The notes beneath the pieces were generated by a model. That model was not told the origin of the DNA and did no database searches. It saw only the letters and a list, made by a program, of their open reading frames with translations. From positions 124,001-188,000 of the forward strand of contig QFXC01000011.1 in NCBI GenBank assembly GCA_003349885.1: 64,000 nucleotides of DNA. Reading direction: 5' to 3'. Both the position numbers and the translations under genes were made by a program. The stretch comes from an endosymbiont of Galathealinum brachiosum. Its GTDB lineage: Bacteria > Pseudomonadota > Gammaproteobacteria > SZUA-229. Shown here piece by piece: positions 1 through 64,000 of this stretch (the first letter of the stretch is position 1; each line of letters begins with the position of its first letter).

Positions 1-138
1 CAAAAAAAAATTAAAGTTCTCTTTGATAGACGACTACGGGGGATACATCGTCGAAAACTCCTGTCCAATAAACAGGAAACAGCAGACACTATCGGCTTAA
101 GCGAAACCAAGGGTAAACATATTAATACAACGGCATAA
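1..138 (+). CDS. Possible C-terminal end of a CDS cut by the left edge
   Basis: Frame 1 is open from the first base to a TAA at 136-138, giving a 45-residue basic tail that includes the motif FDRRLRGIHRRKLLS and ends KHINTTA. An open frame of this length can arise by chance, but the 19-base gap to the next start at 158 fits a co-transcribed gene pair. The family cannot be recognised from this fragment. The sequence to the left of the window would settle it. Confidence 0.4.
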   Translation, partial: QKKIKVLFDRRLRGIHRRKLLSNKQETADTIGLSETKGKHINTTA

Positions 139-157
139 TTCAGGTTTATAATTAGAT

Positions 158-433
158 ATGACTAAATCAATTTCATTACTTGTAAAAGTGGCTATATTCG
201 CTGCGATAACAATCATCGGCATTATTTATGTTTTCAATCGGCCTGCGGTAGAAAGCATAAGCTCCTATGAAAAACAGGAAATGGTAAAACCCAATAAAGG
301 CAAATCTATTATTGATGATTTCTTCTCATCTAAAGAAACGAAACGTAGAAATGCCGAAGAAAATGACGATGTTTCACTTACAGGTAACGCCGGGCGTTAT
401 GATGAGGTTCGTATAGGTAAAAGCACTCAGTAA
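158..433 (+). CDS. Small membrane-anchored protein of unknown function
   Basis: A 91-residue product with one hydrophobic segment at about residues 7-26, followed by a charged, probably disordered tail rich in Lys, Glu and Asn (for example SSKETKRRNAEENDD). It would be an inner-membrane protein with a single N-terminal anchor. No catalytic motif is visible and the family is not recognised. It runs convergently into the phosphoribulokinase gene, only 13 bases from that gene's stop codon, and may be co-transcribed with the fragment at the left edge. Confidence 0.6.
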   Translation: MTKSISLLVKVAIFAAITIIGIIYVFNRPAVESISSYEKQEMVKPNKGKSIIDDFFSSKETKRRNAEENDDVSLTGNAGRYDEVRIGKSTQ

Positions 434-446
434 TAGAGCAATATTG

Positions 447-1376
447 CTATTTATTAGAATTAATTAAAGCCTCTATTAATGGTGCACAAATAATATCCAG
501 CGCATGCTGCATCTGCCCGCCTGGAATCACCAGACTTCTCCTTCTAGATAAAAATGAACCATCAATACGATTCAGGTAGTTATCAACATCGTATTTAGAC
601 GGGTCTTTGAAGCTAACCACCACGATACTTTCTTTTTCTGTCGGCACAGGCTGTAAGTCAAACGGATTGGACGTATCCACTACTGGCATACGTTGAAAAT
701 TGATATCTGCAATAGAAAATTGCGGCACAATAAAGTGAATATAATCCTGAAGCTGTTCCAGAATATTCACCGTCACCTGTTCTGCAGATTGATTATGATT
801 TCTCCGATCATGGTTTATACGTTGAATCCACTCAAGATTAATGGCCGGTGCCACTCCTATTAACAGGTCAACATATTGTGCCGCGTTCACGCCATTTGTA
901 TTTGCACTACGTCGATCTCTTATGACCGCATCGGTATTCTCTGACTTTCGTCTTGTCCAGGTTTCTGCAACCACACCACCATGCATACCTTCATAAAAGA
1001 GACAATCAGCGTCTGCCGGGCTTTGCTGCCATTCAGTAAATTCACCTACGGATGCATTATAAAGATGCTGATTTTCTTCTGTTACTTTAAAACGCATATC
1101 ACAACGCCCGGTTTTTGAGTAACGACTAAAACAATCCTGCAGTTTAGAAAAATCGTTTAAATCAGGGCCATAACAACTGATATGCCTCCCATCTGCGAGT
1201 GAGCGGGATATATGTTTTTCACTTTCAACATCGTTATAACGTAAAAAACCGTCACCCTGAATAAAAGCAGCATTAATTTTCTGTCTGAAAAATATTTCTT
1301 TAAAAGCCTGTTGAACGACCGTTGTTCCAGCACCACTGGCGCCGGTAACAGCAATAATCGGATATTGCTCTGACAT
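447..1376 (-). CDS. prk: Phosphoribulokinase, proteobacterial (class I) type
   Basis: The protein phosphorylates ribulose 5-phosphate with ATP to give ribulose 1,5-bisphosphate, the CO2 acceptor of the Calvin cycle, in the cytoplasm. The 309-residue product has a P-loop GASGAGTT at residues 12-19 and the YEGMHGG motif near residue 128, and its length matches the roughly 290-310 residue octameric bacterial enzymes rather than the plant type. The start is supported by AGGGGA upstream of the ATG. It stands alone here; other Calvin-cycle enzymes (gap, pgk, fba) are at the far right, and no RuBisCO gene is in the window. This is the main sign of an autotrophic host. Confidence 0.93.
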   Translation of the reverse strand: MSEQYPIIAVTGASGAGTTVVQQAFKEIFFRQKINAAFIQGDGFLRYNDVESEKHISRSLADGRHISCYGPDLNDFSKLQDCFSRYSKTGRCDMRFKVTEENQHLYNASVGEFTEWQQSPADADCLFYEGMHGGVVAETWTRRKSENTDAVIRDRRSANTNGVNAAQYVDLLIGVAPAINLEWIQRINHDRRNHNQSAEQVTVNILEQLQDYIHFIVPQFSIADINFQRMPVVDTSNPFDLQPVPTEKESIVVVSFKDPSKYDVDNYLNRIDGSFLSRRRSLVIPGGQMQHALDIICAPLIEALINSNK

Positions 1377-1459
1377 ACTCTGTTTCCCCTAACCCGAATA
1401 TTTTATATTTCGTGAGAGTAGCATAATATACCTGGATCCCTGTAAGCTGAAAGCATTCT

Positions 1460-1561
1460 TTAATTGCCCCATAGAGCAAAATAAATAATAAACAAAATCA
1501 GTGCGACAATCAAAAATTGCGGACTGCCAATAGTTTTACAAAATTGGCACGATTTTGCCAT
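1460..1561 (-). CDS. 33-residue CxxC single-span membrane peptide, coupled to the PilZ gene
   Basis: Directly after the PilZ gene, the stop and the next start overlap as TAATG, so translation is probably coupled. The peptide begins MAKSCQFCKTIGSPQ, with a C5-x-x-C8 pair, and continues as one hydrophobic helix of about 17 residues (LIVALILFIIYFALW) before ending GN. It looks like a real small membrane protein with a redox- or metal-type cysteine pair on the N-terminal side. The family is not recognised. The evidence is the one-base overlap and the clean topology; codon-level conservation in relatives has not been checked. Confidence 0.55.
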   Translation of the reverse strand: MAKSCQFCKTIGSPQFLIVALILFIIYFALWGN

Positions 1562-1929
1562 TAGTTACTCTTAAAGGCGACCTGCCAACCATCCAGGTCT
1601 GTTACAGTGTCTGAACGCTCACGTAAAACAACCCCAATTTGAAAATACCCCCCAACGTCCATTTCTTTACACCAGCGGACATTACCAGTGAGAAAATATT
1701 TCTTTTTAGTCTCTTTCAAAGTAACCCATACATCTAGAACACTATCTATTTTAATTTGCTGGTTTAATTCAATGCGCAAGCCTGTTGCCGACACATCAAT
1801 AGTTGAACCACATAATGTTTTTCCCAGTAACCCGGGGTTTTCTGAAGAGAAAACAATTTTCATATCAAGCGCTTCTTTTAACTCGAAACGCAATGCATCT
1901 CTACGCTCTTGCATACTTTGGTTTTCCAT
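1561..1929 (-). CDS. PilZ-domain protein, probable c-di-GMP effector
   Basis: A 122-residue protein that is almost entirely one PilZ domain. It has both halves of the c-di-GMP-binding signature: an N-terminal RxxxR (ERRDALRFEL, residues 8-17) and, about 35 residues later, DVSATGLRI matching D/NxSxxG. A PilZ protein binds cyclic di-GMP and relays it to motility, surface or secretion functions; the target here is unknown. The window also encodes a GGDEF-EAL protein (minus strand, 7.2-9.7 kb) that could make or break the same messenger. The gene is followed, with a one-base overlap, by a 33-residue membrane peptide. Confidence 0.85.
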   Translation of the reverse strand: MENQSMQERRDALRFELKEALDMKIVFSSENPGLLGKTLCGSTIDVSATGLRIELNQQIKIDSVLDVWVTLKETKKKYFLTGNVRWCKEMDVGGYFQIGVVLRERSDTVTDLDGWQVAFKSN

Positions 1930-2152
1930 ACAACAACCTCTGATGAATTCCTGGAGCCTAAATATGACCCTTTAGATTAAAGACCTCATCCTGTTTATAC
2001 AGGCTTGAACACACAAGTATAGGCACTAAAAAGGGGCTTTGCTTAAAATAGTTTAGACTGAGCATACAAGTCTATCTCATACTTACACCATGCCTGTTCG
2101 GGCTCTCGCACCTGCCTTCATCACATGCACCTGAATATTATCAATTATATTT

Positions 2153-3511
2153 CTAGGTTTTTTCTTCTGTCGTATTTTGTGAATGATGCGTTAACATCTG
2201 TTCAGAATTTTCATCCATCAATTCTACTTTTTCAATTTTTTCAAATCGTGAGCTTATTTTTCGAGCCGATGTATTTACATCACTAACATCCTTATTAGCC
2301 TGCTCTATATGTTTAGATAGATTATCCATTCTTGTCTGGAAACGTGAAAAATCTTTAGATAAAGCGACCAGATGATCCTGTATTAAATGTACCTGTTTTC
2401 GAGTCGCAGAGTCTTTCAATACAGCTCTGGCAGTTGTTAACACCGCCATTAGTGTAGTTGGAGAAACCAGCCATACTCTGGCTCGCTGCGCTTCTTCTAC
2501 TAACTCATAATGATGTGCATGTATTTCTGCAAACACTGCTTCAGCAGGTATAAACATAACCGCTCCATCAGATGTTTCTCCACTTATAATATATTTTCCA
2601 GCAATATCATTAATATGTTTTTTAATATCTTTCTTAAACTGTTTCTCGGCCAAGGTTCTATCAGCTTCAGAACATTCTATATCTGTCATTTTTCTAAAAG
2701 ATTCAAGTGGAAACTTGGAATCTATACCGATACTTCCACTTGGCTCAGGCAAAAACAACATACAATCGACACGGGTGTTATTACTCAATGTATGCTGAAA
2801 CGCAAAGCTATTCTCAGGCATCACATTACGTACCAACGAGTTTAACTGCACCTCGCCAAAAGCACCTCTTGATCTTTTATCAGCAAGAACCTCCTGCAAG
2901 CTCACTACATTACCTGATAACTCAGTTATTTTTTTCTGCGCCTCATCTATCTGTGCCAGACGTTTTACAACATCAGTAAAAGTTGCCGTGGTTTTTTCAA
3001 AACCTTCATTCAAACGTTTATCCACCTGACCCGAAATTTCTTTTAAGCGCTCATCCGTTGAGCGCGTTAAAGCATCTACTTTTTTACCCAACTCATTACC
3101 ATTATTCACCAATGCTTCCGTTACCTGCTTTCGAACTTCCCCCATACCCTGAGTTAAATTTTCCTGTTGAACTTTTAAACTATCCAGTTGCCTTGCATCG
3201 AAACTCTCACGGTGTTTATTCAAGCCCTGCTGTAATAGCTCATTACTATTATTTAACTTTGTAGATAACTCACCACTTAACTCACTTATCCTTCTTTCCT
3301 GCTTGTTTTGCAGATCATTAGTGCTTTCCAGCAATTTTGCCTGCATTTCTGATATCTGAACGAGTTGTAGTTGTTGAGCTTCAGATGTTTTTTCAATAAT
3401 TAATTGCTGGAACTGAGCTTTAGCCAGACGTAACTGACTCGCTAACCACCACAACAGAACTATCAACAATAATAAAACTGTTAACCCGGCAACTATTAAT
3501 TTCGTATCCAT
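2153..3511 (-). CDS. rmuC: RmuC family protein
   Basis: A 452-residue protein with an N-terminal membrane helix (residues 5-22), a long coiled coil to about residue 210, then the RmuC domain (with RGAFGEVQLNSLVRNVMPE and FIPAEAVFAEIH) to about residue 410. RmuC limits rearrangement at short inverted repeats and is related to restriction-endonuclease-like nucleases. This is inferred from family knowledge; no catalytic residue was assigned here. The length matches the family. The gene is divergent from the PfkB-type kinase gene, with a 169-base shared upstream region. Confidence 0.9.
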   Translation of the reverse strand: MDTKLIVAGLTVLLLLIVLLWWLASQLRLAKAQFQQLIIEKTSEAQQLQLVQISEMQAKLLESTNDLQNKQERRISELSGELSTKLNNSNELLQQGLNKHRESFDARQLDSLKVQQENLTQGMGEVRKQVTEALVNNGNELGKKVDALTRSTDERLKEISGQVDKRLNEGFEKTTATFTDVVKRLAQIDEAQKKITELSGNVVSLQEVLADKRSRGAFGEVQLNSLVRNVMPENSFAFQHTLSNNTRVDCMLFLPEPSGSIGIDSKFPLESFRKMTDIECSEADRTLAEKQFKKDIKKHINDIAGKYIISGETSDGAVMFIPAEAVFAEIHAHHYELVEEAQRARVWLVSPTTLMAVLTTARAVLKDSATRKQVHLIQDHLVALSKDFSRFQTRMDNLSKHIEQANKDVSDVNTSARKISSRFEKIEKVELMDENSEQMLTHHSQNTTEEKT

Positions 3512-3680
3512 TAATTATTCTCAACTCTTATATACGTTAATATCTTTACAGATTAAATATTATATTTCCAGAATACACATCTTTCTCTTACCTCAGGCCT
3601 GCTTAACTAATATTAAATCCATTAACATTAACACTACTGCACTGTATGATTTAAGCTTTACGATTATCTAACATACCATA

Positions 3681-4553
3681 ATGACTAACATTCTTCTCAA
3701 CGGTATTGCCACACTTGATATTATTAACCAGCTAGATCATTACCCGGAAGAAGATAGTGAAGTCAGGGCACTGACTCAAACGTTACGCATCGGTGGAAAT
3801 GCTGCTAACAGCTCAATTGTATTACAACAACTCGGAGTAAATGCACACTTAATAGCAAGCCGTGCAGATGACAGCAATGCTAAACAGGTATTTTCACAAC
3901 TCAATGAACGAAAAATAAATACGGATCTTTGCCCCGTACATAATAATAGCTCAACACCCACTTCCTATATTACTCTAAACTCCCATAACGGCTCACGTAG
4001 CATCATCCATTATCGCGATTTAACTGAACTTCAGGCCTCTTATTACATTAAGCTCAACCTATCTCAATATAACTGGTTACACTTTGAGTCACGAGACTGT
4101 AAACAACAGCTGAAAATGCTCCAGTACGCTCAGACATTTAAATTACCTATATCTATTGAGCTTGAAAAAAATCGCAAAGCTATTGAAACAATCATACCTT
4201 TTGCTGATCTTTTACTTATCTCAAAACCCTTTGCAGAGTCTCAGGGTTTTGACAACGCTTATGATTGTATTAAACATTATTCCCAACGATACAGTGATAA
4301 AACAATTACATGCACCTGGGGCAAACAGGGGGCATGGGCATACGCGAACTCATCGATCATACATCAGGACGCTTTTCCACTTGATAAAACGATAGAAACT
4401 CTCGGCGCAGGAGATACATTTAACGCCGGCATTATATATTCTCTCATTAAACAAAAAAGCCTTTCACAAACCCTGAAATTTGCCTGTAGACTTGCGGCTA
4501 ATAAATGTATGCAATCTGGTTTTGATCACCTTATAATCCCAGCTGATCATTAA
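3681..4553 (+). CDS. PfkB-family sugar kinase
   Basis: A 290-residue member of the ribokinase/PfkB superfamily. The N-terminal GGNAANSSIVLQQLG (near residue 38) matches the first PfkB signature, and GAGDTFNAGIIYSL (near residue 243) matches the second, including the catalytic Asp of GAGD. Such enzymes phosphorylate a sugar or nucleoside with ATP in the cytoplasm. The divergent sequence and short length resemble ketohexokinase-like members, but the substrate cannot be told. No clear Shine-Dalgarno sequence precedes the ATG. The Rieske protein gene follows after 21 bases and is probably co-transcribed. Confidence 0.82.
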   Translation: MTNILLNGIATLDIINQLDHYPEEDSEVRALTQTLRIGGNAANSSIVLQQLGVNAHLIASRADDSNAKQVFSQLNERKINTDLCPVHNNSSTPTSYITLNSHNGSRSIIHYRDLTELQASYYIKLNLSQYNWLHFESRDCKQQLKMLQYAQTFKLPISIELEKNRKAIETIIPFADLLLISKPFAESQGFDNAYDCIKHYSQRYSDKTITCTWGKQGAWAYANSSIIHQDAFPLDKTIETLGAGDTFNAGIIYSLIKQKSLSQTLKFACRLAANKCMQSGFDHLIIPADH

Positions 4554-4574
4554 TACACTACTTCAGGAAACACC

Positions 4575-4910
4575 ATGCTTGAACAATTATGTCATATTGA
4601 CGAAATAAACGACCCGGGAGCTAAAGGCTTTAATTTAAAACAGGGCCGAAAAGAACGACTTTTATTTATTATAAAAAAAGAAGGGCAAATTTACGCTTAC
4701 GAAAATCAATGCCCACATGCAGGTATCAATCTTGAGTGGCAGGAAGATGATTTCCTTGATAATGAAAAAAACCATATACAGTGTTCAGTTCACGGTGCAT
4801 TATTCAATATCAAGAACGGAGACTGCATGGGTGGACCATGTAACGGTGAAGGCCTGACTAGCGCTGAAGTAGAAGTAGATAACAACGGCAATGTAATGTT
4901 ATTGGCTTAG
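4575..4910 (+). CDS. Small Rieske [2Fe-2S] protein
   Basis: A 111-residue single-domain Rieske protein. Cluster ligands are C46-x-H48 (QCPHAG) and C70-x-x-H73 (CSVHG), in the usual order and spacing. There is no membrane segment or signal peptide, so it should be a soluble cytoplasmic electron carrier, like the ferredoxin component of a dioxygenase or NirD. No oxygenase or reductase partner lies beside it; the upstream gene is a PfkB-type kinase. An AGGAAA ribosome site precedes the ATG. Its redox partner is unknown. Confidence 0.88.
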   Translation: MLEQLCHIDEINDPGAKGFNLKQGRKERLLFIIKKEGQIYAYENQCPHAGINLEWQEDDFLDNEKNHIQCSVHGALFNIKNGDCMGGPCNGEGLTSAEVEVDNNGNVMLLA

Positions 4911-4923
4911 GTAATTATCGTAA

Positions 4924-5418
4924 TCAACTGTTTGCGCCACAGCACTTCTTAAATTTTTTACCACTACCACAATAACATGGCTCATTACGCCCAGTTTGTT
5001 TCCGTTTGACCTGATTATCGGTAGCAAACTGCTCTCCATCCACATAAAACCAGCAGTTACCTTCAAGGAAAAACCGACTACGTTCGTGCATTTCACCTAC
5101 TGTACCCGAATTATTAAAACGGGCAATAAACTCAACATAAGCCACGTCAGCTTTTTCCATATCACAGTTGAGAACAGTAAGTCCTGTCCACTCCACGGAA
5201 CTATCCAGTTCCATGGACTGTGGTCGAGTACTGTTATGCCATGTATCCAGAATATACGCACTCTTTTCTAGTGCATAAGCCGTATAACGGGAACGCATTA
5301 ATAATTCGGCAGTTGGTGCTATTTGTATTTTATCGATAAACACCAAACAGCACTCTGTAGCGTTTTTTTTACTACCACATGGACAATATCGTTGTTTATT
5401 CGACGTCTTTAAATTCAT
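4924..5418 (-). CDS. YchJ-like (UPF0225) SEC-C metal-binding protein
   Basis: A 164-residue protein with SEC-C zinc motifs at both ends: [14 protein letters not shown] near the N terminus and [15 protein letters not shown] at the C terminus, with the YchJ-type middle domain between ([19 protein letters not shown]). The architecture and length match the UPF0225/YchJ family, whose role is not established; SEC-C motifs bind zinc and occur in SecA. The gene converges on the Rieske gene, with 13 bases between the stop codons. Confidence 0.85.
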
Positions 5419-5589
5419 AACATATTGATTTTAATGCAATTTAACAACTTGTCCATATAAAGCGATTATTTATTCACATTCGTCTATTTATTATTGACTT
5501 TCACTGCTGCAAACCGTATTGTAAGTGAACGATCACTAACTTGATCGATATATTTTAATCTGTAACACAAATTTATAAGGAGAAACCCC

Positions 5590-5817
5590 ATGAGTTTCGA
5601 CGCTGAATTAGATGCAAAAGGCCTTAACTGCCCACTTCCTATCCTACGCGCAAAGAAAGCAATCTCTGCTTTAAATGCAGGACAGGTACTAAAAATTGTT
5701 GCTACTGACCCAGGTTCAGTAAAAGATTTTGAAGCATTCTGCAATCAGACTGGCAATGAATTAATGTCTAGTGCTGAAGTAGCTGGTGCTTTTGAATTCA
5801 TGATTAAAAAGTCTTAA
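5590..5817 (+). CDS. tusA: TusA-family sulphur carrier
   Basis: A 75-residue protein with the signature CPLP around Cys14 (KGLNCPLPILRAKKAI). TusA-type proteins carry sulphur as a persulphide on this cysteine, for tRNA thiolation in E. coli and for sulphur oxidation in sulphur-oxidising bacteria, where they work with rhodanese and DsrE proteins. It sits alone here, with an AGGAGA ribosome site and a strong intrinsic terminator immediately downstream, so it is probably a separately expressed monocistronic gene. That would fit a highly expressed carrier in a sulphur oxidiser. Confidence 0.92.
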   Translation: MSFDAELDAKGLNCPLPILRAKKAISALNAGQVLKIVATDPGSVKDFEAFCNQTGNELMSSAEVAGAFEFMIKKS

Positions 5818-5832
5818 CAGGCATTTAATCTG

Positions 5833-5864
5833 AAAAGGCACCAGTTATTACTGGTGCCTTTTTT
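5833..5864 (+). terminator. Intrinsic terminator after tusA
   Basis: A perfect stem of 12 bases (AAAAGGCACCAG, paired with CTGGTGCCTTTT) closes a TTATTA loop and runs into a T tract. It lies 15 bases past the tusA stop codon. Confidence 0.9.
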
Positions 5865-5895
5865 ATTTACCTCTAAAAAATGAAGACCTCATAAC

Positions 5896-6504
5896 TTGGC
5901 TAAACGACTTTCAGCAGAAGAGCGTCGCGCTTCTATTATTAAAGTTGCAAAACGCCTATTCGCAAAAACCGGTTTCCACGGTGTTTCTATCGATGAAATT
6001 GTTAAAGAAGTTGGAGTCAGCCCTGCTATTCTTTACCGACATTTTGAATCAAAAGATGAACTTTACGAAGCTGTACTTTACGAGTTTTCAGCAACACGCG
6101 AATCATACGTTGAAGCTGTTGTAGCTGATGACACCAGTTTTGAACAGGTATTAAGAGGCATGACTACGGTTTTTGTTTCAAGCATTATGAATCATCCTGA
6201 TATGCTCAAAATGGAAATGCACTCTCAGCTTGAAGGATCAGAAGCAAGTCAGGAATTTTTTTTAAATAGGTGGAAAAGTTTCACCGATTACATTGAGTAC
6301 AACCTAACAGAACTACAGTCTCAGAAAAAAATAAAAACCATTAATGCAGAAGCTGCCGCATTAATATATCAGGGAATTATACGGGAAGTTTTGTTACAAA
6401 AATGCATGCAACAAACCGATCGTTTTCAGGACACACCTATAACAACTTTAGTTGATGAAGTTATTAACCTGTTTATGAAAATAATCGAACCCGCTGAAAT
6501 ATAA
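5896..6504 (+). CDS. TetR-family transcriptional regulator (TTG start)
   Basis: A 202-residue regulator. The N-terminal helix-turn-helix (residues 11-55) has FAKTGFHGVSIDEIVKEVGVSPAILYRHFESKDEL, a clear TetR pattern, given here in outline; the C-terminal ligand domain is not diagnostic. Start choice: the frame is closed by TGA at 5881-5883 and TTG at 5896 is the only plausible start before the HTH. A four-codon reading frame (ATG at 5880, stop at 5892-5894) ends one base before the TTG and could couple translation. The next gene, a cyclophilin, begins 27 bases downstream, so the two may share a transcript. Confidence 0.87.
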   Translation: MAKRLSAEERRASIIKVAKRLFAKTGFHGVSIDEIVKEVGVSPAILYRHFESKDELYEAVLYEFSATRESYVEAVVADDTSFEQVLRGMTTVFVSSIMNHPDMLKMEMHSQLEGSEASQEFFLNRWKSFTDYIEYNLTELQSQKKIKTINAEAAALIYQGIIREVLLQKCMQQTDRFQDTPITTLVDEVINLFMKIIEPAEI

Positions 6505-6531
6505 ATTAAAAACCAGAAAAAGGCCTATAAA

Positions 6532-7104
6532 ATGTTTAACAAATTACTAATTACGCTCTCTCTTTTAACATTATCTTTAACTACTTATGCCAGCAACAAT
6601 CCTCAAGTTCGTCTTGTAACTAATAAGGGCAATATTGAAATTGAACTAAACCAGGAGAAAGCGCCAGAATCTGTGAAAAACTTTATGCAGTATGTAAAAA
6701 GTGATTATTATAGCGGCACAGTTTTTCACCGTGTAATAAAAGGCTTTATGATTCAAGGCGGTGGTTTTGATAAAGATTTAGAGCGCAAACAATCAAACAA
6801 GCCTATTTCTAATGAAGCATTCAACGGTCTAAAAAACGATCGCGGCACCATAGCAATGGCCAGAACTAATATGCCTCACTCAGCAACTGCTCAGTTTTTT
6901 ATTAATACAGCCAATAACAGACCTTTAAATCATACTGCTAAAAGCATGCGTGGCTGGGGCTACACCGTCTTTGGTAAAGTAACTAAGGGAATGGACGTTG
7001 TTGATATTATAGAGAACTCAAAAACAGGTGCAAAAGGAATATTCCCTAGTGACGTTCCTCAATCAGACGTAATTATTGAAAAAGTAGAAATTATTAAAGA
7101 ATAA
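6532..7104 (+). CDS. Periplasmic peptidyl-prolyl isomerase, cyclophilin type
   Basis: A 190-residue protein with a signal peptide (about residues 1-20, cleaved after TYA) and a cyclophilin domain. Conserved segments include FHRVIKGFMIQGGGFD and TAQFFINTANN. It would speed cis-trans isomerisation of X-Pro bonds in exported proteins, like PpiA of enteric bacteria. It follows the TetR gene closely. A 14-bp hairpin lies after its stop codon. Confidence 0.92.
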   Translation: MFNKLLITLSLLTLSLTTYASNNPQVRLVTNKGNIEIELNQEKAPESVKNFMQYVKSDYYSGTVFHRVIKGFMIQGGGFDKDLERKQSNKPISNEAFNGLKNDRGTIAMARTNMPHSATAQFFINTANNRPLNHTAKSMRGWGYTVFGKVTKGMDVVDIIENSKTGAKGIFPSDVPQSDVIIEKVEIIKE

Positions 7105-7121
7105 AAATTTAAGCTAACTAT

Positions 7122-7154
7122 AGGTCAGAACCCTTCAAGTAAGGCTTCTGACCT
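7122..7154. terminator. Hairpin between convergent genes, likely bidirectional terminator
   Basis: AGGTCAGAACCCTT pairs with AAGGCTTCTGACCT (14 bp with one C-C mismatch) around a CAAGT loop. On the plus strand a T run follows after about ten bases. It separates the cyclophilin gene from the convergent GGDEF-EAL gene. Confidence 0.6.
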
Positions 7155-7170
7155 TAGGAGATTGTTTTTA

Positions 7171-9717
7171 TTAAACACCGGCAATTCCGAGATGAGGGCG
7201 AGGTATAGAAACATAATTACCCTGCACATGATCAACGCCACAAATTTTAAGCAGTCGTAAAATCTCCGGACTTTCCACATATTCTGCAACGGTATAACGC
7301 CCAAGTGAATGAGCCACATCATTCATAGCCGTAACAATCGCTCTATCAATAGACCCTCTAGCCATACCTTTTACAAATTGCCCGTCAATTTTTACAAAGT
7401 CAGCTGGTAAGCATTTTAACTGTGAAAAAGAACAAAAACCTGAGCCGAAATCATCCAGAGAAAAACGGCAACCCAACCACTTCATTTCATCTATAAATTG
7501 ACTGGCAGATTCAAAGTTTGCAATTGCACAAGTTTCAGTCACTTCAAAAATTAAGGCTTGTGGATCTACATCATGATTTTTCAATAATGCTTTAATCTTA
7601 TTTAAACTATCATCTGCATTCAATGTATGACCTGACAGGTTAATTGAAAATGATACGTTTGATCTTTTTTTCTGAACTTCTGAAAGTATTCCAAGTGCTT
7701 TATTTAACACCCACATATCAACATCGCACATTAAATTAAAACGCTCTGCCGTCGGTATAAATGCATCCGGATAGTATAAATCCCCATTGTCTCCCTGCAT
7801 TCTCAATAATAATTCATAGTGCAACTGGTTATCTTTATTATTTGTATAATGCTTCCATACCGCACCATCTTCTGCGGGCAGATGATTTAGATCCACCAGA
7901 CCTAAATCGAGTATAGGCTGAAAGTGCAATAGAAATTTATTATTATCCATGGCATCACGCAAGCGTTGCGACCAGCCTAACTCACTACCCATTACATTCT
8001 TTTCATCACTGCTTTGTTCATATAAATGGGATTGATTTCGACCACTTCGTTTTGCAATGTGACAAGCAATGTCTGCATTTGCCAGTACATCACCTGATGT
8101 CATATCTGCTATATCCATCATAGCAACACCAAAACTTCCATAAATATTATAATTTTCACCGCCGTACGTGAAATTAAATTTTTCCAGAACCTTGCGGAAA
8201 GTTTCCGTTACTATAACGGCACTTTCTTCATCAACACCTTTAAGAATAATAGCAAATTCATCTCCACCTAATCGTGCAAGTGTATCTTTTGCTCGTAATT
8301 TATCTGATAAAAGTTTTGAAATTTCTATTAATAACTTATCACCAGCATCATGACCGGCTGTATCATTCAGATACTTGAAACGATCCAGATCAAGATAAAC
8401 AAGCGCACTCATATCTTCACCAGAATGTACACGACTTACTTCAGAATCTAATTGATCTTCAAAATAACGACGATTACAAAGTTTAGTTAAGTGATCATGT
8501 GTTGCCTGCCAGTGTAGCTTTTCTTCTAACATCTTACGTTCTGAAATATCACGAAATGCAATAACTGAACCTTCCTGTCTACCATGAATATTTAATGGAT
8601 AAACAGTACATTCAACCGGAACAGGTTTTCCTGACTCATGCTTAAATGCGGTTTCCCAACAACGCAACTCAATGCTATTACCATAAGCTCTATATAATCT
8701 GTCGTGATTTAATACATCATCTTTTACAAAGTAATGAAATGCATCTTTGGCTTTTTTTCCAATAACACTATCTGTTTCAAGCTTACCAATTATATTTAAT
8801 GCAGCCGGATTAACAAATGTCACCAGCCCGTCATTATCAACACCATAAACACCTTCACCAACAGATTCCAGAATACCTGCAAGTCGCTCACGTTCTGCTT
8901 CAATATGGTTTTGTACTTCTATAAAACGGCTCATCGATGCAATACGGGAAAGAAATAATTCTTCAGCCTCATTTTTGAACATACATTCAACCGCACCAGC
9001 TTGAAGGCAATCTTTTATTACTTCATCCAGATAGGTTCCGGTGATTACGGCTGTTCTGATTTTTGATGTACGCTCATCATCACGTAATTTTTGACACAAA
9101 ACATAACCATTTAGATCAGGCATGAAATAATCAATAATCGCCAGATCAAAAGGCTTCTTCAACGCAACCTCGAATGCCTCATCGACCGAATTCGCAGTTT
9201 CAGTAATGTAACCATTTCTATTTAATAAACGCTGATAGTAGTGCCGAATACTAACTGAATCATCTACAAACAATATGCGAATTGGGTTTTCATGAGAGCT
9301 TATCGGATGATTGTGCTCCTGAGGTGTCTCTGGTCCTAATAATTTTTGTAAGGTTGCAACTGACTCCTGATAATTTTCCCAGGGCACCAAAGCTGTGTAA
9401 CGTCGACGACTCATCCAGTTGAGCACATCTATATCTGCATCATGAGAAAGTATTAGAGCAGGTACTTCAAAGTGTTCGGTACCTTCGAGTAACTCAATAA
9501 GACGATCAACCTCTTTGTGTTGATCATAGTTTGGCCATCCAATAATGACGGCCTGAAAGACATTAGCCTGACTATCCAGAGCATCATAAGCTGCATCAAA
9601 GGTTTCCAGTGCCATAAGCTCATATCCCTGCTTTTGTAATGCTTTAACAAGGATATATCTTAAAGTTGCAGATTCTTCAACGAGAAGTATCCGCTCTTTC
9701 ACACTCTCAACTACCAT
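7171..9717 (-). CDS. REC-REC-PAS-GGDEF-EAL cyclic di-GMP signalling protein
   Basis: About 848 residues. The first receiver domain is degenerate: it has VEES where the acidic pocket is expected and IIGW at the usual phospho-Asp strand. The second is complete (FVDDS, IIDYFMPDLNG, ITGT, CMFK). A PAS domain follows (ESVGEGVYGVD to RDISERK), then GGDEF with an intact RLGGDEFAIIL, then an EAL domain reading ELLLRM at the signature but keeping EVTE, DDFGSG, KIDGQ and HVQGN. It is probably bifunctional, making and degrading c-di-GMP under phosphorelay control. The start was moved to the ATG preceded by AAAGG; a GTG 27 bases upstream is the alternative. No histidine kinase is adjacent. Confidence 0.92.
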   Translation of the reverse strand: MVVESVKERILLVEESATLRYILVKALQKQGYELMALETFDAAYDALDSQANVFQAVIIGWPNYDQHKEVDRLIELLEGTEHFEVPALILSHDADIDVLNWMSRRRYTALVPWENYQESVATLQKLLGPETPQEHNHPISSHENPIRILFVDDSVSIRHYYQRLLNRNGYITETANSVDEAFEVALKKPFDLAIIDYFMPDLNGYVLCQKLRDDERTSKIRTAVITGTYLDEVIKDCLQAGAVECMFKNEAEELFLSRIASMSRFIEVQNHIEAERERLAGILESVGEGVYGVDNDGLVTFVNPAALNIIGKLETDSVIGKKAKDAFHYFVKDDVLNHDRLYRAYGNSIELRCWETAFKHESGKPVPVECTVYPLNIHGRQEGSVIAFRDISERKMLEEKLHWQATHDHLTKLCNRRYFEDQLDSEVSRVHSGEDMSALVYLDLDRFKYLNDTAGHDAGDKLLIEISKLLSDKLRAKDTLARLGGDEFAIILKGVDEESAVIVTETFRKVLEKFNFTYGGENYNIYGSFGVAMMDIADMTSGDVLANADIACHIAKRSGRNQSHLYEQSSDEKNVMGSELGWSQRLRDAMDNNKFLLHFQPILDLGLVDLNHLPAEDGAVWKHYTNNKDNQLHYELLLRMQGDNGDLYYPDAFIPTAERFNLMCDVDMWVLNKALGILSEVQKKRSNVSFSINLSGHTLNADDSLNKIKALLKNHDVDPQALIFEVTETCAIANFESASQFIDEMKWLGCRFSLDDFGSGFCSFSQLKCLPADFVKIDGQFVKGMARGSIDRAIVTAMNDVAHSLGRYTVAEYVESPEILRLLKICGVDHVQGNYVSIPRPHLGIAGV

Positions 9718-9854
9718 TATTGGATAACCTTTATAAAAACCCACTCATTCGGGTGATGAGTTGAGACAAATATCTGATTTCAGAATTATTTTTTTTATTA
9801 ATGTACTAAACAGATAACGCTGTAAATTTATTCACACTTCAAGGATAGTATGAC

Positions 9855-10802
9855 TTAAGGTGATTCACCAGCCAATTGTCTATTTAGTTCAATGCGCCTG
9901 CGTAACCAGCTGCTTGCAATGGCTGCGGTTAATATACACCAGACGGCAAACAAGGCCCCGGGAAGTGCCGATTCAGCGGGAAAGTGTTTAAGCGCCAATG
10001 CCACCCCCATCCCCGCATTTTGCATTCCTAACTCTATCATCAGGGTAATTCTGTATAAATGCGCAAAACCGTATAACTTTGCCAGCCACCAGCCAATAAG
10101 ATAACCGAGTAAATTGACTGCAACGACTCCCACCATAACAGGTAATGCCATCTGTGCGATACGTAACTGGTTTGCCGCTACTGCATAACTACATATGATA
10201 ATAATAGCTAATGCTGCAACTCCTGGAGCAATATCTCTGGCCGTCTGCAAGTGTTTGCCCAGACGTTTTTGAATCAACAGCCCAAATAAGAGTGGCAATA
10301 AAACAGTTTTAACAATAGTGATTGTCAATGGCCAGAATTCCACCGGCATAATTGCACCGCCCAGATATTTCACCAGCAACGGCGTCAATACAGGTGACAT
10401 TAATGTAGCAACAGTGGTCAGTGTTACTGAAAATGCCACTGCACCGCCTGCCAGATAAACAATCACATTACTGGCCATCGCACCCGGTGCACAACCCACG
10501 ATTATAAATCCAATTGCAATTGCGGGACTAAAGCCCGGATATTGAGCCACCAGCCAGACCAGTACGGGCATTACGCTAAACTGGCTCAATACACCTAGAG
10601 CGACGCGCCCGGGCTGCACTATTTCAGCCTTTAAGTCAGAGGCCTCAATAACCAGTCCCAGTGAAAACATAGTGGCTGCAAAAAACCATAAAAAATAGTC
10701 TTTAAAAATAAGGAATATCGGGGGATAGATATAAGCTATTACTGCACCTGCAAATGTCAGCAGGGCCAGGTGACTGGCAAAAACACTGAAAACCTTTTTC
10801 AT
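9855..10802 (-). CDS. Bile acid:sodium symporter (BASS) family transporter
   Basis: A 315-residue protein with about ten hydrophobic segments and the BASS features GCAPGAMASNVIVYLAGG and ELGMQNAGMGVALALKHFP. Family members import organic anions or small acids (bile acids, pyruvate, pantoate) with Na+, in the inner membrane; the substrate here cannot be inferred. It lies in the same direction as the cysteine-rich peptide gene, but a terminator hairpin lies between them, so it probably has its own promoter. Confidence 0.85.
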   Translation of the reverse strand: MKKVFSVFASHLALLTFAGAVIAYIYPPIFLIFKDYFLWFFAATMFSLGLVIEASDLKAEIVQPGRVALGVLSQFSVMPVLVWLVAQYPGFSPAIAIGFIIVGCAPGAMASNVIVYLAGGAVAFSVTLTTVATLMSPVLTPLLVKYLGGAIMPVEFWPLTITIVKTVLLPLLFGLLIQKRLGKHLQTARDIAPGVAALAIIIICSYAVAANQLRIAQMALPVMVGVVAVNLLGYLIGWWLAKLYGFAHLYRITLMIELGMQNAGMGVALALKHFPAESALPGALFAVWCILTAAIASSWLRRRIELNRQLAGESP

Positions 10803-10864
10803 TCATTCAACCTGTAAGAGTTCTTCAGCATTATATACAGGAGATAGCGCTTACTAAAGACATA

Positions 10865-10891
10865 AAAAAAGCCGGATCAAATCCGGCCTTT
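10865..10891 (-). terminator. Intrinsic terminator after the EGKCG peptide gene
   Basis: On the minus strand GCCGGAT pairs with ATCCGGC across a three-base loop, extended by flanking AAAAG/CTTTT pairs and followed by a T tract. It is about 20 bases past the stop of the cysteine-repeat peptide gene. Confidence 0.85.
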
Positions 10892-10912
10892 TCACTTTAA
10901 GCTATGAAGGGT

Positions 10913-11170
10913 TTAGCTACCACCGCATTTACCTTCGCCACATTTACCTTCTTTCTTTTTGTCACCACCACACTTGCCTTCACCACATTTTCCATCTTTC
11001 TTTTTATCACCACCACCGCACTTGCCTTCACCACATTTCGAAGATGACATGGAAACTTTAGATGACTGATCTATGTCAGACATACCAAATGGATTTTCAG
11101 CTGCCTGTACAGACATTGATAAAGAAGCAGCAAATAAAGCAGCTAGTGCAATTGAGATTATTTTTTTCAT
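10913..11170 (-). CDS. Secreted Cys-repeat peptide with EGKCG motifs, HvfA-like RiPP precursor
   Basis: An 85-residue protein: signal peptide (about residues 1-23, cleaved after VQA), a short linker (ENPFGMSDIDQSSKVSMSSS), then three tandem units of KCGEGKCGG separated by DKKK-type spacers. In all there are six KCG motifs, four of them EGKCG and one DGKCG. This pattern is that of HvfA-type precursors, in which a MNIO (DUF692) enzyme and partner convert the motif cysteines to oxazolone/thioamide groups that bind copper. That assignment is by motif similarity. No DUF692 or HvfC-like gene is adjacent or elsewhere in the window, so the precursor is orphaned here. A good GGAG ribosome site and its own terminator suggest strong monocistronic expression. 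Confidence 0.8.
   Translation of the reverse strand: MKKIISIALAALFAASLSMSVQAAENPFGMSDIDQSSKVSMSSSKCGEGKCGGGDKKKDGKCGEGKCGGDKKKEGKCGEGKCGGS
10917..11040 (-). repeat. In-gene tandem repeats encoding KCGEGKCGG units
   Basis: Three imperfect tandem DNA units of about 40 bases encode the KCGEGKCGG-DKKK blocks. The units vary at synonymous and spacer positions, for example GGGDKKKD versus GGDKKKE, so copy number has probably changed by unit duplication. Confidence 0.8.
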
Positions 11171-11352
11171 GATATTACTCCAAAAGAGGGTTTTAAAATT
11201 ACGCCATTATTGGCCCGGGCACCTCTTGTTAATACTGGTTGGGGCACCCTGATTTTCATGCAACTAGCCTAATAGACCAATAACACATAAAATATTAGAG
11301 CCGAAAATACACAGGGGGTTCATAAAAAGTTATCACGAATTGTTAACATTTC

Positions 11353-11838
11353 TCATTTAACACTCTTCAGCCCTAATTTAATCGCTTCTATCACCTTATT
11401 TTCAATTTCCTGTAATACCGGTTTTGCCTGACTAAACTCGCCAATAACAGTCGGCCGTGCAAATACAACGGTTGTCTCTCCTGCTTTTTCATACAAGCTC
11501 AGGCGCAATGGGCATAAAGCCAACATATCCGGATCAACGTTACTTACTTTATTAGCATACCAGCCATTGCAGAAAACCATACTACGAATACTTTCCAGCT
11601 TATTCTGATTATAACTATCACCCCATTTCCCGGCAAAACGTTCAATGTTTTTGCTTATATATGGTTCAAAAACCACATAAAACCTGGCTTCTTCCAGAGA
11701 TTCATATACGGCTTTATATACTTTTTCCATTGATAAACTAACTGTTTGTTTATAGATATTTGTTTCCCCTGCCTGCACATTAAGATTCACAAACAAAGCC
11801 ATAAAAACAAAAAAAACTATTTTGAAATTTTTAATCAT
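11353..11838 (-). CDS. Secreted DUF302-like protein
   Basis: About 161 residues from an ATG preceded by GGGAGAAAT; the longer open frame overlaps the hemB start and is unlikely to be used. It has a signal peptide (MIKNFKIVFFVFMALF, cleaved after VQA) and a DUF302-like body (MEKVYKAVYESLEEARFYVVFE, CPLRLSLYEKAGETTVVFARP). DUF302 proteins are small alpha/beta domains of unknown function, often found near thiol or metal genes. The gene is divergent from hemB and shares the strand of the EGKCG peptide gene, with 182 bases between them. Confidence 0.65.
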   Translation of the reverse strand: MIKNFKIVFFVFMALFVNLNVQAGETNIYKQTVSLSMEKVYKAVYESLEEARFYVVFEPYISKNIERFAGKWGDSYNQNKLESIRSMVFCNGWYANKVSNVDPDMLALCPLRLSLYEKAGETTVVFARPTVIGEFSQAKPVLQEIENKVIEAIKLGLKSVK

Positions 11839-11842
11839 ATGA

Positions 11843-12901
<1,059 letters not shown>

Positions 12902-12932
12902 CTAAATTCCCATACACCTTATAGCGAGTTAA

Positions 12933-12976
12933 AACTCACACTCACTGTTAAATATAAAAGTAGTGTGAGTTATTTT
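12933..12976 (+). terminator. Probable terminator after hemB
   Basis: AACTCACACT pairs with AGTGTGAGTT (10 bp, perfect) across a loop of about 19 bases, then ATTTTC. The poor T tract and the aroE start six bases further on allow read-through. Confidence 0.5.
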
Positions 12977-12981
12977 CAATT

Positions 12982-13815
12982 ATGACAAAACAGACTAATG
13001 ATTGTTACGCCGTTATCGGCAACCCTGTTTCCCATAGCAAATCTCCTTTTATACACACAGAATTTGCTAAACTAACTAACCAACTACTAACTTATACAGC
13101 TGAGTTAGTTGAAATAGGTCAGGTGAAAAATTTTGTAGAGTCATTTATTAAAAACAACGGTAAAGGTTTAAATGTTACCGTACCCTTTAAACTGGATGCT
13201 TTTGAATTAGCGACAGAATTAAGTGACCGCGCACAACGTGCTGGCGCCGTAAACACTCTCACACTTAAAGACAATAAAATACTGGGTGATACTACAGACG
13301 GCACGGGACTACTTAATGATTTAATTAAAAATCACAATCAAACAATAAAACATAAACGCATACTGGTTGTCGGTGCTGGCGGTGCCGTTCGCGGCGTTTT
13401 AGAACCTCTGCTACTTGAGTCACCCACAAGCCTGATTATTGCTAACCGAACAGTTTCAAAAGCACAACAACTGGCAGATGACTTTTCAAATTTTGGAAAT
13501 ATATCAGCCTGCAGCTTTAATGAACTAGATAACGAACAATTTGATTTAATTATTAATGGTACATCCGCCAGTTTAAGCGGTGACCTGCCACCACTTCCAG
13601 ACAATATTTTTTCTAATCATGCATGCGCATACGACATGATGTATGCAAAAGAGCCGACTGTTTTTATGCAATGGTCAAAGCAACAGGGTGCTGAAATAAT
13701 TTTAGATGGACTGGGAATGTTAGTTGAACAGGCTGCAGAATCTTTTTATATATGGAGAGGAGTAAGACCTGAGACCAAAGAAATAATTAACAGACTTAGA
13801 GATTATAAGCCATAA
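12982..13815 (+). CDS. aroE: Shikimate 5-dehydrogenase
   Basis: Reduces 3-dehydroshikimate to shikimate with NADPH in aromatic amino acid synthesis. The 277-residue product has the shikimate site SKSPFIH near residue 19, catalytic Lys in NVTVPFK, catalytic Asp in DTTDGTGLL and the nucleotide loop GAGGAVRG. It follows hemB, with a hairpin between them. Its stop codon lies inside a long hairpin shared with the convergent rhodanese gene. Confidence 0.96.
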   Translation: MTKQTNDCYAVIGNPVSHSKSPFIHTEFAKLTNQLLTYTAELVEIGQVKNFVESFIKNNGKGLNVTVPFKLDAFELATELSDRAQRAGAVNTLTLKDNKILGDTTDGTGLLNDLIKNHNQTIKHKRILVVGAGGAVRGVLEPLLLESPTSLIIANRTVSKAQQLADDFSNFGNISACSFNELDNEQFDLIINGTSASLSGDLPPLPDNIFSNHACAYDMMYAKEPTVFMQWSKQQGAEIILDGLGMLVEQAAESFYIWRGVRPETKEIINRLRDYKP

Positions 13816-13858
13816 ATAAAAACAGTCAGGCTATGCCTGTTTTACTTATGGCTTATAA
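13803..13858. terminator. Long bidirectional hairpin between aroE and the rhodanese gene
   Basis: TTATAAGCCATAAATAAAA pairs with TTTTACTTATGGCTTATAA (one mismatch and one bulge), closing an inner CAGGC-TAT-GCCTG hairpin followed by TTTT. The outer arm overlaps the last aroE codons and stop. The inner core at 13825-13842 recurs at 56312-56329, so this may be a dispersed repeat used as a terminator. Confidence 0.75.
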
Positions 13859-13865
13859 CAGCTAT

Positions 13866-14258
13866 TTAGTGATGCGCTGGAATAACGACATGCATCTCTG
13901 CCTGTTTCCATGCAGCTATACCACCATTAATATTTTTAACATTTTTAAAACCCATCTGCTGCATGACAGATGCTGCCATTGCTGAACGTCCAGAGGTTGC
14001 ACACAGAAGTAACCATTTTTTATCGCGATCCTGCATATTCTGGTTCTTACCCGGATACTGATGATCACTCGCAGCTTCTATTAAACCACGAGGCACATTG
14101 AATGCCCCGTCAATAGTCCCTGATATATACTCAGCAGGCTCACGAACGTCAAGCACCTGATAACCATCATCTAACAAAGCAACTACTTCAGTTATTTCAA
14201 CTTCAGTTATTTGTGATTTTGCTTCTTTAACAAAATCCATTAACGTTTTTTCACTCAT
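13866..14258 (-). CDS. Single-domain rhodanese-like sulphurtransferase
   Basis: A 130-residue protein with the rhodanese domain at residues 18-125: VLDVREPAEY, then the active loop CATSGRS with Cys86 as the probable persulphide carrier. No signal peptide is seen. Rhodaneses move sulphane sulphur to thiol acceptors. It is first of several minus-strand genes here (DUF2914, gamma carbonic anhydrase); the DUF2914 gene lies 43 bases upstream. It is one of three rhodanese domains within 5 kb. Confidence 0.9.
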   Translation of the reverse strand: MSEKTLMDFVKEAKSQITEVEITEVVALLDDGYQVLDVREPAEYISGTIDGAFNVPRGLIEAASDHQYPGKNQNMQDRDKKWLLLCATSGRSAMAASVMQQMGFKNVKNINGGIAAWKQAEMHVVIPAHH

Positions 14259-14301
14259 TAAAAATCTCTCATTAAAATAATAAACACTTATCTATACACT
14301 T

Positions 14302-14712
14302 TTATTCTGGCACTTTCTGTTCTTTAGTTTCTGCTGCAACATATTCAAATTCACTTTGCTCAATAACGTTACCACCTTCATCCAGCACAGATACCTGCCA
14401 TTTACCAAGCCAGCTTGATAGCATGTTTTTACTTGACCAGGTGCGCCAACGGTCACCATTCACCTGAAATTTAACATCCGCCAGAACCTGGCCATTATAC
14501 TCCCAACGATGAATAATAGTATGTCCATTTAAGCCTGTTATTTCTGTAAAAAAATAAACGCGTGTTATATCAGACGGTATTTGTTTCAGCTCAGAAACAG
14601 GTTCTTTATCTTTTATTTCAGTAGTAAAAACACTTCGGGAGATTCCAGCTGATTGCACGGAAATAGAAATAAACATCAAACATGACAATATTACACTTGC
14701 AATTATTTTCAT
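14302..14712 (-). CDS. DUF2914-type secreted protein
   Basis: A 136-residue protein with a signal peptide (residues 1-21, cleaved after VQS) and a beta-rich domain including FFTEITGLNGHTIIHRWEY and RWRTWSSKNM. This matches DUF2914, an exported domain of unknown function. It lies in a minus-strand run between the rhodanese and gamma-carbonic-anhydrase genes, each about 40 bases away, and is probably co-transcribed with them. Confidence 0.75.
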   Translation of the reverse strand: MKIIASVILSCLMFISISVQSAGISRSVFTTEIKDKEPVSELKQIPSDITRVYFFTEITGLNGHTIIHRWEYNGQVLADVKFQVNGDRWRTWSSKNMLSSWLGKWQVSVLDEGGNVIEQSEFEYVAAETKEQKVPE

Positions 14713-14750
14713 ATAAACCCCTGTTTTATTTGCACTTTAATTTAAATCCT

Positions 14751-15278
14751 TTAAAGATACTCATTCTTTAATTTGACATAATGCTCTGCCGAATAAAGCA
14801 GAAAATCCTTCTCTTTCTGCTTTAATTCACGCGCCTTTCTTGCGGGCGTACCTACATACAGATATCCGCCCTCTAATTCTTTTCCCGGTGATACCACACT
14901 ACCTGCACCTACCATGGCTCCCTGCTTAATAATGGCACCATCAAGCACGACCGAACCCATACCGATTAAACATTCATCTTCAATAGTGCAGGCATGTATT
15001 ACGGCTCCATGCCCAACCGTTACATTAGACCCAATATGTAACGCCCCACCTTGCGGGCTTAATGGTCCCTTATGCGTAACATGTAAAACAGAACCATCCT
15101 GTATATTGGTTCTGTCTCCGATGCGGATATAGTTAACATCCCCTCTAATCGCTACCATTGGCCATATAGAGCAGTCCTGTCCGACGACCACATCACCGAT
15201 AATACATGCAGCCTCGTCTATGTAACTATTTTCACCAATTGTGGGGGTAATATTTTTGAAAGGTCTAATGTTATTCAT
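14751..15278 (-). CDS. Gamma-class carbonic anhydrase-like left-handed beta-helix protein
   Basis: 175 residues from the ATG encoding MNNIRPF, which aligns with the start of YrdA-type proteins; a longer frame from GTG at 15353 is less likely. Hexapeptide repeats form a left-handed beta-helix (IGDVVVGQDCSIWPMVAIRGD, shown in outline). Metal-ligand histidines sit in LHVTHKG and TVGHGAVIHAC. Family members bind zinc or iron; some hydrate CO2, others act as CoA transferases, and carbonic anhydrase activity is often unproven. Confidence 0.88.
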   Translation of the reverse strand: MNNIRPFKNITPTIGENSYIDEAACIIGDVVVGQDCSIWPMVAIRGDVNYIRIGDRTNIQDGSVLHVTHKGPLSPQGGALHIGSNVTVGHGAVIHACTIEDECLIGMGSVVLDGAIIKQGAMVGAGSVVSPGKELEGGYLYVGTPARKARELKQKEKDFLLYSAEHYVKLKNEYL

Positions 15279-15359
15279 TTGAAATATTGCCATCTTGTAA
15301 AACGCAGAAAAGCCGATCGGGTTACAACACGTTAATCCAATCAGATCAGTCACATAATT

Positions 15360-15770
15360 TTAAACAGGCATGTTTAAAAAATCATCCTCATCATCCACAC
15401 CCGCCTGATTTCTTAATAAAGCAGCTCGTATCATTTCCATCAAATCATCGGTCGATGACATTTTATTAATAACTTTATTATCAATCCAGAGTTTTAGTTC
15501 ATCCTGGTTTTTTACAAAAATAGCGGGGAAATCGACATCCACCTCGCCATCCTTTCCATACAAACGAACATACTCATCACGATGCAAGAACTCAATGTCC
15601 GCATCAAGATCATCAAGAAAGGTCATCCATTCTTCACGTGCCTGAAAATAACCATGTGTCAGATTGCAAAGATTACATTGATAAGTTTCTGGTGAAAACA
15701 GTTTATGCGCTATATCCGTTAGCGTATTAAACACTCCACTATCTGCATTATAAACAAAAACCAGATTCAT
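15360..15770 (-). CDS. Conserved protein with CNLC motif, function unknown
   Basis: A 136-residue soluble protein beginning MNLVFVYNADSGVFNTL, followed by a CNLCNLTHG motif near residue 35 and a thioredoxin-like ending (FPAIFVKNQDELKLWID). The N-terminal half resembles a thiol-disulphide fold, but no domain name can be assigned with confidence. The acidic tail (DDEDDF) may be flexible. It lies upstream of the gamma-carbonic-anhydrase gene in the same direction and could be in one transcript. Confidence 0.65.
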   Translation of the reverse strand: MNLVFVYNADSGVFNTLTDIAHKLFSPETYQCNLCNLTHGYFQAREEWMTFLDDLDADIEFLHRDEYVRLYGKDGEVDVDFPAIFVKNQDELKLWIDNKVINKMSSTDDLMEMIRAALLRNQAGVDDEDDFLNMPV

Positions 15771-15856
15771 ACTTCTTTCCTTCCCAAATGTAAGGTTTTA
15801 TTAATTCTAATAAATATAGCTAATTTTTTTAGTTATTTCAGTAATTTGAGCTTATT

Positions 15857-16513
15857 TTATTCCGATAGTTCAACTGGCATACCTGCACTTTTCCACTCTG
15901 GAAAACCATCTTCCAGACGGTGAGCATCAACACCCTTATCACGTAACTGCTCAACGGCATTAAATGAAAAAACACAATGCGGGCCACGACAATAAGCAAC
16001 CACCTCCTGTATTGAATCAATCCCCTGCAATCGTTTTTCAAGCTCATCGGGTGGAATATTTATAGCACCTGGCACATGCCCTGCCGCATATTCTTCTTCA
16101 GGCCGAACATCAATAACGGTCACCAACCCCTGCTTTACCCTGTCGAGCAAATCTTCCCTTGCTACCGGTTCCAGCTCATCTTTAACAGTCAGATAGGTAT
16201 TGACCAACTGCCCCACATCAGCCAGATGCCTTTCTGACACACCTCTTAACAGTTTTAGCAGATTAACCACATCAGAGCCGGCAATACGGTAATACACTTT
16301 AAGGCCACGCTTTGAACTACAAACCAGCCCAACCTGACGAAGTTGCTGCAAATGCTGAGATGTATTGGCGACACTCAAACCTGATACTTTAGCCAGATCA
16401 TCAACACTTCGCTCTGTTTGCGCCAGATACTCCAGTATCTCCAGACGATTGCCATTGCTCAGCGCCTTTCCGACTCTGGCAAACTGCGCAAACAAATCAT
16501 GTTTAAAGCTCAT
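15857..16513 (-). CDS. ArsR-family regulator fused to a rhodanese domain
   Basis: About 218 residues from the ATG that has GGAG seven bases upstream; an ATG at 16561 would add 16 residues. Winged helix at about 5-95 (FARVGKALSNGNRLEILEYL, VANTSQHLQQLRQVGLV) and rhodanese at about 115-215 with active loop AYCRGPHCVFS. The ELCVCDL arsenite site of classic ArsR is absent, so the rhodanese cysteines or another site may do the sensing. It is divergent from the arsenic operon, with an operator-like palindrome between, and is the likely repressor of that operon. Confidence 0.9.
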   Translation of the reverse strand: MSFKHDLFAQFARVGKALSNGNRLEILEYLAQTERSVDDLAKVSGLSVANTSQHLQQLRQVGLVCSSKRGLKVYYRIAGSDVVNLLKLLRGVSERHLADVGQLVNTYLTVKDELEPVAREDLLDRVKQGLVTVIDVRPEEEYAAGHVPGAINIPPDELEKRLQGIDSIQEVVAYCRGPHCVFSFNAVEQLRDKGVDAHRLEDGFPEWKSAGMPVELSE

Positions 16514-16583
16514 TTCATTACTCCATGTATTTTCATCAAATAACTTTTCATCTTGACTCATTACAAATATAGCATTAATCTAG

Positions 16584-16605
16584 TATTCAATAGATTAGTT
16601 GAATA
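16584..16605. promoter_or_regulatory. Operator-like palindrome in the arsR/arsenic-operon intergenic region
   Basis: TATTCAA-N8-TTGAATA is a perfect 7+7 palindrome, in the ATTCAA...TTGAAT style of ArsR operators. An overlapping AATCTA-N8-TAGATT repeat lies a few bases to the left. It is about 70 bases from each likely start, so one bound repressor could control both directions. Confidence 0.6.
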
Positions 16606-16675
16606 AATGCAAATCCATTATAGCCGCACCAAAGACATTAAGGCAAGACGTCAAAACAATATCACCGGAGACACC

Positions 16676-17545
16676 ATGACCTTAGACGAATTTATAATAC
16701 AGAATGAGAGCGTCATTCGAATCGGTGTTTTCAGCAGCATGTTAGTCATAATGGGCCTGTGGGAGCTACTTGCCCCTCGTCGTGCGCCTAAAATATCAAA
16801 ACTGCTTCGTTGGTTTAACAATTTAACTCTGGTTTTTCTTAATACGCTTGTTCTACGCCTTATCTTCCCTATGGCAGCAACAGGTATGGCGCTTTTTGCA
16901 ACTAATCATGGCTGGGGATTTTTCAACTATTACAACTTCAATCCTCTAGTAGAAATTATTATCGCCATTATTTTTATGGATTTTATTATTTACCTTCAAC
17001 ACATACTAGTGCATGCAGTACCTGCATTATGGCGATTACACCGTGTACACCATGCTGACCTGGATTATGACGTCACCACTGGTTCACGCTTTCACCCAAT
17101 TGAAATAATAATCTCCATGTTAATTAAACTTGCCACTATTGTAGTACTTGGCCCGGCAGTAGTAGCTGTTATTATTTTTGAAGTTTTATTAAACGGCATG
17201 GCTATGTTTAATCACGGCAATGTTGGTTTACCTAAAATAATTGACAACTTTTTACGCCTTTTCATTGTCACACCTGATATGCATCGCGTTCATCATTCAG
17301 TAGAAGATGATGAGACCAATAGTAACTTTGGTTTTAATCTGAGTTGCTGGGATCGTATATTTGGCACCTACCGTGAACAACCACGAAAAGGACAGATTGA
17401 TATGGAGATTGGCATAAGAGGTTTTACCAGCATTAAACAGACTAGTTGGTTGCATGGTTTATTATTAATGCCATTTATAGGTAAAATGTCTGGTTACACA
17501 ATCAATCGACGCGAATGGAATGACACTAACATAACTGAAGAGTAA
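16676..17545 (+). CDS. Sterol desaturase / fatty acid hydroxylase superfamily membrane protein
   Basis: 289 residues from the ATG with GGAGA just upstream; the open frame extends further but lacks a ribosome site. Several membrane segments and the histidine clusters of the diiron superfamily are present: QHILVH, HRVHHAD, FNHGNVG and HRVHHSVEDDE. Such enzymes hydroxylate or desaturate lipid chains with O2. It is the first gene of the arsenic operon. That position suggests a lipid or arsenolipid tailoring role, which is inference; a general membrane-lipid function is the alternative. Confidence 0.85.
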   Translation: MTLDEFIIQNESVIRIGVFSSMLVIMGLWELLAPRRAPKISKLLRWFNNLTLVFLNTLVLRLIFPMAATGMALFATNHGWGFFNYYNFNPLVEIIIAIIFMDFIIYLQHILVHAVPALWRLHRVHHADLDYDVTTGSRFHPIEIIISMLIKLATIVVLGPAVVAVIIFEVLLNGMAMFNHGNVGLPKIIDNFLRLFIVTPDMHRVHHSVEDDETNSNFGFNLSCWDRIFGTYREQPRKGQIDMEIGIRGFTSIKQTSWLHGLLLMPFIGKMSGYTINRREWNDTNITEE

Positions 17546-17567
17546 CCCCCCTTCTCACGAGATTTTT

Positions 17568-18551
17568 ATGAGTAAAAATTTAAAACGAATTATTCTATTT
17601 ATCATCATTGCGACAGGTATAAGTTTAAGCTTTATTTATCGTGAACAGATAAACCCGGCAGGCATACAAAGCTGGATCGAAAGCGCAGGTCACGCAGCAC
17701 CCGTATTATTCATCTGTATATATATTCTAAGTACCATTTTATTTTTACCCGGATCACTGCTTACCTTACTGGGTGGTGCATTATTTGGCCCAGTCTGGGG
17801 CACCCTTTACAATCTGACAGGCGCAACAGCAGGTGCGATGATTTCATTCCTTATCTCACGTTATCTGGCATCAGGCTGGATAGAGAAAAAAGCCGCGGGT
17901 AAAACACAACAGCTCATAAAAGGCGTTGAAAGCGAAGGCTGGCGATTTGTTGCTTTTACCAGATTGGTGCCTATCTTCCCTTTTAATTTACTTAACTACG
18001 CCTTAGGACTAACAAAGATTAGTTTTTCCCAGTACAGCTTTGCCTCTTTTATATTTATGTTTCCAGGTGCTCTGGCTTATACTTACATTGGTTATATAGG
18101 AAAAGAAGCAGCAACTGGAGGCGAGGATTTAATTAAAAAAGCCATGCTGGCAATCGCACTACTCGCGGTTGTTATTTTTATCCCCCGTATAATTAATAAA
18201 ATTCGAAAAGTAAATATGTTATCTATTGAAGACCTTAAGTCACATATTGATAATAAAATGGAAATACTTTTACTGGACGTGAGAAAATCAGCTGATTTTA
18301 ATGGTGAGCAGGGGCATATTAAACAAGCCAAGCTAATACCACTAGAAGAATTACCACAACGCATTACAGAATTAGAAAGTGCTAAAAACAAACACATCAT
18401 CACTATTTGTCGAACAGATAAGCGCTCCAGTGAAGCGGCAAAAATATTATCTAACCTGGGCTTCGAAAACGTACAGGTTGCTCGCATGGGCATGACAGAC
18501 TGGAACAAACACAACTATCCTCTTGCAACATCTAATAACACGTCTGAATAA
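17568..18551 (+). CDS. TVP38/TMEM64 (DedA-like) membrane protein with C-terminal rhodanese domain
   Basis: A 327-residue fusion. Residues 5-205 form the VTT/TVP38 membrane domain (FLPGSLLTLLGGALFGP, FTRLVPIFPFNLLNYALGLT); residues 222-320 form a cytoplasmic rhodanese with active loop ICRTDKRSSEAA. VTT proteins move lipids or ions across membranes; the rhodanese could couple this to sulphur or arsenic chemistry. The stop is six bases before arsS, so the genes are clearly in one operon. It is the third rhodanese in this stretch. Confidence 0.9.
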   Translation: MSKNLKRIILFIIIATGISLSFIYREQINPAGIQSWIESAGHAAPVLFICIYILSTILFLPGSLLTLLGGALFGPVWGTLYNLTGATAGAMISFLISRYLASGWIEKKAAGKTQQLIKGVESEGWRFVAFTRLVPIFPFNLLNYALGLTKISFSQYSFASFIFMFPGALAYTYIGYIGKEAATGGEDLIKKAMLAIALLAVVIFIPRIINKIRKVNMLSIEDLKSHIDNKMEILLLDVRKSADFNGEQGHIKQAKLIPLEELPQRITELESAKNKHIITICRTDKRSSEAAKILSNLGFENVQVARMGMTDWNKHNYPLATSNNTSE

Positions 18552-18557
18552 ACCAAT

Positions 18558-19520
18558 ATGCATGATACTAAAATAAAATTACTCAACACCAGTTTCCCAC
18601 AATTAAGTCGCAGGCAGCTCGATACATTGCAGGTCAACCTGGGTTATATCTGTAACCAGAGTTGCAAACACTGCCATGTCAATGCCAGTCCAAAGCGCAC
18701 TGAAACAATGGCACTGGAAGATATTGACGATATTTTAAGCTTTATTAAAAACAACAATATTAAGAAACTTGATTTAACCGGTGGTGCACCCGAACTTAAC
18801 CAGCATTTTCGTTACTTAATAACAGAAGCACGTGCTTTAAATGTATCCGTAATCGATCGTTGTAATTTAACCGTGTTAAGTGAACCAGAACAGGAAGGGC
18901 TGGCCGAATTTCTAGCTAATAACCAGGTCGAAGTCGTAGCTTCACTACCCTGCTATAGCAAAGACAATGTCGACCTGCAACGAGGTAACGGAGTATTTGA
19001 TCTTAGCATTACGGCCTTACAAAAATTAAACTCTCTGGGTTATGCCGCGAAAGATAACGGTCTGGTTTTAAATTTAATGTACAACCCAACCGGTGCCTTT
19101 TTACCTCCTGCACAGAAATCACTTGAAGATGAATACAGACAGAAACTTCGAGAAGATTTTAATATTGAATTCAGCAATCTCTACACACTCACTAACATGC
19201 CAATAATGCGTTTTGGAAGCACGCTGATTAGCAAAGGTGAATTCGAAAATTACATGGCCTTATTAAAAAACGCCCATTCTGATGACAACTTACAAACCGT
19301 CATGTGTCGAAATTTAATCAGTATAGACTGGCAGGGTTTTATCTATGATTGCGATTTTAACCAGATGTTAGATATGCCAAGTAATTTTTCTCCCTATAAT
19401 AAAACACACATATCTGAATTAAATTTAAATAACTTACAACTTACACCTATTCAAATCGGTGATCACTGTTATGGGTGCACAGCAGGTAGTGGCTCTAGTT
19501 GTGGCGGCGCATTAAGTTAA
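18558..19520 (+). CDS. arsS: Arsenosugar biosynthesis radical SAM protein ArsS
   Basis: A 320-residue radical SAM enzyme with the cluster motif C32-x3-C36-x2-C39 (CNQSCKHCH). It has the ArsS-type C-terminal region with further cysteines (MCRN, YDCDFNQM, HCYGCTAGSGSSCGG). ArsS acts on dimethylarsenic species and SAM to build the 5'-deoxyadenosyl-arsenic precursor of arsenosugars. It is flanked by the glycosyltransferase fusion and ArsM, which supports the assignment. Confidence 0.92.
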   Translation: MHDTKIKLLNTSFPQLSRRQLDTLQVNLGYICNQSCKHCHVNASPKRTETMALEDIDDILSFIKNNNIKKLDLTGGAPELNQHFRYLITEARALNVSVIDRCNLTVLSEPEQEGLAEFLANNQVEVVASLPCYSKDNVDLQRGNGVFDLSITALQKLNSLGYAAKDNGLVLNLMYNPTGAFLPPAQKSLEDEYRQKLREDFNIEFSNLYTLTNMPIMRFGSTLISKGEFENYMALLKNAHSDDNLQTVMCRNLISIDWQGFIYDCDFNQMLDMPSNFSPYNKTHISELNLNNLQLTPIQIGDHCYGCTAGSGSSCGGALS

Positions 19521-19530
19521 TTTATAAAAA

Positions 19531-20895
19531 ATGTCATATAAAAAATTATCTATTGTAATTCCCTGCCTTAACGAGTCAGCACAGATAGTTAAAACTTTAA
19601 ATAAATTACAAAACCTCCGTCAACGTGGACACGAAATAATTCTTAGTGATGGAGGCAGTGACGATAACACCCTTCATCTGGCAAAAAACCTTGTGGATAC
19701 TTGCATAACATCTGCACTCGGCCGGGCCAGACAGATGAATCAGGGCGCCAAAATAGCCAGTGGTGATGTCTTATGCTTTTTACATGCTGATACAATTTCA
19801 CCTGAGAGTATTGATAAAAAAATACTTGAAATAATGAACACTGAAAAATCCATCTGGGGTTTTTTTAATATAAAACTCAGTAGTAAAAAATGGCAATTTA
19901 GATTTATTGAATGGTTTATCAATAAACGCTCCTGCATGAGCAATGTTGCAACAGGAGATCAGGGGATATTTGTATGCCGAAGAACCTTTAATCAACTATC
20001 TGGTTTTTCAGACATACCACTTATGGAAGATATTGAATTAAGCAAACGTCTAAGAAAAATAAAAATTCCCTCCTGCATAAAAATCACCCGCCTTACTACA
20101 TCAAGTCGACGCTGGGAAAAACACGGAATTACTCACACTATTCTATTAATGTGGCAATTACGCTTACGTTATTTTTTAGGTACACCCGCTAAAAAACTTG
20201 CTGATGCTTATATCATTCATAACAAACCTGAATCGCATAAATCAGTAAGTCATGAAACAGTCATTAAAAACAAACAACTGGTTATTTTTATAAAAGCACC
20301 TGTACCGGGACAATGCAAAACACGTCTCATTCCCTATTTAAGTGCAGAACAGGCCTGTGAATTTTATAAAGAACTTGTAAACACCTGCTTTAAAAACATT
20401 TCACCATTAAGTAATGTCGATGTCGCAATTTATACCACTCCTGATATTAATAATAATTTTATTCAGGCTCTAGCTAATACCAATCCTGTATCGCTACATA
20501 CTCAACAGGGCAATGATCTAGGGGAACGGATGCACGATGCCATACATGCCTCATTACAAAACTATGATAAATGCGTTTTAATAGGCACTGATTGTCCTGT
20601 TTTAGATAAAACCTATATTGATAATGCTTTTAAAGCACTCAACCAACATGATATGGTACTAGGTCCGGCGAAAGATGGTGGTTACGTGCTGATTGGCGCA
20701 ACAAAAATTAACACCAGGCTATTTAACAATATCAACTGGGGAACCGGACTGGTTTTAGAGCAAAGCTTAAAGAATAATAAAATAGCAGGTTACAGCACGC
20801 ACCTGCTAAACACACTTTGGGATATAGACGAACCTGAAGATTACATCAAATATCAGAATTTATTAAATACATCTAAACAGTCACAAGAAGCATAG
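19531..20895 (+). CDS. Fusion of two arsenosugar-type glycosyltransferase domains
   Basis: A 454-residue protein joining two units that are often separate genes. Residues 1-235 are a family-2 glycosyltransferase of the TIGR04283 type (SIVIPCLNESAQIVKTL, GDVLCFLHADT, ATGDQGIFVCRR). Residues 245-450 are a DUF2064/TIGR04282 domain (IKAPVPGQCKTRLIP, IGTDCPVLD, GPAKDGGYVLIG). Both families occur in arsenosugar clusters. It would add a sugar or related group to the ArsS product. The sugar donor and the division of labour are unknown. Confidence 0.9.
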   Translation: MSYKKLSIVIPCLNESAQIVKTLNKLQNLRQRGHEIILSDGGSDDNTLHLAKNLVDTCITSALGRARQMNQGAKIASGDVLCFLHADTISPESIDKKILEIMNTEKSIWGFFNIKLSSKKWQFRFIEWFINKRSCMSNVATGDQGIFVCRRTFNQLSGFSDIPLMEDIELSKRLRKIKIPSCIKITRLTTSSRRWEKHGITHTILLMWQLRLRYFLGTPAKKLADAYIIHNKPESHKSVSHETVIKNKQLVIFIKAPVPGQCKTRLIPYLSAEQACEFYKELVNTCFKNISPLSNVDVAIYTTPDINNNFIQALANTNPVSLHTQQGNDLGERMHDAIHASLQNYDKCVLIGTDCPVLDKTYIDNAFKALNQHDMVLGPAKDGGYVLIGATKINTRLFNNINWGTGLVLEQSLKNNKIAGYSTHLLNTLWDIDEPEDYIKYQNLLNTSKQSQEA

Positions 20896-20904
20896 GAGCC
20901 AAAG

Positions 20905-21708
20905 ATGGATTATAAACAGGCAGATGAAGTACGTAACAAAGTAAGAGATTCATACAGCAAAGTTGCAGAAGCTAATAATGAAGGTGACTGCTGTGGTGTG
21001 ACCAGTAGTTGTTGTGGTGTATCGGATGACGAGCAGATTAATCAGCTAATTTCAACACGTCTGGGTTACAGCAAGGCTGATTTAATTAATGTGCCTGAAG
21101 GTGCAGACATGGGCCTGGGTTGTGGCAACCCGAAAGCACTTGCAGCACTACAGCCTGGAGAAATTGTTGTTGACCTTGGTAGCGGAGGAGGCTTTGATGC
21201 TTTTCTCGCCGCTAATGAAGTAGGTGAAAACGGCAAGGTTATTGGCGTAGATATGACACCGGAGATGATTTCTAAAGCACGCAATAATGCAGATAAAGCT
21301 AACTACAACAATGTAGAATTTCGTCTGGGTGAAATAGAGCATCTACCTGTAGCAGATAATTCAGTTGATACGATTATGTCAAATTGTGTTATTAATTTAT
21401 CTCCAAATAAACAACAGGTATTTAATGATGCATATCGTATTTTAAAAACAGGTGGCAGACTTGCAATATCAGACGTTGTAAGCAGCACCGAACTACCTGA
21501 TGAAATTAAAAATGATACTGTTTTATATTCGGCCTGTGTTAGTGGCGCATCAACCATAAACAATTTACAGGACATGATGGAGCAAGCCGGTTTTAAGAAT
21601 ATAAAAATTGAACCAAAAGATGAAAGTCGTGATTTTATAAAAGACTGGGCACCGGGCAGTAACATTGAAGACTATGTTGTTTCTGCGAATATTCAGGCTA
21701 CAAAATAA
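20905..21708 (+). CDS. arsM: Arsenite S-adenosylmethionine methyltransferase
   Basis: Methylates As(III) stepwise to mono- and dimethylarsenic using SAM. The 267-residue product has the SAM motif VVDLGSGGGFDAFLAA, conserved cysteines in SNCVINLSP and YSACVSGA, and an N-terminal CC pair region (GDCCGVTSSCCGV) as in bacterial ArsM. AGGAGCC precedes its start. It ends the operon, directly before a strong terminator, and supplies the dimethylated substrate for ArsS. Confidence 0.95.
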   Translation: MDYKQADEVRNKVRDSYSKVAEANNEGDCCGVTSSCCGVSDDEQINQLISTRLGYSKADLINVPEGADMGLGCGNPKALAALQPGEIVVDLGSGGGFDAFLAANEVGENGKVIGVDMTPEMISKARNNADKANYNNVEFRLGEIEHLPVADNSVDTIMSNCVINLSPNKQQVFNDAYRILKTGGRLAISDVVSSTELPDEIKNDTVLYSACVSGASTINNLQDMMEQAGFKNIKIEPKDESRDFIKDWAPGSNIEDYVVSANIQATK

Positions 21709-21724
21709 GAGCGACTATTAACTG

Positions 21725-21770
21725 GGTAAAATAAAGTTATGCATTCCTTATATAACTTTATTTTACCTTT
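21725..21770 (+). terminator. Terminator ending the arsenic operon
   Basis: GGTAAAATAAAGTTAT pairs perfectly over 16 bp with ATAACTTTATTTTACC around an 11-base loop, followed by TTT. It is 16 bases past the arsM stop. Confidence 0.85.
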
Positions 21771-21818
21771 ATAAAAATCAGCCTCCATCATCTGCTTATT
21801 ATGAATAATTAATTCTAT

Positions 21819-22280
21819 ATGATGATTTTTTTAAGACTCTTTATTTTACTACTATCTATTACAATGCTCTGCTCCTGCGAACAAAACCCTCTACCCTCAG
21901 ACAAAATAGATATTAACACTGCAGCAAAAGACTGGAATAGTGCCAGTAAAATATGGAATGAAACTGAACTTGTTCAACTGGAAAAAGGAAAACGACTTTA
22001 CCGAGCATCCTGTGCTGCTTGCCACTTATCTTCAGGAGAAGGTCAGCAACAAACTATTGGCTCACCCGCCTTAAAAAACAACAGTATTGTTAAGGGAAAA
22101 ATAGAAGTACTTAGCGATATAATTCTTAATGGTCGAAATAGCATGCCTGCTTTTGCTGACTCTATTAATAATAATGATCTTACTAAAGTCATTTCTTATA
22201 TAAGAAATGCATGGGGCAATAATTCAAATAGTATTGTAGATAAATCAACAATCGATTTATTGATGCCTGAATCTAACTAA
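21819..22280 (+). CDS. Single-haem c-type cytochrome, probable lipoprotein
   Basis: A 153-residue protein with a lipoprotein signal (LLSITMLCSC; Cys20 or Cys18 may be lipidated) and one haem site, C65-AA-C68-H69. The axial Met is probably that of NSMPAF near residue 108. It would sit on the periplasmic face as an electron carrier, in the style of a cytochrome c5/c6-like SorB or cbb3 donor. No oxidase or dehydrogenase is adjacent. It lies past the arsenic operon terminator and is probably independent of it. Confidence 0.85.
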   Translation: MMIFLRLFILLLSITMLCSCEQNPLPSDKIDINTAAKDWNSASKIWNETELVQLEKGKRLYRASCAACHLSSGEGQQQTIGSPALKNNSIVKGKIEVLSDIILNGRNSMPAFADSINNNDLTKVISYIRNAWGNNSNSIVDKSTIDLLMPESN

Positions 22281-22305
22281 AATAAAATCATGCCTTATTT
22301 CATCT

Positions 22306-22332
22306 ACTTTAATTTATCAATTTAATTAAAGT
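22306..22332. terminator. Weak hairpin between convergent cytochrome c and rhombosortase genes
   Basis: ACTTTAATT pairs with AATTAAAGT (9 bp) around a nine-base AT-rich loop. The stem is AT-only apart from its ends and there is no good T tract, so terminator function is uncertain. Confidence 0.35.
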
Positions 22333-22333
22333 C

Positions 22334-22897
22334 TCATTTCTTTCTAATATCTCTTAAAACAAACAATACACCGGCCACAGCACCATATAAATGAGCATTT
22401 ACAGCAACTCGCCCCCCGGTCATAGATTCTGAACCAGGCAAAGCACCAAATATCTGCTCCCATATTATTTTACCAATGATAATAGTCAGCAAAACCACAC
22501 CACTTACTTTATATCGCGTCATTTCCCATCTAGCACCAATGATAAATAAGCCATGCAGCACACCTGAAAACCCGACATATCTGTCTAACTGGTTGTCTAT
22601 TAACATACCCACACTACAAACCAGTGATATAAACAATAGAGCTTCAATCCAGTATGTGGTCGATTTGTAACTTGAGAAAAATATTGCCACCATACTCAGA
22701 CCAGCCATATTAAGCAGAAAATGGCTCCAGTTTAGATGCGTCAGATGACCGCTGATTAAGCGCCAGAACTGCCATTTTTCTATTAACTGACGATCAAATC
22801 GAAAAAATCCCTCTAAATGTAATGCCTGTATAAAAAAACATAAAATAAATAGAACTAGCCACAGCTTATAACTTCTAAGTTTGTATAAAATATTCAT
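22334..22897 (-). CDS. Rhombosortase, rhomboid-family intramembrane protease
   Basis: A 187-residue, six-helix protein with rhomboid signatures: WRL in FWRLISGHLTHLNWSHFLLN, catalytic Ser111 in GFSGVLHG and catalytic His169 in VNAHLYG. Short rhomboids of this kind process C-terminal GlyGly-CTERM tails of proteins secreted through type II secretion. It is divergent from gspG across an 85-base gap, which supports the assignment. No protein with a GlyGly-CTERM tail was seen in this window, so its substrates must be elsewhere. Confidence 0.82.
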   Translation of the reverse strand: MNILYKLRSYKLWLVLFILCFFIQALHLEGFFRFDRQLIEKWQFWRLISGHLTHLNWSHFLLNMAGLSMVAIFFSSYKSTTYWIEALLFISLVCSVGMLIDNQLDRYVGFSGVLHGLFIIGARWEMTRYKVSGVVLLTIIIGKIIWEQIFGALPGSESMTGGRVAVNAHLYGAVAGVLFVLRDIRKK

Positions 22898-22982
22898 GTG
22901 TACAATTGTCTCATATGCGCTTAATGCGGCATCTGGTATGATAATGCCAGAGTTTAACCATTAATTTACTACGGAGCCATCA

Positions 22983-23414
22983 GTGAAAGCACCTCAAATC
23001 AGACAACAGGGATTTACCTTAATCGAAATTATCGTTGTTGTTGTTATTATTGGCATTCTAGCCACCTTTGTAGCGCCTAAGTTTATGGGCAAAACAGGTC
23101 AGGCTCGAATTGTAAAAGCAAAAAACGACATCAGCGCATTTGAAAGTGCTCTTGATTTATACAAACTCGATAATTACACCTACCCGACAACTGACCAGGG
23201 TTTAGATGCACTGGTTAACCAGCCATCAGGTGACCCCGAACCCGCTAACTGGCAACAGGGCGGTTATGTAAAGAAATTACGTAAAGACCCGTGGCAGCGT
23301 GATTATTTATACTTAAGCCCTGGTGAGCACGGTGAAATTGATATCTATTCTCTTGGCGCCGATGGTGTTGAAGGTGGTGAAGGAGAGAATGCGGATATCG
23401 GTAGCTGGGATTAA
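22983..23414 (+). CDS. gspG: Type II secretion major pseudopilin GspG
   Basis: A 143-residue protein with a prepilin cleavage site G|FTLIE near residue 11 followed by a hydrophobic helix, and the GspG C-terminal domain ([32 protein letters not shown]). It polymerises into the T2SS pseudopilus in the periplasm. It starts at GTG after CGGAG. It begins an eight-gene gsp run with very short gaps or overlaps; gspC, D, E and F are not in the window. Confidence 0.96.
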
Positions 23415-23437
23415 TCTACTAACACCAATGCCTCACC

Positions 23438-24067
23438 ATGTTCAGAAACTTCGTTTACAGACCTAATAATCAGCATCAGGGGTTTACTCTGATTGAATTA
23501 CTTGTGGTCATCGTGATCATCAGTATTTCAATTGGTTTTGTTGTCGTTAATATATCCTCTGGCAGCAAAGAAGAGCTGGCAGAAGAAGAAATATTACGAC
23601 TGCAACAAATCTTACGTTTTGCACATGAACAATCTGTTATTCGCTCAGAAGAATACGGCGTCCGCTTTTATGAAACTGGCTACCGCTTTATGCGCTTTAA
23701 TGAAGAAAATGATAACTGGATTGATATAAATAAAGACAGACTATTACGCAGCAGAATGCTGCCAGAACCATTAGAACTGGATTTATATATTGAACAAATT
23801 CCTGTCGATATCCTTGAATCACAAAAAGACGACCCTGAAATAAAACAGCCTGCTGAAGAAGAAAACGCTTTAGCTAGTGCCGCATCCAATATTGACAATA
23901 ATAAGCTGCCTGAAGAAGAGCAGATAAAACCACAAATTTTTCTATTATCAAGTTCCGAGCTAACACCTCAGTTCGAGGTGCGTTTACGCATACCCGGTAG
24001 TGAAATAGAAGAACATCTTGAAGGTCTTCCTCAGGGAGAATACAAACGCGTGTCACCTGATGAGTAG
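23438..24067 (+). CDS. gspH: Type II secretion minor pseudopilin GspH
   Basis: 209 residues with the prepilin motif GFTLIELLVVIVIISISIGF and a GspH-type body. An acidic insert near residues 130-165 (PAEEENALASAASN and following) makes it longer than many homologues. It is a minor pilin of the pseudopilus tip complex. It lies 23 bases after gspG. Confidence 0.88.
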   Translation: MFRNFVYRPNNQHQGFTLIELLVVIVIISISIGFVVVNISSGSKEELAEEEILRLQQILRFAHEQSVIRSEEYGVRFYETGYRFMRFNEENDNWIDINKDRLLRSRMLPEPLELDLYIEQIPVDILESQKDDPEIKQPAEEENALASAASNIDNNKLPEEEQIKPQIFLLSSSELTPQFEVRLRIPGSEIEEHLEGLPQGEYKRVSPDE

Positions 24068-24071
24068 GATA

Positions 24072-24497
24072 ATGAATAAATCTACAAATGGTTTCACGCT
24101 GATTGAAGTCATGGTCGCACTGGCTATCATTGCTATTGCTCTTGCTTCTTTGATTAAAGCATCAGGTAATCACACCCATTCAGCAACGTACCTTAAAAGC
24201 AAAACGCTGGCTCACTATGTTGCAATGAACGAGATCACGCAATTACAGATTGATAAAGCCTGGCCAGATCTGGGTACTACAAAAAAATCCACTGAAATGG
24301 CAGATGTAGAATGGTACTGGACCCGTGAAATCAAAAAAACAGGAGATGAAAGCGGTAATATTCGCGGCCTGAAGTTCACTGTGTATTTAGATGAGGGCCG
24401 TACTCGAAATCTTGCCATGGTTCAGGCATTTATTGCTAACCCTGCCCAGAACATAACCCCTGCTGCAGATTCAGAAAATACCGGCGGCAATGAATAG
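24072..24497 (+). CDS. gspI: Type II secretion minor pseudopilin GspI
   Basis: About 141 residues from the ATG encoding MNKSTNGFTLIEV; an ATG at 24060 would add four residues. The prepilin site is G|FTLIE, followed by a helix and a GspI-type domain (HYVAMNEITQLQ). It forms the tip complex with GspJ and GspK. It starts five bases after the gspH stop and overlaps gspJ by one base. Confidence 0.9.
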   Translation: MNKSTNGFTLIEVMVALAIIAIALASLIKASGNHTHSATYLKSKTLAHYVAMNEITQLQIDKAWPDLGTTKKSTEMADVEWYWTREIKKTGDESGNIRGLKFTVYLDEGRTRNLAMVQAFIANPAQNITPAADSENTGGNE

Positions 24498-25120
24498 TGC
24501 CTTTAAATTCCTTACAAAAGAAATCTGGTTTTACTTTAATTGAAGTCATTATTGCAATGGCTATTTTTGCCATCGTTTCAGTTCTGGCTTATACCGGCCT
24601 GCACTCGGTTATCACCAGCAAATCACGCACTGAAGCAGCACTAGACCGACTTCAGGAATTACAGATGTCGGTATTAACCCTTACTGGTGACTTACAATAC
24701 CTGAGCAACAGAGATGGACATGATGCACTCGGCGGACAACTGCTTAAAGTAACCACTCAGGATAGTGACTACATTTTAGCCTTTACCCGTAATGGCTGGC
24801 GCAATCCGGCAAATCAGGCCCGCAGCTCATTACAGCGTGTTGCTTATCAACTCGATGAAGACAGACTCAAACGCATCTACTGGCCACATGTGGATCGAGC
24901 AGATGACGAACAGGTAGTTGAACGTACGCTTATTACCAATATCGAGTCACTGGAATTACGCTTTCTTGATGAAAAAAATCAATGGCAGACTGACTGGCCA
25001 TCCGCTGACTCTCAGGCTTCAGATGCCCCATCCGCATTACCTGTTGCAGTAGAATTCACCCTTAAAATGAATGACTGGGGTGATATCAGGCGTTTAATCA
25101 GGGTCGCTTATAATGATTAA
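24497..25120 (+). CDS. gspJ: Type II secretion minor pseudopilin GspJ
   Basis: 207 residues with the prepilin motif GFTLIEVIIAMAIFAIVS and GspJ features (GLHSVITSKSRTEAAL, LKMNDWGDIRRLIRV). It forms the tip complex with GspI and GspK. It starts at GTG sharing a base with the gspI stop, and its end overlaps gspK by eight bases. Confidence 0.92.
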   Translation: MPLNSLQKKSGFTLIEVIIAMAIFAIVSVLAYTGLHSVITSKSRTEAALDRLQELQMSVLTLTGDLQYLSNRDGHDALGGQLLKVTTQDSDYILAFTRNGWRNPANQARSSLQRVAYQLDEDRLKRIYWPHVDRADDEQVVERTLITNIESLELRFLDEKNQWQTDWPSADSQASDAPSALPVAVEFTLKMNDWGDIRRLIRVAYND

Positions 25121-26090
25121 ATTACCCGGACAGCAAGGTGTAGCCCTCATTACTGCTTTACTGGTCGTATCTCTGGCAACCGTTCTGGCTGTTTCGCTGG
25201 TTAGTCATCTGTACTATGACATTCGTCGCACTGAAAATATCTTACGACTTGATCAGGCACAGTTATATAACAGCAATGCTGTCGAATTTGCGATGGTATT
25301 ATTAAAACTGGACCGTGATGCTAACAATGAATATGACAGCCTGGAAGATATTCGTTTATTCAATGAACAGACAGCCATCTTTCCTGTTGAAGGCGGCTCT
25401 GTTTCTGCTAATCTGGCAGACCTACAGAGCTGCTTCAATTTAAATAACCTGTCAAAAACCAATACTGAGTTAGCCCGTTATCGTGCTCAATACATATCAC
25501 TACTGAATAATTTAGGTGTCGATATCAGCTTGCATAGCACTTTAACTGACAGCCTGATTGACTGGCTGGATAAAGATGATATAAATGAAGCTCAGGGAGC
25601 TGAGTTTGATTATTATATCGGTCTTGAAAAACCATATCGTACAGCCAACAGCCTGATGACCAGCCCAAGTGAACTTCGTCTGGTCAAAGGTTATACAGAT
25701 GGTGTGATTGAGTTGATTAAAGATGAAACCTGCGTATTACCCGCAGTTAATACAGCTATCAATATCAACACAGCCAGCAGCAAAATGCTAGAATCCATCG
25801 AAGAACTGAAAAGTCACGCAGAGCAGATCATTAAAGATCGCGATGGTGAGGCAGACAATGATGAAGATGATGTTCCATTTGAGAAAATAGATGATTTTAA
25901 GAAATATGTTTCTGAAACATTAAAAGTAAAAAACTTCGAAAGCGGAGGCCTGCAGATATACTCAGAGTATTTTCTACTGGAATCTAAAACACAGCTAGGC
26001 GCTGGAGATATAAAGTTATTTAGTATGATTTATCGAGATAACAGCAACGCAAAAACGTCCTTAATACGTCAAACCAGTGGAGCTTTCTAA
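25113..26090 (+). CDS. gspK: Type II secretion minor pseudopilin GspK
   Basis: 325 residues. The N-terminal region is prepilin-like (QQGVALITALLVVSLATVLA) and lacks the Glu at position 5 as usual for GspK. The globular domain includes DSLIDWLDKDD, likely in the calcium-binding region, and a helix-hairpin-helix-like INTASSKMLESI. It caps the pseudopilus. It overlaps gspL by one base. Confidence 0.92.
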   Translation: MIKLPGQQGVALITALLVVSLATVLAVSLVSHLYYDIRRTENILRLDQAQLYNSNAVEFAMVLLKLDRDANNEYDSLEDIRLFNEQTAIFPVEGGSVSANLADLQSCFNLNNLSKTNTELARYRAQYISLLNNLGVDISLHSTLTDSLIDWLDKDDINEAQGAEFDYYIGLEKPYRTANSLMTSPSELRLVKGYTDGVIELIKDETCVLPAVNTAININTASSKMLESIEELKSHAEQIIKDRDGEADNDEDDVPFEKIDDFKKYVSETLKVKNFESGGLQIYSEYFLLESKTQLGAGDIKLFSMIYRDNSNAKTSLIRQTSGAF

Positions 26091-27328
26091 TGAGTGAGTT
26101 TCTTGTTATTCATTATAAACCAGGGCACAAATCCGGTTTACAATACTGGGCTATGGGCGCAGATCTTCACCCATCAATTACTCTGGGTCACGGCAGTCTG
26201 GAAGAACTAAAAGCCATATCGCGCGGCAAAAAAGTTTCTATTTTAATCGATTCCCACTACACCACACTTGAATCGGTCAATATACCCAGCAAAAACCGTA
26301 ACAAACAACTTCAGGCCATCCCCTTCGCAATGGAAGATTACCTGGCCGAAGACATTGAAGACACACACTTTGCTCTTGGTAAAGCTGATGACAACAAAGT
26401 ACCTGTTATCGCTATCAAGCGTAGCCTGTTACAGGAAACGCTGGATATTTTTAACCAGCAACAAATTCATGTTGAAACAATTACGGCTGATAGCGTAGCT
26501 CTACCCGGTAGCGATACCAGATGGTGCATCCTTTTAGATGAGGACAGTGCGCTTATTAAAACTGATTCTGCGCAAGCTCATTGTTGTGATCGTGAAAATC
26601 TCGGTATTATCCTACAAGCTCTACTAGATCAATATGAAAATCAGGAAACAACCCAACGACCAGATACTGTCTCTTATTACTATAAAAAAGATGATACTGA
26701 GGCTGAGGCATTATTAGACGGTATTGAAATTAGCATTGAAAGCCATACATACAAAAATCATGGGCTGGAAATTTTCGTACAGCACATGAAAGAAGCACAG
26801 GCGTTTAATTTGCTTCAGGGAGAGTTCACCCTCAAACGCAAAAGCAATACATGGCTAAAACCATGGAAATCAGTAGCCGCAGTCTCTGCAATATGGATTA
26901 TTCTACATCTTGGTTATGGCAGCCTGCTTACATCTCAGCTTGAAGAAAAGAACCTGCAACTGACCAGACAAATTGAAAAAGAATTTAAACAGGCTATTCC
27001 TGACGCCAGAAAAATGACAGCCATGAAACAACGTGTCGAACGACGCTTAAAAGAATTAAATTCTGGCACATCTGGTAATAGTCAAAGTAGTTTCTTACAG
27101 CTTTTGTCAAAAGTATCTCCTGCTCTTAGCATAAATGATAAAACTAAAATAAATGCCGCCGTTTACCGAAACAATTACATTGACCTGGATCTATCTGCAA
27201 AATCATTACAGGACATTGAACAGTTAAAAAATAAACTGACCTCCATTCCCGGTATAAAAACAGTACTTTCAACCACAGTTGAAAAAGATAGTGTCAAAGG
27301 GCGTTTAAGACTGGAGGCCAAAGGATGA
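26090..27328 (+). CDS. gspL: Type II secretion inner-membrane platform protein GspL
   Basis: 412 residues: a cytoplasmic actin-like domain (residues 1-235), one membrane span near 262-280 (WKSVAAVSAIWIILHLGYG) and a periplasmic ferredoxin-like domain. GspL connects the GspE ATPase to the inner-membrane platform. It is coupled to gspK and gspM by one- and four-base overlaps. Confidence 0.9.
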   Translation: MSEFLVIHYKPGHKSGLQYWAMGADLHPSITLGHGSLEELKAISRGKKVSILIDSHYTTLESVNIPSKNRNKQLQAIPFAMEDYLAEDIEDTHFALGKADDNKVPVIAIKRSLLQETLDIFNQQQIHVETITADSVALPGSDTRWCILLDEDSALIKTDSAQAHCCDRENLGIILQALLDQYENQETTQRPDTVSYYYKKDDTEAEALLDGIEISIESHTYKNHGLEIFVQHMKEAQAFNLLQGEFTLKRKSNTWLKPWKSVAAVSAIWIILHLGYGSLLTSQLEEKNLQLTRQIEKEFKQAIPDARKMTAMKQRVERRLKELNSGTSGNSQSSFLQLLSKVSPALSINDKTKINAAVYRNNYIDLDLSAKSLQDIEQLKNKLTSIPGIKTVLSTTVEKDSVKGRLRLEAKG

Positions 27329-27840
27329 AAGCTATAGATAACTTAATGACCCCATTAAATCAATGGCTCGACACGCTGGAAAAAAGAGAACGATATATTG
27401 TTATAGCAGGTGCAATCAGTCTGGCAGTTATGTTGTTTTATCTTGTTATCTGGGAGCCCATCACTTCACAACATGAACAACAACAGATAAATTACAATTC
27501 ACAACGCCAGTTATATAGCTGGATGAAAAATGCCAATGTAGAAATACGCAGATTTAAATCTTCAGGGGGCAGTAATAAAGCCAGATTTCGTAATCAGTCA
27601 ATTGCCAGCCTTGCTGACCGTAGCGCTACCACTTCTGGCATAAAACCATTTATAGAAAAAATTGATCAAAGCAAAAAAGGCGTGAAAGTAAGAATTAAGT
27701 CAGCTGATTTTGATCGAATTGTAACCTGGCTTACCGATCTTGAAAATAAATACGGCATTATCGCCCGCAAAGTAAAAGTTGAAAAAACAAAAGTAAAAGG
27801 CGCTGTTGATGCGCAAATAACTCTGGAGCGTTCGTCTTAA
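27325..27840 (+). CDS. gspM: Type II secretion inner-membrane protein GspM
   Basis: 171 residues with a short cytoplasmic start, one membrane span (IVIAGAISLAVMLFYLVIW) and a periplasmic domain with the GspM-like end GVDAQITLERS-type strand. It partners GspL in the platform. Its start overlaps the gspL stop by four bases. Confidence 0.88.
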   Translation: MKAIDNLMTPLNQWLDTLEKRERYIVIAGAISLAVMLFYLVIWEPITSQHEQQQINYNSQRQLYSWMKNANVEIRRFKSSGGSNKARFRNQSIASLADRSATTSGIKPFIEKIDQSKKGVKVRIKSADFDRIVTWLTDLENKYGIIARKVKVEKTKVKGAVDAQITLERSS

Positions 27841-27884
27841 GACCTCTCAGAATAGAGCAGGGTTTTAGTAAAAAAAACACATAC

Positions 27885-28655
27885 ATGAAAAAACGTTATT
27901 ATATTATAATTACAGTTCTATCCTATCTTTTCTTCACCCTAAGTAATGTACCTGCTGCGAAGGTTATTTCATTAGCTGAAGAATACACTCAACTTCCGGT
28001 TAAACTATATGGCGTTCATGGCAGCTTATGGAATGGCAGTGCTGAAAAAATCATATTAAAAGGCAAACCGCCCGTCGACAATATTCAATGGTCTATAAAC
28101 CCGGCCATGTTATTACTCGCACAGTTAAACGCAGAAGTAAAAGCCAGCATTAAAAACCAGAACCTGATAGGTGACATCAATATATCTGCTCTAGGTAACA
28201 TTAGTGCGTCAGACATTCGTGCACGTATTGACGCACCTGTTATGCAGGAACTTATTCAAATGCCTCTGGGTGAGTTAGGTGGCACATTTAATATCAATAT
28301 AGAATCACTGCAACTAAAGCAGAAAGCTTTGCCAATAGTAAAGGGGAGCCTTAAATGGAAAAACGCCAAACTAACAATAGTTGAAACTGTTGATTTAGGT
28401 TTTGTAGACTTATTAATTGATACAAACGATAACGAACAGCTGACGGCTAAAGTAGCTAATAAAAAAGGCCAGATTTTATTAGATGGAAGCGCCAGTCTTG
28501 ATAACAATAAAGCATATAATCTCAATTTACGCTTAACACCAGATGTTAATGCTACAGACAGTATACGCCAAAGCATTACGATGTTTTCAAAACGACAAAC
28601 AGATGGAAGTTTTCTTGTTAAACGTAAAGGCAATTTACGTGATTTAGGTTTATAA
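27885..28655 (+). CDS. gspN: Type II secretion protein GspN
   Basis: 256 residues with an N-terminal membrane span (YYIIITVLSYLFFTLSNVPA) and a periplasmic domain matching GspN (VKLYGVHGSLWNGSAEKI, IQWSINPAMLLLAQLNAE). GspN is an accessory subunit found in only some T2SS operons and its role is not settled. It follows gspM by 44 bases and is followed within six bases by a YkgJ-type gene. Confidence 0.85.
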   Translation: MKKRYYIIITVLSYLFFTLSNVPAAKVISLAEEYTQLPVKLYGVHGSLWNGSAEKIILKGKPPVDNIQWSINPAMLLLAQLNAEVKASIKNQNLIGDINISALGNISASDIRARIDAPVMQELIQMPLGELGGTFNINIESLQLKQKALPIVKGSLKWKNAKLTIVETVDLGFVDLLIDTNDNEQLTAKVANKKGQILLDGSASLDNNKAYNLNLRLTPDVNATDSIRQSITMFSKRQTDGSFLVKRKGNLRDLGL

Positions 28656-28661
28656 TTTTTT

Positions 28662-29063
28662 ATGTCAATTACCATTCCTGTAAAACCCGCTATTGAAATC
28701 ACATCTGAAAACAAGTGCAACTTTTGCACAGGCTCTATTTGCTGTACATATATCACTCAACATATAGACACCCCTCGTTCAAAATCAGATTTTGAACATT
28801 TATTGTGGCAAATTTCTCATGAAAATATTCGTGTCTATAAAGACGAAGATGGCTGGACGCTATTAATCGAAACGAAATGCCTGCATCTTCAAATTGATGG
28901 TGGCTGTGGAATTTACGAGAATCGACCCACCATTTGTCGAGATCATACAAATGATTACTGTGAATATGACGCGCCTTCAGAAGATGGTTTTGAATTATAC
29001 TTCCCTGACTACGCCACATTAAGAACATACTGCATGAAGCGTTTTAAAAAATGGGATAAATAA
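28662..29063 (+). CDS. YkgJ-type cysteine-cluster protein
   Basis: A 133-residue soluble protein with cysteines arranged as in the YkgJ/UPF0153 family: NKCNFCTGSICCTYI near the N terminus, then CLHL, GGCGIY, PTICRDH and DYC. These probably bind zinc or an Fe-S cluster; the function is unknown. It starts six bases after gspN and is probably on the gsp transcript, but there is no known link to secretion. Confidence 0.82.
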   Translation: MSITIPVKPAIEITSENKCNFCTGSICCTYITQHIDTPRSKSDFEHLLWQISHENIRVYKDEDGWTLLIETKCLHLQIDGGCGIYENRPTICRDHTNDYCEYDAPSEDGFELYFPDYATLRTYCMKRFKKWDK

Positions 29064-29104
29064 TTTCAATACCCGCTTTCACAGTAATACGATAGCCAGT
29101 AGTT

Positions 29105-29578
29105 TTATTTATCTCTTATGCAAACAGTTCCAGCAAGCTTGTCATGCCAACCCTGTTTTTTCTTATCAAACGCAACCCAGAATATACCCAGCATTAATGG
29201 TAATATTGAAATGATATATGCAAAATACCGACCTACACACTGACCGGTAGTTAATTTACCGCCGGTTTTATCATCGATAATTTTTATTTTTAAAAGAATT
29301 TTACCCGGTGTTGCCGCACGATAATTCCAGAACAGAATTACCGCAAGCGCTGGAAACACATATGAAATCAAAATATCCCACGGCCCAGCAACTATCGACT
29401 CAGAATTAAAGTACCCTTTCCCATAAACAGCAAAAAGAATTGGCCATGTAATTATTATAATTAAAATTGTATCAATTATATGCGCGCCAATACGTACCCA
29501 GAACCCCGCATAAATAAGATCCCCCCTACCTTCTATAGCAACATCTGAATTCGGTGATTGATATGGATTTTGATTCAT
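29105..29578 (-). CDS. RDD-family membrane protein
   Basis: 157 residues with an RDD domain: AGFWVRIGAHIIDTILIIIIT, here in outline, where the family has R-x-x-A-x-x-I-D; later membrane spans include the GKILLKIKIID motif. RDD proteins are poorly characterised; some act as sodium/proton antiporters. The chromate-transporter gene ends 45 bases upstream in the same direction, so co-transcription is possible. Confidence 0.85.
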   Translation of the reverse strand: MNQNPYQSPNSDVAIEGRGDLIYAGFWVRIGAHIIDTILIIIITWPILFAVYGKGYFNSESIVAGPWDILISYVFPALAVILFWNYRAATPGKILLKIKIIDDKTGGKLTTGQCVGRYFAYIISILPLMLGIFWVAFDKKKQGWHDKLAGTVCIRDK

Positions 29579-29623
29579 ATTTACTCCTGTAAATTAGCTT
29601 TTCAACAACCGGGTATTATTCAT

Positions 29624-30973
29624 CTATATAAACAATGAATAAATAAATCCTATTGCTGCACTCGCTGCAATTACCGTCACAATGCCCTGCTTAAATTTAA
29701 AAAGAGCAAGAAAAGCAAAAGCACCAATAATAGCCGCAAACCATTCAAAATTAGCATCAAAGCCCTGTGGCCAGAGAACATGATACGCAAAGAAAAACGC
29801 CAGATTAAGTATCACCCCTACAACTGCAGCTGTTATACCTGTTAATGGTGCAGTAAATTTAACATCATCCCGGGTTGCCTCAACAATTGGACCACCCAGT
29901 AAGATAAATAGAAACGAAGGCAAAAAAGTAAACAGTGTCGCTATACTAGCGCCTGCTACTCCTGCAATGAGCTGCGCCTCCGGCCCAAATATTTCTTTTG
30001 TCCAGCCTCCAACAAAACCAACAAATGCAACAACCATAATTAGAGGACCCGGTGTGGTTTCCCCAAGTGCAAGGCCATCTATCATTTGCGTACCGCTCAA
30101 CCATGCATATTGCTCAACGCCACCCTGATACACATAAGGCAACACAGCATAAGCCCCACCAAACGTCACAAGTGCCGCTTTAGTAAAAAACCAGCCCATT
30201 TGTGTAAGCGTCCCTTCCCAGCCATACGCTTTAGAAAGCATCATCATGACTGCAGCCCAGATAATCAGCCCGATGACACTGAAAACAATAAAGCGGCTCC
30301 ATTTAAATTTAGCATGTGAGGGTGCCGGAGTCTCATCATCGATAATCGCTGACCCATAACTTACCTTGCTGCCATCACCATGACCACCCGCCTTGAATTT
30401 CTCCGGTGCAAACCGTGAACCAATATATGCAATGATACCTGCCATTAGAACAATATATGGAAACGGAATATTGAAGGCAAAAATAGCAATAAAAGCCAAA
30501 ACAGCCATCGCTCTCAATACATTATTCTTTAATGCCCTGGAACCTATTCGATATGCCGCAAATACAACGATCGCTGTTACTGCAGGCTTAATACCATATA
30601 AAATTCCCTCAACAGCTGATACATCTCCATAAGATAAATAAACCCACGTCAATCCACTTAAAATAAATAATGATGGCAATACAAATAAAATACCTGCTGC
30701 AACACCACCCCAGACTCCGTGCATTAACCAGCCAATATATGTCGCTAATTGTTGTGCTTCCGGACCAGGCAGTACCATAGTGTAATTAAGTGCATGTAAA
30801 AAACGATGCTCTGATATCCAACGCCGTTTTTCAACCAGCTCCTGATGCATCATACTGATCTGACCAGCTGGCCCACCAAAACTGATAAAGCCCAATTTAA
30901 GCCAGTAAAGCAAAGCACTTTTAAACGTCATATCTTCTGCTGGCTGCGTTATATCTTCTGATTTTATTGGCAC
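29624..30973 (-). CDS. chrA: Chromate transporter, long-chain CHR family
   Basis: A 449-residue inner-membrane protein made of two homologous CHR halves. The first has FGGPAGQISMMHQELVEKRRW and LPGPEAQQLATYIG; the second has FGGAYAVLPYVYQG and LGETTPGPLIMVVAFVGF. Each fragment carries the family's FGG and PGP-type motifs. ChrA proteins expel chromate, probably by exchange; some homologues move sulphate. No chrB regulator is adjacent, so chromate resistance is inferred from the family only. Confidence 0.88.
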   Translation of the reverse strand: MPIKSEDITQPAEDMTFKSALLYWLKLGFISFGGPAGQISMMHQELVEKRRWISEHRFLHALNYTMVLPGPEAQQLATYIGWLMHGVWGGVAAGILFVLPSLFILSGLTWVYLSYGDVSAVEGILYGIKPAVTAIVVFAAYRIGSRALKNNVLRAMAVLAFIAIFAFNIPFPYIVLMAGIIAYIGSRFAPEKFKAGGHGDGSKVSYGSAIIDDETPAPSHAKFKWSRFIVFSVIGLIIWAAVMMMLSKAYGWEGTLTQMGWFFTKAALVTFGGAYAVLPYVYQGGVEQYAWLSGTQMIDGLALGETTPGPLIMVVAFVGFVGGWTKEIFGPEAQLIAGVAGASIATLFTFLPSFLFILLGGPIVEATRDDVKFTAPLTGITAAVVGVILNLAFFFAYHVLWPQGFDANFEWFAAIIGAFAFLALFKFKQGIVTVIAASAAIGFIYSLFI

Positions 30974-31014
30974 AATCTTTCCTTTTATAACCCGGGGGTT
31001 TGCAAACTGAAAAT

Positions 31015-31839
31015 TTACAAAGGTAATTCATATTTCTTTTGTTTCTCGCTAACAGGGCAACTGAACTCTAATTCTATAGAACTTAACTGTAAATCAGACT
31101 CTATGTCCTGTGCTCCATACAATCTGTCACCTATAATAGGATATCCCATTTCTGACAAGTGCCTCCTTATCTGATGCTTACGACCTGTTTTTATTCTTAT
31201 CTCTACTGCTGTGCGTTGTTTTTCATAATCAGGTATTAATGAAATTATTTCTGATATTGCTATTTTATTATCAAGCTCATTTTTAATTTCATAAGGTAGC
31301 TCTACATCATTCAGAATACCTTCTACTATTGCTCTGTATTTTTTATGTATTTGCCTTTTCTCAAACATAGCCGACAGCTTTGCTGCCGTACTTTTTTTAT
31401 GTGCAATGATAATTAGTCCATTAGCTGCTTTATCAAGCCTGTGAACGATAAACGCCTGCCTCTGTGGCATTAAGTTTTGCTCTGCCCATCTGTAAACTGT
31501 ACAGTGATCTCCCCATTTTGTTCCCTGTGAATACATTCCACCAGGCTTATTCCATATTGAATAATCACCTTCATCTGCAATAAGCATTGCTTCGTGGGGC
31601 TGAGAAGCCTGTATTTCTGCATTAAAATAAACATGCAGTATTTCACCCTGATTAATCGTTTTTTTTGCTCTGCGCACTCGATTAATACCATGAGAATTTT
31701 CTAACCATACAGCGCCATTTTGCAAAATTTTTTTTATTTGCTGATTACTAAATTCAAGCGAAGCACTTAAACACTCTAAAATTGTTTGTGTGTTTTTCTC
31801 TGCCTTAATATGTTTTTCAAATTTAACTGTTTTATTCAT
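31015..31839 (-). CDS. RluA-family RNA pseudouridine synthase
   Basis: 274 residues with an N-terminal S4-like RNA-binding part (SNQQIKKILQNGAVWLEN) and a catalytic domain containing HRLDKAANGLIII, whose Asp is the expected nucleophile. The family usually has T-S/A-G after HRLD-x2; here it is A-N-G. It isomerises uridine to pseudouridine in rRNA or tRNA; the site is unknown. It starts inside the end of the PhzF-like gene, overlapping by eight bases. Confidence 0.88.
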   Translation of the reverse strand: MNKTVKFEKHIKAEKNTQTILECLSASLEFSNQQIKKILQNGAVWLENSHGINRVRRAKKTINQGEILHVYFNAEIQASQPHEAMLIADEGDYSIWNKPGGMYSQGTKWGDHCTVYRWAEQNLMPQRQAFIVHRLDKAANGLIIIAHKKSTAAKLSAMFEKRQIHKKYRAIVEGILNDVELPYEIKNELDNKIAISEIISLIPDYEKQRTAVEIRIKTGRKHQIRRHLSEMGYPIIGDRLYGAQDIESDLQLSSIELEFSCPVSEKQKKYELPL

Positions 31840-32722
31840 CAGGTATATCGAAATAACCTTCAGCCATTTTTACAACATGTCCTCCAAGCTGTAATCCAAC
31901 CACCTCAGAACCATGCTTATCAACATTAATCTCCATAATACTAATTCGTTTATCCTTATCCCCTCGCTGAATTAAACAGGACCGATGGTAATCATTTATA
32001 CCATGAGATAGATACAGACCAAATGCAGGTGCAGCTGCACCTATTGGCGGGTCATCATTAACTGATATACCCTTACCCAGAAGTCGTGCTGAAAAATTAA
32101 TATCATCAAAAGGATGATCGCCAGTAAATAATAGAACCTGACTGGCTAATGAAGCGACAAATGAAAGCTGCCATTTGTTTTCATGAAACTGAGCTGAACG
32201 TAATACTCTATTATTTTTTACCGGAATCATCAGGTAAGGTAACGGACATCCGGCTATCATCGATTTATAGTTTTGATAACCTATTTCTGATTTATCAAGC
32301 CCAATAATATCTGCCAGCTCCTGATTAGAGGGTACATAATCATCATATTTTTCACTAACAGGTATACTAACCTGCACTTTTTGATTTTTCAGACTCTGGA
32401 TTATTTCCAGTTTCTGCCCGTTCAATTCAATACATGCATCTGAACCATTCAGTAGACCTGAGTCAGCCATTATATAACAGGCGGCAACAACGGCTTGCCC
32501 TGCAAAATCACATTCACCCTGTGGAGTAAAAATCTGCAATTTCGCATCACACCCTTTCATATCTGACTGTGATATAAACACAGTTTCTGTAAGGTTTAGC
32601 TCTTTCGCCAGTTCCAGCATCCTGACAGAACTTAAACCTTCAGCCTGATTAAAAACAGCTATCTGTGCACCATTAAAATGGGTTTTAGTAAATGCATTGA
32701 GCAAGTTGTATTTTAGATTCAT
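31832..32722 (-). CDS. PhzF-family isomerase-like protein
   Basis: About 296 residues from an ATG; an alternative TTG lies 12 bases upstream and neither has a clear ribosome site. It has PhzF-type features: FTKTHFNGAQIAVF, an ETVFI motif with the likely acidic catalytic Glu, and IFTPQGECDFAGQAV. PhzF enzymes isomerise small acids by proton transfer; the substrate here is unknown and no phenazine genes are present. It is coupled to the pseudouridine synthase gene. Confidence 0.85.
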   Translation of the reverse strand: MNLKYNLLNAFTKTHFNGAQIAVFNQAEGLSSVRMLELAKELNLTETVFISQSDMKGCDAKLQIFTPQGECDFAGQAVVAACYIMADSGLLNGSDACIELNGQKLEIIQSLKNQKVQVSIPVSEKYDDYVPSNQELADIIGLDKSEIGYQNYKSMIAGCPLPYLMIPVKNNRVLRSAQFHENKWQLSFVASLASQVLLFTGDHPFDDINFSARLLGKGISVNDDPPIGAAAPAFGLYLSHGINDYHRSCLIQRGDKDKRISIMEINVDKHGSEVVGLQLGGHVVKMAEGYFDIPDE

Positions 32723-32817
32723 GTGATTAGACAACCGGTATTGAATTACGAATTATTTTTTACTAGAACTATATTATTCTTTACTTGCAAAGATAACATA
32801 TAAAAGGCACCTCTAAC

Positions 32818-33309
32818 ATGATTACTCCTGTGCTTAATATAGATGGTTTTACCGGTCATATATTAATTGAGCCTAATAGACCTATTAGCTGGCAGGATAA
32901 TGTACGTTTCATTAAAGCTTTTTCTCTGATTTCTTTGATCATTGCATCAGTCGCCATGTATCAGGGCTTTATACTGGTTATGCCATTTTCTGGCATTGAA
33001 GTTATTTTTGTTTCAGTTTGCCTGTATCTTGTCTACAAACATTACTCAATATGTCAGATAATTTACTTCACAAATAACAGTATCATTATTGAGTCAGGAG
33101 ATAACATCGCTAACCAACGCATTGAATATCAACGATACTGGTCTAAATTTCATGTGGATAATAAGGGAATTTACAATATACCCAAACTGAGTATAAGTTC
33201 TAAAGGAAAAACAACTGAAATTGGTAGTTTTCTAAGTTATAAAGATAAATTAACCCTGATTAAAATAATTAAAGAAATAACCCTGTCTTTTCAAATACAG
33301 GTACAATAA
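32818..33309 (+). CDS. DUF2244 membrane protein
   Basis: 163 residues with the DUF2244 pattern: EPNRPISWQDNVRFIKAF, two membrane helices including LVMPFSGIEVIFVSVCLYLVYKH in outline, then a beta-rich cytoplasmic half. The function is not known; in some bacteria DUF2244 genes lie near cytochrome oxidase genes, which is not the case here. It ends two bases from the convergent gshA stop. Confidence 0.82.
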   Translation: MITPVLNIDGFTGHILIEPNRPISWQDNVRFIKAFSLISLIIASVAMYQGFILVMPFSGIEVIFVSVCLYLVYKHYSICQIIYFTNNSIIIESGDNIANQRIEYQRYWSKFHVDNKGIYNIPKLSISSKGKTTEIGSFLSYKDKLTLIKIIKEITLSFQIQVQ

Positions 33310-33311
33310 TT

Positions 33312-34892
33312 TTATTTCTGAGAAAAGTAAGTCTGTAAATATTTTTCAAAACTCATATCATCAGTCTCCTCGATCTGTTTCTGCCTTTCTAAAGATTTAA
33401 TCGCTTCATCATCAAAAAACTGATTGCGTTCTTCAGTTAAGTTTAATTTTGTAAAATATTTATTATGTTTTTCAGACATTCTTTTTGCAAAATGATAAAA
33501 ACCTTCCTTTGTTTCACGCATTTCATTTAGCATTCTCGCAGATGGCGTTAACTCTGGATCCAGAACTTTTCCAAGCTGGTGCTGAAGCGCATCCTGATAA
33601 GGCGTTCCGTCTTTATTCTGATCCAGTAACTCACCAACTGACTGCATGCCATCCAGCAATTCTTTAGCCCAGTCTTTTAACTTATGCTTGGTTGCATTAT
33701 GATTTAACTCTAGCATAGGATCACGCCCCTGGTGCGCAACCAGCAACTCATTCTGATCAATTTCTTCTCTTTCACTAAAACATATCTGATCACTTTCAGT
33801 AAGCAAACAAAACAGCATAAATATTTCTATGAATCTTAACTGCGTTTCATTTATGCCTAATGGATCAAATGCATTAACATCAAGTGATCGTAATTCAACA
33901 TATCGAACACCTCGTTTTTTTAGTGCAATTATTGGCTTTTCATTCCCCTGCACAATTTGCTTAGGCCTTACCGTACTGTAATATTCATTTTCTATTTGTA
34001 ATAAATTTGCATTTAATTGCTGATATTTACCATTAACTTTAATACCAATTTTTTCATACTCTGGAAACGGCGTTTCTATTGCGCACTGTAACGTTTTTAC
34101 ATACGAATCCAGGCTTCTATAACACGCCTTCACACCACTCTCATTTTCTTTATTATTTTGATAACCAATATCTCCCATACGTAATGAGGTTGCATAAGGT
34201 TCAAAATATGTGTTTTCGTCAAAATCCTGCAGACTCGTTTCTGCACCACCAAGAAACGATTTACAAACGGCTGGTGAAGCACCGAACAGATACGGAATTA
34301 ACCAACCATATCGTTGTAAATTTCTAACCATAGAAAAATACTGTTCCGACTGAAAGTCCTTTAAACTAAGTTCATTCTCTTGCAGAATTTCTTTATAAAT
34401 TGGCCAGAAATTTTCTGGCAAAGAGTAATTAAAATGCACACCCGCAATAACTTGCATTGCACGACCATATCGATGCCCCAGACCTCGCCTGTAAACACTT
34501 TTCATCTGACCTGCATTCGAACTTCCAAAGTTAGCAATAGGTATACTGCTTTCACCTGCAACAACACACGGCATACTCGTTGCCCAGAGAATTTCATCCT
34601 GTTGCAATTTTTTATACACATAAACCTGTGAATCACGTAAAAAATCAAGAACGGATTCAATATGCTCTGACGGAGGGGTAATAAACTCTAACAATGCCTC
34701 TGAATAATCTGTAGTGATATATGGATTCGTCAGGGCTGAGCCAAGTGATGCAGGATGCTCTAACTGGGAAATCCCCCCTTTAGGGGAAACTCTCAAGCTT
34801 TCTTTTTCCACTCCAATCTGCCGCCCATTTAATAAGCCATTTTTATTATGGGCAAAAAGCTCTTTAACTCTGGATTCTACAAGTTTAAACAA
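33312..34892 (-). CDS. gshA: Glutamate-cysteine ligase
   Basis: First step of glutathione synthesis, joining Glu and Cys with ATP. The 526-residue length fits the E. coli-type enzyme, with conserved stretches GRQIGVEKESLRVSP, YITTDYSEALLEFITPP and RYVELRSLDVNAFDPLGI. No gshB is in the window. Glutathione also supports arsenic methylation and the GST-like proteins encoded nearby, but no operon link exists. Confidence 0.95.
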   Translation of the reverse strand: MFKLVESRVKELFAHNKNGLLNGRQIGVEKESLRVSPKGGISQLEHPASLGSALTNPYITTDYSEALLEFITPPSEHIESVLDFLRDSQVYVYKKLQQDEILWATSMPCVVAGESSIPIANFGSSNAGQMKSVYRRGLGHRYGRAMQVIAGVHFNYSLPENFWPIYKEILQENELSLKDFQSEQYFSMVRNLQRYGWLIPYLFGASPAVCKSFLGGAETSLQDFDENTYFEPYATSLRMGDIGYQNNKENESGVKACYRSLDSYVKTLQCAIETPFPEYEKIGIKVNGKYQQLNANLLQIENEYYSTVRPKQIVQGNEKPIIALKKRGVRYVELRSLDVNAFDPLGINETQLRFIEIFMLFCLLTESDQICFSEREEIDQNELLVAHQGRDPMLELNHNATKHKLKDWAKELLDGMQSVGELLDQNKDGTPYQDALQHQLGKVLDPELTPSARMLNEMRETKEGFYHFAKRMSEKHNKYFTKLNLTEERNQFFDDEAIKSLERQKQIEETDDMSFEKYLQTYFSQK

Positions 34893-35110
34893 TGGTTTTT
34901 CCCGGATTCATTTTCATACCCAATCTAATACCTGACAAAATCACTATTACAGTATTTAAGGATGTTCTAAGACGCTAAGATTATAACAGGATGCTGGATA
35001 TTCACATGTTTTTAAAGCGACAACCTGAGCGCAAACAGGCATATAAAGAAAATTTGCCGCGCCATACCCTGATTATTTGATGGTGATCAATATCTTACAC
35101 AGGCTAATTT

Positions 35111-35149
35111 AATACCCTTTACACTCGAAAACAGAAATTTAAGGGTATT
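35111..35149. promoter_or_regulatory. Inverted repeat upstream of the 106-residue gene
   Basis: AATACCCTT and AAGGGTATT form a perfect 9+9 inverted repeat with a 21-base spacer, ending 16 bases before the ATG at 35166. It could be an operator or a leader hairpin that affects ribosome access. The rest of the 273-base gap shows nothing clear. Confidence 0.35.
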
Positions 35150-35165
35150 ATTCCCAAGTGAACAC

Positions 35166-35486
35166 ATGGAACCAATTCAACATAACAACAGCGGCATAAA
35201 TAACGTGTCTGATATTCAGCGTCCGGATAAACATCATATTAAAGGAAAATATGAGCTTATTCTTAACTGGTACAAAGTTAATGGTAAAAATCTTCTCGAT
35301 GAAGAAATACTAGTCGGTCTGGAAATAAATACTTTATTAAAAATATTAGGCAACCCCATCTGGAATGATATATATCATTGCTGGGCTATTGAGGCCAAAC
35401 ATATACCTTATATACAGGCTTATGTTCAACATCAATTCAATACTGATAAATTTTCCTACTTCATTGAGGTCTATCACAATCAATAA
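35166..35486 (+). CDS. 106-residue soluble protein, function unknown
   Basis: A hydrophilic N terminus (residues 1-28) is followed by a compact, aromatic-rich domain with LILNWYKVNGKNLLDEEIL, GNPIWNDIYHCWAIEA and FSYFIEVYHNQ. There is no signal peptide, membrane segment or recognisable motif. The family is not recognised. It stands alone, convergent with the 177-residue secreted protein gene, with an inverted repeat just upstream. Confidence 0.55.
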   Translation: MEPIQHNNSGINNVSDIQRPDKHHIKGKYELILNWYKVNGKNLLDEEILVGLEINTLLKILGNPIWNDIYHCWAIEAKHIPYIQAYVQHQFNTDKFSYFIEVYHNQ

Positions 35487-35512
35487 TATTTTATGATAGC
35501 CACCTCCAGATA

Positions 35513-36046
35513 CTACTCTAATTCATTCATAACCAGCTTTGCTTCTTTGACCAACGGGTGATCGGGATTTTGATCAATAAATGTTTTAAAAGAAAGGTTA
35601 CTTTCTGAAGCTTTTCCCATTGCCCCCATTGTAAGTGCCTCTGCAAATTGTGCATTTGGCTTTAAATCACTCTCTGGATACTTTTCAACAAATCCATTAA
35701 AAGCCTGATTCGCATTCTCAAGATCACCATTGTCAGCCATCGTCTGCGCCTTCGCAAAATCTTCTAACTGTTCCATAAACTGCTTATCACTGGTTTTATC
35801 ATCTTTCCAGTAAGGCTGCAAAATAGTACTGGTAGTTTCAGCACCTCGCACTCCCATGGTAACGGTTACCGTTCTCAATTTATCTTCATTTTTTGGACTC
35901 ATGGATTTAAATTTATTCCACACCGTATAGAACAATCCTTTGAATGCATTCTTTTTTTCTGCCTTAACAACATCTTCAGGATCTATATTTTCTGCCATTA
36001 AGGGTGCCGAAATAAACAATAGCCCCAATATCAGTAAAACCTTCAT
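35513..36046 (-). CDS. Small secreted TPR-like protein, partner of the giant NHL/TPR protein
   Basis: 177 residues: signal peptide (about 1-18, cleaved after LMA), a conserved-looking middle with VTVTMGVRGAETT and LQPYWKDD, and a C-terminal pair of TPR-like helices (NGDLENANQAFNGFVEKYPESD, in outline). It would be periplasmic. It follows the 1671-residue gene by 25 bases and is surely co-transcribed with it, so the two probably work together. Its function is unknown. Confidence 0.7.
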   Translation of the reverse strand: MKVLLILGLLFISAPLMAENIDPEDVVKAEKKNAFKGLFYTVWNKFKSMSPKNEDKLRTVTVTMGVRGAETTSTILQPYWKDDKTSDKQFMEQLEDFAKAQTMADNGDLENANQAFNGFVEKYPESDLKPNAQFAEALTMGAMGKASESNLSFKTFIDQNPDHPLVKEAKLVMNELE

Positions 36047-36071
36047 TCATTTCTCCATTTAAAATTACATT

Positions 36072-39000
36072 TTAACGACTTAATAATTGATTAAGACCAG
36101 AATATTTTTCAGTTACATTCTGATTAATCATAGTCGCTTCATCAAACTTTAATCGCGCATCATTCAATTGTCCTAACTGATAATATGACATTGCCATATT
36201 AACTTTAACTCCCGGATCATTAGCAGCCAACTGCTCTGCAAAGCTATATGTCTCAATAGCCTGATCAAATTCACCTTTTGAATAAAAGATATTGCCACGA
36301 TTATTATGCACCGCACTATTATCCGGGCTCTTTTTAAGAATTTCATCAAATGTTTTATCTGCTTGCGTATATAACCCATTCTTGGCATATATGATTGCCA
36401 CCTGCATCAAAGCATTAGTATCTTGCGGGTTCAACATTGCTATAACTTCATATGGCTTAATCAGTCGATCCAGACTTTTTTGCATTAAAATATTTTGCTC
36501 TCTATTGACCAGCGGTTTCACCTTCTCTTCACCGGGCACTTTAATTGTATAACTTGCAGGCCTTAATGTAACAGGAAGAAATTCCTTCCAGGCATTTTCC
36601 AGCAGAATAGCATTCAAGGATTTTTCATTCTCAAATTTATAATATTTCCGAGCACCTTCTGCCCAGGCTTCAGCAAATGATGTGCCTATCATTGTTGCTT
36701 CCAGAGGGATCCATATATTCCCATTATGCTCGACCATCAGACTATCCTGTAAACTAATACGATCTTTTTCGGCGACACTAAACCCTGAATCAAACATCAT
36801 TAACAGATGCCCTGGCACATCGAGTATCGCTGTTTTAACGCCGAGATTTTCCAGTCCTGCACTCATCAGAACAGATAAGTCATCACAGTCTCCGCTTTTA
36901 ATTTTCAATGTTTCCCTACTAAACTGCACATAATCGACTCGATCATTATTAACCTGAGAATAAGGACTATTAGGATCAACAACATACCGTATTCCGTGAG
37001 CACTATATACATCAAACAAAGTCATTGCCGTAACAATATTGTCACTCAATGGCCCTGATTCTGGTTTATTCTCATTTATAGCCTGTCGAACAAAATCACG
37101 CAAAGTATCATCCTTAGGCGTTACAAAAGAACCAACCATATTAGAATTTGACCAGATAATTGCATTTTTCCCATATATCGTCATAGGTTGAGTTAATTTT
37201 ATATCATCATCTTTACCATCACGAACAAAGCTCAATGCCACTTCAACCTGCACACCTGTATCTTCATCTATTTCAAGAATCTTATTATTAAATGATGCCA
37301 ATAAATCAAATTCCTGAGTCTCATTTGCCGCTAGATTTGGAATTTCTTTTGTCGTTGGAAAATCCATATAACCTTTAATAGAAAAAGTAAGCTTCAAGTT
37401 GCCGTAGTCTGTACCACTGGTATTTTGAATGCGTATTTGTCCAACAGGTTTATTTACATATTGTTTATAAGTCGCTGAAAATATCTGATTCAGCTTTAAA
37501 TCTTTTAAAACAATCTGTGGCGCATTTGATTTAAATTCTAATGATTTTTTCTTTTCCGCATAAGCCTTATCTAATAACAGTTTATTATCAGCGCTCGGCT
37601 CAAGCGATATCGCTTTATCATACGACGCTATTGATTCGTCAAATAATCTTCGTTTTAAAAACAAACTGCCCAGCAAAACATGAGGTTTATATGAACTAGC
37701 ATCCAGAATTACAGCTTTTTCTAATTCAACCCTGGCCTTATCAAATAAATTGTTTTCACTATACAGGCCACCTAATGACAATGTCAGATCTAATGAATTA
37801 GGCTGTTTATCCATGGCCTTTTTCATATACTCTATTGATTTACCAATTTTTCCCTGTTTATTTGAAGCTTCAGATAACATTACTAATGGCTCAATTTCAT
37901 CGGGTTTTAAATTACTTGCTTTTTCGGCCTGTACATTAGCCTGATTATAATCAGCCGTTTCAAATAACGCTTTCGCCAGTTTTATCCTTGCCTGATAGTT
38001 ATCAGGTTTTGACTCAACTGATTTTTTAAATATATCGACCGCTGAATCAAACTGTTTTTCTTTTAACTCCAGCTCACCCAGTCTCATCGAAGCATTAAAC
38101 ATAATCGGATCTGCTTTAACTGCCATTTCAAGAGTAGGACGTAATTTTTCATCTTTTCCCATTGCCACATACACATCAGCTAGCGCCAACCAGGCAGCTG
38201 AGTGATGTTTATCTATTCTGGTTGATTTCATCAATGACAACAAAGCCTCACCGTTAGAACCTTCAGCAAAAGCCACAAGCCCCAGCAAATACAAACCCAC
38301 CGCTGCCGTTTCATCTTTTCCAGCCAGTGATAAAGATATTGTTTTTACTTGTAAAAATTCTTTTTTATCCAGATAAGATTTGGCTAGCGACAACTGTGCC
38401 GCAAGATGATTTTTATTTAAAGATACAGCTTTTTTAAATCGCTCTATAGCTTCATCTGTTTTACCCAGTTCGCGCATTATTAATCCGCTGCGATACCACA
38501 CGTCTGCATTGTCCGGCTCAATTGATGCTGCCTTGTCATACTCTTCCAGGCCTTTTTCAATAATATCCAATTTTACGTATGCATCACCCATCAAAAAATG
38601 AGCCTGTATACTTTTATCATTTCGAAGCAATGCTTCTTCCAGACAGGTAACCGCTCCAATAGGATCGCCTAACTTAAGACTAAGCTCTCCACAATAAATA
38701 TACGTATTATTTTCAGCTGTTTTTTCCTCTATGACCTTATCTATAATTGCTTTAGCTGATATATAATCCTCGGCAGCCACCAGTGCTTTTATTTGTAAAT
38801 TCAAGCCCTGATTCTCATATTCTTTTATATTTGATAACTCTCGAAACGCCAGAACTGCTGATTCAATATTATTTAATTCAAGCAAACTTAAACCTAAATA
38901 TTTTAACATTTCTGGCTGTTCAATATTTTCGGTTATAGCGGGCTTGAATATTTCGACAACCTTTTCAAACTTATTATTCTGAAAAAGATTAAACCCTTTA

Positions 39001-41087
39001 ATGAAAATATCTTCTTCTATTCGAGAAAACTTACCCTGAGAACCAAGACCAGTGAAAGCGTTTATTTTATAAAATGATTTAGCTGCATTCTTCGAATGCT
39101 CAATTATTGCTTTATTCTCATAAACCTGAGCAACAAACTCATAATTCCCACTTTCTTCTTCTGCACCGTAAACGTTATAACCTTTAATAAATGTTCCGGG
39201 GACAGCAGTCCAGCTAACATGTGTTTCTTTTATACTGCCAACCACTGTTAATCCGGCCACTTTAGCTGGCACCTGCAAGTAACTAAAATTCAATAAACGT
39301 TTCTTTTCTTCATCATAAATTCCAACTAGCGTACGCTTTGATTTTGCTACACTTATATTTCTTGGCTCTTCCATTCCTGCATCAGACTCCAGCTTTGATG
39401 CAAAAGATATTATTTTTTTAGGCCCATTGAAAAGCTGTATTGAGTATTGATTATTTTCAGTTCCACATAATACATACAAATTATTGTCTGCATCTATTGC
39501 CAAATCATAGATTTTATTAAAGGGTGAACTTTTGTCTTCTTCGCCTCCTATAGAATATAGATGATCATGCTGCTTTGAGAAAACGTGCAGCTGTTTTTTC
39601 ATTTTATCAGCTACAAATATATTTCCCTGTGCATCGACCACAACAGCTACAGGCTCAGAAAATATTTGTTTGCCATTACCTTTAGGGTTTTCGATTTTAT
39701 CCAGATATATTCCATCAGCAGAATAAATTTGTATTCGACCATTCCCAGTATCGGCAACATATATTTTATCATGCCGTGAATACACTGATTGTGGCGAACT
39801 TAACTTACCCGCTCCAGATCCTTCTCCTGCATAACCCTTTCCTTCAAATTTTTTGACTCCGTCTTTATCATATATTTTTATTCTTCCCCCATCCAGAATG
39901 ACAATTTTATTATCACTAACTGATGCAGCTCGCGGGTTATCTAATTTAGCCAGTTTTTTTATAAATTTACTTTTTGCTGAAAATATACTGGCATTTTCTC
40001 TATCACGATTTAGACAAAGCGCATTCCCATCATCCAATCTATATGCACGATCACATTTCATTTTAATCGGCAAATACCGAGTCACAGTAGGCAATCTAAT
40101 TTGTTCTTCTACAATTCGATTAAGTGATGGGATTTTATATATTTCGATTTTTTTATTTTCACTATCAGCAACAGCTACACGCCCATCACTTAATACTAGC
40201 AATGATGAAATCTTATTAAACTGGCCTCGTTCTTCTCCCTTGCTCCCAAAGCCATTTAGTTTTTTTTCTTTCTCCCAGTCTATCTGATAAACACGTCCAT
40301 TATCTGAATCAGCCAGATATATTAAACCCGTTTCATCAATCGCCATGGCGGTAATTCTTAATTCACCGTCTACTATTTTTTTAAGCGACTTATGATTCAG
40401 TCGTTTAATTAGACTCCCATCATAATTAAATATAGAAAACTGGCCTTCTTCAGTTGCCTCAAACACATATATTCTTTCTTTACTATCGACAAAAATCTGT
40501 GTTGGGCGTTTTAAACGCATATCCTCTTTCAAACCTTTCTTGCCAAAAGTTGAAAGAAAAACGCCATCAGCACCAAATACTGAAATACGGTTATTGTCAC
40601 TATCTGCAATATAAATACGTCTATTACTTGAATATGCAATGCCTTTAGGATCAGACACTTCTCCCGCACTGCTACCACTTTCTCCCATACGTGTAACCAG
40701 TTCACCATCAGGAGTAATTATCACAAACTGGTTGTCACTTATATTAGTTACTGCGAGCATATCTTCACCCGCCAGACTTAAACCACCCAACCTTTCTGAG
40801 CTAAATATATTTTTTGAACCGGTTAAAGATTTATAAATAACACCCTGCTCTGTGAACTGAATTAATTGACCTTGATTAGCATCTGCAGCGGCTATAGTGC
40901 CATCTCTTAATTGCACCATACCGACAATATTACCGAATGACTTGCCTGATTCTGGCTTATAACTTTTATCAAGACTGATCGCAGCCTGAGAAACACTAAC
41001 TATAAATAGATACAGCGGTACAACTAAAAATATACCTGGAATTCTATTTTTGGTATTTTTATTCAATTTACAACCTGATAACATCAT
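36072..41087 (-). CDS. Giant secreted NHL / Fn3 / TPR / transglutaminase-like protein
   Basis: 1671 residues with a signal peptide (about 1-36). Repeated strands typical of NHL or six-bladed beta-propellers run to about residue 620 (for example DPKGIAYSSNRRIYIADSDNNRISVF, in outline). An Fn3-like domain lies near 625-700, about 14 TPR-type repeats near 705-1200, and a beta-rich linker to about 1320. A transglutaminase-like core near 1380-1430 has GDCDDLSVLMSAGLE and DVPGHLLMMFD, giving plausible Cys, Asp and His positions. More TPRs follow to the C terminus. AAGGA precedes the paired ATG start. The enzyme activity, protease or crosslinker, is not known. Confidence 0.8.
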   Translation of the reverse strand: MMLSGCKLNKNTKNRIPGIFLVVPLYLFIVSVSQAAISLDKSYKPESGKSFGNIVGMVQLRDGTIAAADANQGQLIQFTEQGVIYKSLTGSKNIFSSERLGGLSLAGEDMLAVTNISDNQFVIITPDGELVTRMGESGSSAGEVSDPKGIAYSSNRRIYIADSDNNRISVFGADGVFLSTFGKKGLKEDMRLKRPTQIFVDSKERIYVFEATEEGQFSIFNYDGSLIKRLNHKSLKKIVDGELRITAMAIDETGLIYLADSDNGRVYQIDWEKEKKLNGFGSKGEERGQFNKISSLLVLSDGRVAVADSENKKIEIYKIPSLNRIVEEQIRLPTVTRYLPIKMKCDRAYRLDDGNALCLNRDRENASIFSAKSKFIKKLAKLDNPRAASVSDNKIVILDGGRIKIYDKDGVKKFEGKGYAGEGSGAGKLSSPQSVYSRHDKIYVADTGNGRIQIYSADGIYLDKIENPKGNGKQIFSEPVAVVVDAQGNIFVADKMKKQLHVFSKQHDHLYSIGGEEDKSSPFNKIYDLAIDADNNLYVLCGTENNQYSIQLFNGPKKIISFASKLESDAGMEEPRNISVAKSKRTLVGIYDEEKKRLLNFSYLQVPAKVAGLTVVGSIKETHVSWTAVPGTFIKGYNVYGAEEESGNYEFVAQVYENKAIIEHSKNAAKSFYKINAFTGLGSQGKFSRIEEDIFIKGFNLFQNNKFEKVVEIFKPAITENIEQPEMLKYLGLSLLELNNIESAVLAFRELSNIKEYENQGLNLQIKALVAAEDYISAKAIIDKVIEEKTAENNTYIYCGELSLKLGDPIGAVTCLEEALLRNDKSIQAHFLMGDAYVKLDIIEKGLEEYDKAASIEPDNADVWYRSGLIMRELGKTDEAIERFKKAVSLNKNHLAAQLSLAKSYLDKKEFLQVKTISLSLAGKDETAAVGLYLLGLVAFAEGSNGEALLSLMKSTRIDKHHSAAWLALADVYVAMGKDEKLRPTLEMAVKADPIMFNASMRLGELELKEKQFDSAVDIFKKSVESKPDNYQARIKLAKALFETADYNQANVQAEKASNLKPDEIEPLVMLSEASNKQGKIGKSIEYMKKAMDKQPNSLDLTLSLGGLYSENNLFDKARVELEKAVILDASSYKPHVLLGSLFLKRRLFDESIASYDKAISLEPSADNKLLLDKAYAEKKKSLEFKSNAPQIVLKDLKLNQIFSATYKQYVNKPVGQIRIQNTSGTDYGNLKLTFSIKGYMDFPTTKEIPNLAANETQEFDLLASFNNKILEIDEDTGVQVEVALSFVRDGKDDDIKLTQPMTIYGKNAIIWSNSNMVGSFVTPKDDTLRDFVRQAINENKPESGPLSDNIVTAMTLFDVYSAHGIRYVVDPNSPYSQVNNDRVDYVQFSRETLKIKSGDCDDLSVLMSAGLENLGVKTAILDVPGHLLMMFDSGFSVAEKDRISLQDSLMVEHNGNIWIPLEATMIGTSFAEAWAEGARKYYKFENEKSLNAILLENAWKEFLPVTLRPASYTIKVPGEEKVKPLVNREQNILMQKSLDRLIKPYEVIAMLNPQDTNALMQVAIIYAKNGLYTQADKTFDEILKKSPDNSAVHNNRGNIFYSKGEFDQAIETYSFAEQLAANDPGVKVNMAMSYYQLGQLNDARLKFDEATMINQNVTEKYSGLNQLLSR

Positions 41088-41229
41088 TAAATCCTTATGA
41101 GCCTTACAAATTCAGCCTTATATTTACCATCGTTATAATCAATCTGGCATACTTAAATATAGCCCAGAAGATGTGTACTTTTTAAACTATTATTCACTTA
41201 TCTTTCACACTAAAAAAAGACCACTATAA

Positions 41230-41676
41230 ATGACTAAAATTCAATCACTTAGGTTCCCCATAAATAACTGGGGGCACCTGTATTCATTACAAATGGCAAT
41301 ATCACATAATGAACAGCAAACAGGCAGAAAACTGAGTATAAATGGAAAAATACCTGGTCAGGCTTTTTTACAAAATCATAACACAAGTGTCTCTATTAAC
41401 TTTTTACAGGTAGATGAGACACCTGATTACCCTGTTACTGAGTCAGGCCTTCACAAACTGGGGGTAATGACATTTTCGGGTCAACAATTAGAAACAAATA
41501 TTGAAATTGATCGTAATGTATTTGAGGAGCTTCGTAAAAACCTGATGGAGTATGGCGATATAGAAGGTATACATATAATGATCACTCTGGGAATACTGAG
41601 TAATGAAGAGCACTGGCAGCAAAATGATGCGTTAACGATAGTACAACTCGATTACGCTATGAAGGGAGACTCCTGA
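41230..41676 (+). CDS. 148-residue soluble protein, function unknown
   Basis: No signal peptide or membrane segment. The body is mixed alpha/beta, with INNWGHLYSLQMAISHNEQ, SESGLHKLGVMTF-type strands and GIHIMITLGILSNEEHW. The family is not recognised. Its stop overlaps the start of the HIT-family gene by one base, so the two are translationally coupled and may act in one pathway. It is divergent from the giant NHL/TPR gene. Confidence 0.55.
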   Translation: MTKIQSLRFPINNWGHLYSLQMAISHNEQQTGRKLSINGKIPGQAFLQNHNTSVSINFLQVDETPDYPVTESGLHKLGVMTFSGQQLETNIEIDRNVFEELRKNLMEYGDIEGIHIMITLGILSNEEHWQQNDALTIVQLDYAMKGDS

Positions 41677-42086
41677 TGAGCGTAAAATTACACCCTCAAC
41701 TACAGGCCGACACTTATACTCTTGGTCAAATTTGTGACTGCACCTTGTTATTGCATAAAAACGCCCTCATCCCCTGGTTCATTCTTGTGCCGGATACTAA
41801 TGAAAACGAAATATTTAAACTAACCGCTAATCATCAGGCTCAAATTAACAACGCTACAAATCAGCTTGCCCATTTCGTTGAATCACACTTTAAAACCGAT
41901 AAACTGAACATAGCGACAATTGGAAATATCGTAGCTCAGCTGCATATACACATAATCGGTCGATTTACAGATGACTTTTGCTGGCCCGCACCGGTATGGG
42001 GACAAGCAGATTTTGCTGAGTACAAAGAGCAGGATTTACTAAGCATTAAACAGACACTAATCGATAATAAACTAATTTTTATTTAG
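41676..42086 (+). CDS. HIT-family nucleotide hydrolase-like protein
   Basis: 136 residues with a histidine-triad region QLHIHIIGR near the C terminus. The canonical H-x-H-x-H reads Q-L-H-I-H, so the first His is Gln while the middle (nucleophile) and last His are kept. HIT proteins hydrolyse dinucleotides or nucleoside phosphoramidates. The start overlaps the previous gene by one base, and the end overlaps the convergent hydrolase gene by eight. Confidence 0.82.
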   Translation: MSVKLHPQLQADTYTLGQICDCTLLLHKNALIPWFILVPDTNENEIFKLTANHQAQINNATNQLAHFVESHFKTDKLNIATIGNIVAQLHIHIIGRFTDDFCWPAPVWGQADFAEYKEQDLLSIKQTLIDNKLIFI

Positions 42087-42903
42087 ACCACTGATTAAGA
42101 TAATGAAGAATAATCTGCTGATTTTCTTTTTGGGCAAAAAGACTATTATGATCACCCGTCACTTCTTCTTTATGTTTTTCTCCACGGGCATTTTCATACA
42201 GCTGAATAACATGATCAGCCGCTATCATCCTGTCATCCACGCTATAGAGAAACAGTTTCGGTTTATCCGGCAATAACCCCACATAATCAATTGGATTATA
42301 CTGGCTATCAATAGTCAGGGATGCTGGCCATTGAAACGCCCATGTCAGCCAGGATTTATCCAGTGTTTCCCGTGCAATCTGACGATAGTCATTAAATGGA
42401 GACACCAGCACCATTGCATCAATACCATCTGGGTTTTTAGCTATATTATAAATACCCAGACTCGCACCCAGACTATGCCCAATAATGAATAGCTTTTTAT
42501 CTGCTTTCTTACGAGATACCACATATTCTCTGGCACTTTGAATATCACTCATCACTCCTTCTATTTCGGTTTTCCCTTCCGATTTGCCATATCCTCGATA
42601 ATCAAAAATAAAAACATCATACTGGTGCTGTGTTAACCAGAAAACCAGCCCTGAATGTGTGCTGATATTTTCACCATTACCATGCAGAAAAAGTATAGTT
42701 GCTTTATGATCGCCTGATGCAGGGAACCACCAGCCATGCAAACTCAGGCCCGAATCGCCTTTAAAATAAATATCTTCATACTCAATTTCATATTGCTCAG
42801 GAGAGGCAAGGTGTTGCTTGAGAGGCTGAAAAAATGCATTGGTACACGCTGTTAACAGTAAACAGCTGAATAGAATGATGGTTAGATATCTGTTCAATAA
42901 CAT
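42079..42903 (-). CDS. Alpha/beta hydrolase, probable lipoprotein
   Basis: About 274 residues from the ATG preceded by AAGGA; a TTG 45 bases upstream would add 15 residues and spoil the signal. The lipobox LLLTAC near residue 18 predicts a lipid-anchored protein. The fold shows FLHGNGENIS (oxyanion region), GYGKSEG and the nucleophile elbow GHSLGAS; the later His is probably in TGDHNSLF. Substrates may be esters or peptides and are not inferable. Confidence 0.86.
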   Translation of the reverse strand: MLLNRYLTIILFSCLLLTACTNAFFQPLKQHLASPEQYEIEYEDIYFKGDSGLSLHGWWFPASGDHKATILFLHGNGENISTHSGLVFWLTQHQYDVFIFDYRGYGKSEGKTEIEGVMSDIQSAREYVVSRKKADKKLFIIGHSLGASLGIYNIAKNPDGIDAMVLVSPFNDYRQIARETLDKSWLTWAFQWPASLTIDSQYNPIDYVGLLPDKPKLFLYSVDDRMIAADHVIQLYENARGEKHKEEVTGDHNSLFAQKENQQIILHYLNQWSK

Positions 42904-43080
42904 TCCTTTTTTATAAAAAAACACCCTCACCCGGCTTAAAACACTCAAAACCAGAGATTATCAAAAACGTGATCTATCTTAACATCCTGTTATTGCATAA
43001 CCAGCACAAGCTGCTAGTATTGATCAGGACACAATGCCATATATGGCTACATCATAAGTGATTTAACGGAGAAAAATAAG

Positions 43081-43557
43081 ATGAAAAGATTAGTATCAAG
43101 CACGCTATTATTACTGGCTTCTTCAAGTGCATTTGCAGTAGCACCTGGTGGTGGTGGTTGCGGTTGGGGTAACGCATTATTTGAAGGCCAGTCTGGTCCT
43201 GCACCACATATTTTAGCCGTTACAACTAATGGCACATCAGGCAACAATACTTTCGGTATGACTACTGGTACAAATGGTTGCACCACTGGCGGTGCGATTG
43301 GTTATAGCGGTCAATCTATGCTTGCATCAGTAATGGATGAATTTTCTGAAGACGCAGCTAAAGGCGAAGGTGAAGCAATGACTGCCGTTTCTGTAGCAAT
43401 GGGCGTATCTCCTGAAGATCGTGCACACTTTGCTCAACTTACGCATAGCAACTTCAGCACAATCTTTCCTAATCAGGATGTAACAGCTGAACAGGTATAT
43501 TCTTCTTTACAGTTAATGATGAAGTCTGATACACAGCTTTCTAAATACGCAATTTAA
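43081..43557 (+). CDS. DUF3015-family secreted protein
   Basis: 158 residues with a signal peptide (1-19, cleaved after AFA), a Gly-rich start GGGGCGWGNALFEGQSG, two further cysteines, and the DUF3015-type VSPEDRAHFAQLTHSNFSTIFP. The function is unknown. A GGAGAA ribosome site precedes it and a strong terminator follows it. The DUF4105 gene begins 75 bases downstream, a pairing that may be functional. Confidence 0.82.
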   Translation: MKRLVSSTLLLLASSSAFAVAPGGGGCGWGNALFEGQSGPAPHILAVTTNGTSGNNTFGMTTGTNGCTTGGAIGYSGQSMLASVMDEFSEDAAKGEGEAMTAVSVAMGVSPEDRAHFAQLTHSNFSTIFPNQDVTAEQVYSSLQLMMKSDTQLSKYAI

Positions 43558-43574
43558 GTTCGCTTAAATTACTT

Positions 43575-43604
43575 AGGCCTGAGTAAAAACTCAGGCCTTT
43601 TTTA
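43575..43604 (+). terminator. Intrinsic terminator after the DUF3015 gene
   Basis: AGGCCTGAG pairs with CTCAGGCCT (9 bp) around a six-base TAAAAA loop, followed by a run of T. It lies 18 bases past the stop and 28 before the DUF4105 gene, so the latter may be partly uncoupled. Confidence 0.88.
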
Positions 43605-43631
43605 TTCTCGAATATCACTCTCACCCTCCTA

Positions 43632-45539
43632 ATGTATTTTATAAGATTCTTCTGGCTATACGCCGTATTGTTTTTTTCAATTACTTCTCAGGTAAAGGCT
43701 CTCGAAAATTCTGCCATCGAAACCGAATTACAACAGTTAATAAAAAACACCTCGGATTCCGAATTATGGAAAGATATTGAATGGCTTAATCTTTTACACT
43801 ATCAGGGAGGACCTGATTTTAACGATTATATAAGCCAGGTTGATGATCCAGTCTTTTTTAATGCTCAAGATGGTAAAACAAACCCAAAAAATGAATTAGA
43901 GAAAACATTAAAGTCTTTTTATAATACAAACATCATAAATAAAAACAAACATGCTCAATGTCGATTTATCGCCCGCTTTAGCTGGTTAAAAAACAAATAT
44001 CCCAATAGTTTTCAGCAGCTACCAAATATTAGCTGTGACGAGTATACAAAATGGAGAAAAGAAGTACCCGAAGAAAAAGTCAGTTTAATTTTTCCTGCAT
44101 ACCACCTGAACAGCCCTTCTTCAATGTTTGGTCATACATTACTACGTATTGACCCTGCCGATAGCGAACAGGCTTCAACCTGGTTATCCACGGCTGTAAA
44201 TTTTGGTGCAAATATCCAGAGCAGTGATAATTCTATTTTTTTTGCCGTAAAAGGTTTGGCCGGAGGATATTCAGGCACATTTATAGTGGCTCCTTATTAT
44301 GAAAAAATTAAAGAATATAACCGTCAGGAGAATAGAGACATATGGGAATACCCTTTAAATTTAACACCTGAAGAAACAAAACGAATCGTATTACACTTAT
44401 GGGAACTAAAAAATATAAAATTTGACTATTATTTTTTCGATGAAAACTGTTCGTATCGTTTGCTTGAATTATTGCAGGTTGCTCGACCAGAATTAAAACT
44501 CACTCAACAATTTGGTCTTACAGCTATACCTATTGATACGGTACGTAGTATCGAACAGGCAAACTTAATGACAGACACAGTTTATCGCCCATCACAAACA
44601 ACCAGTATTAATTATTTACTTGATAAGCTAAGTTCTACTCAGCGTGAATTAGTTTTAAAAGTTTCCAGAAATGCCGAATTAATTCATTCGGAATCTTTTC
44701 TAAAAAATAGCATCGAAGAAAAAAATATTATTATTGATACCGCCTACCGTTATTTACGTTACCAGCAAAATGATGATGGTCGTTCTGAGTTGAATGCTAA
44801 AAATAGCTTTCTGTTACTCAATGCGATCAATAAGACTGAAAAGTTTTCATCAAAAAATATAACTTATTCTGAATCTCAACGACCTGAAAAAGGACACTTA
44901 AGCAAAAAAATGGCAATTACTGTAGGAGATGATAACGACCAGTCATTTGCCCAGCTAGATTTTCGCATGTCTTTTCATAGCCTTGAAGACAATTTAAAGG
45001 GCTTTCTTGAAGGCGCACAAATAAACATAGGCAGCCTTTCCATTAGAGCCACAGAAGATGAAATGCAACTACAACAGCTTGACCTGATTGATATTTTTTC
45101 ACTTACACCAAGAAATGATTTTTTCCAGCCATTATCATGGAAGGTTTATACCGGACTTGAGCAACAGATTATTAATGGAGAAGACCACCTGACTGCTCAC
45201 GTCACAGCAGGTGTCGGTGCCTCTTATAACATCTGGTCAAACAATCTGGTATATGGCCTGCTTACAACACGGCTAGAAACCAGCAGCCAGTATTCTCAGG
45301 CTATTGAGCCAGCCCTGGGCATTTCAACCGGTCTGTTACAACACTTTTCATTTGGCACGGGGCACATAGAAATCAGTGGTGAAGAGTTTTATCATGATGA
45401 ATTCCGCCACCGGATTAAATATACACAAAATTTCAATCTGCAACGCAACCATGCCGTACAGCTTTCTTTTCTACGCCAGCACCAGACTGACCTGTACTTT
45501 ACCGAAGCTCAATTAAGCTACCATTACTTCTTCCATTAA
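43632..45539 (+). CDS. DUF4105 (Lnb N-terminal type) secreted protein
   Basis: A 635-residue protein with a signal peptide (about 1-23, cleaved after VKA). The DUF4105 core includes YHLNSPSSMFGHTLLRID and DENCSYRLLELLQVARP near residues 155-280; the C-terminal part is beta-strand-rich (VTAGVGASYNIWSNNLVYGLLT, in outline) and may form an outer-membrane barrel. DUF4105 is linked by sequence to the periplasmic domain of lacto-N-biosidase. Its substrate is unknown; partner may be the upstream DUF3015 protein. Confidence 0.85.
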   Translation: MYFIRFFWLYAVLFFSITSQVKALENSAIETELQQLIKNTSDSELWKDIEWLNLLHYQGGPDFNDYISQVDDPVFFNAQDGKTNPKNELEKTLKSFYNTNIINKNKHAQCRFIARFSWLKNKYPNSFQQLPNISCDEYTKWRKEVPEEKVSLIFPAYHLNSPSSMFGHTLLRIDPADSEQASTWLSTAVNFGANIQSSDNSIFFAVKGLAGGYSGTFIVAPYYEKIKEYNRQENRDIWEYPLNLTPEETKRIVLHLWELKNIKFDYYFFDENCSYRLLELLQVARPELKLTQQFGLTAIPIDTVRSIEQANLMTDTVYRPSQTTSINYLLDKLSSTQRELVLKVSRNAELIHSESFLKNSIEEKNIIIDTAYRYLRYQQNDDGRSELNAKNSFLLLNAINKTEKFSSKNITYSESQRPEKGHLSKKMAITVGDDNDQSFAQLDFRMSFHSLEDNLKGFLEGAQINIGSLSIRATEDEMQLQQLDLIDIFSLTPRNDFFQPLSWKVYTGLEQQIINGEDHLTAHVTAGVGASYNIWSNNLVYGLLTTRLETSSQYSQAIEPALGISTGLLQHFSFGTGHIEISGEEFYHDEFRHRIKYTQNFNLQRNHAVQLSFLRQHQTDLYFTEAQLSYHYFFH

Positions 45540-45630
45540 TAAGCACCTGATTTACCGTTCATCCGATTTTGTACAGCTATTGTTTTTTAAGATAAAATAA
45601 GTACCCGAATAAATTCATCAGGACTCTCTC

Positions 45631-46041
45631 GTGCTATTAAAACTCCTTCGTAATGGTCTAGGCAACCTGGTTATTCTTATTAGCTTTTTTATTCCAATCA
45701 AAAAAATCAAGCGTTCTGATGAAGACCAGAAATGCGTTAACGATACAACTAATGAGATGTCTCTATATCAGTTTCATGCATGTCCTTTCTGCCTGAAAAC
45801 ACGACGCGCACTTAAGAAACTGAAAATACAGGTACAGGTACGTGACGCCCTGAAAAACCCACATCGTGCTGACCTATTAGCCGGTGGCGGCAAAATAAAA
45901 GTCCCCTGCCTGCGAATTGACTCAGGAGATGAAATTACCTGGATGTATGAATCAAACGACATCATTAATTATCTGGAACAACGTTTCGGTGAAGAAAGCA
46001 CCCCATGCAACAAGTTTAATTACCAGAGCTCTACAGATTAG
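45631..46041 (+). CDS. Membrane-anchored glutaredoxin/GST N-terminal domain protein
   Basis: 136 residues starting at GTG. A hydrophobic N-terminal span (residues 8-22) anchors a thioredoxin-fold domain with the redox motif CPFC (HACPFCLKTRRALKK) and an ending IINYLEQRFGEES like the GST N-terminal domain. It lacks the helical GST C-terminal half. It would act as a thiol-redox protein at the inner membrane. A full-length GST-like gene follows 17 bases downstream. Confidence 0.82.
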   Translation: MLLKLLRNGLGNLVILISFFIPIKKIKRSDEDQKCVNDTTNEMSLYQFHACPFCLKTRRALKKLKIQVQVRDALKNPHRADLLAGGGKIKVPCLRIDSGDEITWMYESNDIINYLEQRFGEESTPCNKFNYQSSTD

Positions 46042-46058
46042 GCTAACTGTCTCGATTT

Positions 46059-46697
46059 ATGCCACACCTGACAGATCTCAACCTGAAACCTGTTTTATAC
46101 AGCTTTCGGCGCTGCCCTTATGCCATGCGGGCTCGTCTGGCATTGCAGTACTGCAATATTCAAGTCGAGCTGAGAGAAGTTGATTTAAAAAATAAACCTG
46201 CAGAAATGTTACACGCCTCTCCAAAAGCAACTGTACCTGTGCTGGTCTGCAACGATAAAACCGTTATTGATGAAAGCATTGATATAATGCTCTGGGCTTT
46301 ACAGCAGAATGATCCACAAAACTGGTTATTCTGTATCGAAAAACAGCAAATACCAGACCTCATTCTAGAAAATGACACTCAGTTCAAAATTGATCTTGAT
46401 CATTATAAATACGCTGATCGTTACCCCGAATTCTCTGCACTCACATATCGCCAACGAGCAGAAGTTTTTTTAGAACAGCTTGAGCAAATTCTCTCTAAGC
46501 AGAAATATTTATCCAGTAGCTCGGAAACACTCACTGATATCGCACTATTCCCATTTGTTCGGCAATTTGCTTATGTTGATATCAAGTGGTTCGAAAGCGC
46601 TCCTTATCCTAAACTGCGCAACTGGTTAAACAACTGGCTTAAATCTGAGTTATTCCACTCCATTATGAAAAAGCACCCATACTGGCTGCCTGAGTAA
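46059..46697 (+). CDS. Glutathione S-transferase family protein
   Basis: 212 residues with a thioredoxin-like N-terminal domain (SFRRCPYAMRARLAL, KATVPVLV) and a helical C-terminal domain (FPFVRQFAYVDIKW). The single Cys in RRCPYAMRA suggests an omega- or beta-like class. It would conjugate or reduce substrates with glutathione. It is probably co-transcribed with the preceding membrane-anchored protein. Confidence 0.88.
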   Translation: MPHLTDLNLKPVLYSFRRCPYAMRARLALQYCNIQVELREVDLKNKPAEMLHASPKATVPVLVCNDKTVIDESIDIMLWALQQNDPQNWLFCIEKQQIPDLILENDTQFKIDLDHYKYADRYPEFSALTYRQRAEVFLEQLEQILSKQKYLSSSSETLTDIALFPFVRQFAYVDIKWFESAPYPKLRNWLNNWLKSELFHSIMKKHPYWLPE

Positions 46698-46823
46698 ATC
46701 AAACATAAATTAACTCTTATTTTTAATAAATAGCAGGAAGAAGCACTATACGAAATCAAATTACTGTTCTAGTATATTAATAAACAAATAATTGATAATA
46801 ATAACGAATAAAAGGATAGTTAT

Positions 46824-48497
46824 ATGACTCATGCATGGTATTCCAGTTACCCCGAAGGCGTTCCACATGAGGCAGATTTAACCGCCTACGACTCTCTGGT
46901 TGATGTATTTGAACAGGCCTGCACCGAATATAGCAATAACCCCTGTTTTTGTAATTACGGCAAAACCATTACCTATCAGGAACTGGAAAACGACACCAGA
47001 AAACTTGCTTCTTTTTTACAGAATCAACTGGCAATGAACAAGGGCGATAAGATTGCCATCATGATGCCAAACCTGTTACAAAATCCAATTTCAATATTTG
47101 CATCACTTCGTGCCGGCCTAACAGTTGTTAACACAAACCCCCTTTATACCGGCAAAGAATTACAACATCAGTTATGCGACTCCGGTGCGACGACCATTAT
47201 TGTTCTCGAAAATTTCGCTTCAACGCTCCAACAGGTAATAAAAGATACACCCATTAAAAATGTCATCGTGACACGCATGGGAGATAAATTAGATTTTCCT
47301 AAATCGGCAATAATTAATCTGGTTGTGAAACACGTTAAAAAAATGGTTCCCAGCTTTAACCTGCCTGGCAGTTACGATTTCAAACAATGCCTTTCACAGG
47401 GTGATGCATCAAAATATACTCGTCCCACTCTAAATCAGCAGGACTTTGCTTTTTTACAATACACTGGTGGCACCACAGGTGTAGCTAAAGGCGCCATACT
47501 CACACATGGAAATATGGTTGGAAACCTGCAACAGGTTTCTGCCTGGATAGAGCCTTATATAATTAAAGGCAAAGAACACATCATTACTGCGTTGCCGCTG
47601 TATCATATTTTTTCTCTGTTAGCTAACTGCATGTTTTTCATGAAGATGGGTGGGTTAAATCATTTAATTACTAACCCCAGAGATATGAAAAATTTTGTTA
47701 AAGAATTAAAAGGCGTAAAATTTACCGCGCTAACCGGTGTAAATACTTTATTTAACGGCTTACTAAATACACCTGGTTTTTCAGATATTGATTTTTCAAG
47801 TTTCAAAATGGCACTTGGTGGCGGCATGGCAGTACAGAAATCTGTCGCTGAAGAATGGCAGAAAGTAACGGGGCAAACCTTACTCGAAGCATATGGCTTA
47901 ACTGAAACATCACCTGCCGTTTGCATCAACCCTATGACACTTAAATCTTACAATGGAAAAATTGGCCTGCCCATGCCCTCCACTGATGTAAGCATTCAGG
48001 ACGATGATAATAATATTTTACCAACAGGTGAGCATGGTGAAATATGCATAAAAGGCCCTCAGGTTACACAGGGTTATTATAAACGCCCGGAAGAAACTGC
48101 ATTAGTATTTGATGACGACGGCTGGTTCCATAGCGGGGACATTGGCTTTATGGATGAACAGGGTTTCTTCCAGATTGTAGATCGTAAAAAAGATATGATC
48201 ATTGTTTCAGGATTCAATGTATACCCCAATGAAATAGAAGATGTTATCGCGAGCCACCACGATATCATTGAAGTGGGCGTTATCGGTATGCCAGACGAAA
48301 AATGCGGTGAATCTGTAATGGCAATTGTGGTTTGCAAAAACACGCAAATAACTGAGCATGATATTCGCACCCATTGCGAGCTTTCACTTACTCGTTACAA
48401 AATACCTAAACGTATTGAGTTTGTAGATGAAGTACCCAAAACTAATGTAGGTAAAATTCTTAGACGTGAGCTTCGTGATATGTATCTATCTTCATAA
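46824..48497 (+). CDS. fadD: Long-chain acyl-CoA synthetase
   Basis: 557 residues of the adenylate-forming superfamily, with the ATP motif YTGGTTGVAKGAILTHGN, EAYGLTETSPAVCINP, GWFHSGDIGFMDEQGF and the C-terminal DRKKDMIIVSGFNVYPNEIE. It activates fatty acids to acyl-CoA at the membrane, for lipid synthesis or breakdown. AGGATAG precedes the ATG. A strong terminator follows, and no beta-oxidation gene is adjacent. Confidence 0.92.
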   Translation: MTHAWYSSYPEGVPHEADLTAYDSLVDVFEQACTEYSNNPCFCNYGKTITYQELENDTRKLASFLQNQLAMNKGDKIAIMMPNLLQNPISIFASLRAGLTVVNTNPLYTGKELQHQLCDSGATTIIVLENFASTLQQVIKDTPIKNVIVTRMGDKLDFPKSAIINLVVKHVKKMVPSFNLPGSYDFKQCLSQGDASKYTRPTLNQQDFAFLQYTGGTTGVAKGAILTHGNMVGNLQQVSAWIEPYIIKGKEHIITALPLYHIFSLLANCMFFMKMGGLNHLITNPRDMKNFVKELKGVKFTALTGVNTLFNGLLNTPGFSDIDFSSFKMALGGGMAVQKSVAEEWQKVTGQTLLEAYGLTETSPAVCINPMTLKSYNGKIGLPMPSTDVSIQDDDNNILPTGEHGEICIKGPQVTQGYYKRPEETALVFDDDGWFHSGDIGFMDEQGFFQIVDRKKDMIIVSGFNVYPNEIEDVIASHHDIIEVGVIGMPDEKCGESVMAIVVCKNTQITEHDIRTHCELSLTRYKIPKRIEFVDEVPKTNVGKILRRELRDMYLSS

Positions 48498-48499
48498 CT

Positions 48500-48542
48500 A
48501 AAAAGGCTGCTTCAAGAATGATTCCTGAAGCAGCCTTTTTTC
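48500..48542. terminator. Bidirectional terminator between fadD and the 186-residue gene
   Basis: AAAAAGGCTGCTTCA pairs perfectly with TGAAGCAGCCTTTTT around an 11-base loop, with A and T runs on both sides, so it can stop transcription from either direction. Confidence 0.9.
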
Positions 48543-48551
48543 TACTCTCAA

Positions 48552-49112
48552 TTAAAAATTAGCACAAACAGCCGTTGCAACAAGCTGATGTACTGAACCA
48601 CTATTATTAACAGCACAAGCCTGCCAACCATCTGGGCTGCCATACTCTCCATCTGCAGTTAAAGTATTAACAGCTGCATCATTAATACGTGGTGATGATT
48701 GAGTAACAATCATCGTCAGTACATTTTGCGGAGCGACTCCACCACCCGTTGCAACAGGATGTGAAACAGGACACCTTGCTATAGCGCACCCAAATGTACC
48801 ATCATTAATAGAAGTTGAACCAACAACTGTTATTATCGTAATCGCTGCCGCGCCTTCTAAAGCAGTGACACTACTCTGTAATGTTGAAATTGCACCGTCA
48901 TTAATTGTTATATTACTTGTATTGGTTGTAGCTTTAGAATTATTGTCATCTATAGCCGCTTTTAAATTTGTATTTTCTGCATTTAAATCAGCCGCAATTA
49001 ACGAGTCACCGTCAACATATGTCTTAGGAACAGTATAGTCTCCTGCACTTATATTCTGACTTACAAACAACAAAGGGATGAAGCCAATAAGTAACTTATG
49101 CTTTATATTCAT
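48552..49112 (-). CDS. Secreted coiled-coil protein, function unknown
   Basis: 186 residues: signal peptide (about 1-23, cleaved after ISA), then DYTVPKTYVDGDSLIAADLN, a motif pattern also seen at the start of tail-fibre-like proteins. A heptad region rich in Asn, Ser and Thr follows (NTNLKAAIDDN, NDGAISTLQSSVTALEG), then a C-terminal domain with four cysteines (GCAIARC, ACAVNN, AVCANF). It is the last of the group beginning with the Ser/Thr kinase gene and lies 27 bases after the lipoprotein gene. Confidence 0.65.
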   Translation of the reverse strand: MNIKHKLLIGFIPLLFVSQNISAGDYTVPKTYVDGDSLIAADLNAENTNLKAAIDDNNSKATTNTSNITINDGAISTLQSSVTALEGAAAITIITVVGSTSINDGTFGCAIARCPVSHPVATGGGVAPQNVLTMIVTQSSPRINDAAVNTLTADGEYGSPDGWQACAVNNSGSVHQLVATAVCANF

Positions 49113-49139
49113 TTTAATATTTCCTATATTTATTTATGA

Positions 49140-49673
49140 TTATCCTAAGACACAGTTGCCAATTGTTGATGTTCCAAATACACACGGCCCATCTCCTTCG
49201 TCGACTCTTGGATCACTGCCAGCTGCCAGTTCTGCGGCATTACTAATTCCATCAGAATCGTCATCATACGTTGCCAGATCATAATCACCTGCTGCAAAAC
49301 TCAGATTTCCAGAACCAGATGTTAAATCAACCGTGTTCGAAGCCGTTGCTAAAACAATAGTGCCAGCTCCATCCGTATATTCATACGAAATTACAATCGT
49401 ATGCACTGCAAGACTTAAACCGGAGATAGATGCAGATGCTGAACCTGTACCTGTACCATCTATTGTCATCTCTATTCTATTTGCCGTATCTCCATCAACA
49501 GTCACGAAAGCTGCCAATGTACCACCACCCGTTAAAGTTAACTTTTGTAATTCAGAAGGCATCTCTGTTGTAGCATTATTTTTTTCATTATTACTACTAC
49601 CGCAGGCATATAGTGAAGACAGTAATATAAAACTAAATATCAATTTCACTACACTTCTAAAAACCTTATTCAT
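49140..49673 (-). CDS. Lipoprotein with Ca-binding-type Asp repeat, function unknown
   Basis: About 177 residues. Start is the ATG with GGAG six bases upstream, four codons inside the longer frame. Lipobox LSSLYAC near residue 24. A beta-rich domain follows (TLTGGGTLAAFVTVDGDT, TDGAGTIVLAT), then near the C terminus DDDSDGISNAAELAAGSDP, which matches a thrombospondin type 3-like calcium loop. It ends with two cysteines. It would be exposed at the outer membrane or cell surface. It is co-transcribed with the neighbours on both sides. Confidence 0.7.
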   Translation of the reverse strand: MNKVFRSVVKLIFSFILLSSLYACGSSNNEKNNATTEMPSELQKLTLTGGGTLAAFVTVDGDTANRIEMTIDGTGTGSASASISGLSLAVHTIVISYEYTDGAGTIVLATASNTVDLTSGSGNLSFAAGDYDLATYDDDSDGISNAAELAAGSDPRVDEGDGPCVFGTSTIGNCVLG

Positions 49674-49691
49674 ACGTAACTCCATTACTAT

Positions 49692-50315
49692 TCACTGAAC
49701 AGGCTCAGCAGTTGTTAATGATAAAGTAGCAGTCGGCTCTCCACCACCGCCACCTCCACCACCTCCAGCAGCTGCACCAACCACAATCACGCCCAGACCA
49801 ATCCAGAACCATTTATTGCTGAATAAACCGCCTTCATCATCATCTTCTTCAGCATTTTTTTTAATCTCACCAGATGAAGCGATCGCTGCGCCTGCTCCAA
49901 CCGTTTTTACACTAAGAGGTGAAAAAGAATAACCATGCAACAATGTATTTCCAGCATGATCCATGGCCTGCACATAGTATTCTATGCCCGGTGATTGAAT
50001 TGATGATGATTTGATTTTAGCTCGATAGTCATCAGAGCCTTTTATATTATGCATAGCCTGAGTTTTATATGCCTCAGTACCAATAACTCGATAATAGAGA
50101 ACAACCTGTTTAACACCCACGTTGTCTTTCACCGTTACGGTGATATTGTGATCTTTATTTTTCTCTACTGTATCAACATATTTTTTTTGAGTGATTTCTG
50201 GGGCTACCAGATCACTAGAAGGCAAGGAGAGCTGACCTGCTCTTAATATCGGTGCAAACACCAATGAATAACAGACGAAAAAAACAAAGCATTGACGTAG
50301 AATATTTTTTATCAT
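49692..50315 (-). CDS. Membrane protein with Ig-like domain and poly-Gly tail
   Basis: About 207 residues from the ATG preceded by AAGGA; a GTG 15 bases upstream is the alternative. Signal peptide (about 1-25), an Ig- or Fn3-like domain (DNVGVKQVVLYYRVIGTE, SPGIEYYVQAMDHAGNT), an acidic linker (EEDDDEGG), a membrane span (WFWIGLGVIVVGAAAG), and a run of nine glycines with a Thr/Ser-rich tail. The Ig domain would be periplasmic. Partner of the kinase upstream and the lipoprotein downstream. Role unknown. Confidence 0.7.
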   Translation of the reverse strand: MIKNILRQCFVFFVCYSLVFAPILRAGQLSLPSSDLVAPEITQKKYVDTVEKNKDHNITVTVKDNVGVKQVVLYYRVIGTEAYKTQAMHNIKGSDDYRAKIKSSSIQSPGIEYYVQAMDHAGNTLLHGYSFSPLSVKTVGAGAAIASSGEIKKNAEEDDDEGGLFSNKWFWIGLGVIVVGAAAGGGGGGGGGEPTATLSLTTAEPVQ

Positions 50316-50452
50316 TTTCCTTATTCCCACATATCAACTTAATGATATGTACACTCCATTATGTATCAAGGTATTGCTTATATACTACCCACATTAATTA
50401 AAATATGTCAACCGGCACCCGTCTTAATTAATTTACATCACTCAATTATAAT

Positions 50453-52804
50453 TTACCAATATACCCTTAACTGATTCTGTTTGTTATAACGTAAAATTAT
50501 TTCAAATTTACTCCAGTTTCCCGGAGTTACTTTGTTTCCATTTTTATCAATAAGGTCTGTTAACTCAATGACTGCTTTGGCTCTTTTCTCTTTTGCTATC
50601 AAATTAAGATTAGAAACCCTGACATTAATTTTTCGATATTGTTTATGCAATTGCTCAACAAACTGCGATCTACCCTGCACAAACTGGCTCATCTGTTTTA
50701 TTTTTTTAGTGTTACGCTCCTGCAATGCAGCTTTAAACTGACCTATCAATTTACTTACCTGATGGATATCAAGTTTCTTAATTTTTATTTTATTCGATAC
50801 AGTTTTTTTAACCACGGATTTTTTTACTATTTTTTTTCTGGGCTTATCACTCTTTTGGGCTGACTGTTTTTTATAACTTTGTTTGAGCGCTCTTTGCATC
50901 ACTTCAATATCAGCACTAGAAACCCGTATTTGTTTCATTACAGTTATATTTTTTTCTGCCTCTACCAACCGAAATTTAGAAATATTTTTTTCAAACATAG
51001 AAACATAATATTTCTGTATGTTTTTGATACCTTCTAATGCACGTTGATTATCTGGCTGTTGCTTCAACACTTTGTTATAAGTATAAAATGCATTGTCACT
51101 TTCAGGTTTTATGAATTGTTCATTTTTCAGTTGTTTTTCAGCGTGAACCAACGATAACGCCACCTCTCTGTCTTTCTCATTTATTACATCAAGCTGATCC
51201 TGCAAAAACTTAACATCAATTGAATTTGAACCAATTAGTTTCAAATGGTCCAGATATTTTTGAGTAGCTTCATACTGATTTTTTTCATAAGCGAGATTAA
51301 CCAGCCTGAGCAACTGATTCTCAATATTTTTTAAACCTTTTATAGCGACTTCATTATCACCCTCTATTTTTAATGCCGCCTGATAAAAGTAATATGCATT
51401 GTTCTTATTCGGCTTAACATAATTTTTAATATTTTCAGACTGTTTGGCTTTATCCAGTAAAGAGTTTAATTTTATTTTCTTCTTATCAACTTGTTCAACA
51501 ACTGGCTTCCGACTTTCAATCGCTGATTTATTTTCTCCCACCTCAACAGAGTCAGAAGAGTCACTAAAAAGCCAGAACATAAAAACGACAAGACATAAAA
51601 CAGCAAAACCTGACAACACTATAGGTAGCCGGGAGTTTTGCGTTTTTTCTATTTTTCTATTTTCAGGTTTTTTAATAATGGTCTCTAGCATCCCATTATC
51701 AACAGCGGAGACATCCTTATTTTTAATAACACTAGATAAATCACCTGCTGTTCGCTTTCCATGCGCATCAACCAGCCCCTGTGTTCCGCTATTTGCATTT
51801 TTGGAAATTTCAGTACTGTACCCCAACTCAGTATCTGACCATGAAAGCTCAGTCGCTTCATCAATAACGGGAGGGTTAAGCATATAATCTGGTAACGGTG
51901 GCGCGACAATCTTACCCAGTAACATGTCGGCCCATAATAGAATATTTTTCGGCCGCTCTTCTATTTTGAACATTAACGCCTTATCTACGGCCAGAAGAAA
52001 ATTATCCGAATACTCCCCTTTGGCAAGAACGGAAACCGGCTCATAAGTATCAAGGCCTTTCTCAAGAAAACTGCCTCCTCTGAATAATGCATCAATTGGT
52101 TTTTTACCCGTTATTCCCACATAAATACTTGCACCCAGCGCATAAATATCTGTCCACGGCCCCTGTTTTCCTGAGCCCTCGTTATATTGTTCATATGGCG
52201 CATAACCGATGGTAACCAGACTGGTTAATGCTTTGGTTTTGCCTCCCATTGATTGACGGGCAGAACCAAAATCGAGCAATAAAGGGGCGTTATTACGGCA
52301 TATATAAATATTGGCAGGCTTTATATCTCTATGGATAAAACCCGCATTATGAACAAGTGACAGGCCATCTAAAATTGGGATAAAGGTATCAAGCAGTTGT
52401 TCTTCTGTGAATTTGGGTTCATTTTTATATACTTTGGAAAGGTCTTTACCAACAGCATACTCCATCACCATATAAGCAGTATTATTTTCCTCAAATACAC
52501 TTTGTACACGAACAATATTTGGATGATTGAACTTGGCCAGCGTTCGAGCTTCGGCGATAAAACGATCCAGCCCCCAGGAATATAACTTTTCCTGATCACC
52601 GGTTTTGGGATGAACAGTGCTGTCTGACTCACGCACAGCAAATTCTTCTGGCATGAACTCCTTAATCGCTACGTCTCGCTCAAGATTAGTATCATGAGCA
52701 AGATAGGTAATACCAAACCCACCACGACCAATAACTTTCTGGATTTCATACCAGTGCAGCATATAGCCATCATGAAGCGAGTTTTTATTAGTGCGTAATT
52801 CCAT
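50453..52804 (-). CDS. Membrane-anchored eukaryotic-type Ser/Thr protein kinase
   Basis: 783 residues. The kinase domain (about 18-285) is intact: Gly loop IGRGGFGITY (25-34), Lys48 in AIKEF, HRDIKPAN with catalytic Asp160, and DFG at 178-180. A low-complexity linker leads to a membrane span near 398-416 (LPIVLSGFAVLCLVVFMFW), then an extracytoplasmic region of repeated helical units (AYYFYQAALKIEGDNEVAIKGL and AFYTYNKVLKQQPDNQRAL, in outline) and a Lys-rich segment. It would phosphorylate cytoplasmic targets in response to periplasmic signals. No PP2C phosphatase or FHA protein is adjacent. It heads a minus-strand group with three exported proteins. Confidence 0.9.
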   Translation of the reverse strand: MELRTNKNSLHDGYMLHWYEIQKVIGRGGFGITYLAHDTNLERDVAIKEFMPEEFAVRESDSTVHPKTGDQEKLYSWGLDRFIAEARTLAKFNHPNIVRVQSVFEENNTAYMVMEYAVGKDLSKVYKNEPKFTEEQLLDTFIPILDGLSLVHNAGFIHRDIKPANIYICRNNAPLLLDFGSARQSMGGKTKALTSLVTIGYAPYEQYNEGSGKQGPWTDIYALGASIYVGITGKKPIDALFRGGSFLEKGLDTYEPVSVLAKGEYSDNFLLAVDKALMFKIEERPKNILLWADMLLGKIVAPPLPDYMLNPPVIDEATELSWSDTELGYSTEISKNANSGTQGLVDAHGKRTAGDLSSVIKNKDVSAVDNGMLETIIKKPENRKIEKTQNSRLPIVLSGFAVLCLVVFMFWLFSDSSDSVEVGENKSAIESRKPVVEQVDKKKIKLNSLLDKAKQSENIKNYVKPNKNNAYYFYQAALKIEGDNEVAIKGLKNIENQLLRLVNLAYEKNQYEATQKYLDHLKLIGSNSIDVKFLQDQLDVINEKDREVALSLVHAEKQLKNEQFIKPESDNAFYTYNKVLKQQPDNQRALEGIKNIQKYYVSMFEKNISKFRLVEAEKNITVMKQIRVSSADIEVMQRALKQSYKKQSAQKSDKPRKKIVKKSVVKKTVSNKIKIKKLDIHQVSKLIGQFKAALQERNTKKIKQMSQFVQGRSQFVEQLHKQYRKINVRVSNLNLIAKEKRAKAVIELTDLIDKNGNKVTPGNWSKFEIILRYNKQNQLRVYW

Positions 52805-53151
52805 TTGAAGCTTTCGTCTTTTCAGTGCCTGTTATGATATTAAAACCACATGAACAATGAAGCCCGTCAAACTGCTTTTAGCTTTATCATTTGTTTATAC
52901 TGGAGGTAATATACGCTCCAATACTCGTATTTTTATACTATAAACAAGCTTGCCTGACATTTAAAAAAACAGCAAGTTTCCCTCTGTATATACCTTTAAT
53001 CCTTACATAACATCAGAAACACAGCGAGGATATGAAAACACACTCATATAACAACCCGGCTTAATTAACAGACATTACCTGCTATTCCACTCGCGACCAG
53101 CACCATATTCAAGTAAAATACATCCTTCGTAATTAACAGACAAAGTTCACA
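52805..53151. other. Intergenic region between the kinase gene and purC
   Basis: 347 bases of divergent upstream sequence. I see no coding frame longer than about 27 codons and no RNA gene. A 13-base direct repeat TAATTAACAGACA occurs at 53062-53074 and at 53130-53142, the second copy ending just before the purC start. Promoters for both genes must lie here. No PurR-type operator was recognised. Confidence 0.6.
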
Positions 53152-54033
53152 ATGAGCCTTCATACCAGTCATATCAGCAATCTCAAATTACGCCATAAAG
53201 GCAAAGTCCGCGATATCTATGATATTGATGATAATCACATGTTAATTATCACCAGTGACCGCATTTCGGCTTTTGATGTCATTATGCCTACAGCCATACC
53301 TGAAAAAGGCACTATCCTTAATGACGTGACTCGTTTCTGGTTAAACAAATTAGAGTACATTATTCCTAACCACCTGGCTGACATTCCACTCAGTGAAATA
53401 ATTACAGATGATAATGAACGTGAAGCTGTAAGCAAACATGCAATGGTGGTTAAGAAACTAAAAGCCTTACCAGTAGAAGCCATTGTTCGAGGATATATTA
53501 TTGGCTCCGGCTGGAAGGACTATCAAAAAACCGGTGCTATCTGTGGCATTAATCTGCCTGAAAACTTACAACTCGCCGACAAACTGCCTGAACCTATTTA
53601 CACACCTTCCAGTAAAGCGGATGTTGGCGAGCATGATGAAAATATTGATTATACCGCGACTGAAAAATTACTCGGTGCAGACATGGCAAAACAGGTTAAA
53701 GATGTCAGCCTGAAACTTTATAAAGCTGCTGCTGAATATGCACTTGAACGAGGCATTATTATTGCCGACACAAAATTTGAATTTGGTGTTGATGAAAACA
53801 ACCAGCTTGTTCTAATTGATGAAGTTTTAACACCCGACTCATCTCGTTTCTGGCCAGCCGATCAATACAAACCCGGCAGCAGCCCAATGAGTTTTGATAA
53901 ACAGTTTGTTCGTGATTATCTGGAAACATTAGACTGGGATAAAACAGCTCCCGGTCCTGAGCTACCACAGGAAATTGCAGATAAAACAGCAGAGAAATAT
54001 AAAGAAGCACTTGAGAGGTTAACTAAGTCATAA
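53152..54033 (+). CDS. purC: Phosphoribosylaminoimidazole-succinocarboxamide synthase
   Basis: Joins CAIR and aspartate with ATP to give SAICAR, a step in purine synthesis. The 293-residue product is the longer form (about 290-300) rather than the 237-residue E. coli form. Motifs: HKGKVRDIYDID, SDRISAFDVIMPTAIPEKG, VEAIVRGYIIGSGWKDY, and DEVLTPDSSRFWPA. It is monocistronic, without a clear ribosome site, and ends just before a palindromic repeat element. Confidence 0.95.
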   Translation: MSLHTSHISNLKLRHKGKVRDIYDIDDNHMLIITSDRISAFDVIMPTAIPEKGTILNDVTRFWLNKLEYIIPNHLADIPLSEIITDDNEREAVSKHAMVVKKLKALPVEAIVRGYIIGSGWKDYQKTGAICGINLPENLQLADKLPEPIYTPSSKADVGEHDENIDYTATEKLLGADMAKQVKDVSLKLYKAAAEYALERGIIIADTKFEFGVDENNQLVLIDEVLTPDSSRFWPADQYKPGSSPMSFDKQFVRDYLETLDWDKTAPGPELPQEIADKTAEKYKEALERLTKS

Positions 54034-54127
54034 GTCGGTAGTCTGTAGTCTGTAGTCAAAGCGGTTGCGCCAACGGCGCTTATCTTTTGGTAACGACTTA
54101 CGACTTACGACTAATGACTTACGACTT
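54030..54127. repeat. Palindromic heptamer-based intergenic repeat, copy 1
   Basis: The left arm has AGTCTGT-type units (GTAGTCTGTAGTCTGTAGTC) and AAAGCGG; the right arm has ACGACTT units in near tandem (CGACTTACGACTTACGACT). The arms are imperfect reverse complements, with an inner GCGCC..GGCGC hairpin. A related element is at 56290-56373. It fills most of the purC-bioD gap. Confidence 0.7.
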
Positions 54128-54132
54128 TTTTA

Positions 54133-54798
54133 ATGAAAGGATTATTCATAACCGGCACGGATACTAACGTTGGGAAAACCTATATAGCGTGCCTGATAGC
54201 AGCAGAATTAAAATCTAGAAATTTAAATATTATTCCGCGAAAACCAGTTGAGACCGGTTGTGAAATAATTAATGATGAACTTTATCCAGCTGATGCCAGT
54301 GTTTTGTTAAAAGCTTCACAGTCAAATATAACACTTGATGAAGTTTGCCCTTACCGATATACACCACCCATTTCACCGCAATTAGCGATAAAACGTTCTG
54401 GCAATTCTATTTCACTTGACGATCTTGTATCGACATGTAAAAAAAATATAACTGAAAAAGATCTTCTTCTAGTTGAAGGTGCCGGTGGATTTTATTCACC
54501 CATTTGTACAGATGCACTAAACGCCGATCTCGCCAGCCGTTTAAATCTTCCTGTTATATTAGTGACAGAAGATAGGGTTGGTGCCGTTAATCAGGCGTTA
54601 CTTGCTATTAACGCAATAGAAAAACATCAACTTAAAATATGCGCCGTAGTACTCAATTCTACCGGACCTGAAACACAAAACAATCTGTCTGATAATACCT
54701 CTGAAATAAAAGCATTAACGTCACACCCTGTTTTCTCAATTTCACATGAACAGCCTATTTCTGCTAATTTTCTAAAACACTTACTTCTATATCTGTAG
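54133..54798 (+). CDS. bioD: Dethiobiotin synthetase
   Basis: Closes the ureido ring of dethiobiotin from DAPA, CO2 and ATP in biotin synthesis. The 221-residue product has a P-loop GTDTNVGKT (residues 8-16), the KPVETGC motif and VEGAGGFYSPI. No other biotin gene is in the window, so bioD is detached from the bio operon. The start lies eight bases after a palindromic repeat and has no clear Shine-Dalgarno sequence. Confidence 0.93.
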   Translation: MKGLFITGTDTNVGKTYIACLIAAELKSRNLNIIPRKPVETGCEIINDELYPADASVLLKASQSNITLDEVCPYRYTPPISPQLAIKRSGNSISLDDLVSTCKKNITEKDLLLVEGAGGFYSPICTDALNADLASRLNLPVILVTEDRVGAVNQALLAINAIEKHQLKICAVVLNSTGPETQNNLSDNTSEIKALTSHPVFSISHEQPISANFLKHLLLYL

Positions 54799-54894
54799 TC
54801 TTTTCCTTACGTAAATTTGCACTTTTAAAGATAGAAATATTTTAAGCAATCGCCTATGCTTTGAAACTGAAAATAATAAACAGGGAACTTAATC

Positions 54895-55731
54895 ATGATA
54901 TTTTATAAAAAATCACTATTTATCATAGGCTTACTATCGCTAATCAGCGCTTGTAGCAGTAGTGGAGGCGGAGGCCCTACAGCAGCGACGCTCTCAGCTG
55001 ATAATGCTCAAGATTTAGCAATAGCGGCAACTGAAAGTACAAAGCAGGCCGTTACCGCAGATAGCGCAAACTTTCTCGCAAAAACGTCTAACACAGCAAA
55101 CACAACTGACTTAATTTCCAATAAAGTCAGAGAAATAGCATTCGAAGCGACATCACTAGGTCCTGTATCAGCAATATGCCCATTTGGCGGAACCTACAGC
55201 GACAGCATTTCAGCTGGCAGCACATCAGCTTCCGGTTCAATTACTTTCTCTCAATGTGGTGTAGCTGATGGCATCACCATTACTGGTGTCGTTACATTTA
55301 GCGGTAACGAAAGTAATTTCACTATAACTTATAACAATCTGAGCATTACTGGCTTAGGCGTTACTGAAACAGTTAATGCTTCTGTATCATGCTCTACTTC
55401 AGGTTCAAGCTTTTCATGCACAACCAATACATCAATAACCGGTATTGATGGTAGAACATATGCCGTAAGCAATATATCTGTATCAGGTGATGAATTTTCT
55501 GGATATGACGTAAATGCAACAGTCGTTGATCCTACTCATGGCTCAATAACAATCACTGCAACAGATATTACATTTAACTGCACTGGCTCTACTGCAGGCC
55601 GCCCAAGTTCTGGAACTATTACATTCACATCAGACGGTAGAACTGGCTCCGTTACCTTTAATAGCTGTAACTCGTATACAGTTACTCTTGATGGTGTAGC
55701 TACCCCTTATACCTGGATCACTCCGACCTAG
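54895..55731 (+). CDS. Secreted Thr/Ser-rich lipoprotein, function unknown
   Basis: 278 residues with a lipobox SLISAC (Cys at about residue 20), followed by SSSGGGGP and a helical stretch with TESTKQAV, then a beta-rich, Thr/Ser/Gly-rich body with spaced cysteines (ICPFGGTYSD, FSQCGVADG, SCSTSGSSFSCTTN). The repeated strand pattern suggests a surface beta structure. AGGGAA precedes the ATG. The family is not recognised. Confidence 0.7.
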   Translation: MIFYKKSLFIIGLLSLISACSSSGGGGPTAATLSADNAQDLAIAATESTKQAVTADSANFLAKTSNTANTTDLISNKVREIAFEATSLGPVSAICPFGGTYSDSISAGSTSASGSITFSQCGVADGITITGVVTFSGNESNFTITYNNLSITGLGVTETVNASVSCSTSGSSFSCTTNTSITGIDGRTYAVSNISVSGDEFSGYDVNATVVDPTHGSITITATDITFNCTGSTAGRPSSGTITFTSDGRTGSVTFNSCNSYTVTLDGVATPYTWITPT

Positions 55732-55808
55732 AGATAAAACATGCTGCGTGGCTGCAACTCATGATGGCTAAGCAGACTCTTTTAGTAGAGTAGATAAATT
55801 GTAGGTAT

Positions 55809-55840
55809 AAAAAAAGGCACATCATCTGATGTGCCTTTTT
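55809..55840. terminator. Bidirectional terminator between lipoprotein and FKBP genes
   Basis: AAAAAGGCACATCA pairs with TGATGTGCCTTTTT (14 bp) around a two-base TC gap, so the loop must open a few pairs. A and T runs flank both sides, fitting use by both convergent genes. Confidence 0.88.
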
Positions 55841-55864
55841 CTTTGAAGAAGAATAAAAAACAAC

Positions 55865-56200
55865 TTAACGAATTTCTAATAACTCAACTTCAAATACCAG
55901 CGTTGCATTAGGCGGAATAACACCACCGGCACCATTTGCACCGTAACCCATTTCAGGTGGAATGGTTAATTTACGCTTACCACCAATTTTCATACCTTTA
56001 ACGCCTTCATCCCAGCCTTTAATAACCTGACCTACACCTAGCGTAAAACTAAATGGATCATTACGATCAAGGCTTGAATCAAATTTAGTGCCATCAGTTA
56101 ACCAGCCAGTGTAATGTACTATAACTACTTCAGCACCTTCACCTGCACCCGCTTCCTGACCTTCGCCAACATTTAATTCTTCAATTTCTAATTCAGACAT
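55865..56200 (-). CDS. FKBP-type peptidyl-prolyl isomerase
   Basis: A 111-residue single FKBP domain with no signal peptide, so cytoplasmic. Signatures: [21 protein letters not shown], shown in outline, then [21 protein letters not shown] and PPEMGYG. The active-site Asp, Phe, Val-Ile and Trp positions of FKBPs are present. The start has AGGAGA upstream. It is followed by a bidirectional terminator. Confidence 0.94.
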
Positions 56201-56289
56201 GATGTCTCCTGTTTGTATTTAAATAATATCTGTTGCTTCATGGCATCTCTTACTTGAGAGACGATTTTTTAAAAGTCTTCAATCGTTAA

Positions 56290-56373
56290 TCAGTAGTCTT
56301 AAGTCAAAGCGGTCAGGCTTTGCCTGTTTGTTTAAGCTTTGGCTTTTGACTTACGACTTACGACTTACGACTA
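56290..56373. repeat. Palindromic heptamer-based intergenic repeat, copy 2
   Basis: The left arm AGTCTTAAGTCAAAGC pairs with the right arm GCTTTTGACTTACGACT (one mismatch, one bulge). Inside is GTCAGGCTTTGCCTGTTT, a small hairpin whose core also occurs at 13825-13842. Three ACGACTT-type units end the right arm. It shares AGTCAAAGCGGT with copy 1 at 54030-54127. Confidence 0.7.
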
Positions 56374-57720
56374 TTTTTGATGTTTCTCAAAATACTCATC
56401 TTTCATTTTCTTAACCAGTGCACTTAATAATATCAGTGCAATCAAATTAGGCACGGCCATTAATATATTCGTCACATCCGCAATATTCCACACCAGCTTT
56501 AACGGCACAATTGCACCCACTACAATTAACATTGTGTATACGACTCTATAAGGTAAAACTGCCTTTTCACCAAACATAAATTTAACACTACGGTCACCAT
56601 AATATGACCATGCGATAATAGTTGAGAAAGCAAATAATGCTAGCCCACCACCCACTATAATTGCACCCGCATCGCCAATAGACTGACTAAAAGCATAAGC
56701 AGTTAAGGATGCGCCAGTTACATCTTCCGGTGCTGTTATATATGCACCGGTCACCACAATTGCAAGCCCTGTCATGCTACAAATCACCAGCGTATCGACA
56801 AACGGCTCCATCATGGCAACCAGGCCTTCACGCACTGGCTCATTTGTTGTTGCTGCGGCATGAGCCATAGGCGAAGAACCTAAACCGGCTTCATTAGAAA
56901 ACAGGCCTCTTGCCACACCCCAACGAATCGCTTCACCTACCGCAGCACCACCTACCGCCCATGGGTTTAAAGCATGGTTAAAAATAGTTGAAATGGCAGC
57001 AGGTATTTGCTGGTATTCATTAATCAGAACAATCATAGCCACTGATATATAAACTATCGCCATAAATGGCACAATGGTACTGGCTACCTTCGCTATGCGT
57101 TTAACCCCTCCCAGAATCACCATGCCTACCAGCATGGCCATCGTCACACCGACAACCCAGCTATATTCTTTTACACCCGGCTCAATAAATGCCAGACCAT
57201 CCACCACCGAATTTACCTGCACCAGATTCCCTATACCAAATGAAGCCACCGCTGCAAAGAAAGCAAAAAACATGGCTGTACGTTTCATTTTCAGGCCATT
57301 AAGCAGGGTATACATCGGGCCACCTGACACCCCATCTTTATCAATTTCTCTAAAATTCAATGCCAACGTGCTTTCAGTAAATTTCGTTGCCATTCCTAGA
57401 AAAGCGGTTACCCACATCCAGAATAATGCTCCCGGGCCACCCAGGGAAATAGCCGTTGCAACACCTGCGATATTACCCGTGCCGATAGTGGCCGATAACG
57501 CAGTGGATAAAGCCTGAAAGTGGCTCACATCACCTTTGTCACCTTTACAACGATATTTACCCTGTATTATATGTATGGAATGCTTAAAGCCTCTAAATTG
57601 CACCACACCCAGTCTGATTGTTAAATACAGACCCACACCTAATAAGCCACCTAGTGTAATCCAGTTGCCCCAGAGCAAACCCGATAAATCGCCACTTAAT
57701 ACCGTTAACTGATCAAGCAT
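56371..57720 (-). CDS. Alanine or glycine:sodium symporter (AGCS family)
   Basis: 449 residues with about ten membrane spans and the AGCS signatures GTGNIAGVATAISLGGPGALFWMW, in outline, and RGLFSNEAGLGSSPMAHAAA. It imports a small neutral amino acid with Na+ across the inner membrane. The product's stop codon overlaps the end of a palindromic repeat. It is divergent from the UPF0114 gene. Which amino acid is carried is not determinable. Confidence 0.92.
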   Translation of the reverse strand: MLDQLTVLSGDLSGLLWGNWITLGGLLGVGLYLTIRLGVVQFRGFKHSIHIIQGKYRCKGDKGDVSHFQALSTALSATIGTGNIAGVATAISLGGPGALFWMWVTAFLGMATKFTESTLALNFREIDKDGVSGGPMYTLLNGLKMKRTAMFFAFFAAVASFGIGNLVQVNSVVDGLAFIEPGVKEYSWVVGVTMAMLVGMVILGGVKRIAKVASTIVPFMAIVYISVAMIVLINEYQQIPAAISTIFNHALNPWAVGGAAVGEAIRWGVARGLFSNEAGLGSSPMAHAAATTNEPVREGLVAMMEPFVDTLVICSMTGLAIVVTGAYITAPEDVTGASLTAYAFSQSIGDAGAIIVGGGLALFAFSTIIAWSYYGDRSVKFMFGEKAVLPYRVVYTMLIVVGAIVPLKLVWNIADVTNILMAVPNLIALILLSALVKKMKDEYFEKHQK

Positions 57721-57819
57721 GTGATACCTTTTTATTTATTATGTAATTGTATTTTGTGCACAATTCTACACAAATCACGTTAAAATACTCAATCTTTTAA
57801 AATCATATTAAAGCGTCTG

Positions 57820-58338
57820 ATGGAAAGAATATTCGAAAAATTTCTCTGGAAAAGTAGACTGGTTGTCTTGGCCGCAGTTATTATTAGCCTGGTTTCCAGT
57901 CTTGCTATGTTTTATATGGCAACAATAGATTCTGCTTACATGATTAGTCATTTAGTAGAGTACCCCACGCTAGCTGACGCAGAACGAATAGCACTTAGAA
58001 GCACAACCATTACCCATGTTGTGGAATTAATTGATGGATACCTGCTTGCCATTGTCTTACTAATTTTTGCACTCGGGCTTTATGAGTTATTTATAAGTAA
58101 AATAGATGATGCTGAAAATGCTGAAAATGCATCACAGGTTTTAGTCATTAATAGCCTTGATGATCTTAAAGCACGCCTGTCTAAAGTCATCGTGATGATT
58201 TTGATAGTTAAGTTTTTTGAGCATGCATTAGGCATGCATTTTAAATCACCTGTCGATTTGCTGGCATTTGCAGCAGGCATTGCACTAATAGGTCTTGCGT
58301 TATACCTGACCCATGCATCCGATAGCCGTGACAAGTAA
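57820..58338 (+). CDS. UPF0114 / YqhA-like membrane protein
   Basis: 172 residues with three to four membrane segments and the UPF0114 pattern: FEKFLWKSRLVVLAAVIISLVSS, in outline, ELIDGYLLAIVLLIFALGLYELFIS and VKFFEHALGMHFKSPVDLL. The function is unknown. It is divergent from the alanine symporter gene, and its stop abuts that of the frameshifted PhnD-like gene. Confidence 0.85.
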   Translation: MERIFEKFLWKSRLVVLAAVIISLVSSLAMFYMATIDSAYMISHLVEYPTLADAERIALRSTTITHVVELIDGYLLAIVLLIFALGLYELFISKIDDAENAENASQVLVINSLDDLKARLSKVIVMILIVKFFEHALGMHFKSPVDLLAFAAGIALIGLALYLTHASDSRDK

Positions 58339-59228
58339 TTATCTCAGCGGGACAAGACCGGATTTTATTGTCTTTTTAGCATTTTCAATCGAATTGTTTT
58401 CATAAAATATTTCGAACTGTTTCGTTTTGAAATATCCATTTAAAACTGAAGCAGCAGCTGAACTTTCATTCATATTCATCAGTATATTAACAATTTTAAA
58501 TTGTAATTTTCTATCCATATTCGAATTAAATAACTCAAGACCTTTCGGATAAGACACAGAGCTATGTATTATTTTTACCTGATTTTTTATACTTGGCAGC
58601 AACTCTTCATAATCCTGATCACTATAAGCAATTGCATCAACCTTATCCGACATTAAATCACTCACCAGACCAAACTCAGATCCTGAAAAAACATATTTAA
58701 CACTATTTTTATTTTTTAACGAGCCTTTACTATTTTTAATTTCTTGTGAAACACCGTATTTAACCAGCTCAATATATGGCATAAAATAAGCACTGCTTGA
58801 ACCAATGTCCTCAAAGGCAATTGTTTTACCTTTTAAATCCATTATTTCTGATATTTTACTTTCTTTTTTAACTATTATTAAACTTCTATAATCCGAGCCT
58901 TCTGCATGTACTCGTTTGAGCTCGATTTTTCAGCCATAATTAAAGCAGAAAACATAGAGTCTGTAACCCAGTCTACCTTTCCCGTTAATAAAGCATAAAT
59001 CATTTCCTGATTATTATTTGCAAAATAGACTTCCCCTTTTTTTATCCCATATTCGGATAACTTCCCCGCAACATAATCAACCATCGGTTTTAATTCACTG
59101 TACGTTTTCTCACGCTCTGTTGCCGTCACTTTACCAATAGTTAGCACATTGCCTGCTACACTAGATAACACCGCAATAAAGTAAACAACTACGATCAGGG
59201 TAAATTTTTTACATGCTTTATTTAACAT
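58339..59228 (-). pseudogene. PhnD-like substrate-binding protein gene broken by a frameshift
   Basis: Two minus-strand frames form one PhnD/phosphonate-type periplasmic binding protein. The N-terminal part (ATG at 59228, signal peptide, then IGKVTATEREKTYSELKPM) reads to ARIIEV and a stop near 58878. The C-terminal part continues in the next frame; its first residues before MDLKGKTIAFED read GSDYRSLIIVKKES, which is the expected family sequence. A one-base loss near 58893 explains this. It may be a true pseudogene or a sequencing error. No ABC permease or ATPase gene is adjacent. Confidence 0.85.
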
Positions 59229-59340
59229 ATTAAACACCAGTTGAATCAATATGAAGCCATATAGAGCTTATGCCTTCTACTTCGCTACAGTAAACACAAT
59301 AACTTACATTAATGTTAGTACATTAATTATTTTTAACCAA

Positions 59341-59366
59341 AAAAAAGGAGGCCGAAGCCTCCTTTT
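59341..59366 (-). terminator. Intrinsic terminator after fba
   Basis: On the minus strand AAGGAGGC-TTCG-GCCTCCTT forms an 8-bp stem with a UUCG-type tetraloop, followed by a T run. It is 24 bases past the fba stop and ends the gap-pgk-pyk-fba gene block. Confidence 0.93.
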
Positions 59367-59389
59367 CTAACTACCAATAAAAATAATCT

Positions 59390-60427
59390 TTATTTGTAGA
59401 AATCAATCATTGTTTCTAATGATTTAACTTTGATCTTATCTGCATTACCAGCAGAACCGAACGCTTCAAAACGCGCCTGGCAGATACCCTTCATAGCCGC
59501 AGTAGATTCTTTTAAGAATTTACGTGGGTCAAAGTTAGATGGGTTATCAATCAAGTGACGACGTACAGAACCGGTTGAAGCCATACGTAAATCTGTGTCG
59601 ATATTAACTTTACGAACACCAGACTGGATGCCTTTAACGATTTCTTCTACTGGCACACCATAAGTTTGCTTCATGTCACCACCGTGATCATTAATGATTT
59701 TTAACCATTCCTGAGGCACTGAAGATGAACCGTGCATAACTAAATGCGTGTTAGGTAGTTTTGCATGGATCTCCTGAATACGATCAATACGTAAAACTTC
59801 ACCAGTAGGCTCTTGTGTAAATTTGTAAGCACCGTGTGAAGTACCAATTGCAATTGCAAGTGCATCAACGTTAGTTTGCTCAACAAAGTCAGCCGCTTCA
59901 TCAACAGATGTAAGAAGCATATCAAGATCTAACTTACCTTCAGCACCGTGACCGTCTTCTTCACCCATTTCGCCAGTTTCTAAAGAACCCAGGCAACCTA
60001 ACTCACCTTCAACTGAAACACCGCCAGCATGAGCCATTTTCACAACTTCTTTTGTAGTCGCAACATTATATTCGAAAGAAGAAGGTGTTTTCATATCTGC
60101 TTCTAAAGAACCATCCATCATTACTGATGAGAAACCAGACTGGATAGAACGTAAGCAAACTGCTGGTTCTGAACCGTGATCCTGATGCATAACAACAGGA
60201 ATGTGTGGGTACATTTCAATTGCAGCAGAAATAAGGTGACGCAGGAATGGTTCGCCTGCGTATGAACGAGCACCAGCAGAACCCTGCATAATAACCGGGC
60301 TGTTAGCTTCGTCTGCAGCTTGCATGATAGCGTGTACTTGCTCCATGTTGTTTACATTAAAAGCAGGCATGCCGTAGCCGTTTTCAGCCGCATGATCTAG
60401 TAATTGGCGTAATGAGATTAGTGCCAT
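59390..60427 (-). CDS. fba: Class II fructose-bisphosphate aldolase, CbbA-like
   Basis: Reversibly joins DHAP and glyceraldehyde 3-phosphate to fructose 1,6-bisphosphate, in glycolysis and the Calvin cycle; many homologues also make sedoheptulose bisphosphate. 345 residues with zinc and active-site motifs [29 protein letters not shown] and [10 protein letters not shown]. The length is that of the CbbA-type class II aldolase. AGGAG precedes the ATG. It is last in the block and sits before a terminator. Confidence 0.95.
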
Positions 60428-60494
60428 GTTAAATACTCCTTAGTATTAAGGTTTGTTTAATCAAAATTTAAAATCGTATATCTATAAAAAAACT

Positions 60495-61943
60495 TTAGCT
60501 GCCTGTGGTATCACAAACATCTCCAATAGTGATCACCTTCATTGCATTGGTACCACCACCGGAATCACCCAGCGAATCACCGCGGGTAATAATAATTCTA
60601 TTGCCATCATCAACAATGCCCTTATCTTTTAACAGGCAGGCAACTGTAGAGCTGATATTGTAATCCCCCACCTGATCGAAATCGATGCTGGTCGGGTACA
60701 CACCTCTATAAAGCGTCACTTTACGGCGTGTTTGCTGATGACGAGTCATTGCATAAATAGGTATGCCCGAGCTAATACGAGACATCCATAACACAGTTGA
60801 ACCTGACTCTGTTAACGCTGCAATAGCGTCTACATTCAGGTGGTTAGCAGTATACATGGTTGCCATAGCAAGCGCTTCGTCAACTCGTCCGAAGGTCAGC
60901 TCCATACGATGGTCAGATACTTTTGCTCTCGGGTGCTGTTCTGCTGATTCGCAAATTCGCCCCATTGCCTCTACTGTTTCTATCGGATATTTACCTGCAG
61001 CTGTTTCACCTGACAACATCACCGCATCAGTACCGTCATGAACCGCATTAGCTACATCGAATACTTCAGCACGAGTAGGTATAGAATTCTCTATCATAGA
61101 CTCCATCATCTGAGTCGCTGTAATGACAATTCGATCCATGCTACGGGCTTTTGCAATCAGGTCTTTTTGTACTGCTGGCAATTCAGCATCACCAATTTCA
61201 ACACCCAGATCACCGCGGGCAACCATAATAACATCAGATGCCTCAATAATTTCATCAATACATTCAAGGGCTTCTGCACGCTCTATTTTAGATACAATAG
61301 CGCCATGCCCGCCTGCTTCACGCAATAACTTACGTGCCTGATGAATATCATCAGCTGATTTTGGAAATGAAACAGCGATATAATCGGCTTCAACTTTTGC
61401 AGCAGACTTAATATCTTCTTTATCTTTATCTGTTAATGCCGGTGCACTCAAGCCACCGCCCTGCAGGTTAATACCTTTCTTATCTGAAAGATACCCGCTA
61501 AGCGCGATAGTACAGTTAATTCTCAAACCATCAACACTATCAACATCCAGTAACATACGGCCATCATCAAGCACCAGTCGATCACCTGACTTAACATCAC
61601 CCGGTAAACTTTTATAAGTAATACCAACGCCTTCAACTGTTCCTGCTGATGGATCTAATTCAGCATCAAGAAAAAACTTTTCACCTTCCGTCAGATAAAC
61701 TTTTTTATCTACAAATCTTTCTGTTCTAATTTTTGGCCCTTGCAGATCTGCAAGAACACCGACAACACGATTAAGTTTATTTGCTGCCCGTCGCACCATT
61801 TCAACGCGATTCGACTGCTCTTCATGACTGCCGTGAGAATAATTTAAACGAACAACATCGACACCTGCTTTTACAAGTCGGTCTATTGTTTCCTGGTCGT
61901 CTGTCGCCGGACCTAATGTTGCTACTATTTTAGTTCTTCGCAA
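60495..61943 (-). CDS. pyk: Pyruvate kinase
   Basis: Converts PEP and ADP to pyruvate and ATP. 482 residues: RTKIVATLGPA at the start, NYSHGSHEEQ, VSKIERAEA, catalytic-site MVARGDLGVEIG, ITATQMMESM and the C-terminal allosteric domain with ITRGDSLGDSGGGTN. Length and motifs fit the bacterial PykA-like type. It lies 67 bases upstream of fba in the same direction. A large inverted repeat lies between it and pgk. Confidence 0.95.
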   Translation of the reverse strand: MRRTKIVATLGPATDDQETIDRLVKAGVDVVRLNYSHGSHEEQSNRVEMVRRAANKLNRVVGVLADLQGPKIRTERFVDKKVYLTEGEKFFLDAELDPSAGTVEGVGITYKSLPGDVKSGDRLVLDDGRMLLDVDSVDGLRINCTIALSGYLSDKKGINLQGGGLSAPALTDKDKEDIKSAAKVEADYIAVSFPKSADDIHQARKLLREAGGHGAIVSKIERAEALECIDEIIEASDVIMVARGDLGVEIGDAELPAVQKDLIAKARSMDRIVITATQMMESMIENSIPTRAEVFDVANAVHDGTDAVMLSGETAAGKYPIETVEAMGRICESAEQHPRAKVSDHRMELTFGRVDEALAMATMYTANHLNVDAIAALTESGSTVLWMSRISSGIPIYAMTRHQQTRRKVTLYRGVYPTSIDFDQVGDYNISSTVACLLKDKGIVDDGNRIIITRGDSLGDSGGGTNAMKVITIGDVCDTTGS

Positions 61944-61991
61944 AGGAAGGAACTCCTTAATGTCTTTTTATTTATTAAAACTTTCGCCGCC

Positions 61992-62074
61992 GAGACAGGA
62001 AGCTCACAGAGATTTTAATTGCCTCACCTTCGGCTTAACAATTAAAAAATCTTTCTCTGTGAGCTTCCTGTCTC
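61992..62074. repeat. Large inverted repeat between pgk and pyk
   Basis: Arms of at least 21 perfect bases (begin GAGACAGGAAGCTCACAGAG, end with the complement CTCTGTGAGCTTCCTGTCTC) are extended inwards by TTTTAATTG/CAATTAAAA with a short insert, and outwards by weaker TTTCG/CGAAA pairing. The loop is 17 bases (CCTCACCTTCGGCTTAA). It is not followed by a T tract and lies between co-directional genes, so a mobile-repeat or mRNA-processing role is more likely than simple termination. Confidence 0.85.
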
Positions 62075-62088
62075 CGCTACGAAAATTT

Positions 62089-63270
62089 TTAGCCTTTTGC
62101 TTTTGCTTCAAGCATTGCAACTGCAGGCAATGTTTTGCCTTCCAGGTACTCTAAGAATGCACCACCTGCTGTAGAAATATATGAAACCTTATCAAAAATA
62201 TCATATTTCTGAATTGCAGCAATCGTGTCACCACCGCCAGCCAAACTAAAACCAGGGCTGTTAGCAATTGCCATAGATACAGTTTTTGTACCTTCACCGA
62301 ATTGATCAAATTCAAATACGCCAACAGGGCCATTCCAGACAATCGTTCCTGCTTTAGAAATAATTTCTGCTAATTCTTTTGCAGAATCTGGGCCTATATC
62401 AAAGATCATATCGTCATCAGTTGCTTCGTTAGCGGCTTTTAATGTTGCTTCAGCTGTTTCAGCAAATTCTTTTGCACAAACAATGTCTGTCGCGATGGGA
62501 ATGCTTGCTCCACGCGCTTCCATTTTTTCTATTAATGCTTTTGCTGTATCAACTAAGTCAGCTTCGTATAAAGACTTACCAACGTTGTATCCTTTAGCCG
62601 CCAGGAATGTATTTGCAATGCCGCCACCAACAACTAACTGATCAACTTTTTCAGATAACGCTTCTAGTACAGTTAATTTAGTAGAAACTTTTGAACCACC
62701 TACAATTGCAACCATTGGGCGAGCAGGTTCAGCTAGTGCTTTTGCAAGACTATCTAATTCATTTGATAACAACAGACCAGCACATGCAGTTGCTGCCTGA
62801 ACACCAACTCCATGAGTAGAAGCTTGCGCACGATGAGCTGTACCGAATGCATCCATTACAAACACATCACATAATGCAGCGTATTTTTTAGATAATGCTT
62901 CGTCGTCTTTTTTCTCACCAGCATTGAAACGAACATTTTCTAAAAGAACGCAATCACCTGCTGCAACTTCAACACCACCACCTAAATAATCTTTAACCAG
63001 CTTTACATCTTTGCCTAGCTTTTCAGACATAGTCGCTGCAATTGGAGCCAGTGAATTTTCTTCATCGGCTTTGCCTTCTTCAGGACGTCCGCGATGAGAC
63101 ATTACCATTACAGAAGCACCTGCTTTCATTGCGTGTTCGATAGTTGGCATTGATGCTGTAATACGTGCATCAGATGTCACTTTGCCGTCTTTAACGGGAA
63201 CGTTTAAATCAGCACGAATTAATACGCGCTTACCTGCTAGATCAAGGTCAGTCAATTTTATGAAAGACAT
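62089..63270 (-). CDS. pgk: Phosphoglycerate kinase
   Basis: Transfers phosphate between 1,3-bisphosphoglycerate and ATP; in autotrophs it runs toward 1,3-bisphosphoglycerate. 393 residues with [21 protein letters not shown], the GGSKVSTKL motif and the nucleotide-binding GGGDTIAA. It lies between gap and pyk in the same direction. AGGAG precedes the ATG. Both flanking gaps contain palindromic repeats. Confidence 0.96.
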
Positions 63271-63319
63271 GTGTAACTCCTAAATATGTTTAAATTTTTA
63301 AATCTGTTTAAAGCATTTT

Positions 63320-63390
63320 GATACGAAGACACAGAGAGAATATTACATTAAATATATAAATACTCTGCGCTTCTGCGTCAAAAGCCTTTT
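63320..63390. repeat. Imperfect palindrome between gap and pgk
   Basis: The left arm AAGCATTTTGATACGAAGAC plus ACAGAG and the right arm CTCTGCGCTTCTGCGTCAAA plus AGCCTT are imperfect reverse complements (several mismatches) with an AT-rich loop. It has the CACAGAG/CTCTG-type core also present in the larger repeat at 61992-62074, which suggests a related, decayed element. Confidence 0.6.
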
Positions 63391-63396
63391 AATCTT

Positions 63397-64000
63397 TTAC
63401 TTCGCATTCATCAGTGCAATCGTAGTATCAATCATTCGATTGGAGAAACCCCATTCATTGTCATACCACGAGCATACTTTCACTAAATTTCCGGCCGTTA
63501 CACGCGTTAACGTTGCATCAAAGTTTGATGTTGTACTGGTGTGATTAAAATCAACCGAAACCAGTGGCACTTCATTAAAGTCCAGCACTTTGCCATCTGC
63601 TGCTTCTTTCATAATGGCATTTATCTCATCAACCGTAGTGTCTCGACTAGCGGTAAAAGTTAAATCTACCAGCGATACATTAATAGTCGGCACACGTATT
63701 GCAAAACCATCCAGTTTTCCATTCAGCTCCGGTAACACCAGACCTATTGCAGCAGCAGCGCCTGTTTTTGTAGGAATCATAGAACTGGTTGCAGAACGAG
63801 CCCTACGTAAATCCGTATGGTATACATCCGTTAACACCTGATCATTGGTGTAGGAATGTATAGTTGTCATTAATCCGTTTTCGATACCAATTTTATCATT
63901 AATGGGCTTAACCATTGGTGCCAGACAGTTAGTCGTACAGGATGCATTTGAAACAACCGTATCAGCTGCTTTCAAAACATCATGATTCACACCATAAACT
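63397..64000 (-). CDS. gap: Glyceraldehyde-3-phosphate dehydrogenase, C-terminal part (cut by right edge)
   Basis: Interconverts 1,3-bisphosphoglycerate and glyceraldehyde 3-phosphate with NAD(P)H. The frame runs open to the right edge, so about 201 residues remain; an apparent GTG start at 63990 is internal (VYGVNHDV). The active-site Cys is in [12 protein letters not shown], and [22 protein letters not shown] and the S-loop region are present. The missing N terminus holds the cofactor-specificity residues. It leads the gap-pgk-pyk-fba block. Confidence 0.95.

Follow-up and report, generated by a model that had tools for sequence, protein, structure and literature searches.

A small gene in the window (the whole stretch of 64,000 nucleotides analysed here, from the genome of an endosymbiont of Galathealinum brachiosum, G000) encodes, to judge from its sequence, a secreted Cys-rich peptide of a known copper-binding family. 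In this organism the peptide is very probably not an MNIO-matured RiPP. As the lineage has lost the maturase but keeps the peptide genes under selection, the peptide probably works unmodified, as a secreted metal buffer acting through plain cysteine thiols, in a lineage which has lost both HvfB and HvfC. EGKCG precursors without an MNIO are already known, having been recorded in 67 of 2583 assembled genomes in a 2025 survey (PMC12452194, Table 3), which left undecided whether such peptides act unmodified or are dead. The state described here is the same as that of those MNIO-less Buf_EGKCG/oxazolin precursors. What is new is that the loss is genus-wide and is placed at a syntenic operon, that two precursor loci have been dissected, and that a selection test favors a retained function.

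The Window Gene and Its Product

The open reading frame at 10913-11170 on the minus strand, with an ATG start and 85 amino acids, is a real gene. Its product reads MKKIISIALAALFAASLSMSVQA up to the cleavage site, which was placed by eye, and AENPFGMSDIDQSSKVSMSSSKCGEGKCGGGDKKKDGKCGEGKCGGDKKKEGKCGEGKCGGS after it. The protein passes the NCBIfam model NF050137 (KCGExKCG_twice, "HvfA family") with 48.1 bits against a cut-off of 19.5 and does not reach the HvfA equivalog model NF050188 (39.5 bits, cut-off 95); by the first of these models it is assigned to the secreted peptides of the HvfA family (EGKCG, "oxazolin/captophorin"). The sequence-only reading had proposed an HvfA-like secreted precursor with a triplicate of KCGEGKCGG separated by lysine spacers, a strong ribosome site, and a private terminator, and each of these elements holds (Table 1). 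The signal peptide was recognized by eye from the KK, the hydrophobic stretch, and the site between VQA and AE. Together the three blocks make up a tandem array (10919-11038, TRF score 177). Two terminator-like sites occur in the 751-base region, where shuffled sequence would lead one to expect 0.3, and the terminator of the gene recurs in the sister species G001, where the stem foot shows a paired change, from GCCGGAT/ATCCGGC in the window to ACCGGAT/TTCCGGT.

Table 1: Features of the precursor locus in the window.
Feature	Position	Strand	Basis and remarks
HvfA-family precursor peptide gene, locus B	10913..11170	-	85 aa; G001 ortholog 81% identical
Sec-type signal peptide, residues 1-23, putative cleavage between VQA and AE	11102..11170	-	sequence, by eye
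NPFGM motif near start of mature peptide	11081..11095	-	sequence comparison with relatives
Core: three KCGEGKCGG blocks, lysine spacers, six Cys	10916..11038	-	TRF array and NF050137 match
Ribosome binding site GGAG, 7 nt before ATG	11178..11181	-	sequence; GGAGTAATATCATG also in G001
Intrinsic terminator (hairpin and T run)	10865..10893	-	terminator scan; conserved in G001
DUF302 protein, secreted-looking, conserved upstream neighbor of locus B	11353..11931	-	PF03625
SBF-family transporter, downstream neighbor beyond terminator	9855..10802	-	PF01758

The DUF302 neighbor is syntenic in G001, G007, G009, G014, G019, G038, G041, and G047, and the SBF transporter is found downstream also in G001, G007, and G009. 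An AlphaFold model of the peptide is disordered (mean pLDDT 48) and was of no use. Elsewhere in the window, a protein of 1671 amino acids with NHL and many TPR repeats is encoded at 36072-41087.

Absence of the Maturation Enzymes

The G000 assembly comprises 3.77 Mb in 14 contigs and is 99.5% complete. The MNIO family to which HvfB belongs (PF05114, DUF692) was not found anywhere in this genome, either with the Pfam model, which gave matches in 55 of the 77 genomes searched, or with a profile of 14 HvfB sequences. PF09836 (HvfC/PME1) was likewise not found in the whole genome; a weak HvfC-like profile match at G000:C11:230597-230752 contains four stops in 52 codons and no open reading frame and was dismissed as noise. 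The earlier remark that no DUF692 or HvfC-type gene lies near the precursor is thus true for the entire genome, which had been named as the place to search, also for DoxX/HvfD-like genes. A DoxX-like HvfX (NF050144) is indeed present on C13, with 222 bits against a cut-off of 80, and adjoins not the window gene but a second HvfA-family gene, whose product has 132 amino acids and six repeats. The order there is the 132-aa precursor, a glutamate-synthase-like FMN protein, and then HvfX. Because a genome of such completeness contains neither an MNIO nor HvfC/PME1, maturation of the window peptide in trans is very unlikely. The sequence-only reading had held that a genome without DUF692 together with an unmodified peptide would refute the RiPP reading, and G000 is such a genome without DUF692. 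Its own alternative, a peptide that works unmodified, is the better reading for G000.

Two Precursor Loci across the Bacterial Family

Precursor neighborhoods were read in some 40 genomes of the same bacterial family, which keeps two precursor loci, A and B. Locus A is flanked by Nth-DUF1841 on one side and by a small ORF-TetR block on the other; its usual order is HvfA-(GltS)-HvfX-HvfB-HvfC, as for example in G005, G019, G024, G048, and, without GltS, G009. HvfB and HvfC are gone from locus A, with the flanks present, in the window's genus (G000, G001, G003, and G004) and also in G006, G008, G013, and G025, the last with the downstream flank only, as its contig begins at the precursor. In all of these genomes the locus was assembled through the HvfB-less junction, and a search of the locus-A gaps for relics of hvfB or hvfC found none. 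HvfB occurs at another locus in G006, and G007 retains the precursor-GltS-HvfX part of locus A in a genome without MNIO.

Locus B, to which the window gene belongs, has the order HemB-DUF302-HvfA-(SBF)-GGDEF, and no MNIO stands beside it in any genome read, HvfB-containing ones included. In G009, G014, G019, G038, G041, and G047, HvfB is encoded elsewhere in the genome, and where HvfB survives it is plausible that the locus-B peptide would be modified in trans by the locus-A enzyme. The idea that enzymes encoded elsewhere serve several precursors accords with the HvfB-bearing relatives and fails for G000.

Two members of locus A deserve separate mention. The glutamate-synthase-like FMN protein (PF01645, about 500 aa) regularly belongs to the hvf operons of this family (L084:10684-12168 and locus A of many relatives), is present in L006, L008, L019, L021, and L036 as well, and goes unmentioned in the 2025 MNIO survey, to judge from a search of its text for "glutamate synthase". 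At the 3′ end, an open reading frame of 78 amino acids (L084:13166-13402) has no Pfam or NCBIfam match and is conserved in G000, G001, G006, G009, G013, and G025, with or without HvfB.

Among the family genomes with a completeness of 90% or more, counting G000, the precursor is present in 23 of 23, and five (G000, G003, G004, G007, and G008) have no MNIO; G003 carries 6% contamination. Other families of the class yielded a precursor in 8/28 sampled genomes, all 8 with an MNIO. Within the window's genus, PF05114 is absent from G003 and G004 (90% and 99% complete), and the only MNIO set of G001 is of the bufferin type, BufA-BufB-BufC. The spread over all members suggests that the loss of HvfB preceded the split of the genus, which would then have diverged without HvfB. 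Several independent losses are not claimed: the tree of flanking genes needs three changes under parsimony, yet the data do not reject a single loss (p-AU 0.22).

A parallel case is found in the Colwelliaceae isolates L033, L052, and L083, which have a precursor of this kind in genomes containing neither PF05114 nor PF09836. There the precursors are long, with regular KCGEGKCGE, and lie beside a tRNA-dihydrouridine-synthase-like gene. BufB-type MNIOs are present in the genomes of the related L023 and L068 and of L081, the last with a second, unclassified MNIO.

A Possible Replacement Enzyme

It is unlikely that a non-MNIO enzyme modifies the peptide, for example the FMN glutamate-synthase-like protein retained with the second precursor and HvfX. 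The precursor-GltS-HvfX set is kept without HvfB in G000, G001, G004, and G007, and a dN/dS of 0.03 inside the genus shows constraint on the flavoprotein. However, the flavoprotein is missing from locus A in the HvfB-less G003, G006, G008, G013, and G025 and accompanies HvfB in many relatives, and it therefore has the look of an accessory protein more than of a substitute. The sole YcaO of G000, a lone reading frame of 590 amino acids, is unlinked on another contig and was rejected as a candidate. That such an enzyme, possibly the flavoprotein with HvfX, took over the EGKCG peptides, so that an old precursor would undergo a new RiPP chemistry, is also unlikely.

Selection on the Precursors after the Loss

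The precursors remain under purifying selection after the loss of HvfB and HvfC. Between the window gene and its G001 ortholog dN/dS is about 0.15 (bootstrap 0.05-0.30), and all six aligned Cys codons are kept. Homogenisation among the repeats could lower dN/dS within them, but the leader would be free of this effect. For the leader of the window gene by itself the ratio is 0.35, with a broad interval of 0.15-0.86, and for the locus-A leader (signal peptide and NPFGM) it is 0.04-0.17 between genus members. HvfX and the flavoprotein are constrained as well, at about 0.03-0.04 for G000 versus G001. For the Colwelliaceae precursors of L033 and L083 the ratio is 0.20.

Constraint is uneven. The locus-B peptide of G007, a genome that also lacks HvfB, is degraded, with few Cys and poor motifs, and the locus-A peptide of G001 is reduced to three Cys. 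Of all Cys, the fraction standing in the exact [ED]GKC[GS] context is 0.60 in HvfB-less and 0.75 in HvfB-containing genomes. These fewer or altered repeats would suit precursors that are relics on their way out after the loss of the maturase. Against such decay stand dN/dS values well below 1 at high dS, the intact frames, ribosome site, and terminator, the Cys kept in both G000 precursors (6 in the window precursor and 12 in the second), and a mean Cys number equal to that of HvfB-containing genomes (6.7 versus 6.6), so that a relic is improbable. The G007 locus-B peptide (L154:2900-3292) reads KCMGGG, KCSGSG, and KCSGSK, a decay that sets it apart from the orthologs in the window's genus.

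A difference between leader elements was also observed. In HvfB-containing genomes LxxGYxxA usually comes after NPF; in HvfB-less ones GY is mostly missing and NPF stays, and the window peptide has NPFGM without LxxGYxxA. GY against HvfB status gave 35/9 versus 3/12 in f1 (Fisher test, p 7e-5, all HvfB-less genomes grouped, G001 included) and 45/2 versus 3/4 in a wider set (p 0.0015), counts in which the rows are related and G009 locus A and the genus g12 are exceptions. For these reasons the motif is kept as a lead only. Hypothetically, GY may serve HvfBC, and NPFGM something that outlives HvfBC. In vitro, on a shortened substrate, FonBC coped with each of the single Ala substitutions in front of the core (PMC13097082), which also argues against one essential residue.

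A Probable Plain-Thiol Peptide and Its Meaning

An MNIO that escaped detection, in an assembly gap or on a plasmid, and acts on the peptide in trans is very improbable: G000 is in 14 contigs and short of full completeness, and relatives with HvfB plausibly serve locus B in this way, but HvfB-HvfC is absent from several independent assemblies of the genus, with locus A assembled across the junction.

In the favored reading, an unmodified peptide, Sec would export the product and the signal peptide would be removed. The mature peptide of 62 residues would use its six free cysteine thiols to bind Cu(I) or a different soft metal and act as a periplasmic metal buffer, possibly with the help of HvfX at the membrane. 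Reduced thiols are fragile in the periplasm, which counts against this reading, as does the uneven Cys constraint at G007 locus B and G001 locus A.

The captophorins comprise oxazolin (HvfABC-HvfX, Haemophilus influenzae) and fontiphorin (FonABC) (PMC13419390, PMC13097082). Like them, the present system has EGKCG motifs in pairs with lysines, a signal peptide that by eye is of the Sec type, and an HvfX-type DoxX gene in the genome, HvfX being a frequent but dispensable component of such systems, whereas HvfB and HvfC are missing genome-wide from G000, so that thiooxazole formation by the known route is not expected. The "oxazolone/thioamide" conversion assumed in the sequence-only reading is itself outdated, since the HvfBC products have been reassigned as 5-thiooxazoles, each Cys losing 4 Da (PMC13097082, PMC13419390). 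Bufferins (BufA-BufB-BufC, DUF2282), present in the congener G001, are likewise copper peptides that are secreted, rich in Cys, and processed by an MNIO, but they differ in precursor and MNIO subfamily, and the window's genome has no MNIO.

Annotating such genes as "oxazolone/thioamide-modified" can be wrong. The clade bears on the question of why copper peptides of the HvfA family carry thiooxazoles at all. It could also help to tell the parts of the precursor that serve the enzyme, perhaps the GY leader element, which tends to go, from those that serve the peptide, perhaps NPFGM and the Cys residues, which stay. Without a maturase and with its precursors under selection, it represents a natural knock-out in which a possible function of the plain-thiol peptide in its own right is directly testable.
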